This document shows, one piece after another, positions 1-52,371 of a stretch of 52,371 bases of DNA. The notes beneath the pieces were generated by a model. That model saw nothing but the letters and a program-made list of their open reading frames with translations. It did no database searches and was not told where the DNA came from. Within the stretch, counting starts at the first letter, position 1. Every line of letters begins with the position of its first letter. A program made the position numbers and the translations under genes. The stretch spans positions 1 to 52,371 of the IMG/VR virus record IMGVR_UViG_3300027749_000147; one strand, 5' to 3'. Source of the DNA: a virus.

Positions 1-72
1 ATAAGATTGGTCAATACCTATGGCTACTGCGCCTTTGATATTTGAGTCACCCCAAAATTTTGGATTAGGCAT
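1..72 (-). CDS. RuvC-like Holliday junction resolvase, N-terminal fragment (cut by window edge)
   Basis: Only the first 24 codons are in the window; the gene continues past the left edge. The fragment contains AVAIGIDQSY near residues 15-24. This matches the first beta strand and first catalytic aspartate of RuvC-like nucleases (consensus GIDPS). RuvC enzymes cut four-way DNA junctions made during recombination and replication. The ATG lies just inside the end of the upstream zinc-ribbon gene, in keeping with the coupled gene chain here. The call rests on a single motif, so another RNase H-fold nuclease is possible. Confidence 0.5.
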   Translation of the reverse strand, partial: MPNPKFWGDSNIKGAVAIGIDQSY

Positions 73-217
73 TTTTTTCTCCAACAGCAGTGGCAAACCC
101 TAAGTTCCATGCATTGCTACACCAACGGCACATTCCATCAATTAACTTGATTGGCTTGGTACCTTCTGGCTGATTTTTGCTAGCTGAACAAAGTTGGCAT
201 AGGTGCTCTTTAATCAT
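65..217 (-). CDS. small zinc-ribbon-like protein (50 aa)
   Basis: This is a 50-residue protein with two CxxC pairs (CQLC near residues 7-10 and CRWC near 30-33), a spacing typical of a zinc ribbon. The open frame extends further upstream, but the start at 217 is preferred because it forms an ATGA overlap with the stop of the preceding gene. Role unknown; small zinc ribbons in phage replication modules may bind nucleic acid or protein partners. It sits between a Cys-containing small protein and the RuvC-like gene. Confidence 0.6.
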   Translation of the reverse strand: MIKEHLCQLCSASKNQPEGTKPIKLIDGMCRWCSNAWNLGFATAVGEKNA

Positions 218-432
218 CCTAATCCTACTCTCCGTAATGAAATACAAGGGTATCTCTGTGGTTGTTCAATGCCATCTACAAATTCTTTACACAAGACACA
301 ATTACCGTCTACCTCAGCGTGACGGTCTAAATGACGGCTCTGTATCTCTAAATAAGTAGGCAGTTGTTCTTTGCGTTTACGCTTTTGATGTCCATATTGT
401 GCAATTAGTTCTTCTCGTGTTAATTTAGACAT
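214..432 (-). CDS. small hypothetical protein with CxxC (72 aa)
   Basis: The N-terminal half is basic (a KRKRK run near residue 17) and the C-terminal half has CVLC followed by a further Cys about 14 residues on. That could be half of a metal site, but the pattern is incomplete. The start codon overlaps the stop of the preceding microprotein gene as TAATG, so it is translationally coupled. I do not recognise a family. Its place in the nuclease/recombination cluster is the only functional hint. Confidence 0.6.
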   Translation of the reverse strand: MSKLTREELIAQYGHQKRKRKEQLPTYLEIQSRHLDRHAEVDGNCVLCKEFVDGIEQPQRYPCISLRRVGLG

Positions 433-512
433 TATTTATCTCCATAGAAAAAAGCAGTTATTAGTGCTGCAGCTATACCTATTAGTACAATGTGCATTCC
501 CAACCTAATCAT
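432..512 (-). CDS. 26-aa single-pass membrane microprotein
   Basis: The frame reads MIRLGMHIVLIGIAAALITA followed by FFYGDK. It is one hydrophobic helix of about 18 residues with a short charged end. Its stop overlaps the next start as TAATG, and its own start lies inside the end of the preceding microprotein gene. The regular overlaps argue that it is translated. Function unknown. Confidence 0.45.
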   Translation of the reverse strand: MIRLGMHIVLIGIAAALITAFFYGDK

Positions 513-579
513 GTTCTTGCTCTTTCTTTTTAGCCAAAGTTTCTTTTAACTTTTCAATATCTATACTAACATCGCACAT
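505..579 (-). CDS. 24-aa charged microprotein
   Basis: The frame encodes MCDVSIDIEKLKETLAKKKE plus QEHD, a short highly charged helix. The start forms a TAATG overlap with the stop of the larger gene upstream, and the end overlaps the start of the membrane microprotein gene. Support comes from position and coupling only. No function can be assigned. Confidence 0.4.
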   Translation of the reverse strand: MCDVSIDIEKLKETLAKKKEQEHD

Positions 580-1067
580 TATGTTGTAAACTTACTTGCT
601 CGACTAGTAAAGCTACCTGATGTACGACGAGTTAATTCACGGCTAATAAAGTTACACTGACCAGTTACATTTGTGTATAACATATCCATACCTTTACGGT
701 AGTTATGTGCCACAGCATACTCGTAATCAGCATCAATAACTTCTTCTTCTGCCATTACCAGAGCCTTGATAGCAGACACTGTCATCTTAGGTTGTGTGTG
801 CTTAGCACTGTATCGAGCCTCAATAAGGTCTAGTTTTTTCTTAGCCGCCTGTTCATCCATCTCAGCAACAGTTACCTGAGCAAGAATAAATTCTGAATAA
901 GCGATGTACTCTTGCCATAACCGCATAACACCTAGGTCATCTAGGTCTGTAATGTCGTTAGGCATTTTAGGCATTATTCCGTGGAACTCTTGCTCAACCT
1001 CAAAGCCCTGTGTATGTAACGTGCTCAAAGTAAGACCACCACTTACGCCTACATTCATCTTAATCAT
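579..1067 (-). CDS. hypothetical replication-module protein (162 aa)
   Basis: This is an acidic, mostly helical protein with a basic, Ser/Thr/Arg-rich C-terminus (RELTRRTSGSFTSRASKF). The frame is open further upstream. The start at 1067 is preferred because AGGTG lies about 8 bases before it and it overlaps the exonuclease stop by only a few bases. It lies directly after a Cas4-like exonuclease and may be an accessory recombination protein, but I recognise no domain. Confidence 0.6.
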   Translation of the reverse strand: MIKMNVGVSGGLTLSTLHTQGFEVEQEFHGIMPKMPNDITDLDDLGVMRLWQEYIAYSEFILAQVTVAEMDEQAAKKKLDLIEARYSAKHTQPKMTVSAIKALVMAEEEVIDADYEYAVAHNYRKGMDMLYTNVTGQCNFISRELTRRTSGSFTSRASKFTT

Positions 1068-1935
1068 TGTACACCTCGCATTTATAGCATGAACTTCCAG
1101 GGTTAATGTTACACCTTGGTGGCTCTTGTTTGTCAATAGCAATCATAATGTTCTTTGCATCATCAAACAAATTGGAAATGCCAAAGTCACTCTTAGGAAC
1201 CACAAACTCTTTAACTAACTGGTCTACTTTAGACTCGTAGATAAAGATAGCTTCTTTAGGGTGGTTAACTGGGTCCATAATTTCAAGAAGTTTCATGTAC
1301 ACCTGAGCTTGAGCAATATGTACCGTGAATGGTTGACGTAATGCAGCCCAAGCTTTTTTGAAATCATTGCCGTGCTCGCGTAGGTAGTACGGGTCTTCCC
1401 AACGTATGGTTCCTTCTCCTACAGACTTAATCTCAAGGAGTAAGTCATCGCCAAAACCTTTTAGCCAACCATCTGCATGACCAGAAATACCATGTTCTTT
1501 GCTAAATACAGGTACTTCTTTGTAAGAGAAACCTAACGAACTACCGCAAGATGTACACGGAACTTCTGGGCTTGTATCCCAGAAGGAAGACCTGCAATCA
1601 TTACAAGACCACTTACCGTGTAGTTTTCCCATATCGCCAAACCAGTTTTGCCAACGGGCATGAATACGATGACCCTCTTCAAAGGTAAGTAACTGTTTAA
1701 TGGAAGCTTTGTACTTTGATGGCGCAGGTACGGCACCTTGCAGGGTGTAGTACTCTGCTTTGTGGCACCAATCAGGCTTGACCATAGCAGACGGATGAAT
1801 CACGTTAGTAGCACGTGACGTATCTGCTGGTCTAGATAATAAGTAACGTTCTACTGTACCTACTACGCGAGTCTCTATCTTACCTGCGTCTACCAATTTC
1901 TTAAGGTTTCCCGTAGGTTTTGTAGCCTTTGCCAT
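1060..1935 (-). CDS. Cas4/RecB-like PD-(D/E)XK exonuclease
   Basis: This is a predicted single-strand or recombination exonuclease. The PD-(D/E)XK core is visible as GHRIH (residues 88-92), GHADG with Asp155, LEIKS with Glu168 and Lys170, and a following QAQVYM helix. One Cys at 57 plus three C-terminal Cys (275, 283, 286) give the one-plus-three pattern of Cas4/AddB-type iron-sulfur nucleases. Four extra Cys (111, 114, 127, 130) form a zinc ribbon inserted between the His and Asp motifs. It sits in a cluster with RecA-like, Hjc-like and RuvC-like genes, which fits a role in DNA end processing. There is no cas1 or CRISPR array in the window. Confidence 0.82.
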   Translation of the reverse strand: MAKATKPTGNLKKLVDAGKIETRVVGTVERYLLSRPADTSRATNVIHPSAMVKPDWCHKAEYYTLQGAVPAPSKYKASIKQLLTFEEGHRIHARWQNWFGDMGKLHGKWSCNDCRSSFWDTSPEVPCTSCGSSLGFSYKEVPVFSKEHGISGHADGWLKGFGDDLLLEIKSVGEGTIRWEDPYYLREHGNDFKKAWAALRQPFTVHIAQAQVYMKLLEIMDPVNHPKEAIFIYESKVDQLVKEFVVPKSDFGISNLFDDAKNIMIAIDKQEPPRCNINPGSSCYKCEVYND

Positions 1936-2224
1936 TTTGATGTCCCCTGTTCCATTTCTTTATATAGTTTTTATCTTGGTTTTCGCAGCCTTTGCAGCGT
2001 GTTTCTTTAGTTTTACCCAACGGTTTTTGGCACACTTGGCAATACTGATACTTAGATGTGCTGTAAGGAGAAGGTTTAATAACAAAACCTCCACCTGTTT
2101 CCTCAACAGTAACGCCAGGCTTTACTGTAACAGATACTCTAGGTGGTTCACACTTGTGAGTCTCACTTCTCCACCAAACTTTACAGTCTGGACACTTAAA
2201 CGGTGTGTATTCTTTGTCACTCAT
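1901..2224 (-). CDS. double zinc-finger protein (107 aa)
   Basis: The N-terminus has CPDCKVWW and a following HKC, and the C-terminal half has CQVC and CKGC. Together they suggest two treble-clef or ribbon zinc sites joined by a Val/Thr/Gly-rich linker. It ends with a basic tail (KKWNRGHQNGKGYKTYGKP). It overlaps the exonuclease gene by 35 bases, which is more than usual for this genome. Probably a nucleic-acid-binding accessory protein; precise role unknown. Confidence 0.65.
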   Translation of the reverse strand: MSDKEYTPFKCPDCKVWWRSETHKCEPPRVSVTVKPGVTVEETGGGFVIKPSPYSTSKYQYCQVCQKPLGKTKETRCKGCENQDKNYIKKWNRGHQNGKGYKTYGKP

Positions 2225-2233
2225 TAGTTCTCC

Positions 2234-2551
2234 TTATTGATTTTCTGTGACCCATTGTTGTAACGTCTTACCGTTACGTTCTGCTTTTCTTTTTAGAGCG
2301 TTTCTTTCTCTGTGAGATAGCCCACCCCAAATACCATACACTTCATGTATGCTCTCTGCGTATAGCAGGCATTCAATTCGTACTGGGCATTCAGGTTTTC
2401 CATCTCGTCCAAGGCATACACCTTTTGATACTTCTGCAATAGGTTTATACTTATCTTTGTCTCTGGGAGGATACCATAGTTCTGTATCCATACCCATACA
2501 CTTAGCGTCTGCGCGCCAATTCTCTATGTCTAATGGGTCGCGCACCTGCAC
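2234..2551 (-). CDS. whiB: WhiB-family transcriptional regulator
   Basis: WhiB proteins are actinobacterial iron-sulfur regulators that bind sigma factor and control host or phage promoters. This 105-residue protein has WRADAKC at its start, four Cys (18, 46, 55, 61), the diagnostic GIWGG turn at 73-77, and a basic DNA-contacting tail (RERNALKRKAERNGK). The gap between the second and third Cys is eight residues (CLGRDGKPEC) instead of the common two. The gene overlaps the Hjc-like gene by 22 bases. Its presence is the strongest sign that the host is an actinobacterium. Confidence 0.92.
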   Translation of the reverse strand: MQVRDPLDIENWRADAKCMGMDTELWYPPRDKDKYKPIAEVSKGVCLGRDGKPECPVRIECLLYAESIHEVYGIWGGLSHRERNALKRKAERNGKTLQQWVTENQ

Positions 2552-2862
2552 TCCTGAATCTTTTGACGCATCTCTAGGAAGTCGTTCTCATCTAGCATTA
2601 TATAGTTTTCGTTGTTTAGATGGAAACCTAAAACAGGCATACGACCATCAAGTATTGCTTCTTTGACAATCTTCTCAAGCACATCAGACTTAACTGTTAC
2701 TTGTTTCTTACCTGTCCATTTGTGCTCTATCAACAAATCACTAGACCTAACGTCACCTTTACGGCTCCAGAACGCTCCAGATGCAGCAACGGTTCCACCA
2801 CCAACTGCTTTAGCTAGCCTGTTCTCGTGCTTCTTGGACTGTTTCTGACCCTCAGACTTCAT
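2530..2862 (-). CDS. Hjc-like PD-(D/E)XK nuclease / resolvase
   Basis: This is a 110-residue nuclease resembling archaeal-type Holliday junction resolvases (Hjc/endonuclease fold). Visible elements are Glu13 in KHENRLAK, a Gly-rich GGG and ASGAFWSRKGDVR segment, Asp37/Asp42, and IEHKW with Glu46 and Lys48, the E-x-K pair. The start at 2862 is chosen for its AGGAG site 4 bases upstream and an 11-base overlap with the recombinase gene; the frame is open 13 codons further. It follows the RecA-like gene, which fits processing of recombination intermediates. Confidence 0.65.
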   Translation of the reverse strand: MKSEGQKQSKKHENRLAKAVGGGTVAASGAFWSRKGDVRSSDLLIEHKWTGKKQVTVKSDVLEKIVKEAILDGRMPVLGFHLNNENYIMLDENDFLEMRQKIQECRCATH

Positions 2863-3904
2863 TAGTCTCCTGAACGTACTTAGAGGCTGCACGAACAGCA
2901 TCTCGTACGTCTTTGTCTAATGCTTCTTTAAGGTCAAGGTCTTCACGGATAGCATTAACTACCGCCTCAGCACCCTGCCACTTCTGGTCCTTGTAACTAT
3001 AGTAAGCACCTGCTCTGGTAATTATTTTATTAATAATACCTAGGGCAACAATCTCTTTAGCAAAATCATACTCACCAGCAAAACAATTTCCATTATCAAA
3101 GTAGAAATCTAGGTATGCTACTTGTGAAGGTGGGGCTGACTTGTTCTTCAACGTACGAATTTTAATCGTCTGCCCTACACGCTTCTTTTCCTGACCAGTT
3201 CCTACCTCTAACCAATCATCTCTTTTAACTTCAATTCTAGTAAAGAATGCATAGTTTTTAGCCTCCCCTCCTGGAGTAGTTCGTGGGTCACCGTACATGA
3301 CACCAATCTTCATACGGTATTGGTTAATTACAATTCCTATGAAAGGACGCTCAAATTCTGTAAGAGACCGCTTGGATGCTTTGCCAACTTTGCGAAAGAA
3401 CTTGCCTGTAAGAAGAGCACCACGACCAACAGTAGCTTCATCCATGTTCTTTTCATCTTCAGCCATAGGTACTAGCGCTGGTAATGAATCTATGACAACA
3501 CAATCAACTTCTTTAGTACCTACCAATTCAATTACTGCTTCGTATGCTTCTTCCATAATATTGGTAGAAATTACATAAATGCGAGATAGGTCTACACCAC
3601 ACATCTCTGCGTATGAAGGAACCCATTGTTCTGCAGCAACCCACACTGTAGTAAAATTAGGGTCGCGCTGTTGGTTTGCTGCTACGGTTTTAAGGGCTAC
3701 TGCTGTCTTTCCGTTTGAAGCTTCACCTACAATTTCATGCCATTGGTTGGTAGGAAACCCGCCACCAAGAACTACGTCTAATGCAAGAGACCCAGTAGTC
3801 ATACGACCAACTGTGTCATCTCTGATGTCTTCTCCTAGAATAATGGTGTCTACACCAAACTTCTTATTGAGTTTTGCAATTGCCTTCAGTAGTTCGCTAT
3901 TCAT
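2852..3904 (-). CDS. RecA/UvsX-like recombinase
   Basis: This ATPase forms a filament on single-stranded DNA and drives strand exchange. The Walker A motif is GEASNGKT (residues 60-67), Walker B is CVVIDSLPAL, and the L1/L2-side region FIGIVINQYRMKIG followed by TTPGGEAKNYAF is typical of RecA. At 350 residues it matches the family. Its start overlaps the previous stop as TAATG. It is followed by an Hjc-like nuclease and a Cas4-like exonuclease, forming a phage recombination cassette. Confidence 0.92.
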   Translation of the reverse strand: MNSELLKAIAKLNKKFGVDTIILGEDIRDDTVGRMTTGSLALDVVLGGGFPTNQWHEIVGEASNGKTAVALKTVAANQQRDPNFTTVWVAAEQWVPSYAEMCGVDLSRIYVISTNIMEEAYEAVIELVGTKEVDCVVIDSLPALVPMAEDEKNMDEATVGRGALLTGKFFRKVGKASKRSLTEFERPFIGIVINQYRMKIGVMYGDPRTTPGGEAKNYAFFTRIEVKRDDWLEVGTGQEKKRVGQTIKIRTLKNKSAPPSQVAYLDFYFDNGNCFAGEYDFAKEIVALGIINKIITRAGAYYSYKDQKWQGAEAVVNAIREDLDLKEALDKDVRDAVRAASKYVQETNEV

Positions 3905-4278
3905 TACTCAATCCTTCCAATGATTCCCTGTGGGTTAAAATTATTTGCAGTACTAATCTGACGTGCTGCCTGAGTAGGTCCAGAGCCTTGACCACCAGAG
4001 ATTCCCTTGCCCATACCGCTACCAGACTGTACAACTGGGTATCCGCAATCGTAGCATCGAGCCTTTGCAGAAGGGTCTGTAGAGCCGTAGTTTCCACTAC
4101 CACACCCAGGGCATCTAGACGCGTTTACAGCGCTCTGAGGCATTCTGGGAGCTTCCTGTGGTACCTGTGGGGGTGGGTTATACGGTGTAGGTACAGGAGA
4201 TACAGGCATTGGGGATGGTCGTGACGGCGCTGGGGCTGGTGTACCCATCTTGCTTGCCCACCAATTATTAGAACTCAT
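3904..4278 (-). CDS. proline-rich zinc-ribbon protein (124 aa)
   Basis: The first half is Pro/Ala-rich and disordered (repeated PxPxP-like runs). It is followed by CPGCGSGNYG and CYDCG, a clear zinc ribbon, then a Gly/Ser-rich tail. The start at 4278 is preferred over an open upstream extension because it gives a short overlap with the preceding stop at 4268. Located directly before the recombinase gene, it may be a recombination or ssDNA accessory factor. No specific function is recognised. Confidence 0.65.
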   Translation of the reverse strand: MSSNNWWASKMGTPAPAPSRPSPMPVSPVPTPYNPPPQVPQEAPRMPQSAVNASRCPGCGSGNYGSTDPSAKARCYDCGYPVVQSGSGMGKGISGGQGSGPTQAARQISTANNFNPQGIIGRIE

Positions 4279-4738
4279 CTTCAGCCTCCGATGTAAAACT
4301 TCCTGGATTAACAACAATACCCAGTGCTAAAGCAGAAGAGAAACTGCCGACCAGGGCTCCAAGAGTTATGGTTGTGTATATTTCTAATAAGTCTTCATGG
4401 GACTTCTCTAAAGATTCTTCATCTACAAGACCCTTTTTAAGAAGAACATCATTCATTGTCTTTACCAAAATCATAGCGTTAATGTCTGACATAACATTTA
4501 AGAATGATAGATAAGGAATTACCTGTTCAAGTCTGTCTGCAGACTCACTAAGCTCCATGTCTTCACCCTCTTGACTAATAGGGTTTAAACCAAATGCTTC
4601 TGCAAACTCATTAGTGTTGCTTACACCTGTATCATAACAGAACCATCGGAATAATGTACTAAGCGGTAATACTTCTGTATCAACCACAAATTTATCTGAT
4701 TCGTTAGGTTCTTTTTTATCCCAGAACTTCCAACTCAC
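4268..4738 (-). CDS. hypothetical protein downstream of DNA polymerase (156 aa)
   Basis: This is an acidic helical protein. It uses a GTG start that overlaps the polymerase stop as GTGA, so it is likely co-translated with the polymerase. The N-terminus is charged (WKFWDKKEPNESDKF). The C-terminal third holds a Gly/Ala/Leu-rich stretch (TLGALVGSFSSALALGIVV) that could be a buried helix or a weak membrane segment. I do not recognise the family. Confidence 0.65.
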   Translation of the reverse strand: MSWKFWDKKEPNESDKFVVDTEVLPLSTLFRWFCYDTGVSNTNEFAEAFGLNPISQEGEDMELSESADRLEQVIPYLSFLNVMSDINAMILVKTMNDVLLKKGLVDEESLEKSHEDLLEIYTTITLGALVGSFSSALALGIVVNPGSFTSEAEDEF

Positions 4739-6714
4739 TTGGCTTCACCCCATCTTTGTACTACTGTAATGTCTGCTACTAACGGTATGTTCAACAAGTT
4801 AATGCCCTCCATAGCCTCTCTAATTACGTCCACTGTTTCATCTACCTTATCATCTGGAGTCAAAGTTACCAATTCGTCATGCACTGTAAGGATTAATTTA
4901 GCACCATCTGGCAAGTTCTTATGTGCACGAACCATAGCAAGCTTAATAATATCCGCGGCTGAACCTTGGATACGAGTATTAAATGCTTGACGTTCTGCCT
5001 GTGCTCTTGTGAACTGGTCCTTTGATGTAATCTCTGGAAGATACCTGCGACGACCTAGAAGCGTAGCCACATAATGTGGTGTCTTTTTCTTGGTTGCGCC
5101 CAATACCTTTGCTCGGTAGGAATTAACTGCCGAAAACTTTTCAGAAAAATTATCTAGCAATTGACGAGCCTCAGTCACACTACAACCTATATCTGCAGCA
5201 ATCTTATTAGGACCAACACCGTATGCCATAGCAAGAACCAATGTCTTACCAGCGCGCCTGTCTACTCCCATAGTCTCACCTACTGTTGTATAGATATCTC
5301 TACCGTTAAGGTAGTTATCCATCATAATTGGGTCCGCTGACATAGACGCAATAATACGAGGTTCAATCTGCGAGTAATCAGCAACTACTAGTTTGTATCC
5401 TTCTGGGGCTGCAAAAAGGTTTCTAATGGCTTTTCCGTGCGAAGTATGTGGGGCTGGTACATTTTGAAGGTTAGGGTTGCGACTACTAAAGCGACCAGTC
5501 TCCGCGCCATGCTGAACAAAATCACAGTGGATACGCCCGTTAATAAGTAGGCTTTCTTTCTGCTCACGTTTCTCTTTACCTCCTGTTGTACGAACTACTT
5601 CTCCACCTTTGTAAGGGACTACATAAGTGGTGCTTAACTTGTTAAGGTCTGCATAAGTTAACAAAGCATCCACTAGCGGGTCTACTTTACGGTAATGCTC
5701 TAGCGCATCAGCGGCTACAGAATAGTCTTCGTATGTAACTTCTTTACCCTCGTCAGACTTCTTCTGACCAGCGGTAGTTAATAGTTTAGGTTTAAGTCCA
5801 CGACCACCCTCGGACTTTGGTCCGTAAAGAATAAACTGCTTTTCTTTATTAGAATTAATATTAAAAGGCTTTTGTGCAATCCTAAAGATATCAGCACGAG
5901 CTGTTTCAATGTCCAACCGTAGCTGTGCATCCAATTTATCTAGCTCTTCTACGTCAATAGGTGAGCCAGTTAGTTTGACGTCACATAAAACCTCTAAAAC
6001 ATTCATCTCTAGGTCCATGATTACACTTAGATTATCGCTCTCAATACGTGGCGCTAGGTTCTTCCAAAGCAAGAACGTGTACTTAGCGTCAAGGAATGCA
6101 TACTTAGCAACCTCATCGAACGAGTACTTCTCTACTTCTTTACCTACACCCTTGACCATGTGGTAACCAAACTCGCGCTCTAGACAAGCATCAAGACCAC
6201 ATTTGTTCTTGTTTTTATTGTCAATAATGAATGAGCCAATCATCGTATCAAAGTATGGAGCCGATGGAATCTCACCATCAAAGTACTTAGCTACAGATGT
6301 TAAATCAAATACTAAGTTATGACCTACAGTTAATATGTCATTATTAAACATCAATGGACGTAACGCTTTAAACACCTCACCTGGATATAACTGTAAGGGT
6401 GGGGAGCTAAAAATCTTGTCTGCTTTTTTCTTATCTTTTGAGTAGTCACTAGCACGTGGAGTAAGACCTGCAGCAACACGCTTTTCACCAGCATCAGTAA
6501 GTGGAAAAATATCTTCAAGGAAATCACCGTTTGGGTGACCCATTGGTATTATGTCACAACGACCATGCGTAGCAAATGTAATCCACAATACTTCGTTTAC
6601 TGGGGTAAGACCGCGGTTATCGCCTACGGTTTCTACGTCAAAAGCAAAAGCATCTTGGGTTAAGTAGTAGTTGACCATATCATTTAATTGGTCAAGTGTA
6701 GTAATAATGTTCAT
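4735..6714 (-). CDS. polA: family A DNA polymerase with 3'-5' exonuclease
   Basis: This is the replicative polymerase of the phage. The N-terminal proofreading domain has DVE (Asp26, Glu28), GHNLVFD and YAFLDAKYTF. The polymerase domain has motif A ADYSQIEPR (Asp446), the O-helix RRAGKTLVLAMAYG (486-499) and motif C VHDE (Asp613, Glu614). The O-helix residue equal to E. coli Phe762 is Leu494, and the usual Leu of motif A (DYSQIEL) is Pro. There is no 5'-3' exonuclease domain, and the 659-residue length fits phage enzymes. A 12-bp stem-loop lies just upstream of the start. Confidence 0.96.
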   Translation of the reverse strand: MNIITTLDQLNDMVNYYLTQDAFAFDVETVGDNRGLTPVNEVLWITFATHGRCDIIPMGHPNGDFLEDIFPLTDAGEKRVAAGLTPRASDYSKDKKKADKIFSSPPLQLYPGEVFKALRPLMFNNDILTVGHNLVFDLTSVAKYFDGEIPSAPYFDTMIGSFIIDNKNKNKCGLDACLEREFGYHMVKGVGKEVEKYSFDEVAKYAFLDAKYTFLLWKNLAPRIESDNLSVIMDLEMNVLEVLCDVKLTGSPIDVEELDKLDAQLRLDIETARADIFRIAQKPFNINSNKEKQFILYGPKSEGGRGLKPKLLTTAGQKKSDEGKEVTYEDYSVAADALEHYRKVDPLVDALLTYADLNKLSTTYVVPYKGGEVVRTTGGKEKREQKESLLINGRIHCDFVQHGAETGRFSSRNPNLQNVPAPHTSHGKAIRNLFAAPEGYKLVVADYSQIEPRIIASMSADPIMMDNYLNGRDIYTTVGETMGVDRRAGKTLVLAMAYGVGPNKIAADIGCSVTEARQLLDNFSEKFSAVNSYRAKVLGATKKKTPHYVATLLGRRRYLPEITSKDQFTRAQAERQAFNTRIQGSAADIIKLAMVRAHKNLPDGAKLILTVHDELVTLTPDDKVDETVDVIREAMEGINLLNIPLVADITVVQRWGEAK

Positions 6715-6728
6715 GTAAATCCCCTAAA

Positions 6729-6765
6729 GCCCACCTAGCAAGAAGGGGAAACCTGCTAGGTGGGC
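6729..6765 (-). promoter_or_regulatory. perfect 12-bp stem-loop before polA
   Basis: The arms at 6729-6740 and 6754-6765 are perfect inverted repeats (GCCCACCTAGCA) with a 13-base loop. It sits between the ssDNA-binding-like gene and the polymerase gene. On the minus strand it is followed by CTTTAGGGG, so the U tract is short. It may be a weak terminator/attenuator, an RNA stability element, or a protein-binding hairpin that sets the polymerase level. Confidence 0.65.
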
Positions 6766-6778
6766 AGTCTGTGTGGTA

Positions 6779-7441
6779 TTAGAGAAGGCTGTTGGCAATC
6801 TCTACAAGTTCAGCATAGGAATTTTCCTTGATAACTGAACGTGTGTATGATTCAAACTCGCCAATAGCAGCTTCTGCATCAGCTGCATTGATGCTCCAGT
6901 CTTCATCAAGGTCACGTGCCTTGATTGCATTCAGGTGGTAGACAGTTGTCTGACGTTCGCCTGACTTACTTAGAGCCCAGAAGTTCTTATTTAAGGGTCC
7001 CTGTGGGGAGAAGTGCGCCTGATGTAGTTGCTTAAAGAGACGTGGTGTCGCAGTAAGAATCTGACGTTGAGCAGGGCTTACGCTGAAATTGATAATCGTG
7101 AAACCACGCTTCTCTTCAGCACGATGATTCAACACGGTGCAAAGTGGGCAATTGTCACCCAAGCATACGTATGACTTCTTACCTGGCTTACCATTTAGGA
7201 AGTGTTGCTTGTAGGTAGCAAAAGGACCGTCAGGGTCAATGAACTTGACTACCTGAATCTCTTCACTGTGCTTGAAATCTACAGGGTAGTTACCTGTAGG
7301 TGTGGTTAGTGCTTCTGCAGCATCCCAACCTGAGCCGACAGCAGTGCTTGCGCTCTGCTCTGGACGTGCATTTACATCGAAGTCATCTTCAAAAGCAACT
7401 TCAATGTCTGGGGTCTTGAATTCGGGGCGGTTAATTGCCAT
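6779..7441 (-). CDS. putative single-stranded DNA-binding protein
   Basis: This is a 220-residue protein directly upstream of the polymerase. The middle has ATYKQHFLNGKPG and VCLGDNCPLC followed by a His-containing stretch, a Cys cluster that could bind zinc as in gp32-type proteins. The next strands (GFTIINFSV) fit an OB fold. The N-terminus is acidic and the end is helical. The assignment as the replisome's ssDNA-binding protein comes from domain feel and position, not a diagnostic motif; another zinc-containing replication protein is possible. Confidence 0.5.
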   Translation of the reverse strand: MAINRPEFKTPDIEVAFEDDFDVNARPEQSASTAVGSGWDAAEALTTPTGNYPVDFKHSEEIQVVKFIDPDGPFATYKQHFLNGKPGKKSYVCLGDNCPLCTVLNHRAEEKRGFTIINFSVSPAQRQILTATPRLFKQLHQAHFSPQGPLNKNFWALSKSGERQTTVYHLNAIKARDLDEDWSINAADAEAAIGEFESYTRSVIKENSYAELVEIANSLL

Positions 7442-7463
7442 AGTTTCTATTTCCTTATTTTCA

Positions 7464-7928
7464 CTAGTTGGTAGTTTCTTCTACGCGGAGTTTATCCCAC
7501 GCCTCAGCAATATCTTTTGTGACTTGCTGGTGATGTGACCACTCTACACGACCTTCGTGTAAAAGTCCAGCCCCATCAAAAATCTCTATAGCAGCCTCAA
7601 TTTGAGCCCGACTATAAAGTCGGCGACCCTGGTGCGGGTCACCATTCTTATTCGGCTTTGTTGGAAGCCGATAAGGTGATGTAGGTAGATTGCCTACCTT
7701 TATCCAATGTCGAACTGTAATTATAGGACGACCTAGTGCATCTGCCAAAGCGCCGAGTGTAAAGAGTTCCATATCTTGACCATTAGGCATGGTCTTGAAG
7801 TAGGGACGTGAGTCCCAACTCTTTATCTCTGCTACCTCTTTAGGTGCAGCTTTCTCTTTACGCTTGCGTTTACTACCTGGGTAGAACTCTTCAAGCATTG
7901 AGAAAGCGTCTTCTATAAAATCGTTCAT
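7464..7928 (-). CDS. MerR-like helix-turn-helix DNA-binding protein
   Basis: The core, roughly residues 55-110, reads LFTLGALADALGRPIITVRH then WIKVGNLPTSPYRLP and GRRLYSRAQIEAAI. This is the layout of a MerR/excisionase-type winged helix. The N-terminal 50 residues hold a basic KRKRKEK run. The start at 7928 forms a TAATG overlap with the preceding stop; the frame is open 7 codons further. It is likely a regulator or a DNA-architectural factor in replication or recombination. There is no integrase nearby to make it an obvious excisionase. Confidence 0.7.
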   Translation of the reverse strand: MNDFIEDAFSMLEEFYPGSKRKRKEKAAPKEVAEIKSWDSRPYFKTMPNGQDMELFTLGALADALGRPIITVRHWIKVGNLPTSPYRLPTKPNKNGDPHQGRRLYSRAQIEAAIEIFDGAGLLHEGRVEWSHHQQVTKDIAEAWDKLRVEETTN

Positions 7929-8329
7929 TACTTCATCACTAACGCCCAAGTTACCTTAGCAGGGAACATCTTGTCGATGTCCTCTTCGGTAATCAAGCCT
8001 TCGTAGTAAGCAGACATGATTTCATCTTCATCTAGAACAGGAACCATCTTGATACATTTATCTTGAAGTCCACGCTCTGCGAGAAGTTCTTCTGCAACGT
8101 TAATATCTAATGACTTAGATACACGTCGTTGGCGCATCACTCTATTGATACCTGACACACTGTCGTTAATCTCAACAACAATGTGACCTTTGTCGTCTGC
8201 TTCACCTAATTCATTTACACCCGCATTCAAGGATTTCTTGATATGCGTCTGTAGTGAGTTAAGTTCTTCTAGACGACCTTTAAGAACTGAGTTCTGTTGA
8301 ACCAAGTCTTTTAGTTCTTCGATGTCCAT
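7928..8329 (-). CDS. hypothetical coiled-coil protein (133 aa)
   Basis: The first 45 residues are heptad-like (IEELKDLVQQNSVLKGRLEE), suggesting a coiled coil. A basic QRRVSK segment and an acidic helical C-terminus follow. A GGGGGT ribosome site stands about 7 bases before the ATG. It is the last gene before the tRNA region and is coupled to the MerR-like gene. No family recognised. Confidence 0.6.
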   Translation of the reverse strand: MDIEELKDLVQQNSVLKGRLEELNSLQTHIKKSLNAGVNELGEADDKGHIVVEINDSVSGINRVMRQRRVSKSLDINVAEELLAERGLQDKCIKMVPVLDEDEIMSAYYEGLITEEDIDKMFPAKVTWALVMK

Positions 8330-8370
8330 TTGGACCCCCTTAATGTATAGCAGTGATGCTACACACTAAT

Positions 8371-8529
8371 CTATTCGGTGTCAACCTGGGGTGTCAAATA
8401 GGCTAGAAGAGCATCAATTATGATACTAGTTACGGTGATTCCCTCTAGCGCGGCTTTCGCTTGGACAGTCCGCCATAGTTCGTCATCAACCCTGATAGTA
8501 CGGGTAGGTGTTTTAGGTGCATTAGGCAT
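8371..8529 (-). CDS. ribbon-helix-helix DNA-binding protein (52 aa)
   Basis: The protein begins MPNAPKTPTRTIRVDDELWR, followed by a helix (TVQAKAALEGITVTSIIIDAL). This is the beta strand plus two helices of Arc/MetJ/CopG-type repressors, in which the strand residues TIRV contact DNA. There is no Shine-Dalgarno site; a TATACT box stands 6 bases before the ATG, so translation is probably leaderless. It probably regulates the adjacent tRNA/replication genes or itself. It is flanked by a non-coding gap on one side and the tRNAs on the other. Confidence 0.75.
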   Translation of the reverse strand: MPNAPKTPTRTIRVDDELWRTVQAKAALEGITVTSIIIDALLAYLTPQVDTE

Positions 8530-8541
8530 ACCTATAGTATA
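8530..8541 (-). promoter_or_regulatory. leaderless-type promoter (-10 TATACT) for the RHH gene
   Basis: On the minus strand TATACT is followed by ATAGGT and then the ATG, so the transcript would begin at or near the start codon, as in actinobacterial leaderless genes. A TTGTCA lies further upstream at non-standard spacing. The same 15 bases, TAT(A/T)CTATAGGTATG, recur at 50132-50146. Confidence 0.55.
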
Positions 8542-8571
8542 CCAACCTGTACTGACAAAAGCACACTAAAG

Positions 8572-8645
8572 TGCCTTGGGAGGGATTCGAACCCACACTG
8601 TACGGTGTTTGAGACCGCGTTCTCTACCAGTTGGAATACCAAGGC
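8572..8645 (-). tRNA. tRNA-Leu (anticodon CAA), short variable loop
   Basis: The cloverleaf folds with acceptor GCCTTGG/CCAAGGC, a D loop containing TGG, anticodon stem GCGGT/ACCGT with loop CTCAAAC (anticodon CAA), and a T arm with GTTCGAAT. It is 74 nt with only a five-base variable loop, although leucine tRNAs normally carry a long one. The D stem and T stem each have a mismatch. No CCA is encoded. The CAA anticodon is clear; the amino acid actually charged is less certain. Confidence 0.8.
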
Positions 8646-8646
8646 G

Positions 8647-8719
8647 TACCCCCTGCTGGATTCGAACCAGCGACACGCAGGGTAGAAACCTGCTGCTCTA
8701 TCCCCTGAGCTAAGGGGGC
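8647..8719 (-). tRNA. tRNA-Arg (anticodon UCU)
   Basis: The acceptor GCCCCCT/AGGGGGT has a G-U pair at the end. The D arm is GCTC/GAGC, the anticodon stem is GCAGG/CCTGC with loop TTTCTAC, and the T arm is GCTGG/CCAGC with TTCGAAT. The anticodon TCT reads AGA. The tRNA is 73 nt with no encoded CCA and is separated from the Leu tRNA by a single base, so the two are probably processed from one transcript. Confidence 0.93.
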
Positions 8720-8720
8720 T

Positions 8721-8795
8721 TGGCTCCCGCTAGTGGATTCGAACCAATAACCTGCCGATTAACAGTCGGCTGCTCTGCCATTGAGCTAAGCGGGA
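8721..8795 (-). tRNA. tRNA-Asn (anticodon GUU), with encoded CCA
   Basis: The acceptor is TCCCGCT/AGCGGGA, the D arm GCTC/GAGC, and the anticodon stem GCCGA/TCGGC with loop CTGTTAA (anticodon GTT). A T arm with TTCGAAT and discriminator G follow. A CCA follows directly at 8723-8721, unlike the two neighbouring tRNAs. It is first in the transcribed order of the three. Confidence 0.93.
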
Positions 8796-8808
8796 TGGTA
8801 TTCCTATT

Positions 8809-9267
8809 CTAATACCAATTGTGGTTGTTCCAGAAACCAAGTGCTTGGCATGGTGTTCCATACCGTTTCTTGATGTACCTTAGACCCCAGTTAATTTGAG
8901 TACTTGGGCTGGACTGCCAACCTTTACCCATCTTATTTCCTGGTAGTGCTTGAGGTATACCATGAGCACCTGACGAGTGGTTATGTGCAGTAACATGCCA
9001 ACCACTTTCATTAGTCCATAGTGTGTGTAAACAAGCGAACTGAGCCCCACACCAATCGTATCTAGCCGCCATAGTTGCTTGGGCTAGTCTCTTGTTATAT
9101 GTGGGTGATGCGTAGAGTACACGAGTGTACGACCTAGATGCGGCTTGCGTCTTGCATATTTTATGTTTCGCATTAGCGTTAGCCTGACCCTGGGCTATAG
9201 GTAGCGATACTAGCAAGCTAGTAAGAAGCGCTATAGCGGTGGTCAGACGTTTGGTTTTGTCTAACAT
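8809..9267 (-). CDS. secreted lytic transglycosylase (APF-like cell-wall hydrolase)
   Basis: The N-terminus is a signal peptide: a basic start (MLDKTKR) then a hydrophobic helix (AIALLTSLLVSLPIA) and a small-residue cleavage region. The C-terminal domain has NESGWHV, with the probable catalytic Glu, then SSGAHGIPQALPG, INWGLRYIKKRYG and a final NNHNWY, as in actinobacterial transglycosylase-like proteins. It probably cuts peptidoglycan during lysis or entry. The start at 9267 places GGTGGAAG just upstream; an open frame extends 12 codons more. That ribosome site lies in a hairpin. Confidence 0.83.
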   Translation of the reverse strand: MLDKTKRLTTAIALLTSLLVSLPIAQGQANANAKHKICKTQAASRSYTRVLYASPTYNKRLAQATMAARYDWCGAQFACLHTLWTNESGWHVTAHNHSSGAHGIPQALPGNKMGKGWQSSPSTQINWGLRYIKKRYGTPCQALGFWNNHNWY

Positions 9268-9271
9268 TACT

Positions 9272-9297
9272 TCCACCCTATCAAATAATTGGGTGGA
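9272..9297 (-). promoter_or_regulatory. hairpin masking the transglycosylase ribosome-binding site
   Basis: The arms TCCACCC and GGGTGGA pair perfectly (7 bp, 12-base loop) on the minus strand. The 3' arm is part of GGTGGAAG, the only good ribosome site before the ATG at 9267. The structure starts 13 bases after the helicase stop. It could also be a weak terminator, but no U tract follows. Confidence 0.5.
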
Positions 9298-9309
9298 GTT
9301 CAACCTGAC

Positions 9310-10896
9310 TTATACAGAAGAAGATAGTATGAACTGACGTAAAGTACCAAGATTTAATTCAACCCCACCCTTATCATCAATCCCTTCACCATCAATAACC
9401 GCATTAGCCACAGAACTTTTCTGCTGTAATGCAGAGTGCTGGCGTGCTTCAATCGAATTGGCTACCAAAAGGTCTTGAATTACAATAGTTTCCCAGGTGC
9501 TGGAGGCTCGTTTAATTCGTCCATTTCTTTGTACTGCAAGTCCCGACGACCAGGGTAGGTCATAATTAACCAGAAGATTGGCGGCAGGAAGGTCCACGCC
9601 ATAACCACCAGCGTCACTACTGACCAGAACCCGTATCGATGAGTTAGTGTTGAAAGCAATTTTATTGTCCTCCTTGGTTTTTGCGTCTAATCTGCCAGTA
9701 TATGTCTTGGCTATATCTTCACCTAATGCTTTTTGAATCAGGTCAACCATATCTACATACGTAGCAAATATAACAACTTTGTTATCTTCTCGTTGTGACA
9801 AGAAATCTTTTACGTACTCAATTAAAGTATCAAACTTATTAGCAGAGTTAACGCCGTCTAAGTGTCCGCCGTCTAGTAGTTCGTAAGCGTATGATGAACC
9901 ATCGCCAGTCATGTTCTTAAATTTTTCTGCGCTAATCTTTACCAATTCTGGATGGGAGCATAGCATCTTAAGGCATCCAACTTTAGACATAATTGCCCCC
10001 CGTACCTCATCTGCCCTACCCCCCTTGTTTGACTCATATCCGTAGTGGGACAACAGATTAAACGACTTACCAAATAAATCCTGAGCATTGTCTAGGTCTT
10101 GGATAAGGTCTCCAGATATTTTCTTGTATAGTTTTGCAGACTTGCGGTCTAGGTGTACAAGCAGTGGGTCTTTATGAATAGATTCTGGAAGGTACGGAGC
10201 AACGTCAGGGTCCTTCTGTGATTTACGCACAGAAGCCTCTTTCATTTTTGTATGTAGCGTAGGTAAATTTCTATACCTATCAACACCGCCCCAAGTATTA
10301 CGGACAATAAATGCTGAGTCAAAAATGTCAAAGCGTCCTAGCACTTCCTTATCTACAAACTGCATGATTGAATACAACTCTTCTGGCTTACCGTTTTCAA
10401 TTGGGGTTCCAGTAAGAGCAAACTTAATAGGCGCGTCAATAAGTTTCTTTACCTGCTTAGAGCGCTTAGACTTAAATGATTTAATAGCGGTGGCTTCATC
10501 AAGAACCACAAAACCGCGTGGAAGTTTTCTAACGTACTCCCAGTCATTGACTACCTGTTCGTAGTTCATAATTACGTAATCAACTTGTGTGTTATGCCAG
10601 TTCATAGCCTGAGCATACTGAGCCTGACGTTGCTTAGGTGTCCCATCAATAACTACTGAAAACGATGTGTGCTCGGTGAACTTGTCAATAGAGTTAGCCC
10701 ACTGGTACTTCAAACTGGACAGGCAAATGATAAGCCCTGGCTCTGTTATTTTCCCCTCGTCCATTAACTGTTCTAACGCGGCAATAGTTAGAACGGTTTT
10801 GCCGAGACCGAGGTCGTATGCTACGAGCATTTTTTTCTGCTCGCACATACGCTCCACGGCTTCGACTTGGTACGGGAATAGCGTACCTGTAAACAT
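9310..10896 (-). CDS. SNF2/UvsW-like superfamily 2 helicase
   Basis: This ATP-dependent DNA translocase probably helps with recombination, fork restart or replication initiation. Motif I is DLGLGKT (residues 28-34), motif II is DEAT, motif III is ALTGTPIEN, and motif VI near the C-terminus is QRNGRIKRASS. Both RecA-like lobes are complete at 528 residues. The start overlaps the M23 peptidase stop as TAATG, so a helicase is translated between two peptidoglycan hydrolases. Confidence 0.92.
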   Translation of the reverse strand: MFTGTLFPYQVEAVERMCEQKKMLVAYDLGLGKTVLTIAALEQLMDEGKITEPGLIICLSSLKYQWANSIDKFTEHTSFSVVIDGTPKQRQAQYAQAMNWHNTQVDYVIMNYEQVVNDWEYVRKLPRGFVVLDEATAIKSFKSKRSKQVKKLIDAPIKFALTGTPIENGKPEELYSIMQFVDKEVLGRFDIFDSAFIVRNTWGGVDRYRNLPTLHTKMKEASVRKSQKDPDVAPYLPESIHKDPLLVHLDRKSAKLYKKISGDLIQDLDNAQDLFGKSFNLLSHYGYESNKGGRADEVRGAIMSKVGCLKMLCSHPELVKISAEKFKNMTGDGSSYAYELLDGGHLDGVNSANKFDTLIEYVKDFLSQREDNKVVIFATYVDMVDLIQKALGEDIAKTYTGRLDAKTKEDNKIAFNTNSSIRVLVSSDAGGYGVDLPAANLLVNYDLPWSSGLAVQRNGRIKRASSTWETIVIQDLLVANSIEARQHSALQQKSSVANAVIDGEGIDDKGGVELNLGTLRQFILSSSV

Positions 10897-11519
10897 TACT
10901 TTTTCTTCGCTGGGGCTTTCTTGACAGGCTTTGCTGGAGCCTTCTTCACTGGCTTTTTAGCAGGAGCCTTAGCAGGTTTCTTTGCTGGAGCTTTCTTTAC
11001 AGGAGGCTTAGCAACACCTGGCTTACCACCTGCAATTGTTGTAGTAGCGACTGGTGCTAGAGGCTCTACAACCTTAGGTGGCTGATAATCAATAACAAAC
11101 TGCGGGTCTACATCGTTGGTCTTAGACCAGAAACGAGAAGTCTGGACTTCAAAGTGTAAGTGAGGACCTGAGACATTACCCTCAGCGCCTGACTTACCAA
11201 TAACTTGTCCAGCCTTAACTTTGTCGCCAATCTTTACATATGACTTAGAGCCATGAGCAAGAATTGCGTAGTAGGTACGAGCAGGAAGTAGTGGTGAACG
11301 CTTTGCAGTGAACTGCAGAATAATTTCAAAGCGACCAAAGGCTGTGCCCCAACCGCCTTGTACGCCTACGCCAACAACAACTGCGTCAATAGGTGCATAC
11401 AAGTCTGTGCCAATCGGACAAGCATAGTCAACTCCTTGGTGGTGTCCAGAAGACCACATGGGTCCACGCTTGCCATAGGGCGTAGTGATTCTATAATTAC
11501 TTGGTACTGGTGCTACCAT
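10896..11519 (-). CDS. M23 family metallopeptidase with Lys/Ala/Pro-rich tail (endolysin candidate)
   Basis: M23 enzymes are zinc endopeptidases that cut peptidoglycan cross-bridges. The zinc motif HxxxD is H27QGVD31, followed by AHG (His89) and HLHFE (His120, His122). No signal peptide is seen, so release would need a holin or a tail route. From about residue 165 the protein turns into repeats of KKAPAKKP-like sequence resembling histone H1 tails, which may bind anionic cell-wall polymers or DNA. It is downstream of the primase gene within the replication block. Confidence 0.9.
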   Translation of the reverse strand: MVAPVPSNYRITTPYGKRGPMWSSGHHQGVDYACPIGTDLYAPIDAVVVGVGVQGGWGTAFGRFEIILQFTAKRSPLLPARTYYAILAHGSKSYVKIGDKVKAGQVIGKSGAEGNVSGPHLHFEVQTSRFWSKTNDVDPQFVIDYQPPKVVEPLAPVATTTIAGGKPGVAKPPVKKAPAKKPAKAPAKKPVKKAPAKPVKKAPAKKK

Positions 11520-11544
11520 TTATTTCTCCTAATATTGATATAAA

Positions 11545-12483
11545 TTAAACTACATCTTTCCATAATGAGTATCGGATAGAGTGCACTGCTGAGTCTATAC
11601 CATTTAGTATTTCTTGTCTACTCATGGCTCCAATATCCTTTACATCAGAGTCACCGTAGTTAAAGAACCACGCATCTTTCTCTAGTTCTAATAGGCTAGT
11701 TAATACCTGAGAAGATGCGTATTGACCAGCTTGGTCATTGTCCATAGCAATTATAACTCTATCGGCAGACTTTAATAATCTAATCTGTTCCTCTGATACA
11801 GATGTACCAAAACTGGCAACTCCACCAGATATACCTACGGATTCAAGACGCACTACATCTAACGGAGACTCAACAAGAATCATATCTCCACCTATGTACT
11901 TGTCGTATCCAAATAAAGATAGGCTCTTTTGCATACCTTGTGGTTGGTTTCTGAAGTATCTACCTACGAAACCTTTTTCCTGCCAACCCATTAACTTTTT
12001 GCTCTCTGGGTCTCGGATAGGAATAATCCAGTTCTCTCGTAGACTGTCCCATAGAATTTCGTGCAGGTACGCCGCATCCTGAGTTAAACCACGTGAGCGC
12101 AATGCGTGAGATGGCGGCTCTACAAAAGCAGCAAGTGTTGCTTCTGATACGTAAACCAGTTCTTCAAACACTTCTTTCTTCTTAGTCAATGCGCGCTCAA
12201 GCGCTTCACTAAGTTCTCCACCTACGTTTATCCACTCTTTGGCTTCGTCTAAAGTTTCAAAACCATTTAGATAACTGACTAGAGACTGTAGGCTTCCTTT
12301 AAACTGGCAAGAAAAACAAATGTGTGCACCTGTTTCAGAGTTTATGTACCAAGATGGGTTGCGGTCTACTTTACCTGTACGAACCTCATGCCCTGGGCAG
12401 TAACCTTGAATCTCATCTCCACGTGAGCCAACATACTCAACACCTAAACGGTCAAGTACGCCTTCCATCTCATCTACTGTCAT
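11545..12483 (-). CDS. DnaG-type DNA primase
   Basis: This enzyme makes RNA primers for lagging-strand synthesis. The CHC2-like zinc site is C29-x2-H32 with C56-x2-C59. The Toprim core is visible as LVESPLDV, with the catalytic Glu, and IIAMDNDQAG, with the DxD pair. At 312 residues it lacks a helicase-binding tail of the E. coli type. Its ATG overlaps the stop of a 37-codon gene as ATGA, linking it to the DnaB gene upstream. Confidence 0.93.
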   Translation of the reverse strand: MTVDEMEGVLDRLGVEYVGSRGDEIQGYCPGHEVRTGKVDRNPSWYINSETGAHICFSCQFKGSLQSLVSYLNGFETLDEAKEWINVGGELSEALERALTKKKEVFEELVYVSEATLAAFVEPPSHALRSRGLTQDAAYLHEILWDSLRENWIIPIRDPESKKLMGWQEKGFVGRYFRNQPQGMQKSLSLFGYDKYIGGDMILVESPLDVVRLESVGISGGVASFGTSVSEEQIRLLKSADRVIIAMDNDQAGQYASSQVLTSLLELEKDAWFFNYGDSDVKDIGAMSRQEILNGIDSAVHSIRYSLWKDVV

Positions 12484-12593
12484 TCCCAGTCCTCCACATA
12501 TCTACTCCCCATTGGTATTGTGTTTTCTGGAAGTTTTGTTCCTTTAGCCCAAACTTCAACTTTGTGTAAAAACCAATTAACTATAATTCTCAT
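12480..12593 (-). CDS. 37-aa microprotein between dnaB and primase
   Basis: The frame starts MRIIVNWFLHKVEVWAKGTK and ends with SRYVEDWE. It overlaps the helicase stop as TAATG and the primase start as ATGA, so ribosomes could pass through all three genes. It is rich in aromatic residues. Function unknown; it may be a small helicase or primase partner, or mainly a coupling device. Confidence 0.6.
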   Translation of the reverse strand: MRIIVNWFLHKVEVWAKGTKLPENTIPMGSRYVEDWE

Positions 12594-13822
12594 TAGTAAT
12601 CATCTCCACTAATCTCTCGGAAGTCACCTGTATTCCAGTCCCAAACCATAGACACTTCCATAGGTCCACAGTTACGGCTGGCAAGCACCTTAAGGATACG
12701 CATATCGTCTACGTTCTCGTCTTCACGTTGTAGACCAAACAGCACGTCAGCATCCTGTAAGAACGATGATGAGTAACCAACAGAGTCAGCAGTTACTTGA
12801 CCCTTGTTCATCTTCCATTTCAAAGCCTGTGTAGAAACCACAATAGGAATCTCAGCCGTCTGAGCAAGACGCTTTAACGAGCGGGTGATATTAGTTAGAG
12901 CAATAGGAGTGTTAGCTTCACCAGACTGTTCGTCCTTCATAAGGTATACGCCATCAAGGAATAATACATCTGGCTTCAATGATTGAATCTTATTAGCAAT
13001 ACCACTTACTGTTAGCGCATTAGATGACTCTGTAAGCCAAAACCTAGTATCCATCTTAGAGATACTTTTCAACTTTGCTTGATAACGAGTCTCTTCCTCT
13101 GGTGTAAGTGCTCCTGTAGATAGTCGATGATGGGATACACGAGAACGCATAGAGTCATATCTGGTAACTTGTTCAGAGTTCAACATCTCAAAAGATTGAA
13201 ACACTGGAGAGTACCCAGACAAGTGAACATTATTAGCAATCTGCATAGCAAGTGTTGACTTACCTGTCTTAGGTGGTGCAACAACAACAATCAACTGACC
13301 TTTTTGCAAACCACTAGTTGCCGCATCAATGGTGGCAAATCCTGTAGGTATACCACGTAGACCGTTTGGTAGACTCTTACGCTCAAGGTATTCTTCCCAG
13401 CGCTTCTCTGCATCTTTGGTCAAGTCTAAGTCAGATGAACCAGACAGACCGTTTCCCTGCAGTGCACTAAGACCTACTTGAATACTTTCAACTGCAGCGC
13501 TGTAGTCTTTTCTTTGCTCTATGTCCTCAATAGCAGTACGCATGAAATCATGCACTACTGCTTTCTTCTTTGCTTCTATAATCTGGTCAATTAAAAAGAA
13601 AGGATTGTCTGTTACATGGTGAAAGGTGTAGGTAGGAAAATTATCAGTAAGCACATCCATACTAGGCAACTGCCCGTACTTAGAGTTGTGCTCACGTAAG
13701 AACTTCCAAATCCTCTGCTCTAAAGCATTTGTAAACCAGTCGTCCTGAACACCGCGTTCAAACATTGGTGTTAGGTCTTGGTCTTGTATAGCCCGATTAA
13801 TTAGTTCTGTTTCGTAGTTCAT
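12593..13822 (-). CDS. DnaB-like replicative helicase
   Basis: This hexameric 5'-3' helicase unwinds DNA ahead of the polymerase. The N-terminal helical domain (about 1-125) binds partners. The RecA-like domain has Walker A APPKTGKST (182-190), Walker B VLFLDGVYLM, and a late SRNCGP arginine region. At 409 residues it is slightly shorter than bacterial DnaB. It is encoded next to a DnaC-like loader and a primase. Confidence 0.93.
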   Translation of the reverse strand: MNYETELINRAIQDQDLTPMFERGVQDDWFTNALEQRIWKFLREHNSKYGQLPSMDVLTDNFPTYTFHHVTDNPFFLIDQIIEAKKKAVVHDFMRTAIEDIEQRKDYSAAVESIQVGLSALQGNGLSGSSDLDLTKDAEKRWEEYLERKSLPNGLRGIPTGFATIDAATSGLQKGQLIVVVAPPKTGKSTLAMQIANNVHLSGYSPVFQSFEMLNSEQVTRYDSMRSRVSHHRLSTGALTPEEETRYQAKLKSISKMDTRFWLTESSNALTVSGIANKIQSLKPDVLFLDGVYLMKDEQSGEANTPIALTNITRSLKRLAQTAEIPIVVSTQALKWKMNKGQVTADSVGYSSSFLQDADVLFGLQREDENVDDMRILKVLASRNCGPMEVSMVWDWNTGDFREISGDDY

Positions 13823-13830
13823 ATTGTTCC

Positions 13831-14226
13831 TTAAAGGTCTATGCCCCAGTGACCATACATCAGTTGGTTTGCTGGGTCAAGTACGCCGATTACTTCTGGT
13901 CTAAATGGTAAGTCTGCCACTAATTTACGTGGTGATTTATAGTATGAGAATCCTCGGAATGGGTTTAACCCAGCCCTGTCTAACTCGTTATACATAATCT
14001 CTAGTTCATCATAATCATGCTCAAAAGATATTAGCTCTAACGTAACCATACGTTGAGTAGTAAATTGGTATAACTTATTAAGCATAAATTTGTCATACTG
14101 GTGCTCTGTCTTAACAACTGGGAAGAACTTAAACTTCTTCTCGATATGTTGTTTCTTTACAAACACAAGTTCTTCTGCAACCAGTACACGCTTAGGAGTG
14201 TTGTTACTGATATCCCCTTTGTACAT
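13831..14226 (-). CDS. hypothetical replication-block protein (131 aa)
   Basis: This is a basic, aromatic-rich alpha/beta protein with no recognised motif (for example FKFFPVVKTEHQYDKF). It lies between the SWIM-type zinc protein and the DnaB gene with only a few bases either side. Probably a replication accessory protein. Confidence 0.6.
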   Translation of the reverse strand: MYKGDISNNTPKRVLVAEELVFVKKQHIEKKFKFFPVVKTEHQYDKFMLNKLYQFTTQRMVTLELISFEHDYDELEIMYNELDRAGLNPFRGFSYYKSPRKLVADLPFRPEVIGVLDPANQLMYGHWGIDL

Positions 14227-14228
14227 TT

Positions 14229-14525
14229 TTAACAGACCTCTATTTTTCCATATTTAATTATAAACCTACGAAAATCTTCAGGTGAATCCTGTGCTTTATC
14301 AGCATCTTCTGGAGTACAACGACTTGATATTTCTAATGGGTAAGTGCCCTTGTTACTATCAACCCTAGCCTTTACAAACTTTACATGTTTGCAGTTATTT
14401 CTACCGTTGAACCCTGGACAAGTACACATAAACTCTTTGTCTTTTGTAATACTTACTTCATAGATACCAGGACCTGGTTCCATAGACTGACTAAGGAACA
14501 ACTGTACTACACGTGTGTCTTTCAT
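14229..14525 (-). CDS. SWIM-type zinc-finger protein (98 aa)
   Basis: The motif CTCPGFNGRNNCKHVKF gives CxC followed by CxH, the SWIM zinc-finger pattern used for DNA or protein binding. The start at 14525 is chosen because GGAGGG lies 4 bases before it. An alternative ATG at 14537 would overlap the upstream stop as TAATG, with a poorer ribosome site. Located between the DnaC-like loader and DnaB. Confidence 0.7.
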   Translation of the reverse strand: MKDTRVVQLFLSQSMEPGPGIYEVSITKDKEFMCTCPGFNGRNNCKHVKFVKARVDSNKGTYPLEISSRCTPEDADKAQDSPEDFRRFIIKYGKIEVC

Positions 14526-14536
14526 CGTACCCTCCA

Positions 14537-15226
14537 TTATCGTCTCAAGTCTCCCTTGGTAGATTGTAGTTCAATAATTGCAAAAGCTTCGCGTATGAAA
14601 CTTTCAGTTGCATTACCGTACGCTGCATCCCAAGCATCTACTGCAAGGTTTGTAGTAATAATAGTTGGTAAACCATTATTGAACCTAGTACGAAGAAGGT
14701 GGTGAAGCATAGAACGTTGCCACCCTGTACCAGAAGTGTGCTCTTTACCTACGTCATCAATAACTAATACACGTACGTTATAAGCATCATCTTTACATTC
14801 GCCGTGCATACCTAGGAACAGGCGTTCTTGCTCGTCGGTATGTTCACCCATTAGAGCACCTTTTAAGTCAATGATATCATTAAATGTGGCAAAGTAACAT
14901 GGAGTCACAAGCGCTTTATTTGACTCTACAGAGAACGCATCTAAAGGAAAAGTCCTAATCATTTCTTGAATAATAGCTAAAGCAAACGTAGTTTTACCGT
15001 GACCTGGTTCGCCTACAAGAAGTAACCCCTTGCCACAAGTCTTCTTACCTTCTGCACGAATCACAGAACCGTCGCGTACTTTATCAATCCAAGCTTTAGC
15101 AAGCGACATATCGTTCTTGGTTATTTCTTTGCAATCTGATAGTTCCCAACCCATACGTGCTTTAGGAAGACCAGCAACTTGAACCCAAGACCGCCTACGT
15201 ACAGGCAACTCATCTGTCTTAATCAT
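14537..15226 (-). CDS. DnaC/IstB-like AAA+ helicase loader
   Basis: This ATPase is likely to load the DnaB helicase. Walker A is GEPGHGKT (72-79), Walker B is VLVIDDVGKE, and sensor I is PTIITTNL. The C-terminal stretch around SFIREAF resembles the DnaC arginine-finger region. It is one gene after the winged-helix initiator and shortly before DnaB, the standard phage arrangement. Confidence 0.88.
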   Translation of the reverse strand: MIKTDELPVRRRSWVQVAGLPKARMGWELSDCKEITKNDMSLAKAWIDKVRDGSVIRAEGKKTCGKGLLLVGEPGHGKTTFALAIIQEMIRTFPLDAFSVESNKALVTPCYFATFNDIIDLKGALMGEHTDEQERLFLGMHGECKDDAYNVRVLVIDDVGKEHTSGTGWQRSMLHHLLRTRFNNGLPTIITTNLAVDAWDAAYGNATESFIREAFAIIELQSTKGDLRR

Positions 15227-15365
15227 TGTTAACCTCCTGCGACTTGCGTATGTAAGCGTTTATTCTATCCATAGTTTCTCTGGTAAGACCAGCAGTAAGC
15301 ATCTGACTCTCAATATTTTCTTGCTCTTCAGCAATACGTAGAGCCTCATCTTTCATGTTACTCAT
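15219..15365 (-). CDS. small helical protein (48 aa)
   Basis: This is a charged helical protein (MSNMKDEALRIAEEQENIES) linking the initiator and the loader genes, overlapping both. The start at 15365 has AGGAG 7 bases upstream; a second Met three codons later and an open extension upstream are less likely. Its place suggests a helper of initiator-loader contact, but no motif proves this. Confidence 0.6.
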   Translation of the reverse strand: MSNMKDEALRIAEEQENIESQMLTAGLTRETMDRINAYIRKSQEVNND

Positions 15366-16260
15366 ATAACCACTCCTGTGATTTCTTAGCAGATACTTGT
15401 GCATCTTCTAACTGTTCTTCTGTACGAACCATTCCCCGAGCCTGAGTTAAATAGTTTGGAGAACGTTTAATAAACATCTTCCATAGCATTTCTCCATTAT
15501 CGTATTTATCCAAATCGACTGTAGAAAAAAACATATCTAAAAGGATTAATTCAATCTCACCATTGGTGTCGTGCTGTTTCCTAAACGTACCAAGAGCCTG
15601 GCTAAACCTACTTCCTCTAACTGACCAAGGTTTGATATGCCACTTAGCTTGAATTCTGGCACCAAACTCATAAGCAACATCACTGCAAGTCCACTGGGAA
15701 GGGTGTATATCCTGCCGTTTAATTAACTTCTCTGTACGTGCTTCTTCCTTAGCCGCATCGTATTCGGCTTTCTTAAACTTCTGTGCTTGAGCCCGTTCAT
15801 CTAACTTGTCGCTAGAGACGTTGGTCTCAAAGAGTCCACCCCATGACATATCCGCTACCTCCAATTCTACTTTCTCAAAAGTTTCCTCACGGGGTCCCCC
15901 CGTGTATTCCTTACTAATTAAGCTACTTATATAACTAGTACTAGTTAGCTCACTCTGCTGAGACAGGGGGGTGGAAAATCCCTCTCCTGTGATGGACTTT
16001 ACGGGAGTGGGAAAACCCCGCTCTTGTAAGTACTCAATTCCCTCAGCAGTGACCCAACTTTCTGTCTGAAATCTACCACCAATCTTACTGATATCTGTGG
16101 CAATAAATCCTATATCACGAAGTTCTTTTAATACTCGCTTAAAGAAATCCTCACCCTGCCTCTTAATGCCTCTAAAACGGCGCACAAGGGCAGGAGATGT
16201 TGGGTGCACGTCTTCGTACACACAGACGCTTAAAACGCCTGTAGCTTCCGCTGAAATCAT
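15358..16260 (-). CDS. winged-helix replication initiator-like protein
   Basis: The N-terminal 80 residues form a winged-helix domain (RVLKELRDIGFIATDISKIG then TESWVTAEGIEYLQERGF). A low-complexity Ser/Thr/Glu linker runs to about 140. The C-terminal domain (about 190-290) is helical and DnaD-like in feel. This two-domain design with a DnaC-like gene just downstream is typical of phage initiators that bind an origin inside their own gene. The linker-coding DNA holds a hairpin and a 16-bp palindrome. Confidence 0.6.
   Translation of the reverse strand: MISAEATGVLSVCVYEDVHPTSPALVRRFRGIKRQGEDFFKRVLKELRDIGFIATDISKIGGRFQTESWVTAEGIEYLQERGFPTPVKSITGEGFSTPLSQQSELTSTSYISSLISKEYTGGPREETFEKVELEVADMSWGGLFETNVSSDKLDERAQAQKFKKAEYDAAKEEARTEKLIKRQDIHPSQWTCSDVAYEFGARIQAKWHIKPWSVRGSRFSQALGTFRKQHDTNGEIELILLDMFFSTVDLDKYDNGEMLWKMFIKRSPNYLTQARGMVRTEEQLEDAQVSAKKSQEWLYE
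15888..15947 (-). other. candidate replication origin (hairpin plus 16-bp palindrome)
   Basis: Within the linker-coding part of the initiator gene there is a 7-bp hairpin (CACGGGG/CCCCGTG, 15888-15904, three-base loop). An AT-rich stretch follows, then the perfect palindrome TAACTAGTACTAGTTA (15932-15947). Phage initiator genes often contain their own origin in this position. No iterated initiator sites are obvious, so this is an inference. Confidence 0.35.
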
Positions 16261-16799
16261 TTCTTGAGTACCCTGGCAAACTCTTCCGCAAAGATACTAG
16301 CAATAACACGCACAGCTTCGTATAGAGGGTCCTCGTACACGTCTTCTTCGGGCTCCTCGTCTGAGTCAGTAAGCATATCTAATAATTCATTATTATCTTC
16401 AATAACTTTCTCGATGAGTTCTGCAACGTGAGGTCGAGGGCGTTCAATTTTTTCTATGGTTTCTGATGGGCTTATCTCAACTAGACCGTTGGTAAGGTCA
16501 AATGCAGGTAGACCCTGTTCTTTAGCAGTCGCTAGAGCATTTACAGACTCGTCATCTTCGTCATCCCATAGGATAAAGAAGGCTGCGTTTTTATATGTTT
16601 CTAATGTATTACCAACTTCAACAGATATCTTTTTATCTGTTAGGTATTGTTTAGCCCACACCTGACCATCGGACTGTTTACCAGTCGAGATTAAGTGGAA
16701 CACTATTTCTTTGTTGGCATAAATGTAATCGTCAATCAGGGCTTCTACGTTTTCCCTGCTCGTCTTACCATTGCCAACCACTACGATGTTTTCGTACAT
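16257..16799 (-). CDS. Rossmann-like protein with acidic tail (possible SLOG family)
   Basis: The start MYENIVVVGNGKTSRENVEA, with later FHLISTGKQSDGQVWAKQYL and AAFFILWDDEDDES, gives alternating strands and helices with glycine turns, like nucleotide- or ligand-binding SLOG/Rossmann folds. From residue 115 it becomes a very acidic linker, then a C-terminal helix. It is the first gene after promoter 16828-16855 and has AAGGAGA just upstream, so it should be expressed early and well. Role unknown. Confidence 0.6.
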   Translation of the reverse strand: MYENIVVVGNGKTSRENVEALIDDYIYANKEIVFHLISTGKQSDGQVWAKQYLTDKKISVEVGNTLETYKNAAFFILWDDEDDESVNALATAKEQGLPAFDLTNGLVEISPSETIEKIERPRPHVAELIEKVIEDNNELLDMLTDSDEEPEEDVYEDPLYEAVRVIASIFAEEFARVLKK

Positions 16800-16827
16800 G
16801 TTGTCTCCTTAGACGGTTAGGAGATTT

Positions 16828-16855
16828 ATACTACACGTAGATTTTTGGTCGTCAA
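16828..16855 (-). promoter_or_regulatory. sigma-70-type promoter of the replication block
   Basis: On the minus strand TTGACG (16855-16850) and TAGTAT (16833-16828) are separated by 16 bases. The site lies in the 70-base gap between the FN3 adhesin and the first replication gene, where a new transcript would be expected. Confidence 0.65.
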
Positions 16856-16869
16856 ATCAGAAGGTAGAT

Positions 16870-19800
16870 TTACTTGTAGTACGAGTATGTAACAGAGTAG
16901 TTAATTGCTCTATTGGATACGGTTCTATCATGGTTCAAAGTACCAATAGCGGTAGCGCTATCATCGTATACTGTAGTGGGTCCTGATATAGTTCCGTATG
17001 AGTAGAGCATAGCGGCTGTAGACTTCCAGAAACCTACGTAGTAAGTTGTTCCCGCAGTAACTGAAGCATTAACACTTGTAAACGTCTGTGTAGTTGGCGA
17101 TGCGTTACTAGCAACTGTCCTTGAACCTCCTTGGTAAATCCAGTTAGTTCCTGATGTAGCAGTTGTCCAGATAGATGGTTTGACTGTAGCGGTGACACCA
17201 CTTCCAGCAATATTCAAAGTCATAGAATCAATCTTGTAGTCTACTGCACCACTAATGTTAGGCACTGTAAAGGTAGACGCTGCTTCTTGACCAGCCGTTC
17301 CAGTTAATGTTCCAACACTTCCAGCTCCATTTGAGTTAAAGGTTACGGTGTACTTATCACGAATATTTATTGAGTACGAGCTAGTTGTGTTAGACAAGTA
17401 GTATTGTGACCCATCAAATATTCCACGTATGTAGGTGTAAGCTGTTGAAGCAGGTGTCCAAGGAATTTGAATTGCTCCGTTGACATCTGTGGTTGCGCTT
17501 CCAATAACTTCCCAAGTTGCTGAGGTTGAGTTATAGGCTTCAAATCTAACCGTTTCCCCAGATAAAGGTGTGTTTGACATTGGTAATGCTAGGTTTGCTT
17601 TGTAGTACATAGTGCTACCAATATTAAATGCGTACGATGTAACGTTAGAGCCATCTACAAGGTTTTGGGTAACTACTGGTTGTCCTTGGTAAATAGTGTA
17701 CACACCAGTGTATGTTGAAGGTTGGTAGGCATTGTAACCACTATAAGTTATGGTGTAAGGGTTGTTCTGTCCAGGATATCCAATGTTAGGAACAGACCAT
17801 GCGCCCGTGCTTGTATTAACTGAAGCATAAGTCGGAGATGATGACGTAAACGAAATACCAACAGTACCACCAGTAGGAACTGGTGTTATGGTACCCGACA
17901 TTGTTATTGTAGTTGGGTAAGTTACCATATTTGTAAACGATACAGTATCTATGCTTGTGTAAATAGGTTGTACTGGTGTAGTAGCCGACCAAATTGATGA
18001 TACTGCAGAATATCCTAAACCGTTTCTAGCAGATACTCGGTAGTAGTAAGTTGTGGTTTGAGACGCAGTTGTATCTGTGTATGTAACACCAGTAACAGTG
18101 CTTGATACAACAGTTAAACCTGTTGTAAACCCGCCATTAGTTGCTCGTTCAACCTTGTAGTCAATAACAGGGTTGTCAACACTATTTGTTGTTGAAGCAG
18201 TCCAACTTAAGTTAATCGTGTTGTAAGAAACAGCGGTAGCAGATAGCGGTGTAGGTGCAGTCGGTACAGCATACGTAGTGATTGATGCTGATGTGGATGG
18301 GCTAGATGTTAACTGACCATTGTTAGCAGTCAGTCTGTAGTAGTAAGAAGTTCCAGCAGATACTGTGGTATCAGTTACAGGCAATGTACTGCTTGTAGTT
18401 GTGTATGTCCAAGTACCGTTAGTAGTACCACGTTCAATTGTCCAAGTGCTAACGGATGGATTACTGATGTAAATAGGAACAGCAATATTTACTGAAGTAG
18501 TTGAAATGGAACTGTTAGTTAGTACTGGAGAGTTCATAGGAGACGTTACATAGTATGGCTGTGTTGAGTTACTTACTACGTATGCACTAAATAGCTGAGC
18601 ATTGTTTGCCCTAATTTGGTAACGGTAGTACGTCGAGTTAGACACAGCAGTATCAACATATGATGTACTTGTTGGGGTACCTATCGTAGACCATGAGCCC
18701 CAGGTTGCATTATCTGTAGAATTTGACCGTTGAAGGGTGTAGTTAGTAAGACTTGGGTTAGACGTAGGTTCGCTCCATGTAACAGTAATGCTATTAGCAG
18801 TACTTGCTGTAGGTGTAGCAGTAGGAGTTGTTGTATTAATATAAGACGGTAAAGTGCTTGTGCTGTATGGAGATGTGCCAAGACTATTAGTTGCGTATAC
18901 CCTGTAATAGTAAACACTATTACTTGTTCCAACAGTATCTGTGTACGATGTAGCAGAGCTACTCAAGGCAGTTGTAATAGTGGTCCATACAGAGCCGTTT
19001 GTTGAACGGTCAATTCCATAGTTAATTACAGGAGTATCTGGGTTAACAACAGTAGATGATGTCCAGTTAATAACTGTGTTAGATGTTGTAGCAATTCCAG
19101 AAACACTTGGTGCACTAGGAACAGAGTTAGTTGTTACTGCGTACGAAGCAACTGATGCAGCAGATGTTAGTTGACTGCTAGCACCTGTTAGCCTGTAGTA
19201 ATATGTAGTACCGCTAGAAACAGATGTATCAATAACAGGAAGTGCGTTGGTGCTAATTACTGTGGACCATCCACTAGTTCCATTAAGCGAGCGTTCAATT
19301 GTCCACGTTGTAACTGCTGGGTTGCTGACATAATTAACAGGTTGAATTGTTGGGTTTTTGTCTGTTGTGTTTCTAGTTACGTTAGGTGTAGACATAGGTG
19401 AACTAATGTAGTAAGGCTGGGTTACATTACTTACTGCAGGAATACTAGATACCTGTGCGTTATTTGCTGTCAGTTGGTACTTGTAGTATGTAGAACTTAA
19501 TGCAGTTGTTTCTGTGTAAGATGTTGCAGTTGGTGATGATAGAGACAGTGGTGCTGACCAAGATGACCAATTAATATTATCTGTAGATGTAGCTCTTAGT
19601 AGTGTGTAAGAACTTAAAGCTGGGTTAGATGATGGAGCAGACCAAGTAACACTTAACTGGTTAGCAGTGCTAGCTATTGGGCTAACAGTAGGTGTAACTG
19701 TTGCCACGTAGTAATCTTGAACTCCAGTACTTGCTGTAGATGAACCAATACCATTTACTGCAGTAACTCTGTAGTAATAAGATGCGCTGCTATTAACAGA

Positions 19801-21252
19801 TGTATCTGTGTAGGATGTGGCATTTCCACTTACTGCAGTTGTAACGGTTGTCCACGTAGCATTGTCAGATGAGCGCTCAATAGTGTAGTTAACAACAGGG
19901 GTTGCCGCATTAGTAACTGTTGCTGCAGTCCAGTAAACAGTTACGCTAGATGCTCCTGCTAATGAGTAAACTCCAGTAGGAGCATTAGGAACAGAGTAAG
20001 TTTTAATACCGATAGATGATGCAGAAGTTGCAACTACCTCACCATTATCTGCCGTAATTCTGTAATAGTAGGTAGTGTTCTGTGAAACAGATGAATTAAC
20101 ATACGGTAGAGATGGTGTAGACGCAGTAAGTACAGACCAACTTCCAACACCAGTAAGTGAGCGTTCTACCTTCCATGATGTAACTGGAGGGTTACTGCTA
20201 TATGAGTCTGATGCTACTGATATGTCAACAGTTGAAGTAGAAACATAACTAGGTAATGCAACAGGTGTTGTCAAGAAATTAGCCGTTGTAGGAGCGCTCT
20301 GGTTGTATGGGTTGTATACAATTCCGTTGTATGCTCTAACTTGGTACTTGTAATATGTTCCAACAATAGTTGCTGTAGTATCATCATAAGTAAGTGTTGT
20401 ACCAGATACGTTAGTTAAATCTGACCAACTACCAAAGTTAATATTATCTGTTGATGTTGCTCGTTGTATGTAATAGTACGTAAGTGATGGCGCTGCAACA
20501 GCAGGTGCTTCCCAGGTTATTCTAATTGTTCCCGATACACCAGACTTAGCAGTAGCGGTAACTGGTCCCATAGAACTAATAGTTGGGTCAGGTCGTACCG
20601 ACTCAGATACTTCCTTAGAACCGACAGCATTGCTTGCTGTAATTGTGTATGTGTATTGGTTGTTAGCAACAAGGTTAGAAACAGTAGTAGAACCAACTGA
20701 AGTAGTAGCACCAGATGTCAGTGTCACCGTACCAAATACAGATACCTGAGTAAGTGTAAATGAAACTGTTGGGTTAGAAGAACCTATTGATGACCAGTTA
20801 ACTGTAACAATGCCATTACCTGATGAGTTGTATGTAATAGCGGATAAATTCAAAGATGGGGTTGTGTCTAAGTAGTATGGCAATGCCTTAACAGGAGCAG
20901 GCGTTCCATAACGAACCCTGTTCTGATTAGCCCAACTATTAGTAACCCACGCGGTTGCAGTAGACGTAACGGTAGGTGCTGTAGTTGAGATAGTTGTACT
21001 AACAAATTGACCTGTAGTAGAACTAATTACATCTGGCACGTATGCAGTAAACCCAGTTGCAGTAATACTACCAATCAATGCACCAGTAAGGTTTGCTGCG
21101 GTATTACCAGTAAGACCAGTAATGGTAACTGATTGACCAGGTTTAAAATTATGCGTGTCCTGTGTGTTGTAAAGAACAGCTTTACCATCAGGTCTAATGG
21201 AAACAGATGCGACTACACCAGCAAGTGTTGCCGCTTCAACTGAGTTACGCAT
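16870..21252 (-). CDS. giant FN3-repeat tail adhesin
   Basis: This is a 1460-residue virion protein at the end of the tail/baseplate operon, probably a host-binding fibre. Residues 1-130 carry a small beta motif (HNFKPGQSVTITGLTG). About ten fibronectin type III-like domains follow (about 140-1095), each ending in YYYR or YKYQ plus TANNG-like strands. Two Ig-like domains (about 1100-1290) and a beta-rich C-terminal domain complete it. The FN3 domains follow an A-B-C order repeated three times. The start overlaps the previous gene by 8 bases. Confidence 0.82.
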   Translation of the reverse strand: MRNSVEAATLAGVVASVSIRPDGKAVLYNTQDTHNFKPGQSVTITGLTGNTAANLTGALIGSITATGFTAYVPDVISSTTGQFVSTTISTTAPTVTSTATAWVTNSWANQNRVRYGTPAPVKALPYYLDTTPSLNLSAITYNSSGNGIVTVNWSSIGSSNPTVSFTLTQVSVFGTVTLTSGATTSVGSTTVSNLVANNQYTYTITASNAVGSKEVSESVRPDPTISSMGPVTATAKSGVSGTIRITWEAPAVAAPSLTYYYIQRATSTDNINFGSWSDLTNVSGTTLTYDDTTATIVGTYYKYQVRAYNGIVYNPYNQSAPTTANFLTTPVALPSYVSTSTVDISVASDSYSSNPPVTSWKVERSLTGVGSWSVLTASTPSLPYVNSSVSQNTTYYYRITADNGEVVATSASSIGIKTYSVPNAPTGVYSLAGASSVTVYWTAATVTNAATPVVNYTIERSSDNATWTTVTTAVSGNATSYTDTSVNSSASYYYRVTAVNGIGSSTASTGVQDYYVATVTPTVSPIASTANQLSVTWSAPSSNPALSSYTLLRATSTDNINWSSWSAPLSLSSPTATSYTETTALSSTYYKYQLTANNAQVSSIPAVSNVTQPYYISSPMSTPNVTRNTTDKNPTIQPVNYVSNPAVTTWTIERSLNGTSGWSTVISTNALPVIDTSVSSGTTYYYRLTGASSQLTSAASVASYAVTTNSVPSAPSVSGIATTSNTVINWTSSTVVNPDTPVINYGIDRSTNGSVWTTITTALSSSATSYTDTVGTSNSVYYYRVYATNSLGTSPYSTSTLPSYINTTTPTATPTASTANSITVTWSEPTSNPSLTNYTLQRSNSTDNATWGSWSTIGTPTSTSYVDTAVSNSTYYRYQIRANNAQLFSAYVVSNSTQPYYVTSPMNSPVLTNSSISTTSVNIAVPIYISNPSVSTWTIERGTTNGTWTYTTTSSTLPVTDTTVSAGTSYYYRLTANNGQLTSSPSTSASITTYAVPTAPTPLSATAVSYNTINLSWTASTTNSVDNPVIDYKVERATNGGFTTGLTVVSSTVTGVTYTDTTASQTTTYYYRVSARNGLGYSAVSSIWSATTPVQPIYTSIDTVSFTNMVTYPTTITMSGTITPVPTGGTVGISFTSSSPTYASVNTSTGAWSVPNIGYPGQNNPYTITYSGYNAYQPSTYTGVYTIYQGQPVVTQNLVDGSNVTSYAFNIGSTMYYKANLALPMSNTPLSGETVRFEAYNSTSATWEVIGSATTDVNGAIQIPWTPASTAYTYIRGIFDGSQYYLSNTTSSYSINIRDKYTVTFNSNGAGSVGTLTGTAGQEAASTFTVPNISGAVDYKIDSMTLNIAGSGVTATVKPSIWTTATSGTNWIYQGGSRTVASNASPTTQTFTSVNASVTAGTTYYVGFWKSTAAMLYSYGTISGPTTVYDDSATAIGTLNHDRTVSNRAINYSVTYSYYK
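17970..20592 (-). repeat. three tandem copies of a three-domain FN3 cassette
   Basis: Domain class A ends in YKYQ/YRYQ, B in YYYRLT with a following NGQ or SSQ, and C in YYYRV with NGIG/NSLG/NGLG. The order A-B-C occurs three times, with unit starts near 20592, 19697 and 18835, about 860-895 bp apart. The cassettes have diverged but keep class signatures, which points to duplication of a three-domain unit rather than of single domains. Confidence 0.65.
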
Positions 21253-24200
21253 AATATAAACCGTCCGTAATTATTGATTTAAGTCTTCCAGCATTTGCTA
21301 CACGGTTGGTGTAATAATGACTTCTACAGGCATTAGGAATACCATTATATTCCCACATAGAGTCAATAGTCCCAGTATTGTCTGCGTAATTGTATCCATC
21401 AAACGAACCATCAAAGTAAGGTTTTACAGACGAACCGTATTCAAATAACACATCGTCAATGTAATGAATCTCCGTAGCTACTGGTGAAGCTATAAGTATG
21501 TTTAATGTTGCAGAGTAAGCGCCTGGAGGAACAGTTACGATTAACGAGTGTCTAGTCCAAGACCCAACAGTATTTGTAGATGCTGTACCAGTAGTTACGT
21601 CACCAGTAGACCATACTATTTTTGGGGTAATGCTTCTTGCTGTAGCATTAGCATATGTATAAAACGAGAATGTGTAATACACGCTTTGGTCTACAGTACT
21701 AGGAGGCTCCACAACAAATGCTGTATTAGTACTGGTAATTGTTCCACCACTAATTGTGCCAGCATACGCAGTCATAGTAATAGTACTTGTAGAACTTGCA
21801 ACAACTTTTAATGCTCTAGGTCCAGAAATAGATTGAGAAGTTGTGCTAGAAATAGCGGCATTAGTTGCGTACCAGAACTGAGTTCCAGTATTGTTAACAC
21901 CACTAACAGTTCCTACTTCAAATGATGGGTTAGTAATTAAATTAATTCTATTAGCAATTACATCAATATAATTTATTTTAACATCTTCAAAAAATGTATT
22001 TGATGACACAAGTCCACCAGTTGCAGCAACAGCAGATGCTTGAGTTGCCGTAGATGTAGAAGGGATGGTGTATCTAACAGAGTTAACACTAGGAACAGAT
22101 GAGATAACGTAAGGTCCACCGTCATATGGAGCGCCTAAACCTGTTACTGAAACATAATTAGTACCACTAGCAGTATCAGTAGCAGTAAAGTTGTGCGAAC
22201 CTGAAGTAACTAATTCTATAGATGTGCTAGTTAATAACTGTTTTGATACTACATTTATACCGTGTTCAAACTGAACAGCATCAAGATACATAGGAATAGT
22301 AGTTGCATTAATACCAGTTATAGAAATCTGCGGCTCAGCATAGGAAGCATTAGGTGGGGCTACTGCTGTAACTTTTGCTGGCAACCAGGTTGAGCTGCCT
22401 GTTGAAATACTTAAAACAGTTCCAGTGCTGGTGCTAATAACAGTTCCGTGAATATCGTACCAGTTTAAAGATACTGTTACGGTAGGAGTGGCAGTTGCCC
22501 CACCTAAATTTGCATAGGTACTAAATGAGTAGGGTTTGTTTTCTTCAACTATAATCCGTGCAGTATTAGCCCCAGTTTTATCAGAGTTACTTGCACTAAA
22601 CCATAACTCAGTACCTGAAGCAATACTTGCAGTAGTGTTTGCAGAAAGTGTGATAATTGATGTACCAGAGTTAACAGCCGTTACATGTGTACCAAATGGA
22701 ATACCTGTTCCCAGTACATAATCATTAATTGCTGGTATAGTTCCAGACTTCATTGTTATAGTAGTAGCACCAGAAGAAGCAAGTGCTGTTGTCTTTAGTC
22801 TCTTAGGACCTAGGTAAAACTTAGCGGTAGTACCACCACTACCAGCAAGTACCTTTGCCATACCAGTAACTAGATTGTACGAGGCTTTAATTGTCGCAGA
22901 TGATAGTGCTGCTGATGGTGAGCGATTAACTCTAAACGTTGTAGAGGACAAAACTGCAGTAACAGCAGTACCAGGGCTAAATGCACCTGTTCCACTAGAT
23001 ACAGATACTATTGCTCCTGGTTGTAAGTTTGCAGTACTAGAAACAGTAATGGTAGTGCCAGAACCAGACGCACTGTACATAACAAGACCTTGACCACCGC
23101 TATAGGCGCTATCAGTAAAGGCGGCAATAGAACCATCAATTGGTCCAACAGAGTTTATAGTTGGGTAAACAGTTTGGTCAGTAGTTGGGTACCAGTACCC
23201 AGTACCATCTTCAAATGATGCTGAGTTATACTCGTGCATATAGTTTCTACCCTGAGTAGACGTAGAGTTATAACCAGTGTAAGCCTCAATAAGAGTGCTT
23301 AACCCCGCTTTAGAACCAGCTGTTTGAAAGATTCTAATTATGTTATTTAGAAGTATGCGAGCCTGTGCTACATCATTAACGTCTTTATAGTCTCCACCAA
23401 ATTGCTTAAGAAGCATCTTAATTAGTGTTTCATCAGCTTTAAGAGTGTTAGTCATATAAAAAACATCAGTAGCCTGTGTCTTATAGATATCTAATTGGAA
23501 GGCAAATACTTTTAAGAAGTCTAGTAAGTCGTTAACTACAACTGACTGACCGTTCTTTATAACTGTTTGGTAACTTCCAGAAATGTAGTATTTGGGTAGA
23601 TGGTTAGCAAGAAGGGTTGCTGTTCCAGTGTCTTTAATTAATACCGAAGAGCCTTCAGCAACCTTGTTCCAGTAATAATCTGAAGGTACTAAAGAACCAG
23701 TAGTTAAACTGTAATTTATAAATAAAGAATAAAAAACTCTATCTGCTTTTACGGAAGATGTAGCAGCAGTAGTAGTTGGGTTAGTAGTTGTTGCAGTGCT
23801 ACCAACTGTGTCGTAAACGTGATACCTAGCCGTGGTTCCGTAACTATTAGGCTCAGACGTATCTGCTGTAGTACCCAAAGAATAACTAGGGATAGCTACA
23901 TAATCGTCTACTGCAAACCCAGAGCCACCAGATGCAATAGTTACAGTTCCGCCAGTTGATACGTTAAAAGCCGAGTTTTTACCAACAGATGAGTTTACAG
24001 ACACACCAGCAATATTAGATGCAGTTACTGATGGGGCAGTCCCAGAGATGCTAGTAGTTATAGTTTTAATACCAGCAGATGCGGACGCACCAACCGCGCT
24101 TACAACAACGGTTATATCAGTTGCAGCTCCACCACCAATATTAGCAGCAGCTAATGTTAAAGAGTTTCCTGCCGTGTACCCTTCACCAGAGCAACTAAGA

Positions 24201-24610
24201 GTTACAGATACTACAGCACCAGTGCCCCCAGCACCCTTACCAGCCCTTACAACATTAAAGGTAGCGCCGTTTCCAGAGCCACCCGTTGCTGGAACATTGT
24301 AGAAGTTCTTGTAGTCAACGCTATCTGCATAAGCAATAGTTCCACCACCGCTATAAGTGAAAGTTGAAACTGGATTTGCCCCATACACACTGGCTACTTT
24401 AACTACATAGTTTTTATTAGTAATATCATAAACGGTATCACCGTCATAAATGTTTTGCGGGTACCCAGTGTACTTACGCACAAGTCTAGCCTTATACCAA
24501 ATAACTTTATCTGGCACGTTGCTTATTCCTACATGCGTAACACCATAATTGTTAGGACGTGCAGATATAGTAGACTTTAGTGCGGAAGAGATAGCTGAAG
24601 GTACTGCCAT
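21245..24610 (-). CDS. large baseplate protein with P2 gpI-like core
   Basis: This 1121-residue protein follows the J-like gene, as gpI follows J in P2-type baseplates. Residues about 330-470 are helical (FAFQLDIYKTQATDVFYMTN, then AGSKAGLSTLIEAYTG), matching the gpI-type wedge domain that joins the baseplate to fibres. The flanks are beta-rich Gly/Ser/Thr segments. Two NPSFE/ASFEDGTGYW-type segments resemble starts of carbohydrate-binding jelly rolls. It probably positions the FN3 adhesin encoded next. Confidence 0.7.
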   Translation of the reverse strand: MAVPSAISSALKSTISARPNNYGVTHVGISNVPDKVIWYKARLVRKYTGYPQNIYDGDTVYDITNKNYVVKVASVYGANPVSTFTYSGGGTIAYADSVDYKNFYNVPATGGSGNGATFNVVRAGKGAGGTGAVVSVTLSCSGEGYTAGNSLTLAAANIGGGAATDITVVVSAVGASASAGIKTITTSISGTAPSVTASNIAGVSVNSSVGKNSAFNVSTGGTVTIASGGSGFAVDDYVAIPSYSLGTTADTSEPNSYGTTARYHVYDTVGSTATTTNPTTTAATSSVKADRVFYSLFINYSLTTGSLVPSDYYWNKVAEGSSVLIKDTGTATLLANHLPKYYISGSYQTVIKNGQSVVVNDLLDFLKVFAFQLDIYKTQATDVFYMTNTLKADETLIKMLLKQFGGDYKDVNDVAQARILLNNIIRIFQTAGSKAGLSTLIEAYTGYNSTSTQGRNYMHEYNSASFEDGTGYWYPTTDQTVYPTINSVGPIDGSIAAFTDSAYSGGQGLVMYSASGSGTTITVSSTANLQPGAIVSVSSGTGAFSPGTAVTAVLSSTTFRVNRSPSAALSSATIKASYNLVTGMAKVLAGSGGTTAKFYLGPKRLKTTALASSGATTITMKSGTIPAINDYVLGTGIPFGTHVTAVNSGTSIITLSANTTASIASGTELWFSASNSDKTGANTARIIVEENKPYSFSTYANLGGATATPTVTVSLNWYDIHGTVISTSTGTVLSISTGSSTWLPAKVTAVAPPNASYAEPQISITGINATTIPMYLDAVQFEHGINVVSKQLLTSTSIELVTSGSHNFTATDTASGTNYVSVTGLGAPYDGGPYVISSVPSVNSVRYTIPSTSTATQASAVAATGGLVSSNTFFEDVKINYIDVIANRINLITNPSFEVGTVSGVNNTGTQFWYATNAAISSTTSQSISGPRALKVVASSTSTITMTAYAGTISGGTITSTNTAFVVEPPSTVDQSVYYTFSFYTYANATARSITPKIVWSTGDVTTGTASTNTVGSWTRHSLIVTVPPGAYSATLNILIASPVATEIHYIDDVLFEYGSSVKPYFDGSFDGYNYADNTGTIDSMWEYNGIPNACRSHYYTNRVANAGRLKSIITDGLYYA

Positions 24611-26091
24611 TAGCTAATGCCACCTGCTGTAGTAACTTTGATGTATGTAGGCTCAAGAATAGGAACCTCATCAATATTACAGGATAAGTCTGTTACACCC
24701 CCAGCAAGTGTAGGAGATGCGACTACTGTGTATTGCTTTTCGTATCCTGTGATAGTTACGTACGATACACCATCTACACTCTTACACGCAGAGTAGATAT
24801 CACCCTGAGTAATAACGTCGTTGAACACAACATTTTCAAAATTAAATAAGTCGTAAATAGAATTAGTTACTGCATCTTTTACAATATTAGGGTCATATTG
24901 TGGAAGAACATTTACTGTAACTGCTAGGTATGGGTACGCAGCAGTAAAGTCTTTAATAGCAATACTTGTATTAGGTGGAATTTTATCCGATAAGTATTTG
25001 TAGACATTATTCTTTAATGTAGTTCCAGATGCGTAGCCACCAGCAGCAGCTATAAAAATAGTTACTTGTGTGTAGACACTAGCGGCTGCAACTGCTTTAG
25101 CTATACCATTTACCTGAACAGCAAGTTGTGCATAGTCTTTTAATGTAACTGCTCTATTTAAAGACCGTAGTGCTAGTGGGGCGTTTACTCTAACAGAGTC
25201 AGTTGATTCCGCATCAGCACCTCCACTAAATGCAGCAGCGTTATTTACCTGTAAATCATTAACAGGTTGACCGTCCTTATCGCTAACAACAATAGTAAGG
25301 GTGTTAGCAAGGATGTTACCTAGACTTCCAGGAGTAGTTGTACATCTGTATGAAGTAGAAATAGTTTGACCAGAAGCAGGAATTCTACCTGAGATTCCAT
25401 CACCAAACTGAATATATGTTACACCTGTTCCGTCTGTGTAACCAGAAAACACTGGGTCATCGGCATTGTAGTCTAAGATATGCTCTACTTTTTGGTACGC
25501 TACATTACCAGCCGTAACAGAAATAGAATTTCCAGTTAAAACTCCAGAGTTAAGTAATGTAAATTCTTGGTAAGCACTACCATTAGATGTTCCAATTGTT
25601 TCCCCAGAAACTGTAATACCTTGAGTCACTGTTCCAGTTGCTGTTCCATAAGTAGAACCAACTGCTGCTGCAATGTTTACATCGCTGTCTAACTCAAAAG
25701 TAATCTCTGTGTTAGTACCATCCGCTGTTGTAGAAAATAACGTTCCACTTTTAATAGTAACTGCACTTGTAGATGAGTTAGTAAGAAGCACACTACCGCT
25801 TGATGGGGAGATGTCATTAGGCGTGTAGTTCAGCAGCTGTGCAAGTCTTAGTACAGTTTCTCGCTGAGTTGATGTATCAATAAATGATTCATTAGCAGCA
25901 CGGTCAATGTAATAATTAAGAAGGTCGCCCATATAAGCGAACAGTTCTACTAAAACAATACCAAAATCTGTAGCATCTCTAGATACCCATTGTGGAGCAA
26001 AGTTAGGAATTAATGCTTTAATGTCATCGCTAATAGATTGGAAATCTCTAGACGTGTAGTCTACTTGCGGTACATATAGTTCGTCAGCCAT
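24610..26091 (-). CDS. baseplate J-like wedge protein
   Basis: This protein forms the baseplate rim (P2 J / T4 gp6 family). The N-terminus has VDYTSRDFQSISDDIKALIP and ELFAYMGDLLNYYIDRAANE, both hallmarks. A beta-rich middle and the C-terminal PNTSIAIKDFTAAYPYLAVT region complete the family architecture at 493 residues. It is coupled to the gp25 gene upstream and the gpI-like gene downstream. Confidence 0.92.
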   Translation of the reverse strand: MADELYVPQVDYTSRDFQSISDDIKALIPNFAPQWVSRDATDFGIVLVELFAYMGDLLNYYIDRAANESFIDTSTQRETVLRLAQLLNYTPNDISPSSGSVLLTNSSTSAVTIKSGTLFSTTADGTNTEITFELDSDVNIAAAVGSTYGTATGTVTQGITVSGETIGTSNGSAYQEFTLLNSGVLTGNSISVTAGNVAYQKVEHILDYNADDPVFSGYTDGTGVTYIQFGDGISGRIPASGQTISTSYRCTTTPGSLGNILANTLTIVVSDKDGQPVNDLQVNNAAAFSGGADAESTDSVRVNAPLALRSLNRAVTLKDYAQLAVQVNGIAKAVAAASVYTQVTIFIAAAGGYASGTTLKNNVYKYLSDKIPPNTSIAIKDFTAAYPYLAVTVNVLPQYDPNIVKDAVTNSIYDLFNFENVVFNDVITQGDIYSACKSVDGVSYVTITGYEKQYTVVASPTLAGGVTDLSCNIDEVPILEPTYIKVTTAGGIS

Positions 26092-26525
26092 TATAGAACC
26101 TCGATTATTTCTCCAGCTGGGGTAAGTGATTCATTAACTATTTTAACAGAATCTACCTCTCCAGTCGGAACTTGATAGATAATATTTAGAGATATAGTAG
26201 CTAAGCTCTCGTCATAAAAAGCTTGAATATCTCTAAGCGTTAGCTCTGGTGCCCATATTACAAATGCGTCAGATATTGCTTCTTTAGCCGAAAGAATGGC
26301 TTCAGTATTTCCCTCAAATAGTAATGAATTTACATTTGCTCCAAAACTATGGTACCAAATACGCTCATCTATATCTATGGATAGTAGGCTCAACACCTTA
26401 TTTCTCCATACTTTATGGTCTGTATCAGCAATGAATCCGACCCTACCAGTAGAACTGATATCAAACGGGAGGTCAATCATTGTTGTGTTTAGTGGTAAAT
26501 TACCACCTGTACCAAATGTAGCCAT
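26091..26525 (-). CDS. gp25-like baseplate wedge protein
   Basis: This 144-residue protein belongs to the gpW/gp25 family that nucleates sheath assembly on the baseplate. Recognisable parts are VWRNKVLSLLSIDIDERIW, ILSAKEAISDAFVIWAPELT and the final beta strands ending in PTGEVDSVKIV. The start at 26525 is preferred: AGGAG lies 7 bases before it and it forms TAATG with the spike stop. A Met 6 codons upstream lacks this. Confidence 0.88.
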   Translation of the reverse strand: MATFGTGGNLPLNTTMIDLPFDISSTGRVGFIADTDHKVWRNKVLSLLSIDIDERIWYHSFGANVNSLLFEGNTEAILSAKEAISDAFVIWAPELTLRDIQAFYDESLATISLNIIYQVPTGEVDSVKIVNESLTPAGEIIEVL

Positions 26526-27247
26526 TAGAACGCTCCTAGCCATAGTGGGAAATTAGGGTCTCCGCCTTCAAACATTACCCAGCAACCATCTCCAGGTATA
26601 GGCAAAAATCCTCCAACAAGAGTCGCAGTTACTGTAAATGAAGGGGTTGCTGGGACTACTGCGTCTGCAGATTCAGCAAGGAATTGGATATGAGTGTCTG
26701 TTCCTCGCCACCAAAACTCTAGATAGTCATTAGCTTTAACAGTTAGTACATAGTTCCAAGAAATAATTTGAGGGGTAGCATTAGCGTCACCACTAATAGA
26801 TATGCTGCCGTTGCTGTTTAAAACATTTTGAGCTGGCAAACTTCCATTTAGCTTAACCCAAACATCCGCAGTATCGTTTCCCTTGTTAGTTCTTTGCAAC
26901 TGAGCCGAAAACTGAATGTTATATGTTCCAGCAGCGGCAAACGTAAGCTTTGAGCCATCCATAATAGAAACTCTAAAAGCTTCTTCTGTTGTGTTAATGG
27001 TTACTACTTGAGGAGTATTAACTGCCGCAATGTTTTGAGTAGTTGAGTCACTAAAAGAACCATAAGGAGCTTTTTTATTTTCAGGCACACCAATAATAGG
27101 AAATGCCCAATTAGTTACGGCAGTTCCAAGAATCTGTGGAACTTGTAATTTAATGCGGTTTAAGTTTTCTGGGTCGTTAGTATCTATAACAACTCCACGG
27201 TAAATGCCGTAGAATCGTTTATCCCAGTTATCTAAATTAGCGTACAC
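26525..27247 (-). CDS. tail-spike OB-fold protein (gp5-like) with inserted jelly-roll domain
   Basis: The N-terminus (FYGIYRGVVIDTNDPENLNR then IKLQVPQILG) and the C-terminus (IPGDGCWVMFEGGDPNFPLW) are the two halves of the gp5/VgrG OB domain that caps the spike on the hub. Between residues about 65 and 210 lies a beta domain (AAAGTYNIQFSAQLQRTN, then VKANDYLEFWWRGTDTHIQF). It resembles C1q/TNF-like jelly rolls in phage fibres. It has no lysozyme domain and no long needle helix. It sits next to the hub gene. Confidence 0.8.
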   Translation of the reverse strand: MYANLDNWDKRFYGIYRGVVIDTNDPENLNRIKLQVPQILGTAVTNWAFPIIGVPENKKAPYGSFSDSTTQNIAAVNTPQVVTINTTEEAFRVSIMDGSKLTFAAAGTYNIQFSAQLQRTNKGNDTADVWVKLNGSLPAQNVLNSNGSISISGDANATPQIISWNYVLTVKANDYLEFWWRGTDTHIQFLAESADAVVPATPSFTVTATLVGGFLPIPGDGCWVMFEGGDPNFPLWLGAF

Positions 27248-28568
27248 CTTGAGCCCTCAATCTATCTAGAGCGGCTTGGCTAATACTGGATGTGGAAACA
27301 TACTTGCTGTTATCAGATGCAATATCTCCACCAGCCTGCCATACCCAAGGAACTTTTCCAGTGGTAGGTTGTGGTCTATTATTAGTACTACCAAAACCTT
27401 CGTTACTGTACACAGTATTTCCGTCAGTTAAAAGAGATGCCTCATTAGATACCTTGTTTAATGTGTCAGGTACTAAATCTCTAATCTGAATAACATCAGG
27501 AACAGCAACTACTTTGCCGTCACTCCATACGTTTGCTGTTCCAATAGAGTCAGTTCCCACTTGTAATATAGTTGTGTATGTAAGAATATTTGGCTCAGTC
27601 TCAATTACCTTATGTTTTACAGACATAACAATCCAGTATCCAGAGTAGTCAGAGCCAATGCCAGCTAGATACACAGGGCTGTCTGGATATATATTTGCAA
27701 TACCAGCAACTTCTACTTCTGCACGATAAGGAAAGCGATTGCGTTGGTCAATAGCTTGAGCCTCATATGCTGCTGGTGTATACCCAGGCGCTACTGTTTC
27801 TGTAGAAAAACTGTCAAAAAACTCTGGTGTTGATATGTCTCTTAGCGACTCTGGTCTTGTCTTGTTAGTAACAATATTTACTTCTTTAGTAACAGGGTCA
27901 ACACCGCCAACTCTACCAGCAGACTTATACGCGTCCACGTACTGTACGCTCTCACCAAGAATCATTTTAAATGAATATAGAGTAGAACCTTTTGGGTCGT
28001 TAGATTCACGCATTACAAACGATGGTGCGTTTGCACGGGTAGCTGTGTAAGCAGCAGTAAGTGGTTGGAAGTAAATAGATGTGTTTTGTATTCTAAAGGT
28101 ATACCCACATTGCTTAGCAAGCCTTGTAATAATCTCAAGGTCTGTGTGCCCAGCCTGAGATACCTGTGGATAAACACGGGGATGGTCAGTAACAAATGCA
28201 GAGAAGTTATGTTCTGCAGCAATCTGGCGCACAATATCTGATGCAGTCATATTAGTAAATACTCTTTGACGCGCTTGCTTTAATTTATAAGATGCGCCAA
28301 TTAATGCTATTTCTACAAACTGTTTACCAGGAGTAATCTCTGGTTTGATATCGTGGATATATCCAACAAAGTTTCTGGCACCAGTGGTTCCTCGAAGGTT
28401 AACTTTTACTGGCTCACCAGGTTTGATGTGAGTGTATTTAATATCCCAATCCCTAAACTTAACTACTGCTACCTCATGGGCATATCTATTTAAATTTAAA
28501 TAGAAATAGGAAAGCCGCTGAGGGGGATTCTCAGCTAAAGGGAACTCTATGGATACGTAATTAAACAC
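27237..28568 (-). CDS. baseplate hub protein (gpD / gp27-like)
   Basis: The hub links tail tube and spike. The region YTHIKPGEPVKVNLRG and FVGYIHDIKPEITPG matches the first beta barrel. TASDIVRQIAAEHNF and HTDLEIITRLAKQCGYTFRI match the late-control D-type middle domain. At 443 residues it fits the family. It is encoded between the LysM tail protein and the spike, with a 7-base overlap on the LysM side. Confidence 0.87.
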   Translation of the reverse strand: MFNYVSIEFPLAENPPQRLSYFYLNLNRYAHEVAVVKFRDWDIKYTHIKPGEPVKVNLRGTTGARNFVGYIHDIKPEITPGKQFVEIALIGASYKLKQARQRVFTNMTASDIVRQIAAEHNFSAFVTDHPRVYPQVSQAGHTDLEIITRLAKQCGYTFRIQNTSIYFQPLTAAYTATRANAPSFVMRESNDPKGSTLYSFKMILGESVQYVDAYKSAGRVGGVDPVTKEVNIVTNKTRPESLRDISTPEFFDSFSTETVAPGYTPAAYEAQAIDQRNRFPYRAEVEVAGIANIYPDSPVYLAGIGSDYSGYWIVMSVKHKVIETEPNILTYTTILQVGTDSIGTANVWSDGKVVAVPDVIQIRDLVPDTLNKVSNEASLLTDGNTVYSNEGFGSTNNRPQPTTGKVPWVWQAGGDIASDNSKYVSTSSISQAALDRLRAQGVR

Positions 28569-28842
28569 TAGGTATCCTAAGAGTTGTTCCAGAAGTAATA
28601 TTCATAAAGTCAACAACTTCTGGGTTGTACTCAACAATAGTCCACCACAAGTCAGCGCGCCTCATGTAGTACTCAGCCAACCCCCAAAGTGTTTCCCCAG
28701 GAACATAGGTATGGGTAAAGAAAGATACAGCATCTAAAGAGTCAGATGTATAAAATACAATAGGTGTTGTAGTTCCATACTCTTTTTTTCTAAAGTAATC
28801 AACAGTAGCATCCTCGTAACGAGAACCAGAATAAATAGGCAT
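28561..28842 (-). CDS. LysM-domain baseplate protein (gp53/gpX-like)
   Basis: The C-terminal half has YVPGETLWGLAEYYMRRADL, WWTIVEYNPEVVDFMNI and GTTLRIP, a LysM fold. Such short LysM proteins sit between tube and hub in contractile tails. It is 93 residues long and coupled by overlaps to both neighbours. Confidence 0.85.
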   Translation of the reverse strand: MPIYSGSRYEDATVDYFRKKEYGTTTPIVFYTSDSLDAVSFFTHTYVPGETLWGLAEYYMRRADLWWTIVEYNPEVVDFMNITSGTTLRIPSV

Positions 28843-29834
28843 TAGTTACTCGACAATCCTGCAGTAGCCATAAGGTTAAACTGCAATGTTACATCAGTAC
28901 GAATAGGAATCATGTCTTTAGTAAACGCAGTATGGTTAACAGTAAGGTTGTTAACATAACCCAAGTAACTAAGCGGACCAATATCAATCTTTAGAAGAGT
29001 AGGGCTTAAGAAACCAATATCAGAACTAACTCTACCAGTAGCAACGTTAGTCCAACCTGGACCATTAATTGCTTTGTACAAGTACTCAAGGTCAGCAATA
29101 GTTCCGTATTTCTGAAGGTCTTGAATTTTATAAGATACTTCGTCACCAAATCCGTAATCAAAAGCAGCAGCGGCTGAGTAGTAACTTGAGTAGTCTTTTG
29201 CTAATTGGTCATAGGTAGTTAATTCTTTATTAGCTTTAGGAACATGCGAAATAGACTTGATACAAGCAAAATCGTTAGTTCTATCTAGCCTAAGACTAAA
29301 TGTTAGGTACTCACCACTTGGAAAAGCTCCTACAACATTAACAAACTTGTCAGCAAATGAAGGTGTAATATCCATATTAACTGCAACTGATGTGGTAATT
29401 TCATTAGGGTTCCATAAGAATTGGAATCCATAACGCGGGTCTTTCTTATGACTTTTTGCGTTATTAGCATTAGCCCAGTTATAGGATGTGTAGTCTACAT
29501 TTTCAGTATCAACTCTAGAGTACCAATAGATACGACCACGTCTGTACTTTGATTTAGCACCTAGAGCAAATGCTTCACTATTTACTACAAGTTCGTCCAT
29601 ATCATGCGGTTCAACTGGAAGGCTCCACTGATGAGGTGGAAGGTTCCATCGGTAACCATTAAGACCTTTATTAGTCCTAGCTTTTGGGTTACCTCCCTTA
29701 CCTGGATTTTTATTAGCACCTGCAACTTTACCCTTTTTCTTGTGTTTATTTTTTGCATGCGGGGTAGTTTTTTTTACTACTTTCTTTTTTGCTACCGCGC
29801 CACTGTCTCTACTGTCTGTTGGATTTTGAAACAT
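28842..29834 (-). CDS. baseplate/tail structural protein with basic N-terminus (330 aa)
   Basis: The first 55 residues are strongly basic and disordered (KKKVVKKTTPHAKNKHKKKG). The rest is beta-rich and ends with DMIPIRTDVTLQFNLMAT, a pattern seen in tail-tube-like or peptidoglycan-binding tail proteins near the hub. It lies between the tape-measure candidate and the LysM protein, so it is probably a tube-initiation or hub accessory protein. The basic N-terminus is unusual for a baseplate component. Confidence 0.6.
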   Translation of the reverse strand: MFQNPTDSRDSGAVAKKKVVKKTTPHAKNKHKKKGKVAGANKNPGKGGNPKARTNKGLNGYRWNLPPHQWSLPVEPHDMDELVVNSEAFALGAKSKYRRGRIYWYSRVDTENVDYTSYNWANANNAKSHKKDPRYGFQFLWNPNEITTSVAVNMDITPSFADKFVNVVGAFPSGEYLTFSLRLDRTNDFACIKSISHVPKANKELTTYDQLAKDYSSYYSAAAAFDYGFGDEVSYKIQDLQKYGTIADLEYLYKAINGPGWTNVATGRVSSDIGFLSPTLLKIDIGPLSYLGYVNNLTVNHTAFTKDMIPIRTDVTLQFNLMATAGLSSN

Positions 29835-29836
29835 AG

Positions 29837-31336
29837 TTACCTCGTTGCCATACTTACCATTGCATTTGTAATTGCACTACCAAAAGAATATGGGTCAGTT
29901 CCTGGAGGTGCTGATACATTTACAGTAATTGCTCCAGTAAATACTGGTGTTGAGGTAACTCCTCCAGTAGGAACAGAGTTATCAGAAAGACCTGGCATAC
30001 TATCAATATGTGCACCAGTAGCAAGAAGAGCGGCACCGATTGCTGCACCACCAGCAATTTTTCCTAGTATGCCAGCTTTCTTTGAGCCACCTAATTTAGC
30101 AATAAGTTTACTCATGCCAGAAGATTTAGTCATACCTGTAAAATTACCATTTGCGTTAATTAAGGTGTCAGTTAATAAGTTACCAGCACCACCACGGATA
30201 CCGCCAAATACTTCAAGACCAGTAAGTGCAGCTTGACCACCTTTAATAGCAGTACCAAGTCCAGGGGTGCTTTGTGCTCTACCAAGATAGTCATATAGTG
30301 CTGGTATTATCTCCCTATTCATAGCATTAGTTCCAGCATTGGTAGCGTTGGTGTACGACTGTATTAGACTCAACTCTTTAGGAAAAGTTCCAACAAGGTT
30401 TGTTAAAGTATCTGTCATTCCACCAGTCTTCATAAGACCTGCTTTAGTACCAGAGGTTGAAAGGTTAGCGCCACCACTATTAGCCATTTGTACAAGACCA
30501 GCTATTACTGTTGCTCTTAAGTTTTCGTCTTGACCAAAGTACTGGTCAAGCATACTATCCAAAGCATTACCAGACATAGCAGATACAGCAATCATTTGGG
30601 GTGTAACTTTTCCAGCAGCGTTTTTAAGTAAGGTATAGATTTGTTTAATAATATCTGGCAAATCATTCATGTTACCACCAGCACCACGTACGTTAACGCC
30701 AATCATTCTAAGTGAGTTAACTTTTCGGGCTTGGTTAAGACTAGCCATAACACCCATACCACCAGTAATACCAAGACCTGGTGATAAGTTAGATGCTAAC
30801 GCAGCGCCGCCCATAATTCCACCAAAGCTAGAGTTAGGACCAAAGTTGCTAAGACCTGGCATTAGACCCATACCAGCGCCGTAGTTCATTGCTTGAACAG
30901 AATCAAACGCACTAGTAGGAGAACCTAATGCGCTTACGCCTCTTTGTGACCTATAGGAGTTAAGTAAATAATTATGACCAGAGATACCAGACTGACCATA
31001 GAACATCTGGCGAGACCCAAGCATCTCAACATTCATTGCCTCTTCAGCAGTAGGCAATAACCCCATAGCGGCAACTGTTGCTTGACCTGTAGTTTTTAAA
31101 AGACCTTTAGCAAATATCCCTCTTGTCTTACGTACAGTAGGGTCTGTGTAATCTGGAGACGACCCCGACATCATTGAACTAATAGGACCACCACTACCAA
31201 CTCCAGGAGCAGGAGTAGTAACAGGTGAATTTCCAGAACCTGGACTACCAGCACTGTTATTAAGCCTACCTAAGGCTGCGGTAAGCGCATTAACCTTAGC
31301 TAAGATAGAGTCTAAAATACCACTTGGGTCAGCCAT
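29837..31336 (-). CDS. tape-measure protein candidate
   Basis: This 499-residue Gly/Ala/Ser/Met-rich protein follows the tail chaperone and its frameshift extension, the position of the tape-measure gene. It has a short N-terminal helix (LDSILAKVNALTAALGRLN), long glycine-rich stretches, and a hydrophobic helix near 430-445 (KIAGGAAIGAALLATGA). The ruler rule would give a tail of about 75 nm. It lacks the long heptad pattern of most tape measures, so another internal tail protein is possible. Confidence 0.5.
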   Translation of the reverse strand: MADPSGILDSILAKVNALTAALGRLNNSAGSPGSGNSPVTTPAPGVGSGGPISSMMSGSSPDYTDPTVRKTRGIFAKGLLKTTGQATVAAMGLLPTAEEAMNVEMLGSRQMFYGQSGISGHNYLLNSYRSQRGVSALGSPTSAFDSVQAMNYGAGMGLMPGLSNFGPNSSFGGIMGGAALASNLSPGLGITGGMGVMASLNQARKVNSLRMIGVNVRGAGGNMNDLPDIIKQIYTLLKNAAGKVTPQMIAVSAMSGNALDSMLDQYFGQDENLRATVIAGLVQMANSGGANLSTSGTKAGLMKTGGMTDTLTNLVGTFPKELSLIQSYTNATNAGTNAMNREIIPALYDYLGRAQSTPGLGTAIKGGQAALTGLEVFGGIRGGAGNLLTDTLINANGNFTGMTKSSGMSKLIAKLGGSKKAGILGKIAGGAAIGAALLATGAHIDSMPGLSDNSVPTGGVTSTPVFTGAITVNVSAPPGTDPYSFGSAITNAMVSMATR

Positions 31337-31449
31337 TATAGGTTCCTTGTAGCCCTTTCAATCCAATTAGTTCTTTCTCTATGCGAGAGTAAGCGTATGT
31401 CGCTCAGAGACCAGTTAAATATTCGAGTTAGTACTTCGTAGTGGTCCAT
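31336..31449 (-). CDS. tail chaperone extension (37-aa ORF; probably made by +1 frameshift)
   Basis: The ORF from the ATG at 31449 reads MDHYEVLTRIFNWSLSDIRL and ends with SHRERTNWIERATRNL, the helical type of sequence found at the C-terminus of phage tail-assembly chaperones. Its frame stays open upstream of the ATG through FSNEDYVNL to the stop of the chaperone gene at 31472. It could therefore be made as a fusion by a +1 shift at TTTTAG, or independently. No ribosome site is seen before the ATG. Its stop overlaps the tape-measure start as TAATG. Confidence 0.7.
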   Translation of the reverse strand: MDHYEVLTRIFNWSLSDIRLLSHRERTNWIERATRNL

Positions 31450-31471
31450 TAAATTTACATAGTCTTCGTTA

Positions 31472-31477
31472 CTAAAA
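31472..31477 (-). other. candidate +1 ribosomal frameshift site (UUU UAG)
   Basis: The chaperone ends CGT TTT TAG. A Phe-tRNA on UUU can re-pair with the next UUU one base forward while the stop codon waits, and reading then continues AGT AAC GAA into the extension. The +1 frame has its own TAA only about 24 bases upstream, so the shift must happen inside this short window. Confidence 0.55.
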
Positions 31478-32266
31478 ACGAAATAAGTCAGCCAGACTTA
31501 GTGGAATAAACGTATCTTTTCCACATGCCTTGCAAGCCTTCAGCACCTCCCCGAGGCGTGGACCAGGGGCTTTGGTGTACAACTCTGTAATAAGAGTTTC
31601 ACGGTCAGCTATCCCTAATTCTAAAGCGGTTGTTCTACCCATAGATATAGAACCGTCAACAGAAGCAATGCACCCAGCCAGAGCAATTGTAATAAGCTCA
31701 GCAGCCGTTTTATTTTCCGTCTGTAAAAGTTTCTTTTGTGTAATACCGTTTGGAAGATTAAGAACAACCTCACCAGCCTTTACCTTTACGGAAAAAGTTC
31801 TGTCAGCAACTGGGTTATCTAGTTCTGATATTGGAATATCTTTTTCAATATCAATATCCCAGATATCACCAGTACCGCAGTTCTGACAAATAGATGGTTG
31901 TTTAATAATGTTACCGAATGTTACTCGTCTAATTCCCAGTAAAATTGCATCTCTATCACCAGACAGTAAGGAATCAAAGTCAGAGACCGTTACGGGCTCA
32001 TCCCCAATACTTACTAGACCTCTTGATAGCGCCGTCTGTAGTACCCCATATATTGAACTAGCTTTTGAGATAGCTTCTTCATCAGCACCTGTAAGTTCTT
32101 TAACTTCAGCGTACTTAGATAGAATACCGTTATCTCCCATAAAGCCACCTGGTAGGTATACTTCATTGCTAAGGGGCAATACAGTATCTACATCTTTAAC
32201 AGTTTCATTGGAATCTAAAGACTCCACTAATCTGTTTACTGCATCTGGGTCGGTTATTTCAGCCAT
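31472..32266 (-). CDS. tail/baseplate hub assembly chaperone (gp26/gp51-like)
   Basis: This 264-residue protein has an acidic N-terminus, a middle all-helical region and two CxxC pairs (CQNCG near residue 126 and CKACG near the end) that form a zinc ribbon, as in T4 gp26-like baseplate hub chaperones. The strands between (DIDIEKDIPISELDNPV) are typical of this family. It is encoded after the tube gene and before the tape measure, the usual place of the tail chaperone. See the +1 frameshift candidate at its stop codon. Confidence 0.72.
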   Translation of the reverse strand: MAEITDPDAVNRLVESLDSNETVKDVDTVLPLSNEVYLPGGFMGDNGILSKYAEVKELTGADEEAISKASSIYGVLQTALSRGLVSIGDEPVTVSDFDSLLSGDRDAILLGIRRVTFGNIIKQPSICQNCGTGDIWDIDIEKDIPISELDNPVADRTFSVKVKAGEVVLNLPNGITQKKLLQTENKTAAELITIALAGCIASVDGSISMGRTTALELGIADRETLITELYTKAPGPRLGEVLKACKACGKDTFIPLSLADLFRF

Positions 32267-32291
32267 ATTATTTTCCTTATTGTTTTAGTTA

Positions 32292-32918
32292 TTAGAATTG
32301 ATTTCCTGGGTTGTAGTTAGGGTCTTTTGCTTTTCCGTCTTCCTTAACGAACAGAACTGATAGACCTTCATGTGTTAGCGTAATACTTTCAACAAAAAGA
32401 CCGTTCTGAGTTGCGTCTAGGTCGGTGTACCCTATAGATGTTATAAACGCGTTCTTAAGTAGGAACGCCATTTTAGGAGTATTGGTAGTTGCGTCCGAGT
32501 TAGGGTGGTCCATAACCATAATCTTTACATCGCAACGGAACTGATTTGCCACGTTTGTTGTACCAAGAGTATTAACATTTAGACCCTCACCAGCAGATGC
32601 AGCAAAGATTCCGCGCATCCAAGTGATAGCTTGGTCGTTTCCAAACAACGCTCCTCTTGTAAGAGTTACGTCATTAAATCTTGTCATGCCTGGAACTTTG
32701 TGTGCAGTGGTGTTGTATCCACCTTCACGGTAAGCGATTGGGTCGTTAATAATACCTAAACCAGTAATAGATGTAAACCCGCCAGTAAATCCACCAGCAG
32801 TATTTGTTGTAATTCTAGTATCAAATGGTTTAGCCTGAATGAATTCAACTTTAAACCGAAACTGGCGTAACGGGTCAGAAAGAATACTTCCTCTGTCATC
32901 AATTGTGTTAATTGCCAT
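32292..32918 (-). CDS. tail tube protein (gp19-like)
   Basis: This forms the inner tube of the contractile tail. DPLRQFRFKVEF and TSITGLGIINDPIAYREGG, then HKVPGMTRFNDVTLTRG, are diagnostic of the T4 gp19 family. The C-terminal strands (FVESITLTHEGLSVLF) complete the fold. It is located directly downstream of the sheath gene and has an AGGAG site. Confidence 0.93.
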   Translation of the reverse strand: MAINTIDDRGSILSDPLRQFRFKVEFIQAKPFDTRITTNTAGGFTGGFTSITGLGIINDPIAYREGGYNTTAHKVPGMTRFNDVTLTRGALFGNDQAITWMRGIFAASAGEGLNVNTLGTTNVANQFRCDVKIMVMDHPNSDATTNTPKMAFLLKNAFITSIGYTDLDATQNGLFVESITLTHEGLSVLFVKEDGKAKDPNYNPGNQF

Positions 32919-32932
32919 TATTTATTATCTCC

Positions 32933-35182
32933 TTAAATAGACGCGGTTACAGTCGAGCTTCCATCAAGCTGACCAATTCGAATGATTACAAACTCTGCTG
33001 GCTTTTGTACTGCAATACCAACTTCAATATGAAGTTCACCCGCATTAATTGAACCTGTAGTGTTGATAGTATTATCGCACTTTACATAAAACGCTTGTGC
33101 TGAGGTGCTTCCAGAAAGACCACCAGCGCGCCAGAAGTCTGTAAGGAATCTATTAACTACGCTGCTAACAGTGTTCCAAAGGTTCTGGTCGTTAGGCTCA
33201 AAGATAGCAAACTGAGTTAAACTACGAAGTGAAGAACCTACATAGTTAATTGTTCTACGTACAGGTACGTAACGAAGAGTGAAGTCGCTACTTAATGTAC
33301 GAGCACCCATTACACAAATGCCAGAACCTGGAATAAAACGAATAATATTCAGATTAGCACTGTACGAGCTAATCTTTGTAAAATCATCGTTGCTTAATGG
33401 GATAACATTGACAGCAGACTTAAGTCTTGCGTTAACACCAGCAGGAGCTTTAAACACTCCTCGTCTAGAGTCTGTGTCAGTGTATAGAGCAGCAACTGCT
33501 CCACACGGTGCTACAGATACAGTCTTTCCAGTTGTAGATGATGGGTCTGCAATGATGATGTTCGGGTAGTACGCAGCCGCGTAGTTAACATCTCCAGTGT
33601 AAGAAGAGATACCAACATCTGTAGTACTACTAAGTACATCAGCCAGAGTAAGTGAGGCTTCAGCATCAATTAATACAAAGGAATCACCACGAGTACTTGA
33701 GTAAGCAATAAGCTGGTTAATATCAGAAGAGTATGAGTTATTTGCCCAGTTAAGAATAAGTGGGGTTATAACCGTATCAAATCTAGAAATTAAACTGGTG
33801 TTAGTTCTAGCAGTAGGTCCTTCAGAACCAGCTGTAGTACCTCCACCAGATTGAATAAGAGAGCTAGTCTGTGTTCCTAGGCGTACTGCAACAGGAGTAT
33901 TTGTAAACCCGTTAGAGTTCCAAGAGAAAGCGCCATTTGCTCCCTTAACAGAATCTGAACCAGTGGTGTTCTTCCAAGTACCTGTGAACTGTGGAAGTCT
34001 AAAGATACCAGTACCAGTGGAACCACCATCAACAACATCAATCCAAGATGAGTTGATTTGACCTAAGAAGTATCGACTATTTCCTGGGTCCATACTTAAC
34101 TGTAGGAATCTTTCTACAATATTTGCCGCTTTTAAGTTAGTAGCAGTAGTTGTATTTGAGTAATAGACAGTTAGGTCAAAGTAACCTGGAGTACTATTTG
34201 GAGTTGTACTAATCCAAATACCATTACCCCAAGCACCGTGGCTCTTAGCAGTTACTACGATAGCCTGACCTAAACCATTTAGACCTCCGCCAGTAACAGT
34301 TACTGGTGATGCTGCAGTGTATGTTGTTGTGCTAGTTGAAACTGCTGATGCAGGAGAGTAGTACAAAGATAAAGTTTTCTTATCAGACGATACAGATGAT
34401 ACTACCCAAGTATTACCATTTAAATTAGTGTAGTTAGTATCAGTAATACCAGAAAGGCTAACAGTAGTTCCAGCGTAGTGGTTAGTAAACGCCGCTGTAG
34501 TTGCTGCAATAGTTACTACTTTGTTTCCAAAGTTAGAAGTGTAAGCGTCAAAAGCAATACTTCCAGTAAGGGCTGTAGATAGGTTATTATCTCTTATGGT
34601 AGTCTTAGCTTTTACAGCATCTGGGTTAACATCACGAAGAATGTATGCTTGACCACCACCATTATCAAAGAAAGTTTTAATACCATACTTCAAGTCAGTA
34701 TTATTTGAAGCCGTAATTGATGTTACGGTACCAGCGGTAATAGGTGCTTGGTTAACTACAAAATTTGTAGAGTCTGTAATTGCTGTAACAACTGTTGAAG
34801 ATGTAGTTGATAATGCCGCACCAGATGCCCCAACAAGTGACAGAACTGAACCTACCTGAAGACCCACAGTGCTAGCAACAGTAATAGTTGTGCTTGATGT
34901 AGATAGGCTAATTGTAGATGAGCCTGTTGTAGGTAGAAGTGTAATTGGTGGTATACCAGTCCAAGTATTAATGTTGGTACCAAAGCTAAAGTTATTGATA
35001 AAGTCAGACCAACTGCTTACTAGCGTAGGTACAGCAACAACGTTATTGTTCAGCGTGGTTGTTGGTCCCCTATCCGCATAACCAATAAACGCAGCGGTTG
35101 AAGGTGTAGCAGTATTAGCTACTGGTATTGAGGGTGCCAACGACTCTTCGATGTACACGCCAGGCTTATTGTAGTTAGCCAT
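32933..35182 (-). CDS. contractile tail sheath protein
   Basis: The N-terminus NKPGVYIEESLAPSIPVANT and TAAFIGYADRGP are sheath hallmarks. The C-terminus has YVGSSLRSLTQFAIFEPNDQ and a final EFVIIRIGQL strand. At 749 residues it is longer than most sheaths. The extra length includes a small beta motif near residues 88-150 (VGLQVGSVLSLVGASGAA) and other Ser/Thr-rich insertions, likely surface decorations. The start has AAGGAG upstream. Confidence 0.95.
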   Translation of the reverse strand: MANYNKPGVYIEESLAPSIPVANTATPSTAAFIGYADRGPTTTLNNNVVAVPTLVSSWSDFINNFSFGTNINTWTGIPPITLLPTTGSSTISLSTSSTTITVASTVGLQVGSVLSLVGASGAALSTTSSTVVTAITDSTNFVVNQAPITAGTVTSITASNNTDLKYGIKTFFDNGGGQAYILRDVNPDAVKAKTTIRDNNLSTALTGSIAFDAYTSNFGNKVVTIAATTAAFTNHYAGTTVSLSGITDTNYTNLNGNTWVVSSVSSDKKTLSLYYSPASAVSTSTTTYTAASPVTVTGGGLNGLGQAIVVTAKSHGAWGNGIWISTTPNSTPGYFDLTVYYSNTTTATNLKAANIVERFLQLSMDPGNSRYFLGQINSSWIDVVDGGSTGTGIFRLPQFTGTWKNTTGSDSVKGANGAFSWNSNGFTNTPVAVRLGTQTSSLIQSGGGTTAGSEGPTARTNTSLISRFDTVITPLILNWANNSYSSDINQLIAYSSTRGDSFVLIDAEASLTLADVLSSTTDVGISSYTGDVNYAAAYYPNIIIADPSSTTGKTVSVAPCGAVAALYTDTDSRRGVFKAPAGVNARLKSAVNVIPLSNDDFTKISSYSANLNIIRFIPGSGICVMGARTLSSDFTLRYVPVRRTINYVGSSLRSLTQFAIFEPNDQNLWNTVSSVVNRFLTDFWRAGGLSGSTSAQAFYVKCDNTINTTGSINAGELHIEVGIAVQKPAEFVIIRIGQLDGSSTVTASI

Positions 35183-35212
35183 TATTTCTCCTTGAGGGGT
35201 AGTTTATAAATG

Positions 35213-35848
35213 TTAAACAGCTTTTTTATCTTCGGGTATCGATGTTGTCCATGGAGCCTTTGCTCCACGGTTATTGATTGAAACAAATTGTGTTGTTATA
35301 TAAGCGTATGCTAGAGTAGGGCTCATCTCACTCATTACAGTTATTGTGTAAACATTGCGAAGAAGGCGTTTGTTTCCGTTCTCACCTTCAGCGCGGTCCA
35401 GTTTTGTGAAGTCCCCTAAGAACATATGTCGGTAAGCAGTACTAGTACCAATTTCATTAGGTACTGGTAGGAACCCACGGAACCCAGGGAACTTATTCAT
35501 TAAATGGTAAGCTAGTGCTCTATCGTGGCGTGGATGACGTGAGTAAGACGTAATCTGGTATACAAGGTCATACGGTACTGGATACTCATATCCGTATAAG
35601 GTATTTGTACTACTAATAACAGTGCCTTGATTGTCAGAGTCGTAGTAGTAACCAGAGTGAGCCCGCTCAAACGACTGCCGAATATCCATTAGTTCAATGG
35701 TAATAAACGGAAAACTTTGACTACGGATTTCAACATCTGGATAACCAAACCACACACCTACAGAGCGTGGATTACTCTTTTCATCAGATACTGTTAAACC
35801 AGAAAGGTACGACTTAAGAGCCGCATCTTCAGCCAAGATAAAGGTCAT
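35213..35848 (-). CDS. tail terminator / completion protein candidate
   Basis: This 211-residue alpha/beta protein lies directly upstream of the sheath gene in the neck block. Features include PFITIELMDIRQSFERAHSG, then YDLVYQITSYSRHPRHDRAL, AYHLMNKFPGF and strands ending in YTITVMSEM. This layout matches tail terminators that close the tube and sheath at the neck. It overlaps the next gene upstream as ATGA. Confidence 0.65.
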   Translation of the reverse strand: MTFILAEDAALKSYLSGLTVSDEKSNPRSVGVWFGYPDVEIRSQSFPFITIELMDIRQSFERAHSGYYYDSDNQGTVISSTNTLYGYEYPVPYDLVYQITSYSRHPRHDRALAYHLMNKFPGFRGFLPVPNEIGTSTAYRHMFLGDFTKLDRAEGENGNKRLLRNVYTITVMSEMSPTLAYAYITTQFVSINNRGAKAPWTTSIPEDKKAV

Positions 35849-36174
35849 TTTTCCACCTGAGTTGGGTCTGGTGCGCTAGTAGGAGAAAGAGAATGATAAA
35901 TAGCGTTAACAGTTGCATCAGCAACAACGCTGTTAACTACCTCTTTAAACTTACGCAAGACATAAGTAGCTGGTTGACCAGGCTTACCGTATTCTAAATC
36001 AGTTACCTGGGTTTTTAATTCCCCAGGAATATTTAGAGTTGGTGCACCTTCTTGAATATCCACAGAAATCTTTTTAACAATATCTGTAGACCAGTTTCCT
36101 GCTAGGGCAATGTTAACGAAGGCAGCGTTAAGATACTTTTTTCTTGCATTTAGGTAATCAAGAAAGTATGACAT
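35845..36174 (-). CDS. neck/head-tail connector protein (109 aa)
   Basis: This is a mixed alpha/beta protein (MSYFLDYLNARKKYLNAAFV) with no diagnostic motif. It is placed between a 42-codon gene and the tail terminator candidate, with coupling on both sides. Its position points to head-tail joining. Confidence 0.5.
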   Translation of the reverse strand: MSYFLDYLNARKKYLNAAFVNIALAGNWSTDIVKKISVDIQEGAPTLNIPGELKTQVTDLEYGKPGQPATYVLRKFKEVVNSVVADATVNAIYHSLSPTSAPDPTQVEK

Positions 36175-36302
36175 TACTTACCCCTGCGCCACAGTATGCC
36201 CGCCAAGACTCCAACCCATACGCCCTTTGGCTGCGGATTGCCATAGACAATCCCGCGGTAGAACTCTTTAGAGTCCGCCTGAGATACTTTGTTCTCGGAC
36301 AC
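36174..36302 (-). CDS. 42-aa protein with GTG start, possible membrane anchor
   Basis: The ORF starts at a GTG 6 bases after AAGGAG and ends in a TAATG overlap with the next gene. It reads (M)SENKVSQADSKEFYRGIVYG and ends PKGVWVGVLAGILWRRGK, a short hydrophobic helix with a basic end. The good ribosome site and coupling support translation. Function unknown. Confidence 0.65.
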   Translation of the reverse strand: MSENKVSQADSKEFYRGIVYGNPQPKGVWVGVLAGILWRRGK

Positions 36303-36352
36303 GCAAATCTCCTTGGGTGGAGTAGAGCAACTGGGTAGCAAGGGGTCTTGAC

Positions 36353-36374
36353 TTAGTTCCTGCAGTGGAACTAA
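36353..36374. promoter_or_regulatory. 8-bp inverted repeat (operator-like) after the terminator
   Basis: TTAGTTCC and GGAACTAA flank TGCAGT. It lies just past the terminator at 36389-36412 in the transcription direction, before the neck genes. On the plus strand it sits between TTGACT (36348-36353) and TAATAC (36372-36377), a promoter-like pair with about 18 bases between. It may be an operator, or a stem that protects the 5' end of the neck transcript. Confidence 0.4.
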
Positions 36375-36388
36375 TACAATAGTAAATG

Positions 36389-36412
36389 AAAAAAGCCCCT
36401 TTCGGGGGCTTA
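36389..36412 (-). terminator. rho-independent terminator
   Basis: Minus strand: stem AAGCCCC / GGGGCTT with loop CGAAA and then TTTTTTC. It lies downstream of the 109-residue structural gene and ends the block of genes from the 42-kb terminator onward. Confidence 0.88.
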
Positions 36413-36426
36413 AATCATATTAGTTT

Positions 36427-36756
36427 TTACTTTTTATATGTTGTAATACCACTTGTGTCTACAGGAGGCACTAAGTATGAGTAGAGGATTACAACGCTAT
36501 TGCTAATAGTAGAGCCACAGAAACCATAAATGGTGTCCCCAGCGTTTAACCAAAGTTGTAATTGACCACTTGCGGCAATGCCAATGCCGCCATTAGTGGT
36601 TCCAAGACCATCTAGAGTGTCATCTCCAACAGCAATTGTTGACCCACTTCTATTCTGGATAGTTACATAGCATGGGCTAGCACCAGCAGGTACTGTAAAC
36701 AACAAAGTCTTAGTGTTTGCAGTAATTGTAGGAACTACAATATGGTCAAGAGCCAT
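36427..36756 (-). CDS. small beta-rich virion protein (109 aa)
   Basis: It is a beta sandwich-like protein (TKTLLFTVPAGASPCYVTIQ, NRSGSTIAVGDDTLDG, then WLNAGDTIYGFCG). This type of sequence is common in small capsid or fibre decoration proteins. It is the last gene before the terminator at 36389-36412. The start overlaps the preceding stop as TAATG. Confidence 0.6.
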   Translation of the reverse strand: MALDHIVVPTITANTKTLLFTVPAGASPCYVTIQNRSGSTIAVGDDTLDGLGTTNGGIGIAASGQLQLWLNAGDTIYGFCGSTISNSVVILYSYLVPPVDTSGITTYKK

Positions 36757-37013
36757 TACTTCTTACCTTTAACCTTCTTAGCCAAGGCAGCGTCCTTCTT
36801 AGCATCAGCAGCTCTAGACATAGGCTTCTTTTCCATCTTCTTGTCTTCTTTAGCAAACTTAGCCTTCTGAAGAGGTGACATACCTTTTGTTGCTTTAGCA
36901 TCTTGCTTAGCGTCAGCCTTCTTATCGCACGCTCCTGAGTGAGACTTACTGCACTTACCGCACTTGCTTGTTGGCTTGCAGGCACATTTTGCCTTGCCAC
37001 ATTTCTTACACAT
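36756..37013 (-). CDS. Cys-rich/Lys-rich small basic protein (85 aa)
   Basis: The first 32 residues hold eight Cys in pairs (CKKCGKAKCACKP, CGKCSKSHSGAC), likely zinc knuckles. The rest is Lys/Ala-rich and disordered (DKKMEKKPMSRAADAKKDAA). The start at 37013 has AGGAG upstream; the frame is open 13 codons more. In a structural block, such a basic protein could bind packaged DNA or a neck component; unknown. Confidence 0.65.
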   Translation of the reverse strand: MCKKCGKAKCACKPTSKCGKCSKSHSGACDKKADAKQDAKATKGMSPLQKAKFAKEDKKMEKKPMSRAADAKKDAALAKKVKGKK

Positions 37014-37020
37014 ATCTCTC

Positions 37021-37587
37021 CTAGCCAGCGTAATACTGGAATTGTGGGTCATTAACTAGTTCTTCAGGCATAATCTGCTGACAATCAAAAGTGAGCAGTG
37101 TGTACCTCTCATTAATAATACCAGCATAATTGTTCTTAAGCGCGCGATAAACTTGGCTTTTCCAAACAATTCTGTCTCTATTTAGAGGGTCTGGACTCTC
37201 ACTATTTAATGGGTCTAACTTATATAGCATCTCTGGAATAAGGTCAATAATCACATCATGGTCAATAGTTAGGTGCAATCTATCTGAGTTGTAGAAACCT
37301 TGTTGAACCATGTTAGTTGAACCTTGACCAAGCACCGCTCTAATTACAGGAATCTTAACAGGCTCTAACCACTTACGACCACCACTACCATCATAGGTTA
37401 TGGAACCGACATCATAGATAGGGTCAATCTGGGTAGACGTTGCATCAGCATCATTGTGCGGTTTCCAGACATACCAGTCAATAGTAGTACCTACTGGGTT
37501 AGTAAGGTCTTTAGTAATGGCGTCGTGAATCTCATTGGTTTCCCAATCAGAACTAAAACGCCCACCTGGGGTATACGGTCTACTCAT
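37021..37587 (-). CDS. head-tail connector / neck protein candidate (188 aa)
   Basis: The N-terminus SRPYTPGGRFSSDWETNEIH and middle HLTIDHDVIIDLIPEMLYKL with DRIVWKSQVYRA resemble neck or head-closure proteins of contractile-tailed phages. It lies between the Cys-rich microprotein and the basic Cys-rich protein. The family call is based mainly on position. Confidence 0.5.
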   Translation of the reverse strand: MSRPYTPGGRFSSDWETNEIHDAITKDLTNPVGTTIDWYVWKPHNDADATSTQIDPIYDVGSITYDGSGGRKWLEPVKIPVIRAVLGQGSTNMVQQGFYNSDRLHLTIDHDVIIDLIPEMLYKLDPLNSESPDPLNRDRIVWKSQVYRALKNNYAGIINERYTLLTFDCQQIMPEELVNDPQFQYYAG

Positions 37588-37685
37588 TAGCGAACCTGTA
37601 AACTGGTTCTATCTATCATAATCCCACGACAGCAAGCCGCGTAATCTTCACAGTCCTGTGTTGGACAACCTGTTCTACACGCCAT
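37587..37685 (-). CDS. 32-aa Cys-rich microprotein
   Basis: The ORF reads MACRTGCPTQDCEDYAACCR then GIMIDRTSLQVR, with five Cys in the first 19 residues. Both ends overlap neighbours as TAATG, which supports translation. I recall similar CxxGCPTQD small proteins beside tail-fibre genes in actinobacterial phages, but cannot confirm it here. It probably binds zinc. Confidence 0.6.
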   Translation of the reverse strand: MACRTGCPTQDCEDYAACCRGIMIDRTSLQVR

Positions 37686-40600
37686 TATGACCACAAACCT
37701 GTCGCTGGGTAACGGTCTGCTGAAGATGTTCCAAGTTCAATTAGTGAAGCGTACGATTCACGGGCAATAGTCATTGTTGATGTACCAGAAACCGAAACTG
37801 TTGATAAGCCTAGTTTAGGTTGAAAGTATGAGCCAGTCGCACCAGTTCGCATAATTCCACGCAAAGTAAGTTTGAAGAATACTGATGTACCAGTTGTCAC
37901 AGAACCACCAACTTGATAGTTAGTATTTATTGCATTAACATACGAAGAATAGTTTGTTGTTGTTGCCCAGTTACCATTTGGTGAGGTTGCAAGTGAAGCC
38001 TGCATTACATCAAATCCAATATTTGTAACAGCATCACCAGTAATATATACACGAATACCAGTTGAAGTACTTGCAGTGTGGGTACAGTTGCCAACAAAGA
38101 CGTATTCTACATAGTAAGTTTTATTAATTCCAACAGTCACACCATTAGTTAAACCAAATGGGTCAATAAAGTTTGCTGCTGATGTTGTGCCAGCTGCACC
38201 AACTGCAGACAATGTTGCTGATGTTGTAGCGGTTAATGGTGAATACCACAAAGAAGGCGCTTGTGCGGTACTTTCAAGTTTTGTTACAGGTACTGAATTG
38301 GTAGTTAAATTTGCACCGTTTAAGTTTGTTAATGATGCGCCACTTCCTGAAAAGCTTGGGGCAGTAATAGTACCATTAGGACTTACGGAAGCAACTGCAG
38401 TACCGTTATTTTGTTGCCATTCTTGTAAATTTGCTAATGTAGATGTTACAACAATTTGACCACCAGTGCCAGAACCGTTTGTTTGATTTAGAGATGTTAC
38501 TTGAATAGTTGTTGCGCCAACTGAAGTTACTGTTGTCGGCGTTGCGCTATTAAAGTTTGCGTTAGAAAATCCAGATAATGTTACAGCCTGACCAACGACT
38601 AAACCAGTAGTTGAGCTGAAACCACTAATTGTATCGTAAGCCTGACCTATACCACCAGAATGGTTAGCGCTTAAACCCGTGAAAGTCAATGAACCAGCAG
38701 GTTTAATAATTAACGGGGCTACCGAAGTTGATAACGTAGTGATTGCAACTTGACTACTAGATGTAATACCACCAGTTCCAATAGTGGCAGTTGTAGCAGT
38801 TACAGTTGTAGCGGTAACTGCGTTAAAAGTTCCAGTACCTGTAAATGTAGCAGTTGTTCCAACTACCGTTGGTGCAGTAGCGGTTCCAAGAGCAGATATA
38901 GTTAACCCAGCAAATGTGGGAGTTGCAGCGGTTTGTAAGTTTTGAGTAAGTCCAATATTAATCTGGGAACCTGTAGTAGTTACGGTAGCACCGTTACTTG
39001 TTGCAACAGTGACTGCGCCTGTAGCACCTGCAAAAGATAACACACCAGCATTAGTAATAGTTACAGAGTCATTAAGGTTAACGGTTGTTGTAGATAATGA
39101 AATGCCAGAACCCGCAGTTAATGTAATTGCCTTAGCCGCAACTGCTCCCGAAGTAACTGTAAAGTTGGAGTTGTTAAACGATGAAATACCCGCAATAGTT
39201 GTAGACGCTAAGGTGTGGCTTCCAGAAGTAACACCTGTTACACGACCATAGGAGTCAACCGTAACGCCCTGTACAATGTTTGCAGAAGTATTTCCAGTGC
39301 TATTAATTTGACTAAACGAGGTTAAATCTAAGTTATTGGCGGTTGGGTTTAGGGTATTTCCAGAGGATTGAATAAGAAAACTACTGCCAGATTTAGTAAT
39401 ACCAACGCCAGCATTATAGGCTCCGCCAGCAGCAGCATCTACATAAGCTTTATTAGCAACATCTGTAGGAGCAGATGCGGTAGCAGTAACTGCCATAGCG
39501 GTAGCATTAACCGTTGTAGCGTTTATAGTTGTAGCAGTTAAAGTAGCAGCAGTTACAGTCGTTGCATTAACGGTTGTAGCAGTTACAGTTGTAGCGGATA
39601 CAGTAGCAAAAGTTCCAGTTCCATTAGTGGTTAAGTTGGAACTATTATCCATAGACCAGTTGTTTTGGTACACATTAGTTGGTGACGAAGGAGAACCAGT
39701 ACGCTCACCAATGTTAGGTCCACGCCGTAAAACAGTATTGCTACCGCCATCATAAAAACCAGTAGTGACACCATGAAGGAACGAAGCACCAGAAACACTT
39801 ACATAACTATTGCCATTGAAACTAGCACCATACTGCGGTGAAACAGTACCAGTAGTATCATCATTGTTTCCTGGGTAAGTTACAAGCGAATCAACTAGGA
39901 CAGGTACAGTAGCAGCAGAAGCTTTAAAACCAGCATAAGAACCACCACCAGAGTTACCGTTACGACCGTCACGGCGAGCATAACAACCATTAAAAGTAAT
40001 AGGACCATTGCCTGTGGCGTCAACATAGAAACCGTTATAGTTGCTTCTATCAGTTGTACAGCCCGTAAATACTGCGCCACCTGAACCAGCAGGGGAAGTA
40101 CCCCAAGAACCAGTTACATAAAAACCATGCTGACCAGACCACTCGGAACGGCAGTTAGTAAAAACAGTATTGGCGTTGTTTGAAATAAACCAGCCAGAAA
40201 CACCAGAGTACAAAGATTGACAACTAACAAAGTTAGAGTCCGACATGTTACCTACAGAGAAACCAAAGTTTCCACAAGACCTAGCAATGGTTTCTGTAAC
40301 ATACCAAGAGTAAGGTTTTTGTACACTAGAATCTGTACGAGTGTAGTTTCCTGCAGCAATACCGTTATGTGGCATGAACTGAACAGCAACATTGTGTATA
40401 ATAACTTCACGAACATTGCCTGTAGCGTAAATACCACGAATAGTTCCAGAGGAAATAGCAGAACCATCAATAGTTAGATTGGTGATTCGTTGACCAGTAG
40501 ACTCGTTAGCGTAACCACCTTCTTCTTTATCCAACATGCGGATAACGGCAGAACCACTGAAAGTAGAAGCAGCTTTAATCATTGAAGGTTGTGGCGTGCT

Positions 40601-40978
40601 TAAAGGTGCAGAGTTGTAAAAGACTCTGTTACCGTGTGTACCCTCAAGGGTAATAGTTGGGAGCAAAATAATAGGCGCGGTTACACGGAAAGTTTTAGCG
40701 GGAAACCAAACAATACCACCAGCAGGGCAAGCATTGATTGCATTCTGGATAGCCGTAGTATCATCTGTAGTACCATCACCTACAGCGCCATAATCAAGAA
40801 CATTGATAATGCTAAGGTTTGTGGTCCCTGCAATACCTTGTGGACCAGTTGCTCCAATAGTTCCCTGTGGACCAGTTGCTCCAATAGTTCCTTGTGGACC
40901 TACAGCCGTACCGCTAACAACTACTACAGAAGTAGCGGCAGGGTTTACAACAATAACTTCTTGAGTACTAACTGCCAT
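37685..40978 (-). CDS. tail spike/fibre with collagen-like and pectate-lyase domains
   Basis: Residues 28-52 are collagen-like (GPQGTIGAT repeats). Next comes VLDYGAVGDGTTDDTTAIQN then AINACPAGGIVWFPAKTFRV, the start of the pectate-lyase-3 beta-helix fold that often degrades host polysaccharide. The helix runs to about 440. It is followed by a TATTVNATT-type repeat linker, an AYVDAA tail-fibre repeat motif, beta domains including one small shared motif, and a C-terminal jelly-roll-like domain. It lies in the neck-gene block rather than with the FN3 adhesin, so it may decorate the neck or act as a second receptor-binding protein. Confidence 0.85.
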   Translation of the reverse strand: MAVSTQEVIVVNPAATSVVVVSGTAVGPQGTIGATGPQGTIGATGPQGIAGTTNLSIINVLDYGAVGDGTTDDTTAIQNAINACPAGGIVWFPAKTFRVTAPIILLPTITLEGTHGNRVFYNSAPLSTPQPSMIKAASTFSGSAVIRMLDKEEGGYANESTGQRITNLTIDGSAISSGTIRGIYATGNVREVIIHNVAVQFMPHNGIAAGNYTRTDSSVQKPYSWYVTETIARSCGNFGFSVGNMSDSNFVSCQSLYSGVSGWFISNNANTVFTNCRSEWSGQHGFYVTGSWGTSPAGSGGAVFTGCTTDRSNYNGFYVDATGNGPITFNGCYARRDGRNGNSGGGSYAGFKASAATVPVLVDSLVTYPGNNDDTTGTVSPQYGASFNGNSYVSVSGASFLHGVTTGFYDGGSNTVLRRGPNIGERTGSPSSPTNVYQNNWSMDNSSNLTTNGTGTFATVSATTVTATTVNATTVTAATLTATTINATTVNATAMAVTATASAPTDVANKAYVDAAAGGAYNAGVGITKSGSSFLIQSSGNTLNPTANNLDLTSFSQINSTGNTSANIVQGVTVDSYGRVTGVTSGSHTLASTTIAGISSFNNSNFTVTSGAVAAKAITLTAGSGISLSTTTVNLNDSVTITNAGVLSFAGATGAVTVATSNGATVTTTGSQINIGLTQNLQTAATPTFAGLTISALGTATAPTVVGTTATFTGTGTFNAVTATTVTATTATIGTGGITSSSQVAITTLSTSVAPLIIKPAGSLTFTGLSANHSGGIGQAYDTISGFSSTTGLVVGQAVTLSGFSNANFNSATPTTVTSVGATTIQVTSLNQTNGSGTGGQIVVTSTLANLQEWQQNNGTAVASVSPNGTITAPSFSGSGASLTNLNGANLTTNSVPVTKLESTAQAPSLWYSPLTATTSATLSAVGAAGTTSAANFIDPFGLTNGVTVGINKTYYVEYVFVGNCTHTASTSTGIRVYITGDAVTNIGFDVMQASLATSPNGNWATTTNYSSYVNAINTNYQVGGSVTTGTSVFFKLTLRGIMRTGATGSYFQPKLGLSTVSVSGTSTMTIARESYASLIELGTSSADRYPATGLWS
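40839..40900. repeat. 27-bp tandem repeat encoding GPQGTIGAT
   Basis: Two near-identical 27-bp units (40839-40865, 40866-40892; one base different) and the start of a third encode the collagen-like stretch. Such short in-frame repeats can vary in number by slippage. Confidence 0.8.
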
Positions 40979-42033
40979 TATTCCACCGTAACTTGACGGT
41001 TAGCAAACAATAGACCACGTACATAAGTCTCATTGAATGACTCGTCAGCCTTGTAAATCTGCAAATCCCAGAAGCACTTAAGTGGCAGTTCAAGGGTTTG
41101 GTCGTGAGTAAGAGAAAGAGTTACCTTACCAAGAGCAACATCAGTAATAGTGCAAGTAATCTCAGCAGCAACTATGGGAGAACCTGGATAAGTTCTAGCC
41201 TGTGCTTTAACTAAATAACCAGTTAAATTAATTGGGAAGTCAAAAGGAACTGACCAAACATCACCTTGAGTAAGAACAATGTCGTAAATGCCCACGTTGC
41301 TTGGGAGCGGAGTGCGACCCTTAAGGTTGTTCTCAATGTAAACGCGCTCTGGTAGAGTGCTGTCGTCAATCTCTTTAGACATATACACAGGAACAAGTCG
41401 ATTAGTAGTACGAGATGTTCGGCGAAGAATACCCATCTCAATACGCCATAGACCAATGTTAAGGGCAGAGCATAGCTCTCGGTATTGTTCTTTACGCTGA
41501 CCAATAATATTAGATAACTGTTGAAAGCGCTGGCTACGGGGAATTTGAACACCATCAGGTGCAGAAATGTTAATATCAAACGCAGCATCTGTAGCAAGTG
41601 CCCATAGAGCCTCTACAACGGCTAGGAGAGCCACTGGGTACTCTTCTATTACTGGGATGTTAGCAATGGTCACTTCACTACCGTAAGCGTCTGTACGGTT
41701 CGTTGTGTGCTGTGTGACGGCTGTGTTTATAAAAGTAGTTAACTCAGTGTCAGTAAAATATCTCCATTGAGTTCCTGTCACAACAATTGCAGCCCCAGAA
41801 GCGGGCGCAGTAACAAAATGAATCATTCCTATTGATTCTTCAAGCGTAAAATCAGTAGGATTGGTCTTAGTAACGCCATTTACGGTAACTAATAGACCGT
41901 AAGCTGAAACAGGCTTAACGCCAATGTAAAAATCTTTAGTAGTACCATCACCAAGAAGGGTTTTGGTAAATTGTTGGGCATTATCGCCAAGTTCTAGACG
42001 AACTCTTGAAAGGAGGTCGGAAAGGACTGCCAC
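40978..42033 (-). CDS. head-tail adaptor protein with extra C-terminal domain
   Basis: The GTG start has AAGGAG 5 bases upstream. The N-terminal part (SDLLSRVRLELGDNAQQF, then FTDTELTTFINTAVTQHT, EYPVALLAVVEALWALATDA) resembles head-tail adaptor proteins that bind the portal. From about 245 a beta domain follows (DIVLTQGDVWSVPFDFPINL), similar to fibre-attachment domains. A two-part adaptor that also holds the following spike would fit its position. Confidence 0.6.
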   Translation of the reverse strand: MAVLSDLLSRVRLELGDNAQQFTKTLLGDGTTKDFYIGVKPVSAYGLLVTVNGVTKTNPTDFTLEESIGMIHFVTAPASGAAIVVTGTQWRYFTDTELTTFINTAVTQHTTNRTDAYGSEVTIANIPVIEEYPVALLAVVEALWALATDAAFDINISAPDGVQIPRSQRFQQLSNIIGQRKEQYRELCSALNIGLWRIEMGILRRTSRTTNRLVPVYMSKEIDDSTLPERVYIENNLKGRTPLPSNVGIYDIVLTQGDVWSVPFDFPINLTGYLVKAQARTYPGSPIVAAEITCTITDVALGKVTLSLTHDQTLELPLKCFWDLQIYKADESFNETYVRGLLFANRQVTVE

Positions 42034-42092
42034 AAAAACTCCTTATATACGCTCTAATAAATGATGCCCTATTTTTCAATAAAAATCAGGCT

Positions 42093-42122
42093 AAAACAGA
42101 AACAGCGGGCTACTGCCCGCTG
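42093..42122 (-). terminator. rho-independent terminator
   Basis: Minus strand: 8-bp stem CAGCGGGC / GCCCGCTG with an AGTA loop, then TTTCTGTTTT. It closes the capsid block and lies before the adaptor gene; a TTGAAA element follows within 20 bases that may start the next transcript. Confidence 0.85.
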
Positions 42123-42138
42123 CCTCCGACGCATATAC

Positions 42139-42507
42139 CTAGATGGTATTTGCTAGATAACCTTTATCTTTAAGGTGTAGAGCTAAATCGCGCTCTACCT
42201 GGTACTTTTGACCAGACTTAAAGGAATAAAAATTGCCTGCGCCAAATGTCATGCTTTCGATGTCTTCAACAACACGAATAGTGACTGTTTCGTCTGCAGC
42301 AGAGACAATTGTGGGCTCATCAACAATAACTTCAGCCCTATTAGGCTTAGTAGCGTCAATAACTTCAGTTTCTAAAGCTACTACCTTCTGTGCGGTAGCC
42401 ATTGCCATTTGATTTGCGCTTTCTTGAACTGCTTCAGCATTTTCCTGAATTAGTTTTTCGCGCAACTTGCCCGTTGCATCGGTGGGCTTTGCCTTTGATG
42501 TTGCCAT
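42139..42507 (-). CDS. hypothetical protein downstream of capsid (122 aa)
   Basis: The N-terminal 60 residues are helical and Ala/Glu-rich. The C-terminal part (FGAGNFYSFKSGQKYQVERD then LALHLKDKGYL) looks like a small globular domain as found in head-completion proteins. It is the last gene before the terminator. Function not recognised. Confidence 0.55.
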   Translation of the reverse strand: MATSKAKPTDATGKLREKLIQENAEAVQESANQMAMATAQKVVALETEVIDATKPNRAEVIVDEPTIVSAADETVTIRVVEDIESMTFGAGNFYSFKSGQKYQVERDLALHLKDKGYLANTI

Positions 42508-42531
42508 GAGTATTCTCCATTGTTAGTATCT

Positions 42532-42565
42532 GATAAAAGTAGAGAGGGGGCTTACGCCCCCTCTC
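42532..42565 (-). terminator. 10-bp stem-loop terminator/attenuator after major capsid gene
   Basis: Minus strand: GAGAGGGGGC / GCCCCCTCTC with GTAA loop, followed by TACTTTTATC. The tract is only moderately U-rich. It may partly stop transcription after the highly expressed capsid gene, or stabilise the capsid mRNA end. Confidence 0.7.
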
Positions 42566-42578
42566 CGAGGGGTCTTAA

Positions 42579-43682
42579 TTAGTTGGTTTCTGCAACTACG
42601 ATTGCCTGGTCGGTGATTAGACCAAGACCGAAGATTGAGTACCATGCAAGTGCATGCTCACGTCCGAAGTCTAGGATACCACCATCGCGCAATTCCACAG
42701 GAAGTGAAATAGCGTGACCGAAAGCATTGTCGCCGATGAAGATAGCACCGTAACGGTCTGCGTTACCTGCACCAGTAAAGGTGTTAGGTGTTGCGTAACC
42801 ACCACCAGCAGCTACAGTTGGGTTGCTTACAGCAACGTCACCAGCGTATGATGTACCAGCACCACCTGGAACCTTGAGAACCTGAGTGGTTTCAATGAAC
42901 ACGGTGTCGTACAAACGACCGATTTCACCAAGCATGAAGTTACCAGGAGCGGCGTACTTCGTTACTTCGATGAATTCTGAGTTATCGCGTAGGCGACGGC
43001 TCTGATGGGGGTGAACAAACGCAACGTAGGTTTCGCCTAGTCTTGGGATGTTCTTGGTAGCCAATGTCTCAACAGCGTCCTTAACGGTACGAGTTGAAAG
43101 GAAGTAGTTACCAGTCATGTTTGCACGAGCGGTATTACCTGAACCAGTAGGAAGGTTACCGTATGCGTACAAGTTGTTACCAGCTGCGTTAGCAGTTGAT
43201 GAGTATAGACCTGAGCGGTCTTCACCGTAGAGCACAGAAGTTGCACCGTAAAGGGTGTCGCGTGAAATCTGGTCTAGGTAGATAGCCATGTTGCGACCTA
43301 GAAGACGTGAGGCAGAAGCCATAACATCATCAAAAGAAGCATTAAGCAATAGTTCCGAAACAGCAAGCGCGTAGCCGTGCTCCGAAACTGTAATGCTGAA
43401 CTGCTGTGCAGTCAAAGCATTTGTGCTCATACGTACACCTTCAACCAATGGCTGTGCGAAGCCAAGGTTGTTGTAACGCATGAAGTTAATCTGTAAACCT
43501 GGTGCAACACCAAGTTCGGTCTTCTTTACAGCAAACTGTTCAAAACGCAGGATTGGCATAGCCTGGAAAAGAATTTCCTTTGACCAAATCTGCTGAATTG
43601 CCTGAGTTAGCTGCGAGTTTGTGCCTGAATAGGCGGTTGGGGAAGCGGCGAGATTGCCAGTTCCTGTTAAAGCGCTAGCCAC
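42579..43682 (-). CDS. major capsid protein (HK97 fold)
   Basis: The 367-residue protein has a GTG start. IQQIWSKEILFQAMPILRFE, RMSTNALTAQQFSITVSEHG and FVHPHQSRRLRDNSEFIEVT are typical of HK97-fold capsids related to the N4 gp56-like group. It is preceded by a scaffold gene and followed by a stem-loop, the usual arrangement. No separate protease gene is visible. Confidence 0.88.
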   Translation of the reverse strand: MASALTGTGNLAASPTAYSGTNSQLTQAIQQIWSKEILFQAMPILRFEQFAVKKTELGVAPGLQINFMRYNNLGFAQPLVEGVRMSTNALTAQQFSITVSEHGYALAVSELLLNASFDDVMASASRLLGRNMAIYLDQISRDTLYGATSVLYGEDRSGLYSSTANAAGNNLYAYGNLPTGSGNTARANMTGNYFLSTRTVKDAVETLATKNIPRLGETYVAFVHPHQSRRLRDNSEFIEVTKYAAPGNFMLGEIGRLYDTVFIETTQVLKVPGGAGTSYAGDVAVSNPTVAAGGGYATPNTFTGAGNADRYGAIFIGDNAFGHAISLPVELRDGGILDFGREHALAWYSIFGLGLITDQAIVVAETN

Positions 43683-43725
43683 GTGTGACTCCTATATATA
43701 GTGTGGTTAATGGGGTTAATGGGTA

Positions 43726-44508
43726 TTATCCGAACAATCCCTGTGAGCGACCTTGAGCATTAGGGCTCAATAGTTGCTGACGGTATTTTATGTATTCATT
43801 CATCGGCATGTCTGCAATATCTGCAGCACTAAACTGACGAGAGCCCGTCTCAATATCCATAGGTCCAGCAGCGGGAGTAGTAACTCTTGTTCCCGCCATA
43901 TCCCTTCGTGCAGTTTGCGTTGCTTGCTGCACACTATCTAGGATACGGGATGAGCGGTCTTTTAGTCCTTGAATACTCTGTTCGACTTCTTCGACTGAAC
44001 CGCCGCTAATCATGTCTACAAGTTCTGGGATGATGTTATCCCGTTCTTCTTCTAGACGAGCGTTGCGGTAGTTCTGAACTTCTGTGAACGCTTTCTCACG
44101 TTCCAGTAATGCAAAGGCACGCTCGCGCTCGTTGCGCTCACGTTCCAACTGCTCAGACCATTCCTGTTCTTTAACCTTAAGAAGGTCTCGAACTTCAAGT
44201 TCTTCCTCTTGCTTACGCTTAGCTTCTTCAGCGGCAGCAGTATTAGCTGCTTCCTCTTTAGCAGTTTTTTCTGCTAATTCAGCATCGCGGTCACGCTTAA
44301 TAGAATCAAGTTCTTCCTTGAGACTATTAATCTGAGGGTATAACTTATCTTTTTCCTGGCTTCGAACCCTTGCCAAATCTTCTTCTGTGTAGAATTTCTG
44401 ACCGTTCGACGAAGTAGCAGTAGGCACGTCAGCGCCCAGTTCTGCTACTGGAGCTACATTTACCTCAGAGGTAAATGCGTCTACATCTGCGTTTACAGAT
44501 ACATCCAT
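43726..44508 (-). CDS. capsid scaffolding protein
   Basis: This 260-residue protein has a long Glu/Arg/Lys-rich coiled coil (about 45-165), an acidic N-terminus and a short C-terminal helical segment (MNEYIKYRQQLLS) likely to contact the capsid protein. It is located between portal and major capsid genes. The start has GGAAA before it. No protease motif is seen. Confidence 0.82.
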   Translation of the reverse strand: MDVSVNADVDAFTSEVNVAPVAELGADVPTATSSNGQKFYTEEDLARVRSQEKDKLYPQINSLKEELDSIKRDRDAELAEKTAKEEAANTAAAEEAKRKQEEELEVRDLLKVKEQEWSEQLERERNERERAFALLEREKAFTEVQNYRNARLEEERDNIIPELVDMISGGSVEEVEQSIQGLKDRSSRILDSVQQATQTARRDMAGTRVTTPAAGPMDIETGSRQFSAADIADMPMNEYIKYRQQLLSPNAQGRSQGLFG

Positions 44509-44632
44509 AATATTTCCTTAATGTTTATGGGTCGTTTTCCAAATATGCCTAAGCATGTATCCCGTATGACCAACCGATTGTTTATATACTTAATTTTTCT
44601 ACTATTATGATAAAAAATCTACCTAAAGTAAA

Positions 44633-46366
44633 TTATTTTTCATAATCCGTTGGAGCTCTTCTATTAGGTAGAGTTGTTCCGTAGGCTTTTGTAACCAAGT
44701 CAACGCGCAGTTGTTGTTCTGCTACTTGGCTTTGGATTGCTGCTTCATCAAGAATTGGAGGCATACCTGGTGCAGGTGCTCCACCTTCAGTACCGCCAGG
44801 TGTACCCATATTTCCACCTAATGATGGGTCTACAGGAGTTGGTTGACCACCAAGTCCACCTGACAACATGCCTGTAAGTTCAGCAATCTGTTGTTCAATT
44901 TGAGTTTGTACAAGTTTCAACGCACCGTCAGCCTTAGCATCCTGCATTAATTCTGCGCGAATCTCATCAAGTTTTTCTTCTGGGAATTCTTCACCAAGAG
45001 TGCGTAGAGCACCAACTTTAGACTCAAGACCAAGAGACATCTTTGACTGCACTTCGTTGATGATAACCAATTTGTCAAGAGGTAGCGGTGGTGGGAAGTG
45101 AACGTAAGACTTGTAAGTTAATGGGTCATCAATGTTTAGCTGTACCGCTTCACCTGGAGATGGTGGAACTTGTTGAGTTGGGTCCCAGGTAAATGTCTCT
45201 GGTTCTTTTAGAGAAAGGTTTAATAGCACCAGTTCATTAATACGCTGAATACCGTACGCGTACTGAATAATCTTCTGGTGGTACTTGTTCATCAATGGCT
45301 GGAACTGTATAGAAAGAGCAACGCCAGATGTGTTAGAAATCTGCTGTGACATACCAAGAGCAGTCTCAGGAACACCAGTCATTTCGTGCATTGACTTCTT
45401 CATAAGGGCTAGGAAGTCCATAGCGCCCTTTAGACCCTGCGCTCCACCCTCAAGGTTCTCTACACGAGCATCTTTAGGAAGACCGCCCCAGACCTTGTTA
45501 GCACCTTTTTCTAGTTGGGAAGCCTTAGCACCAATGATTACAGTTACGGGAGCGGCATGGTAATTAACAATATCAGCAACGTCAGTAGCCACTTCATTAT
45601 AAGTACGGTTAATTGGAATAATATCGTGACAATCAGATAGACCCCAAGGAGAACCAGAAATACGCACATTAGGAATGTGAATAACTGGAATAGTACCAAG
45701 CGGGTTAGGGCGCGAATCAATAAGTTCATCGTTGATATATTCTTCAATAATGTCATCAGTCAAAATCTCCGTGTATGTAAAGACTTGACGAGTACCTTCT
45801 AGAGATGTTCCCCAGAATCGGTACTTGAGCTTAAATCTAATAAGCCTGTCGCGGTCATGCGGGTGGAACTCAGGGAAACAGAACGACGCGTTTAGCGGAA
45901 GGATTCTGACGCGACCTGGGTGTAGCCTGTTTACAGAGTCAACATATCCCTCTTCGTAAGCAACTTTGACGAAACAGTCACCTGATACACCGCCTTGTTG
46001 TCCCATTTCCCACAATACAGTAGGCTTGTTATTATCTACTTCCCAGACTCTTTCAAGAAGGTAGGGGACAATTGCTGCGGTTTCTTTAGGGCTAGTGAAG
46101 TTAACACCATTACCAAAAGCAAAGTTAATATTATAATCTGTGATAGCACGGTAATAGTTAAGAACCATCTGGGTCTCGCCAGCCTGACGGCGGTAAGATG
46201 TGTGGTGACCTAAGTACATAGCCCAGTTAAGAGAATAACGGTTTAGACGAGGACCGTGGACCTCAAATTCTTCATCTGCAAGTTCTACAAGACCAAGGGG
46301 AGAAATAGAGATAGTGAGGTCAGAAGAAGCCGACCTATAACTTGGGGGCGAAAAATCAACACTCAT
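44633..46366 (-). CDS. portal protein
   Basis: The dodecameric portal forms the DNA entry vertex. The 577-residue protein has YYRAITDYNINFAFGNGVNF near the start, IPVIHIPNVRISGSPWGLSD in the crown/stem region, then a helical stretch (GVPETALGMSQQISNTSGVA), all typical of portals of this type. The C-terminus is Gly/Pro-rich. It follows terminase by two small genes and has GAGAGG upstream. Confidence 0.9.
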   Translation of the reverse strand: MSVDFSPPSYRSASSDLTISISPLGLVELADEEFEVHGPRLNRYSLNWAMYLGHHTSYRRQAGETQMVLNYYRAITDYNINFAFGNGVNFTSPKETAAIVPYLLERVWEVDNNKPTVLWEMGQQGGVSGDCFVKVAYEEGYVDSVNRLHPGRVRILPLNASFCFPEFHPHDRDRLIRFKLKYRFWGTSLEGTRQVFTYTEILTDDIIEEYINDELIDSRPNPLGTIPVIHIPNVRISGSPWGLSDCHDIIPINRTYNEVATDVADIVNYHAAPVTVIIGAKASQLEKGANKVWGGLPKDARVENLEGGAQGLKGAMDFLALMKKSMHEMTGVPETALGMSQQISNTSGVALSIQFQPLMNKYHQKIIQYAYGIQRINELVLLNLSLKEPETFTWDPTQQVPPSPGEAVQLNIDDPLTYKSYVHFPPPLPLDKLVIINEVQSKMSLGLESKVGALRTLGEEFPEEKLDEIRAELMQDAKADGALKLVQTQIEQQIAELTGMLSGGLGGQPTPVDPSLGGNMGTPGGTEGGAPAPGMPPILDEAAIQSQVAEQQLRVDLVTKAYGTTLPNRRAPTDYEK

Positions 46367-46410
46367 CTAATTACCTCTCTGCTAAACAACTAAATGATAC
46401 CATAAAATAA

Positions 46411-46722
46411 CTAACCTCGCATTTGCTCGCCGCGAATGTTACCGCGACCAACTTTTTTAGTTACTTTTTGTTTAGCTGCAGCTTCTTTTTTCTCGATTGC
46501 TTCCTGAACGTAGTCTCGGAAACGTGGGTCAATATCTTTTTTCGAAGTTACAAATTTGCCACCCATTTGGGCATAATGTGAGTGTACCCAGTGGGCGGCT
46601 GCTGGGGACGGGTAGACTCGAAATCTAGTCTTAGCCTGTGCAACATACATGTTCCATAGGCGTGGATTAGCAGGCAACTGCCTAGGTCCTTCTTGGACCG
46701 ATTTACCTTGAATAAGAGCCAT
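46411..46722 (-). CDS. hypothetical basic protein upstream of portal (103 aa)
   Basis: This has the character of a small helical DNA- or RNA-binding protein: many Lys/Arg and a basic Gly-rich C-terminus (KKVGRGNIRGEQMRG). A central HWVHSHYAQMGGKF is aromatic-rich. It lies between terminase and portal and is preceded by a stem-loop. No family is recognised. Confidence 0.55.
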   Translation of the reverse strand: MALIQGKSVQEGPRQLPANPRLWNMYVAQAKTRFRVYPSPAAAHWVHSHYAQMGGKFVTSKKDIDPRFRDYVQEAIEKKEAAAKQKVTKKVGRGNIRGEQMRG

Positions 46723-46736
46723 AATAAATCCTTAGA

Positions 46737-46759
46737 CCCCCTGCTTTATGGGCAGGGGG
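46737..46759 (-). promoter_or_regulatory. 8-bp stem-loop between two small genes
   Basis: Minus strand: CCCCCTGC / GCAGGGGG with a seven-base loop and no U tract, ending about 15 bases before the next ATG. It is more likely an RNA-processing or translation-control hairpin than a terminator. Confidence 0.5.
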
Positions 46760-46773
46760 AACTAGGGTTGAAG

Positions 46774-47178
46774 TTAGTCTTGTACGACTGATGGGTTCAA
46801 GCGGTACTGGTGACCACCATCACGGAAGACTTCTGCAATAACGTTTTCGCCGTGGTCAGCAAATGCTTCACTAGCAAAATCATTAAGGACAGTTGGTGCT
46901 TCCACCCACGCTGCAGAACCTACGTGAGCCCGCTCGCGCATTGTTTCTTCGGCTGACTTTTCGAACACATTACGGTTCTGATTTGGACGACCTGGTGCAG
47001 GAATGTACCCCTGCATTGCCCCCACGGTGAATTCCTGTGGAACATCCGTGTCAGTTGCGATTCCTTCTTCAAAACGAAGCGGACCACGCTGACCTGGAAT
47101 TGCAGGACTCAAGGTGCGGTCATAAACGGTGCCTGGACGCTCAGGGAATTGAGGGTCTGGTGCGATATTCATTGACAT
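46774..47178 (-). CDS. hypothetical structural-block protein (134 aa)
   Basis: The sequence is Pro/Glu-rich (NIAPDPQFPERPGTVYDRTL) with little predicted order until a short C-terminal region (HGENVIAEVFRDGGHQYRLN). Located between terminase and portal. AAGGAGAATTCTCT precedes the ATG. Function unknown; it could be a virion internal or connector protein. Confidence 0.55.
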   Translation of the reverse strand: MSMNIAPDPQFPERPGTVYDRTLSPAIPGQRGPLRFEEGIATDTDVPQEFTVGAMQGYIPAPGRPNQNRNVFEKSAEETMRERAHVGSAAWVEAPTVLNDFASEAFADHGENVIAEVFRDGGHQYRLNPSVVQD

Positions 47179-47261
47179 AGAGAATTCTCCTTTAAGGAAG
47201 GTTGAGGTACCTCACTTAAAATTATGCCTTGTATTGGTCTGTACGTCAGACTAAACTTAAA

Positions 47262-48845
47262 TTATCTACTAAAAAACGGATTACTGGTCTGCTCTACTTC
47301 TACCATAGAATAATCTAAAGTTAAGCTACAGGCAATCGCTAAAGAGTCTGCAAAATCATCATGTGCGTGGGCTTCGTCAGGAGCAGCAGCCATGAAGTTA
47401 GGACCCTTAAACTTAGTCTCTAAGTCTGTCATTTGCTGGTAAAAACGCTTCCAAGCACGTAATCTACGGGTTTTAGCGTGGGCAGGGAAACCTACTAGAC
47501 GGCGGTCAATAAGGGCTTTAAGGTGCTTCCAGCGCTTTGACTGCTCGGTAGGGCTACTGGTTAGGGAAATAACCTCCGCGCGTGGTAGGAGCAGTTTTAG
47601 ACGCTGGGCTACTGCGTCACCGACACCGTTTGCATCAACTCCGACTAAGAAGACATTGTAGTTCTCTAGGAAGTTAACAATCTGGAAGTACTGGTCTTCC
47701 CAGTCATCTCCTTGGATTTCCAACCAATTAAGTACACGATGGTCGTAGTAACCAAACTCATCGGGGCGGTCCCAGTCTACCCAAACAACTGTAACAACTG
47801 TGGAGTCCATCTTACGAGCAGGGTCAATACCTACTACAACAGGGGTACGATGATAAGCCTTAACAACTTCCATACTTGTATCGCCAAGTTCATCCATAAC
47901 CGTAGAGGTAATAAACATACCTTTTTCAAGCATCCACTTGCAGTTATACGACATCTGGAACTCATCAGAGTCATCTCCGATTCGTAGCGTTTCTTTTTTA
48001 ATGAACTTTCCGTAGTCTTTGTTGACCTTGGCTACTTCCTGCCAATTCCACTCGAAGTGGTTTTTTCGGGAACGTGACGTCTGCCTACGCTTATTTAATT
48101 GAATAGACTTGTAGAAGTTGTTCTTAATATTTGTTGGTGTTCCCGTTTTTACCATAGTACCTGAGTAGTACGCAAGCATAGGGGAAATAGATTTAGCGAC
48201 CATAAAGTCATCTGCTCCCTGACACTCATCAATAACAATGAGGTGAAACGACTTAGACTCAATCTTGGCTCGCGGGTTTGCGGTCATCATCATAAGGCTA
48301 CTGCCTGAGTTTTTGAGTTTAATTTGTCGTGTGATTCCAGGAACCTTACCCAAAGAATCATCAATCTCTGGGTCTCCAAGGATAGCCTGTGCGTGCTCAG
48401 ATGTAAGACGGTTTACAGTTCTACCGAATAGGGTTTCTACCTGACCCTCAACAGGAGCAAACATACCAACCCAAATACCATCTTTAAACTTACCTAGTAG
48501 GTCTGGATACATCTTGGCTAGGCGAGGAAGTAACACCATAAGAGTGGCTACTGTGTTGGCTACTGTCTCAGATTTTCCCGACTGACGGGCTGCAAGAGCG
48601 GTAATTTCTTCACCGTCACCAATAATTACAGACTCCATCATACGGCGCGCTAAAGGGGCTTGGTACGGGTGTAGGGCGTGTCCAACAAGGGTATCCATAA
48701 ACTGCATCATCTTGTCTACAAGAGCATTTACGAACTCTTTAGATAGTTCGTCCATTTCATCTTCAGGCTCATCATAAACTTGTACTTCGTCAAAGTCGTC
48801 GTCTAATTCAATGTCGTCTTCGTAGAAGAGATGTTGCTCGCTCAT
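47262..48845 (-). CDS. terL: terminase large subunit
   Basis: This is the packaging motor ATPase and nuclease. Walker A is AARQSGKSE (85-93), Walker B plus catalytic Glu is LIVIDECQ (Asp206, Glu207), and the coupling motif is KTGTPT. The RNase H-like nuclease domain has GIDPARKMDS, LVGVDANGVGD and AHDDFADSLA acidic residues. It has a long acidic N-terminal extension. No small terminase is visible nearby; the small genes just upstream in the transcript could include it. Confidence 0.94.
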   Translation of the reverse strand: MSEQHLFYEDDIELDDDFDEVQVYDEPEDEMDELSKEFVNALVDKMMQFMDTLVGHALHPYQAPLARRMMESVIIGDGEEITALAARQSGKSETVANTVATLMVLLPRLAKMYPDLLGKFKDGIWVGMFAPVEGQVETLFGRTVNRLTSEHAQAILGDPEIDDSLGKVPGITRQIKLKNSGSSLMMMTANPRAKIESKSFHLIVIDECQGADDFMVAKSISPMLAYYSGTMVKTGTPTNIKNNFYKSIQLNKRRQTSRSRKNHFEWNWQEVAKVNKDYGKFIKKETLRIGDDSDEFQMSYNCKWMLEKGMFITSTVMDELGDTSMEVVKAYHRTPVVVGIDPARKMDSTVVTVVWVDWDRPDEFGYYDHRVLNWLEIQGDDWEDQYFQIVNFLENYNVFLVGVDANGVGDAVAQRLKLLLPRAEVISLTSSPTEQSKRWKHLKALIDRRLVGFPAHAKTRRLRAWKRFYQQMTDLETKFKGPNFMAAAPDEAHAHDDFADSLAIACSLTLDYSMVEVEQTSNPFFSR

Positions 48846-48875
48846 ATGTTGTCCAAACTAGTAAAACCTTTAATA

Positions 48876-49124
48876 CTATACCACAGTTCTGTTGTACAGT
48901 TCAGTTACTACTGCGTGCAAAGCCTCAGCGCCAGTTAGAGCCTCTTCTACGTATACATCCTCACCAGTACGCTGGTATCCCGAAAAACACCTGTTAATCT
49001 CAAATAGAGCCTGGTCTGCCCATCCAGTTAGTTCACCAGTAGGTATCTTCTTTACTCTCTTGGCTACTTTCTCAGAGAAAGGTTTATCCCATATTTTTTT
49101 AGGTTTACGGCGAAAGTTTACCAT
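48876..49124 (-). CDS. small hypothetical protein before terminase (82 aa)
   Basis: This is a basic helical protein (VNFRRKPKKIWDKPFSEKVA, then GWADQALFEINRCFSGYQ). Start 49124 is preferred, with a short overlap with the preceding gene, although the frame is open 46 codons more. Its position directly before terL and its helical look make it a weak small-terminase candidate. Confidence 0.6.
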   Translation of the reverse strand: MVNFRRKPKKIWDKPFSEKVAKRVKKIPTGELTGWADQALFEINRCFSGYQRTGEDVYVEEALTGAEALHAVVTELYNRTVV

Positions 49125-49378
49125 TCCATTAGTTCCTCTACTGTTACATCTAGTTCCCTTCCCCAAATTGCTGAGGCAAGGGCTACGTCCTCGTCTTGTG
49201 TTTCTATCCACTTGCCCAACACAAACCCTGTGTGAGTAAATGGTAAACGAAATACTAGGCAACTGCCTCGGCGAAAAGGCTCTTCAATTTCGTGAGTCCA
49301 GCCTTTTTCAAGAACTGGTAGTGGTTTACGATGTGGGTATTTAACTGTTGTACCGTATATTAGTCCGTTACTCTTCAT
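49118..49378 (-). CDS. small hypothetical protein (86 aa)
   Basis: It is a beta-rich protein starting MKSNGLIYGTTVKYPHRKPL and ending with an acidic helix (DVTVEELMEW). The start at 49378 has AGGA before it and overlaps the KTSC-protein stop by 11 bases. Not recognised. Confidence 0.55.
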   Translation of the reverse strand: MKSNGLIYGTTVKYPHRKPLPVLEKGWTHEIEEPFRRGSCLVFRLPFTHTGFVLGKWIETQDEDVALASAIWGRELDVTVEELMEW

Positions 49379-49868
49379 CCGATATCCTATCTGGTCTTCC
49401 TTCGTTATCCATACCATTAATAAAGTCATCATATATCTTCATAACGCTACTTAGTCTTCTAGTATCGCCAGTAAATTGCAAACCGCCTGAGATATCTTGT
49501 TCTCTAGCAGCCGCTTCTACAACAGAGTCAAGAGCATTCTTTTTATGTGGAGACATAGTATCTCTATTAACTGGACCCTTATCGTCCCAGTTGTTTAGAC
49601 CAGATTCTTCAAGATACACACCTTTAGATGGCGCGCCCCTAAACTCATCCCAAATTTCTTCAGGTACATTATAGTAATTGTACCAAGTTCTATCTCTAAA
49701 CACAACTGTCATAGTACCCGTATTTTTATCCCAACCAGCGGCTAAAGTTCGTGGTCTATCTGGGTTACTGGTAGAAGTGCTCTTAAGTTCTAGTTTTGCA
49801 TAGGTCTTGCTTCTTGGGTCTGGGTCAACTTCAAACTCATCGTTTAGCTCTTGCTCTTCTGGCATCAT
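49368..49868 (-). CDS. KTSC-domain protein (166 aa)
   Basis: The middle portion, WDKNTGTMTVVFRDRTWYNY then YNVPEEIWDEFRGAPSKGVY, matches the KTSC domain (a small beta fold with the final YxnVP...A.S.G.Y signature), which is found in phage and lysyl-tRNA synthetase contexts. Acidic flanks surround it. The start at 49868 forms ATGA with the preceding stop (a second ATG follows at once). Role in packaging or head assembly is not established. Confidence 0.75.
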   Translation of the reverse strand: MMPEEQELNDEFEVDPDPRSKTYAKLELKSTSTSNPDRPRTLAAGWDKNTGTMTVVFRDRTWYNYYNVPEEIWDEFRGAPSKGVYLEESGLNNWDDKGPVNRDTMSPHKKNALDSVVEAAAREQDISGGLQFTGDTRRLSSVMKIYDDFINGMDNEGRPDRISDEE

Positions 49869-50134
49869 TCTATCTCGCAATCGTGTAGTTCTGTTTCGTC
49901 TTCCCTGACTCTAGCGTGGCAATCATAGCAACGTAGCCATTTAAGAGGGTTAAAGTTATTTTGTGCGGTAGCGCCTGGTTCAAAATCATACCCATCTTCA
50001 TTAAAGGCTGGGTCATAGTCATAAATTACTTCTGGTTCTTCAAATAATTCTGGGGGGAATGGACCACGAGGTCGAGTAACCCTATTAGGTACTGGGTGAC
50101 CTTGGTATGCTGCTACGGTTCTTATTACGTTCAT
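49865..50134 (-). CDS. small zinc-binding protein with leaderless-type start (89 aa)
   Basis: The C-terminus has CYDCHARVREDETELHDC, a CxxC plus HxC metal site. The N-terminal half is Pro/acidic-rich. The start at 50134 is favoured because it is directly preceded by TATTCTATAGGT, identical in plan to the RHH gene promoter. The frame is open 8 codons more. It is the first gene after the terminator at 50149-50175, so this promoter may start the packaging block. Confidence 0.6.
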   Translation of the reverse strand: MNVIRTVAAYQGHPVPNRVTRPRGPFPPELFEEPEVIYDYDPAFNEDGYDFEPGATAQNNFNPLKWLRCYDCHARVREDETELHDCEIE

Positions 50135-50146
50135 ACCTATAGAATA
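50135..50146 (-). promoter_or_regulatory. leaderless-type promoter (-10 TATTCT)
   Basis: The minus strand reads TATTCTATAGGT then ATG, so the transcript would start at or near the ATG. It abuts the terminator hairpin (its U tract ends about 2 bases before the box), a compact stop/restart junction. Confidence 0.5.
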
Positions 50147-50148
50147 GC

Positions 50149-50175
50149 AAAAGAGCACCCTTTAAGGGTGCTCTT
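50149..50175 (-). terminator. rho-independent terminator after the holin-like gene
   Basis: Minus strand: 10-bp stem AAGAGCACCC / GGGTGCTCTT, with a 5-base loop whose ends can also pair, ending in TTTT. It lies 12 bases downstream of the holin-like gene stop. Confidence 0.85.
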
Positions 50176-50187
50176 CTGGTAGTTTAA

Positions 50188-50391
50188 TTACTTACTAGAG
50201 CCTGCGCCATATGCTGGGTTCTTAGGATTAACGCCAAGTGCGATAGGTCCTAGAACGGCTACTAGAGCAGCCTTAAGCAAATCTGACGGGGTTGTGTAAC
50301 CTGCAACGTATGCAGTTGCTACTGCGACTAGTGCCGAGTATGCATAGTGCTCTGCGATTGATGCGAGCTTCTTTTTAGTTGTAGTACTCAT
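50188..50391 (-). CDS. holin-like membrane protein (67 aa)
   Basis: A basic N-terminus (MSTTTKKKLASIAEHYAYSA) leads into a first hydrophobic segment (ALVAVATAYVAG), and a second one (LLKAALVAVLGPIALG) precedes a polar end. This is the size and plan of a small phage holin. The start at 50391 has AGGAGAAAT just upstream; the open extension upstream overlaps another gene. It is separated from the two peptidoglycan hydrolase genes by about 39 kb. Confidence 0.6.
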   Translation of the reverse strand: MSTTTKKKLASIAEHYAYSALVAVATAYVAGYTTPSDLLKAALVAVLGPIALGVNPKNPAYGAGSSK

Positions 50392-50398
50392 ATTTCTC

Positions 50399-50659
50399 CT
50401 ATTGTTTGTCAATGTGGTTATCAAAACGCTCTTGCAGTTTGTCCATGTTTTTTTCAATGCGGTTAACCGCATCTCTCATACTAGACCCACCGTTAGGAGA
50501 ATATTGTGATTCCACTTTTTTAATTCTATCATCAATTTCGTTTAGTTTTTCCAATCTTGACGTAATTCTATTAATATATTTAAAACCAGCAAAGATAAGT
50601 GCTGCAATTTCAATGGAAGTTAGGATTAATTGTGTCCAGGAGCTGGCGTTACTCAACAT
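50399..50659 (-). CDS. membrane-anchored coiled-coil protein (86 aa)
   Basis: One N-terminal membrane helix (LILTSIEIAALIFAGFKYI) is followed by a charged coiled coil (RLEKLNEIDDRIKKVE and NRIEKNMDKLQERF). It is adjacent to the holin-like gene, which fits a spanin-like, antiholin or lysis-accessory role, but this is by position only. No clear ribosome site precedes the ATG. Confidence 0.65.
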   Translation of the reverse strand: MLSNASSWTQLILTSIEIAALIFAGFKYINRITSRLEKLNEIDDRIKKVESQYSPNGGSSMRDAVNRIEKNMDKLQERFDNHIDKQ

Positions 50660-50771
50660 GTATAAACGCTTTCGTTTGTGGGCTCTACTAACTAAAACAA
50701 AAATATTCTACGTAATAAAAACTCTATATATTAATTAAACCTTAAAATTGTTTTTATGTCTAGATTAAACA

Positions 50772-50803
50772 ATAAAAAAGCCCTAGCCGAAGCTAGGGCT
50801 TTT
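50772..50803 (-). terminator. strong rho-independent terminator with TTCG tetraloop
   Basis: Minus strand: 12-bp stem AAAAGCCCTAGC / GCTAGGGCTTTT closed by TTCG, then TTATTG. It lies 12 bases after the stop of the large virion protein. The roughly 110-bp AT-rich stretch before the membrane-protein gene should hold a promoter; I cannot place one with confidence. Confidence 0.92.
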
Positions 50804-50815
50804 CTATTTAGGTTT

Positions 50816-52371
50816 TTACAGACCGTAGTTGCGAGTCAAGTTAAGAACCAAAGCGTTACCAGAGTTTGCTGCTGATGTTGTAACAATGGTGTTCTTTGGA
50901 CGAGCAACAAGATTAGTAACTGTGGTAGTACCTGTTACGTTAGCAATGGTGAACGTGAATCCACTTACAGCCGCGACTGTTGCATCACCAAGGTTATTGG
51001 CTACTGCACCAGAAGTACCGCCACTTAGGTTTACTGTGTCGCCAACACCAAGGGTGTGTGCGGTAGAACCTGTAGTAAATACCCAACCAGTTCCTGACTG
51101 TGCTGCCACTGTGACTGTTAGGTCAGTGGAGAAGTTCATGTTACCTGGCTGTAGACCAGCAGCGCGAATCTTTTGGATTGCGTTTGTGGTTGTAAGACCA
51201 GTAACTGTAGGAGTGGTGTAGCTTGGTGTGTAAGCAGGGTAGCCACTGTCTGGGGTAGTAACACGGTCATGGTTATCCAAACCAGGTACCAAGTAAGCTG
51301 ATGGGTACGCGTAAGTGTAGCCCCATCCGTTATCAGCAGTAGTGATGTAAGCAGTACCAGTGAATGTACCAGTGTTCTTAGCAACGCTACCTAGCGAGGT
51401 CTGTGTACCGCTTAGAGCAGGGCTAGACGCAGTGTAGGTAACAGTGTAAGTAGTAACAGCAGACGCAGTTGTAGATGCGGTATTAATCGCAGTTACAGTT
51501 CCACCAGTTACACCAGATACGTTGATAACATCACTAACTGCAATACCATGAGGTACGTTGGTTGTGATTGTTACAGAAGACGCACCAGTAGCAATCGAAG
51601 TGATTGAGAATACTGGGGCTAAAACGCTGAACGTGTTTGCATCAAGAACAGTAGCAGGCTTATCAATTACATTGAAACCAGCAACGCTTGAACTACCAAC
51701 AGTTACATTCTGACCTGAAGATAGGTTATGAGGAGTAACAGTTCTGTAGTTAATTGTGCGGGTTGTAGAAATTGTAAAAGCATTTGCTGAGGATACTACG
51801 CCAATAGCAGCAGGATTAACAGTAAGTGTTCCTGTTCCAATTGCAGTAATAACACTTCCTGTAGCAAGACCTGTAGCAGTTACGCCCATGCCAACACTCA
51901 CACCAGCTGTTGCAACTGTGAATGTTACATCACCTTTAGCACCAGCAACGCTAGGTGTTGGAGTAGCGGTTGCGCTAGATACAACGCCAGTAGCAGCAGA
52001 GATTGCTACGCTATTGATACCATTAACAGCGTACTGCTTAACAATTGTACCAACCTTGTTGGTTACAGCTTTTGTAAGAGGGCTGTTAAATACAATGCTT
52101 GTAGTACCAGTTGATGCAATCTGTACAGTATCAAAGTTGTAATCATTAGGAACAATGCCCTGAATGGTTACAGTCTGACCAGCAACTAGACCGTGAGTTG
52201 AGCCAACAGTGAATGTTACCTGAGTACCATTTGAAGTTACGTTGCTAGTAGCAACGCCGACAATACGGATGTCACCATCAGTAGCGTCCTTATTAGGCTG
52301 GATTGGGTTAGTGTTACCCCATTCACGTGCAACTTGAACGTTGGTCTGTGCAGTTGTAGGCAACCAGTTAT
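50816..52371 (-). CDS. beta-rich virion protein, N-terminus cut by window edge
   Basis: The frame is open to the right edge (518 codons), so the true start lies outside. It opens with TAQTNVQVAREWGN, then three or more small beta motifs of the type HGLVAGQTVTIQG. Near residue 400 is PTVTGLTTTNAIQKIRAAGL, which looks like half of a PASTA domain, followed by a final beta motif (HTLGVGDTVNLSGG). A strong terminator follows it. Probably a fibre or capsid-decoration protein. Confidence 0.6.
   Translation of the reverse strand, partial: NWLPTTAQTNVQVAREWGNTNPIQPNKDATDGDIRIVGVATSNVTSNGTQVTFTVGSTHGLVAGQTVTIQGIVPNDYNFDTVQIASTGTTSIVFNSPLTKAVTNKVGTIVKQYAVNGINSVAISAATGVVSSATATPTPSVAGAKGDVTFTVATAGVSVGMGVTATGLATGSVITAIGTGTLTVNPAAIGVVSSANAFTISTTRTINYRTVTPHNLSSGQNVTVGSSSVAGFNVIDKPATVLDANTFSVLAPVFSITSIATGASSVTITTNVPHGIAVSDVINVSGVTGGTVTAINTASTTASAVTTYTVTYTASSPALSGTQTSLGSVAKNTGTFTGTAYITTADNGWGYTYAYPSAYLVPGLDNHDRVTTPDSGYPAYTPSYTTPTVTGLTTTNAIQKIRAAGLQPGNMNFSTDLTVTVAAQSGTGWVFTTGSTAHTLGVGDTVNLSGGTSGAVANNLGDATVAAVSGFTFTIANVTGTTTVTNLVARPKNTIVTTSAANSGNALVLNLTRNYGL

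Follow-up and report, generated by a model that had tools for sequence, protein, structure and literature searches.

Tail Module and Overlapping Reading Frames

The window, i.e., the whole stretch of DNA analyzed here, comprises 52,371 nt (IMG/VR record IMGVR_UViG_3300027749_000147, positions 1 to 52,371) and stems from a virus of bacteria. The host is probably actinobacterial, as judged only from the Streptomyces relatives of the virus. The minus strand carries a contractile-tail module with a sheath-like ORF, the tail tube gene, an ORF of 264 aa, an ORF of 499 aa and baseplate genes (Table 1).

Table 1. Features of the tail module around the junction of the two reading frames.
Feature	Position	Strand	Evidence
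Sheath-like ORF	35182..32933	minus	
Tail tube protein gene, upstream neighbor of the 264-aa ORF	32292..32918	minus	phrog_4542, E 4.6e-24
0-frame ORF, 264 aa, zinc ribbon (two CxxC), T4 gp26-like tail/baseplate assembly chaperone	31472..32266	minus	PF12322 and phrog_150
Synonymously frozen block CGC CTC GGG GAG GTG with SD-like GGGGAGGTG, 75-61 nt 5' of the slip codon	31544..31558	minus	
Candidate upstream RNA hairpin: inner arms 31524-31520 / 31505-31501, outer arms 31529-31527 / 31497-31495	31495..31529	minus	covariation
Proposed +1 slip site UUU_CGU: slip codon TTT 31483-31481, A-site codon CGT 31480-31478	31478..31483	minus	TTT 76/76, CGN 67/67
TTT TAG, last 0-frame codon and stop; possible secondary site, window lineage only	31472..31477	minus	
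+1-frame extension, 47 codons (VFSNEDYVNLMDHYEVLTRIFNWSLSDIRLLSHRERTNWIERATRNL) and stop TAA	31336..31479	minus	open in close relatives, pN/pS, no ATG with SD
499-aa next gene, presumed tape measure protein	29837..31336	minus	position between chaperone and baseplate genes

The 264-aa protein passed the curated cut-off of the PF12322 T4_baseplate family (T4 gp26; 34 bits versus 24.5, E 3.2e-8) and also matched phrog_150 (E 2.8e-6). The search for a solved structural relative of this protein found none. At its 3' end the ORF reads TTA TTT CGT TTT TAG, and its stop codon occupies 31474-31472. A TAA at 31500-31498, 24 nt 5' of the TAG, closes the +1 frame, which is then open up to a second TAA at 31338-31336. 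This second TAA overlaps the ATG of the 499-aa gene at 31336 (TAATG). A previous sequence-only reading of the locus had described the CGT TTT TAG end, the open +1 frame, the upstream TAA and the TAATG overlap, and all of these were found on the minus strand as described. A fusion of the 264-aa ORF with the 47-residue extension would have 309 aa. The remaining frame is closed by stops just past the TAG, and a -1 or -2 reading was, therefore, rejected.

Both overlapping ORFs sit between the tail tube gene and the presumed tape measure gene, as in a G/GT-type arrangement. Profile searches gave no family match for the 499-aa ORF, and its presumed identity as the tape measure protein was taken from its position. 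The equivalent ORFs of relatives encode about 500 to over 1000 aa and are usually preceded by an SD-like sequence. Elsewhere on the minus strand of the window, at 36746-37052, two ORFs of 84 and 98 aa in different frames cover nearly the same stretch, and the Lys/Cys-rich 98-aa ORF is probably the gene.

Conservation of the +1 Frame

We gathered relatives of the locus from IMG/VR (the best 80 of at least 566 matches), from phage GenBank records and from GTDB genomes. These relatives are not independent of each other. The extension was present in freshwater phage contigs, in the Streptomyces phages BRock, GiJojo, LuckySocke and pSt2308, and in chromosomal tail modules of Streptomyces, Saccharothrix, Actinomadura, Nonomuraea and Terracoccus. 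Comparison of the junction in related phages had been proposed as a check, and it bore out the expectation: the +1 frame was open and encoded the same segment in all close relatives, and only a few far ones (L146, L150, probably L134) deviated.

The extension has a length of 46-82 aa in the relatives and follows the consensus DYxxLxxxYExLxxxxGWxLxDIKxLTVRERxxW. It is under purifying selection, with a median pN/pS of 0.37 and a value of 0.40 for the window lineage versus its sister. As a control for chance, we determined how often the +1 frame is open for at least 50 codons in the ORFs of the window, and this was the case from just 5.3% of the codons. Since the same +1 ORF with its conserved C-terminus recurs in dozens of independent contigs, in Streptomyces phages and in bacterial chromosomes, the overlap exceeds chance. 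The +1 ORF also evolves under constraint at the protein level. The extension appears to have a GpE-like C-terminal segment, a resemblance only, as its scores of 14.6-14.8 bits (E 0.0016 for the best member) do not reach the cut-off of 23 bits for PF06528 Phage_P2_GpE.

Position of the Proposed Slip

The codon alignment for the slip site comprised 78 sequences, 76 of which have kept TTT-C. At the slip position Phe is encoded by TTT in all 76 cases, whereas a second conserved Phe in this gene has TTT in 51 and TTC in 21 sequences. The difference was most obvious in genomes with more than 50% G+C, in which the slip Phe is TTT in 15/15 and the other conserved Phe in only 1/12 sequences (Fisher's exact test, ~1e-6 by hand arithmetic and with relatedness ignored). 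The Arg following the slip Phe is always CGN (67/67) and never AGR, while other Arg columns hold about 22-33 AGA, i.e., ~1/3 of the sequences. CGN follows the TTT in 67 of the 76 aligned sites and other CNN codons follow in the remainder. In the window the motif is present as UUU_CGU, lies in the 0 frame and coincides with the handover to the +1 ORF. A synonymous position that is frozen against the codon bias is predicted by a slip site and not by constraint on the protein, and we therefore place the slip at UUU_C. The alignment thus points to slippage at UUU_CGU in the window, two codons 5' of the UUU_UAG.

The sequence-only reading had proposed a +1 shift that joins two frames of a tail-chaperone-type gene before the presumed tape measure gene. 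This part stands, while UUU_UAG as the site of the shift and the proposed link to termination do not. Slippage at UUU_UAG would be driven by slow termination, as in prfB, where the +1 frameshift at CUU_UGA needs a stop codon and an SD sequence 3 nt upstream. The window and its closest relative indeed have TTT as the last codon before TAG or TAA, and UUU is able to re-pair after a shift by +1. However, TTT directly precedes the stop in only three junctions (twice in the window lineage and in L095). In the other relatives the codon before the stop cannot re-pair (mostly ATA, CTA, GTA or CTC) or the stop (TAA, TAG or TGA) lies further on, by 1-5 codons in several of them (L010, L022 and Streptomyces-type loci), and TTT-C is kept at least two codons 5' of the stop. 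Moreover, no SD sequence is present within 20 nt before the site in the window. We consider a shift driven by termination improbable as the general explanation. Because both sites are present in the window phage, UUU_UAG could still contribute there. Its predicted product, FSNEDYVNLMDHYEVLTR preceded by ...SLADLFR, would also have 309 aa and differ from the UUU_CGU product by one residue (Val or Arg).

Improbable Alternatives to Frameshifting

The window has an ATG at 31449, 25 nt after the TAG, at which ribosomes could reinitiate if the second ORF were a separate gene. GenBank indeed lists the extension of BRock, GiJojo and LuckySocke as a gene of its own. In the far relatives L146, L150 and probably L134 the second ORF is in a frame other than +1, and in the first two of these its own ATG immediately follows the stop. 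On the other hand, the ATG at 31449 is present in only a handful of relatives, and the conserved segment of the extension begins 5' of it. The first 30 codons of the extension lack ATG, GTG and TTG in 37/76 loci, and an ATG with an SD sequence was found in 0/76. A functional ribosome site before the ATG at 31449 had been named beforehand as evidence against frameshifting, and none was found: no Shine-Dalgarno (SD) sequence precedes this ATG. Reinitiation also gives no reason for the frozen TTT-C. We regard it as highly improbable. The second frame behaves as in a G/GT pair, i.e., it lacks a start of its own and is conserved as an extension. A conserved extension without a usable start is most naturally explained by a frameshift that fuses it to the first ORF.

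Indels can be present in single contigs derived from metagenomes. However, an artifact of sequencing or assembly, or an indel that recently inactivated the gene, has a negligible probability and is already refuted by the comparative data: the same break is seen in dozens of assemblies that are independent of each other, in isolate phages (BRock, GiJojo, LuckySocke, pSt2308) and in bacterial chromosomes, and the extension is under purifying selection.

In the GenBank entries for Streptomyces phages of the window type, the extension is either treated as a gene of its own or absent. In L013 (4836-5018), L014 (4827-5024) and L015 (4791-4946) it is a separate hypothetical gene with a non-conserved start. 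In L016 and L017 it is omitted after the gp26-like ORF.

Candidate Upstream Elements

A rare A-site codon is often proposed as a feature of UUU_CGN sites, although it is not generally accepted as a defining one. Of all Arg codons of the window, CGT is used most (13.8 per 1000), and a rare A-site codon was, therefore, rejected as the driver of the shift. In-frame TTT-CGN occurs seven more times in the window without an obvious role, and avoidance of TTT-CGN was not seen in the window (8 found versus about 10 expected from codon frequencies, by hand arithmetic). Since CGT is common and seven other in-frame TTT-CGN are present, something else probably helps the shift. Downstream structure was not apparent: consensus folding of the regions +6..+130 and -30..+60 gave 0.0 kcal/mol, which was no better than for column shuffles.

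Upstream of the slip codon we identified two candidate stimulators from the alignments. The first is an RNA hairpin with the consensus GGC..GUGGN / NCCAC..GYC in the freshwater clade. Its 3' side terminates 11-17 nt upstream of the slip codon, at the exit of the mRNA from the ribosome. Standard pairs were found in 94.1% of the pair cells (47 sequences) compared to 35-52% when the arms were slid, and the observed covariation score was reached by 0/500 shuffles. The pair -40/-19 is UA, CG or UG in 45/47 sequences and ranked third of 1347 column pairs by corrected mutual information. When tested on a tree, 4/4 independent changes of this pair were compensated, four events being too few for significance. 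A hairpin that emerges at the mRNA exit may favor a forward slip, which is suggestive only. A further hairpin, predicted by RNAalifold at -85..-67, was dropped because a varying Pro wobble base was uncompensated in alignment A2.

The second candidate is the frozen block, which reads CGC CTN GGG GAG GTG in the freshwater clade (columns 16-30 of alignment A2) and shows the strongest synonymous conservation in the gene, with CGC, GAG and GTG each in 53/53 sequences. The strong SD-like GGGGAGGTG within it is too distant from the slip codon for an action of the prfB type. Internal initiation from this block was rejected, as no in-frame start lies at a usable distance.

Variants of the Junction in Distant Relatives

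The huge phage L101 has UUU_CUA as a variant of the slip theme, and SP-15 and LIS04 (L104 and L017) have UUUUUU_C or UUUUUU_A at the slip position. In the marine viral contigs L135-L149 the sequence is TTC TTT TGG or TTT TTT TGG, and the open +1 frame leads into a related extension, which would make UUU_UGG another variant of the site. TTT is absent from L012/L107 and L108 despite an open +1 frame, and together with the few relatives that have the second ORF in another frame they count against a shift at UUU_C. The gp26-like ORF of L012/L107 and L108 ends with TCC CTT CTA TTC GGT TGA, and these loci may use CUU_C, a prfB-like slip.

Two loci with gp51-like genes showed other arrangements. In L105 (phage C48C1, Kyanoviridae; 4375-4660) the gp26-like ORF ends with GAT TTT TTT TAA, with a T before it. 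Relative to this ORF, the gp51-like gene annotated as 'baseplate hub assembly catalyst' is in the -1 frame. This is possibly a -1 frameshift in T4-like cyanophages and, if true, would make gp26/gp51 the chaperone pair. In L106 (Rhizobium phage P10VF) the end of the gp26-like CDS and the start of the gp51-like CDS share base 4642 (position ~4642 of the locus), which points to translational coupling rather than frameshifting in that lineage.

Proposed Mechanism

As UUU_C, the +1 frame and its protein are conserved and an independent start is absent, we favor a +1 shift. Judged from sequence comparison, the contractile-tail assembly chaperone gene very probably undergoes a programmed +1 ribosomal frameshift at UUU_CGU. 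Most ribosomes would read the gp26-like ORF to the TAG and produce the 264-aa protein. In a minority, with tRNA-Phe on UUU in the P site and CGU in the A site, the tRNA would move by +1 base to the better-pairing UUC. Translation would then continue in the +1 frame with GUU UUU AGU AAC and yield the 309-aa fusion with the GpE-like C-terminal segment and the predicted junction peptide ...SLADLFVFSNEDYVNLMDHYEVLTR. By analogy of gene position, the short and the long form may act like lambda gpG and gpGT, which would include coating of the tape measure, recruitment of the tail tube protein and a set ratio of both forms. The movement of the tRNA, the efficiency and the function of the shift are inferred.

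A wider and rather doubtful proposal is that UUU_C(GN) generally serves the ribosomes of bacteria, archaea and eukaryotes alike as a +1 slip site that needs no stop codon. In this phage family neither a rare codon nor a downstream structure would drive the slip. The driver would instead be an upstream element that pushes the mRNA register forward, namely a hairpin refolding at the mRNA exit and perhaps also the frozen SD-like block.

Comparison with Known Systems

Frameshifting in tail chaperone genes is a textbook case of recoding, and almost all studied examples shift by -1. This includes lambda G/GT and most other tail chaperone genes, which shift at slippery heptamers (PMC5009743). Lambda G/GT and the window share the gene position, with a short and a frameshift-extended form before the tape measure gene, but they differ in the protein families and in the direction of the shift (-1 in lambda, +1 in the window). 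As to forward shifts, the authors of PRFect state that a general motif is still lacking (PMC10274946).

Among the +1 systems, prfB with CTT_TGA_C and an SD sequence (PMC3711429) also represents a P-site slip in a bacterial gene, but the window family has no conserved stop or nearby SD. The Listeria phages PSA, A118 and A500 shift by +1 on CCC in the major capsid and tail-shaft genes (tsh: CCC_UGA; PMC5009743). These are phage structural genes like that of the window, while only the window gene encodes a chaperone.

Similar in gene order are the HF1-like haloarchaeal viruses, for which TTT-CGC was proposed without experiment from close relatives, with the chaperone genes in the same place (PMC7230728), and HSTV-2, whose tail assembly chaperone is listed as very likely +1 (PMC5009743). 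In these viruses as in the window, a +1 shift would join two chaperone ORFs between the tail tube and tape measure genes. They differ by their archaeal hosts and by an N-terminal protein without the CxxC zinc ribbon. Homology of the extension to that of HF2/HSTV-2 was not supported (hhalign probability 2.6%).

The window shares its motif with influenza A and plant amalgaviruses, and the same motif was suggested for the haloarchaeal viruses. In PA-X of influenza A the +1 site UCC_UUU_CGU was measured, with an efficiency of ~1% (PMC3498833). Slip codon and A-site codon, the +1 direction and the independence of a stop codon are the same as proposed for the window, whereas PA-X is translated by eukaryotic ribosomes and has UCC as the E-site codon instead of the Leu codons (TTG, TTA, CTG) of the window family. 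UUU_CGN was also proposed for the plant amalgaviruses, again on eukaryotic ribosomes (PMC5052127). In the open-access literature we found no report of the UUU_CGN motif in bacterial phages.

The window gene would thus represent a bacterial version of a known type of recoding, with a site that appears better supported than the haloviral precedent. A control within the gene itself allowed the +1 site to be assigned to a codon, both in diverse phages and in actinobacterial chromosomes rich in G+C. The standing question of why UUU_CGN shifts, although CGN is not always rare, becomes testable in bacterial reporters.
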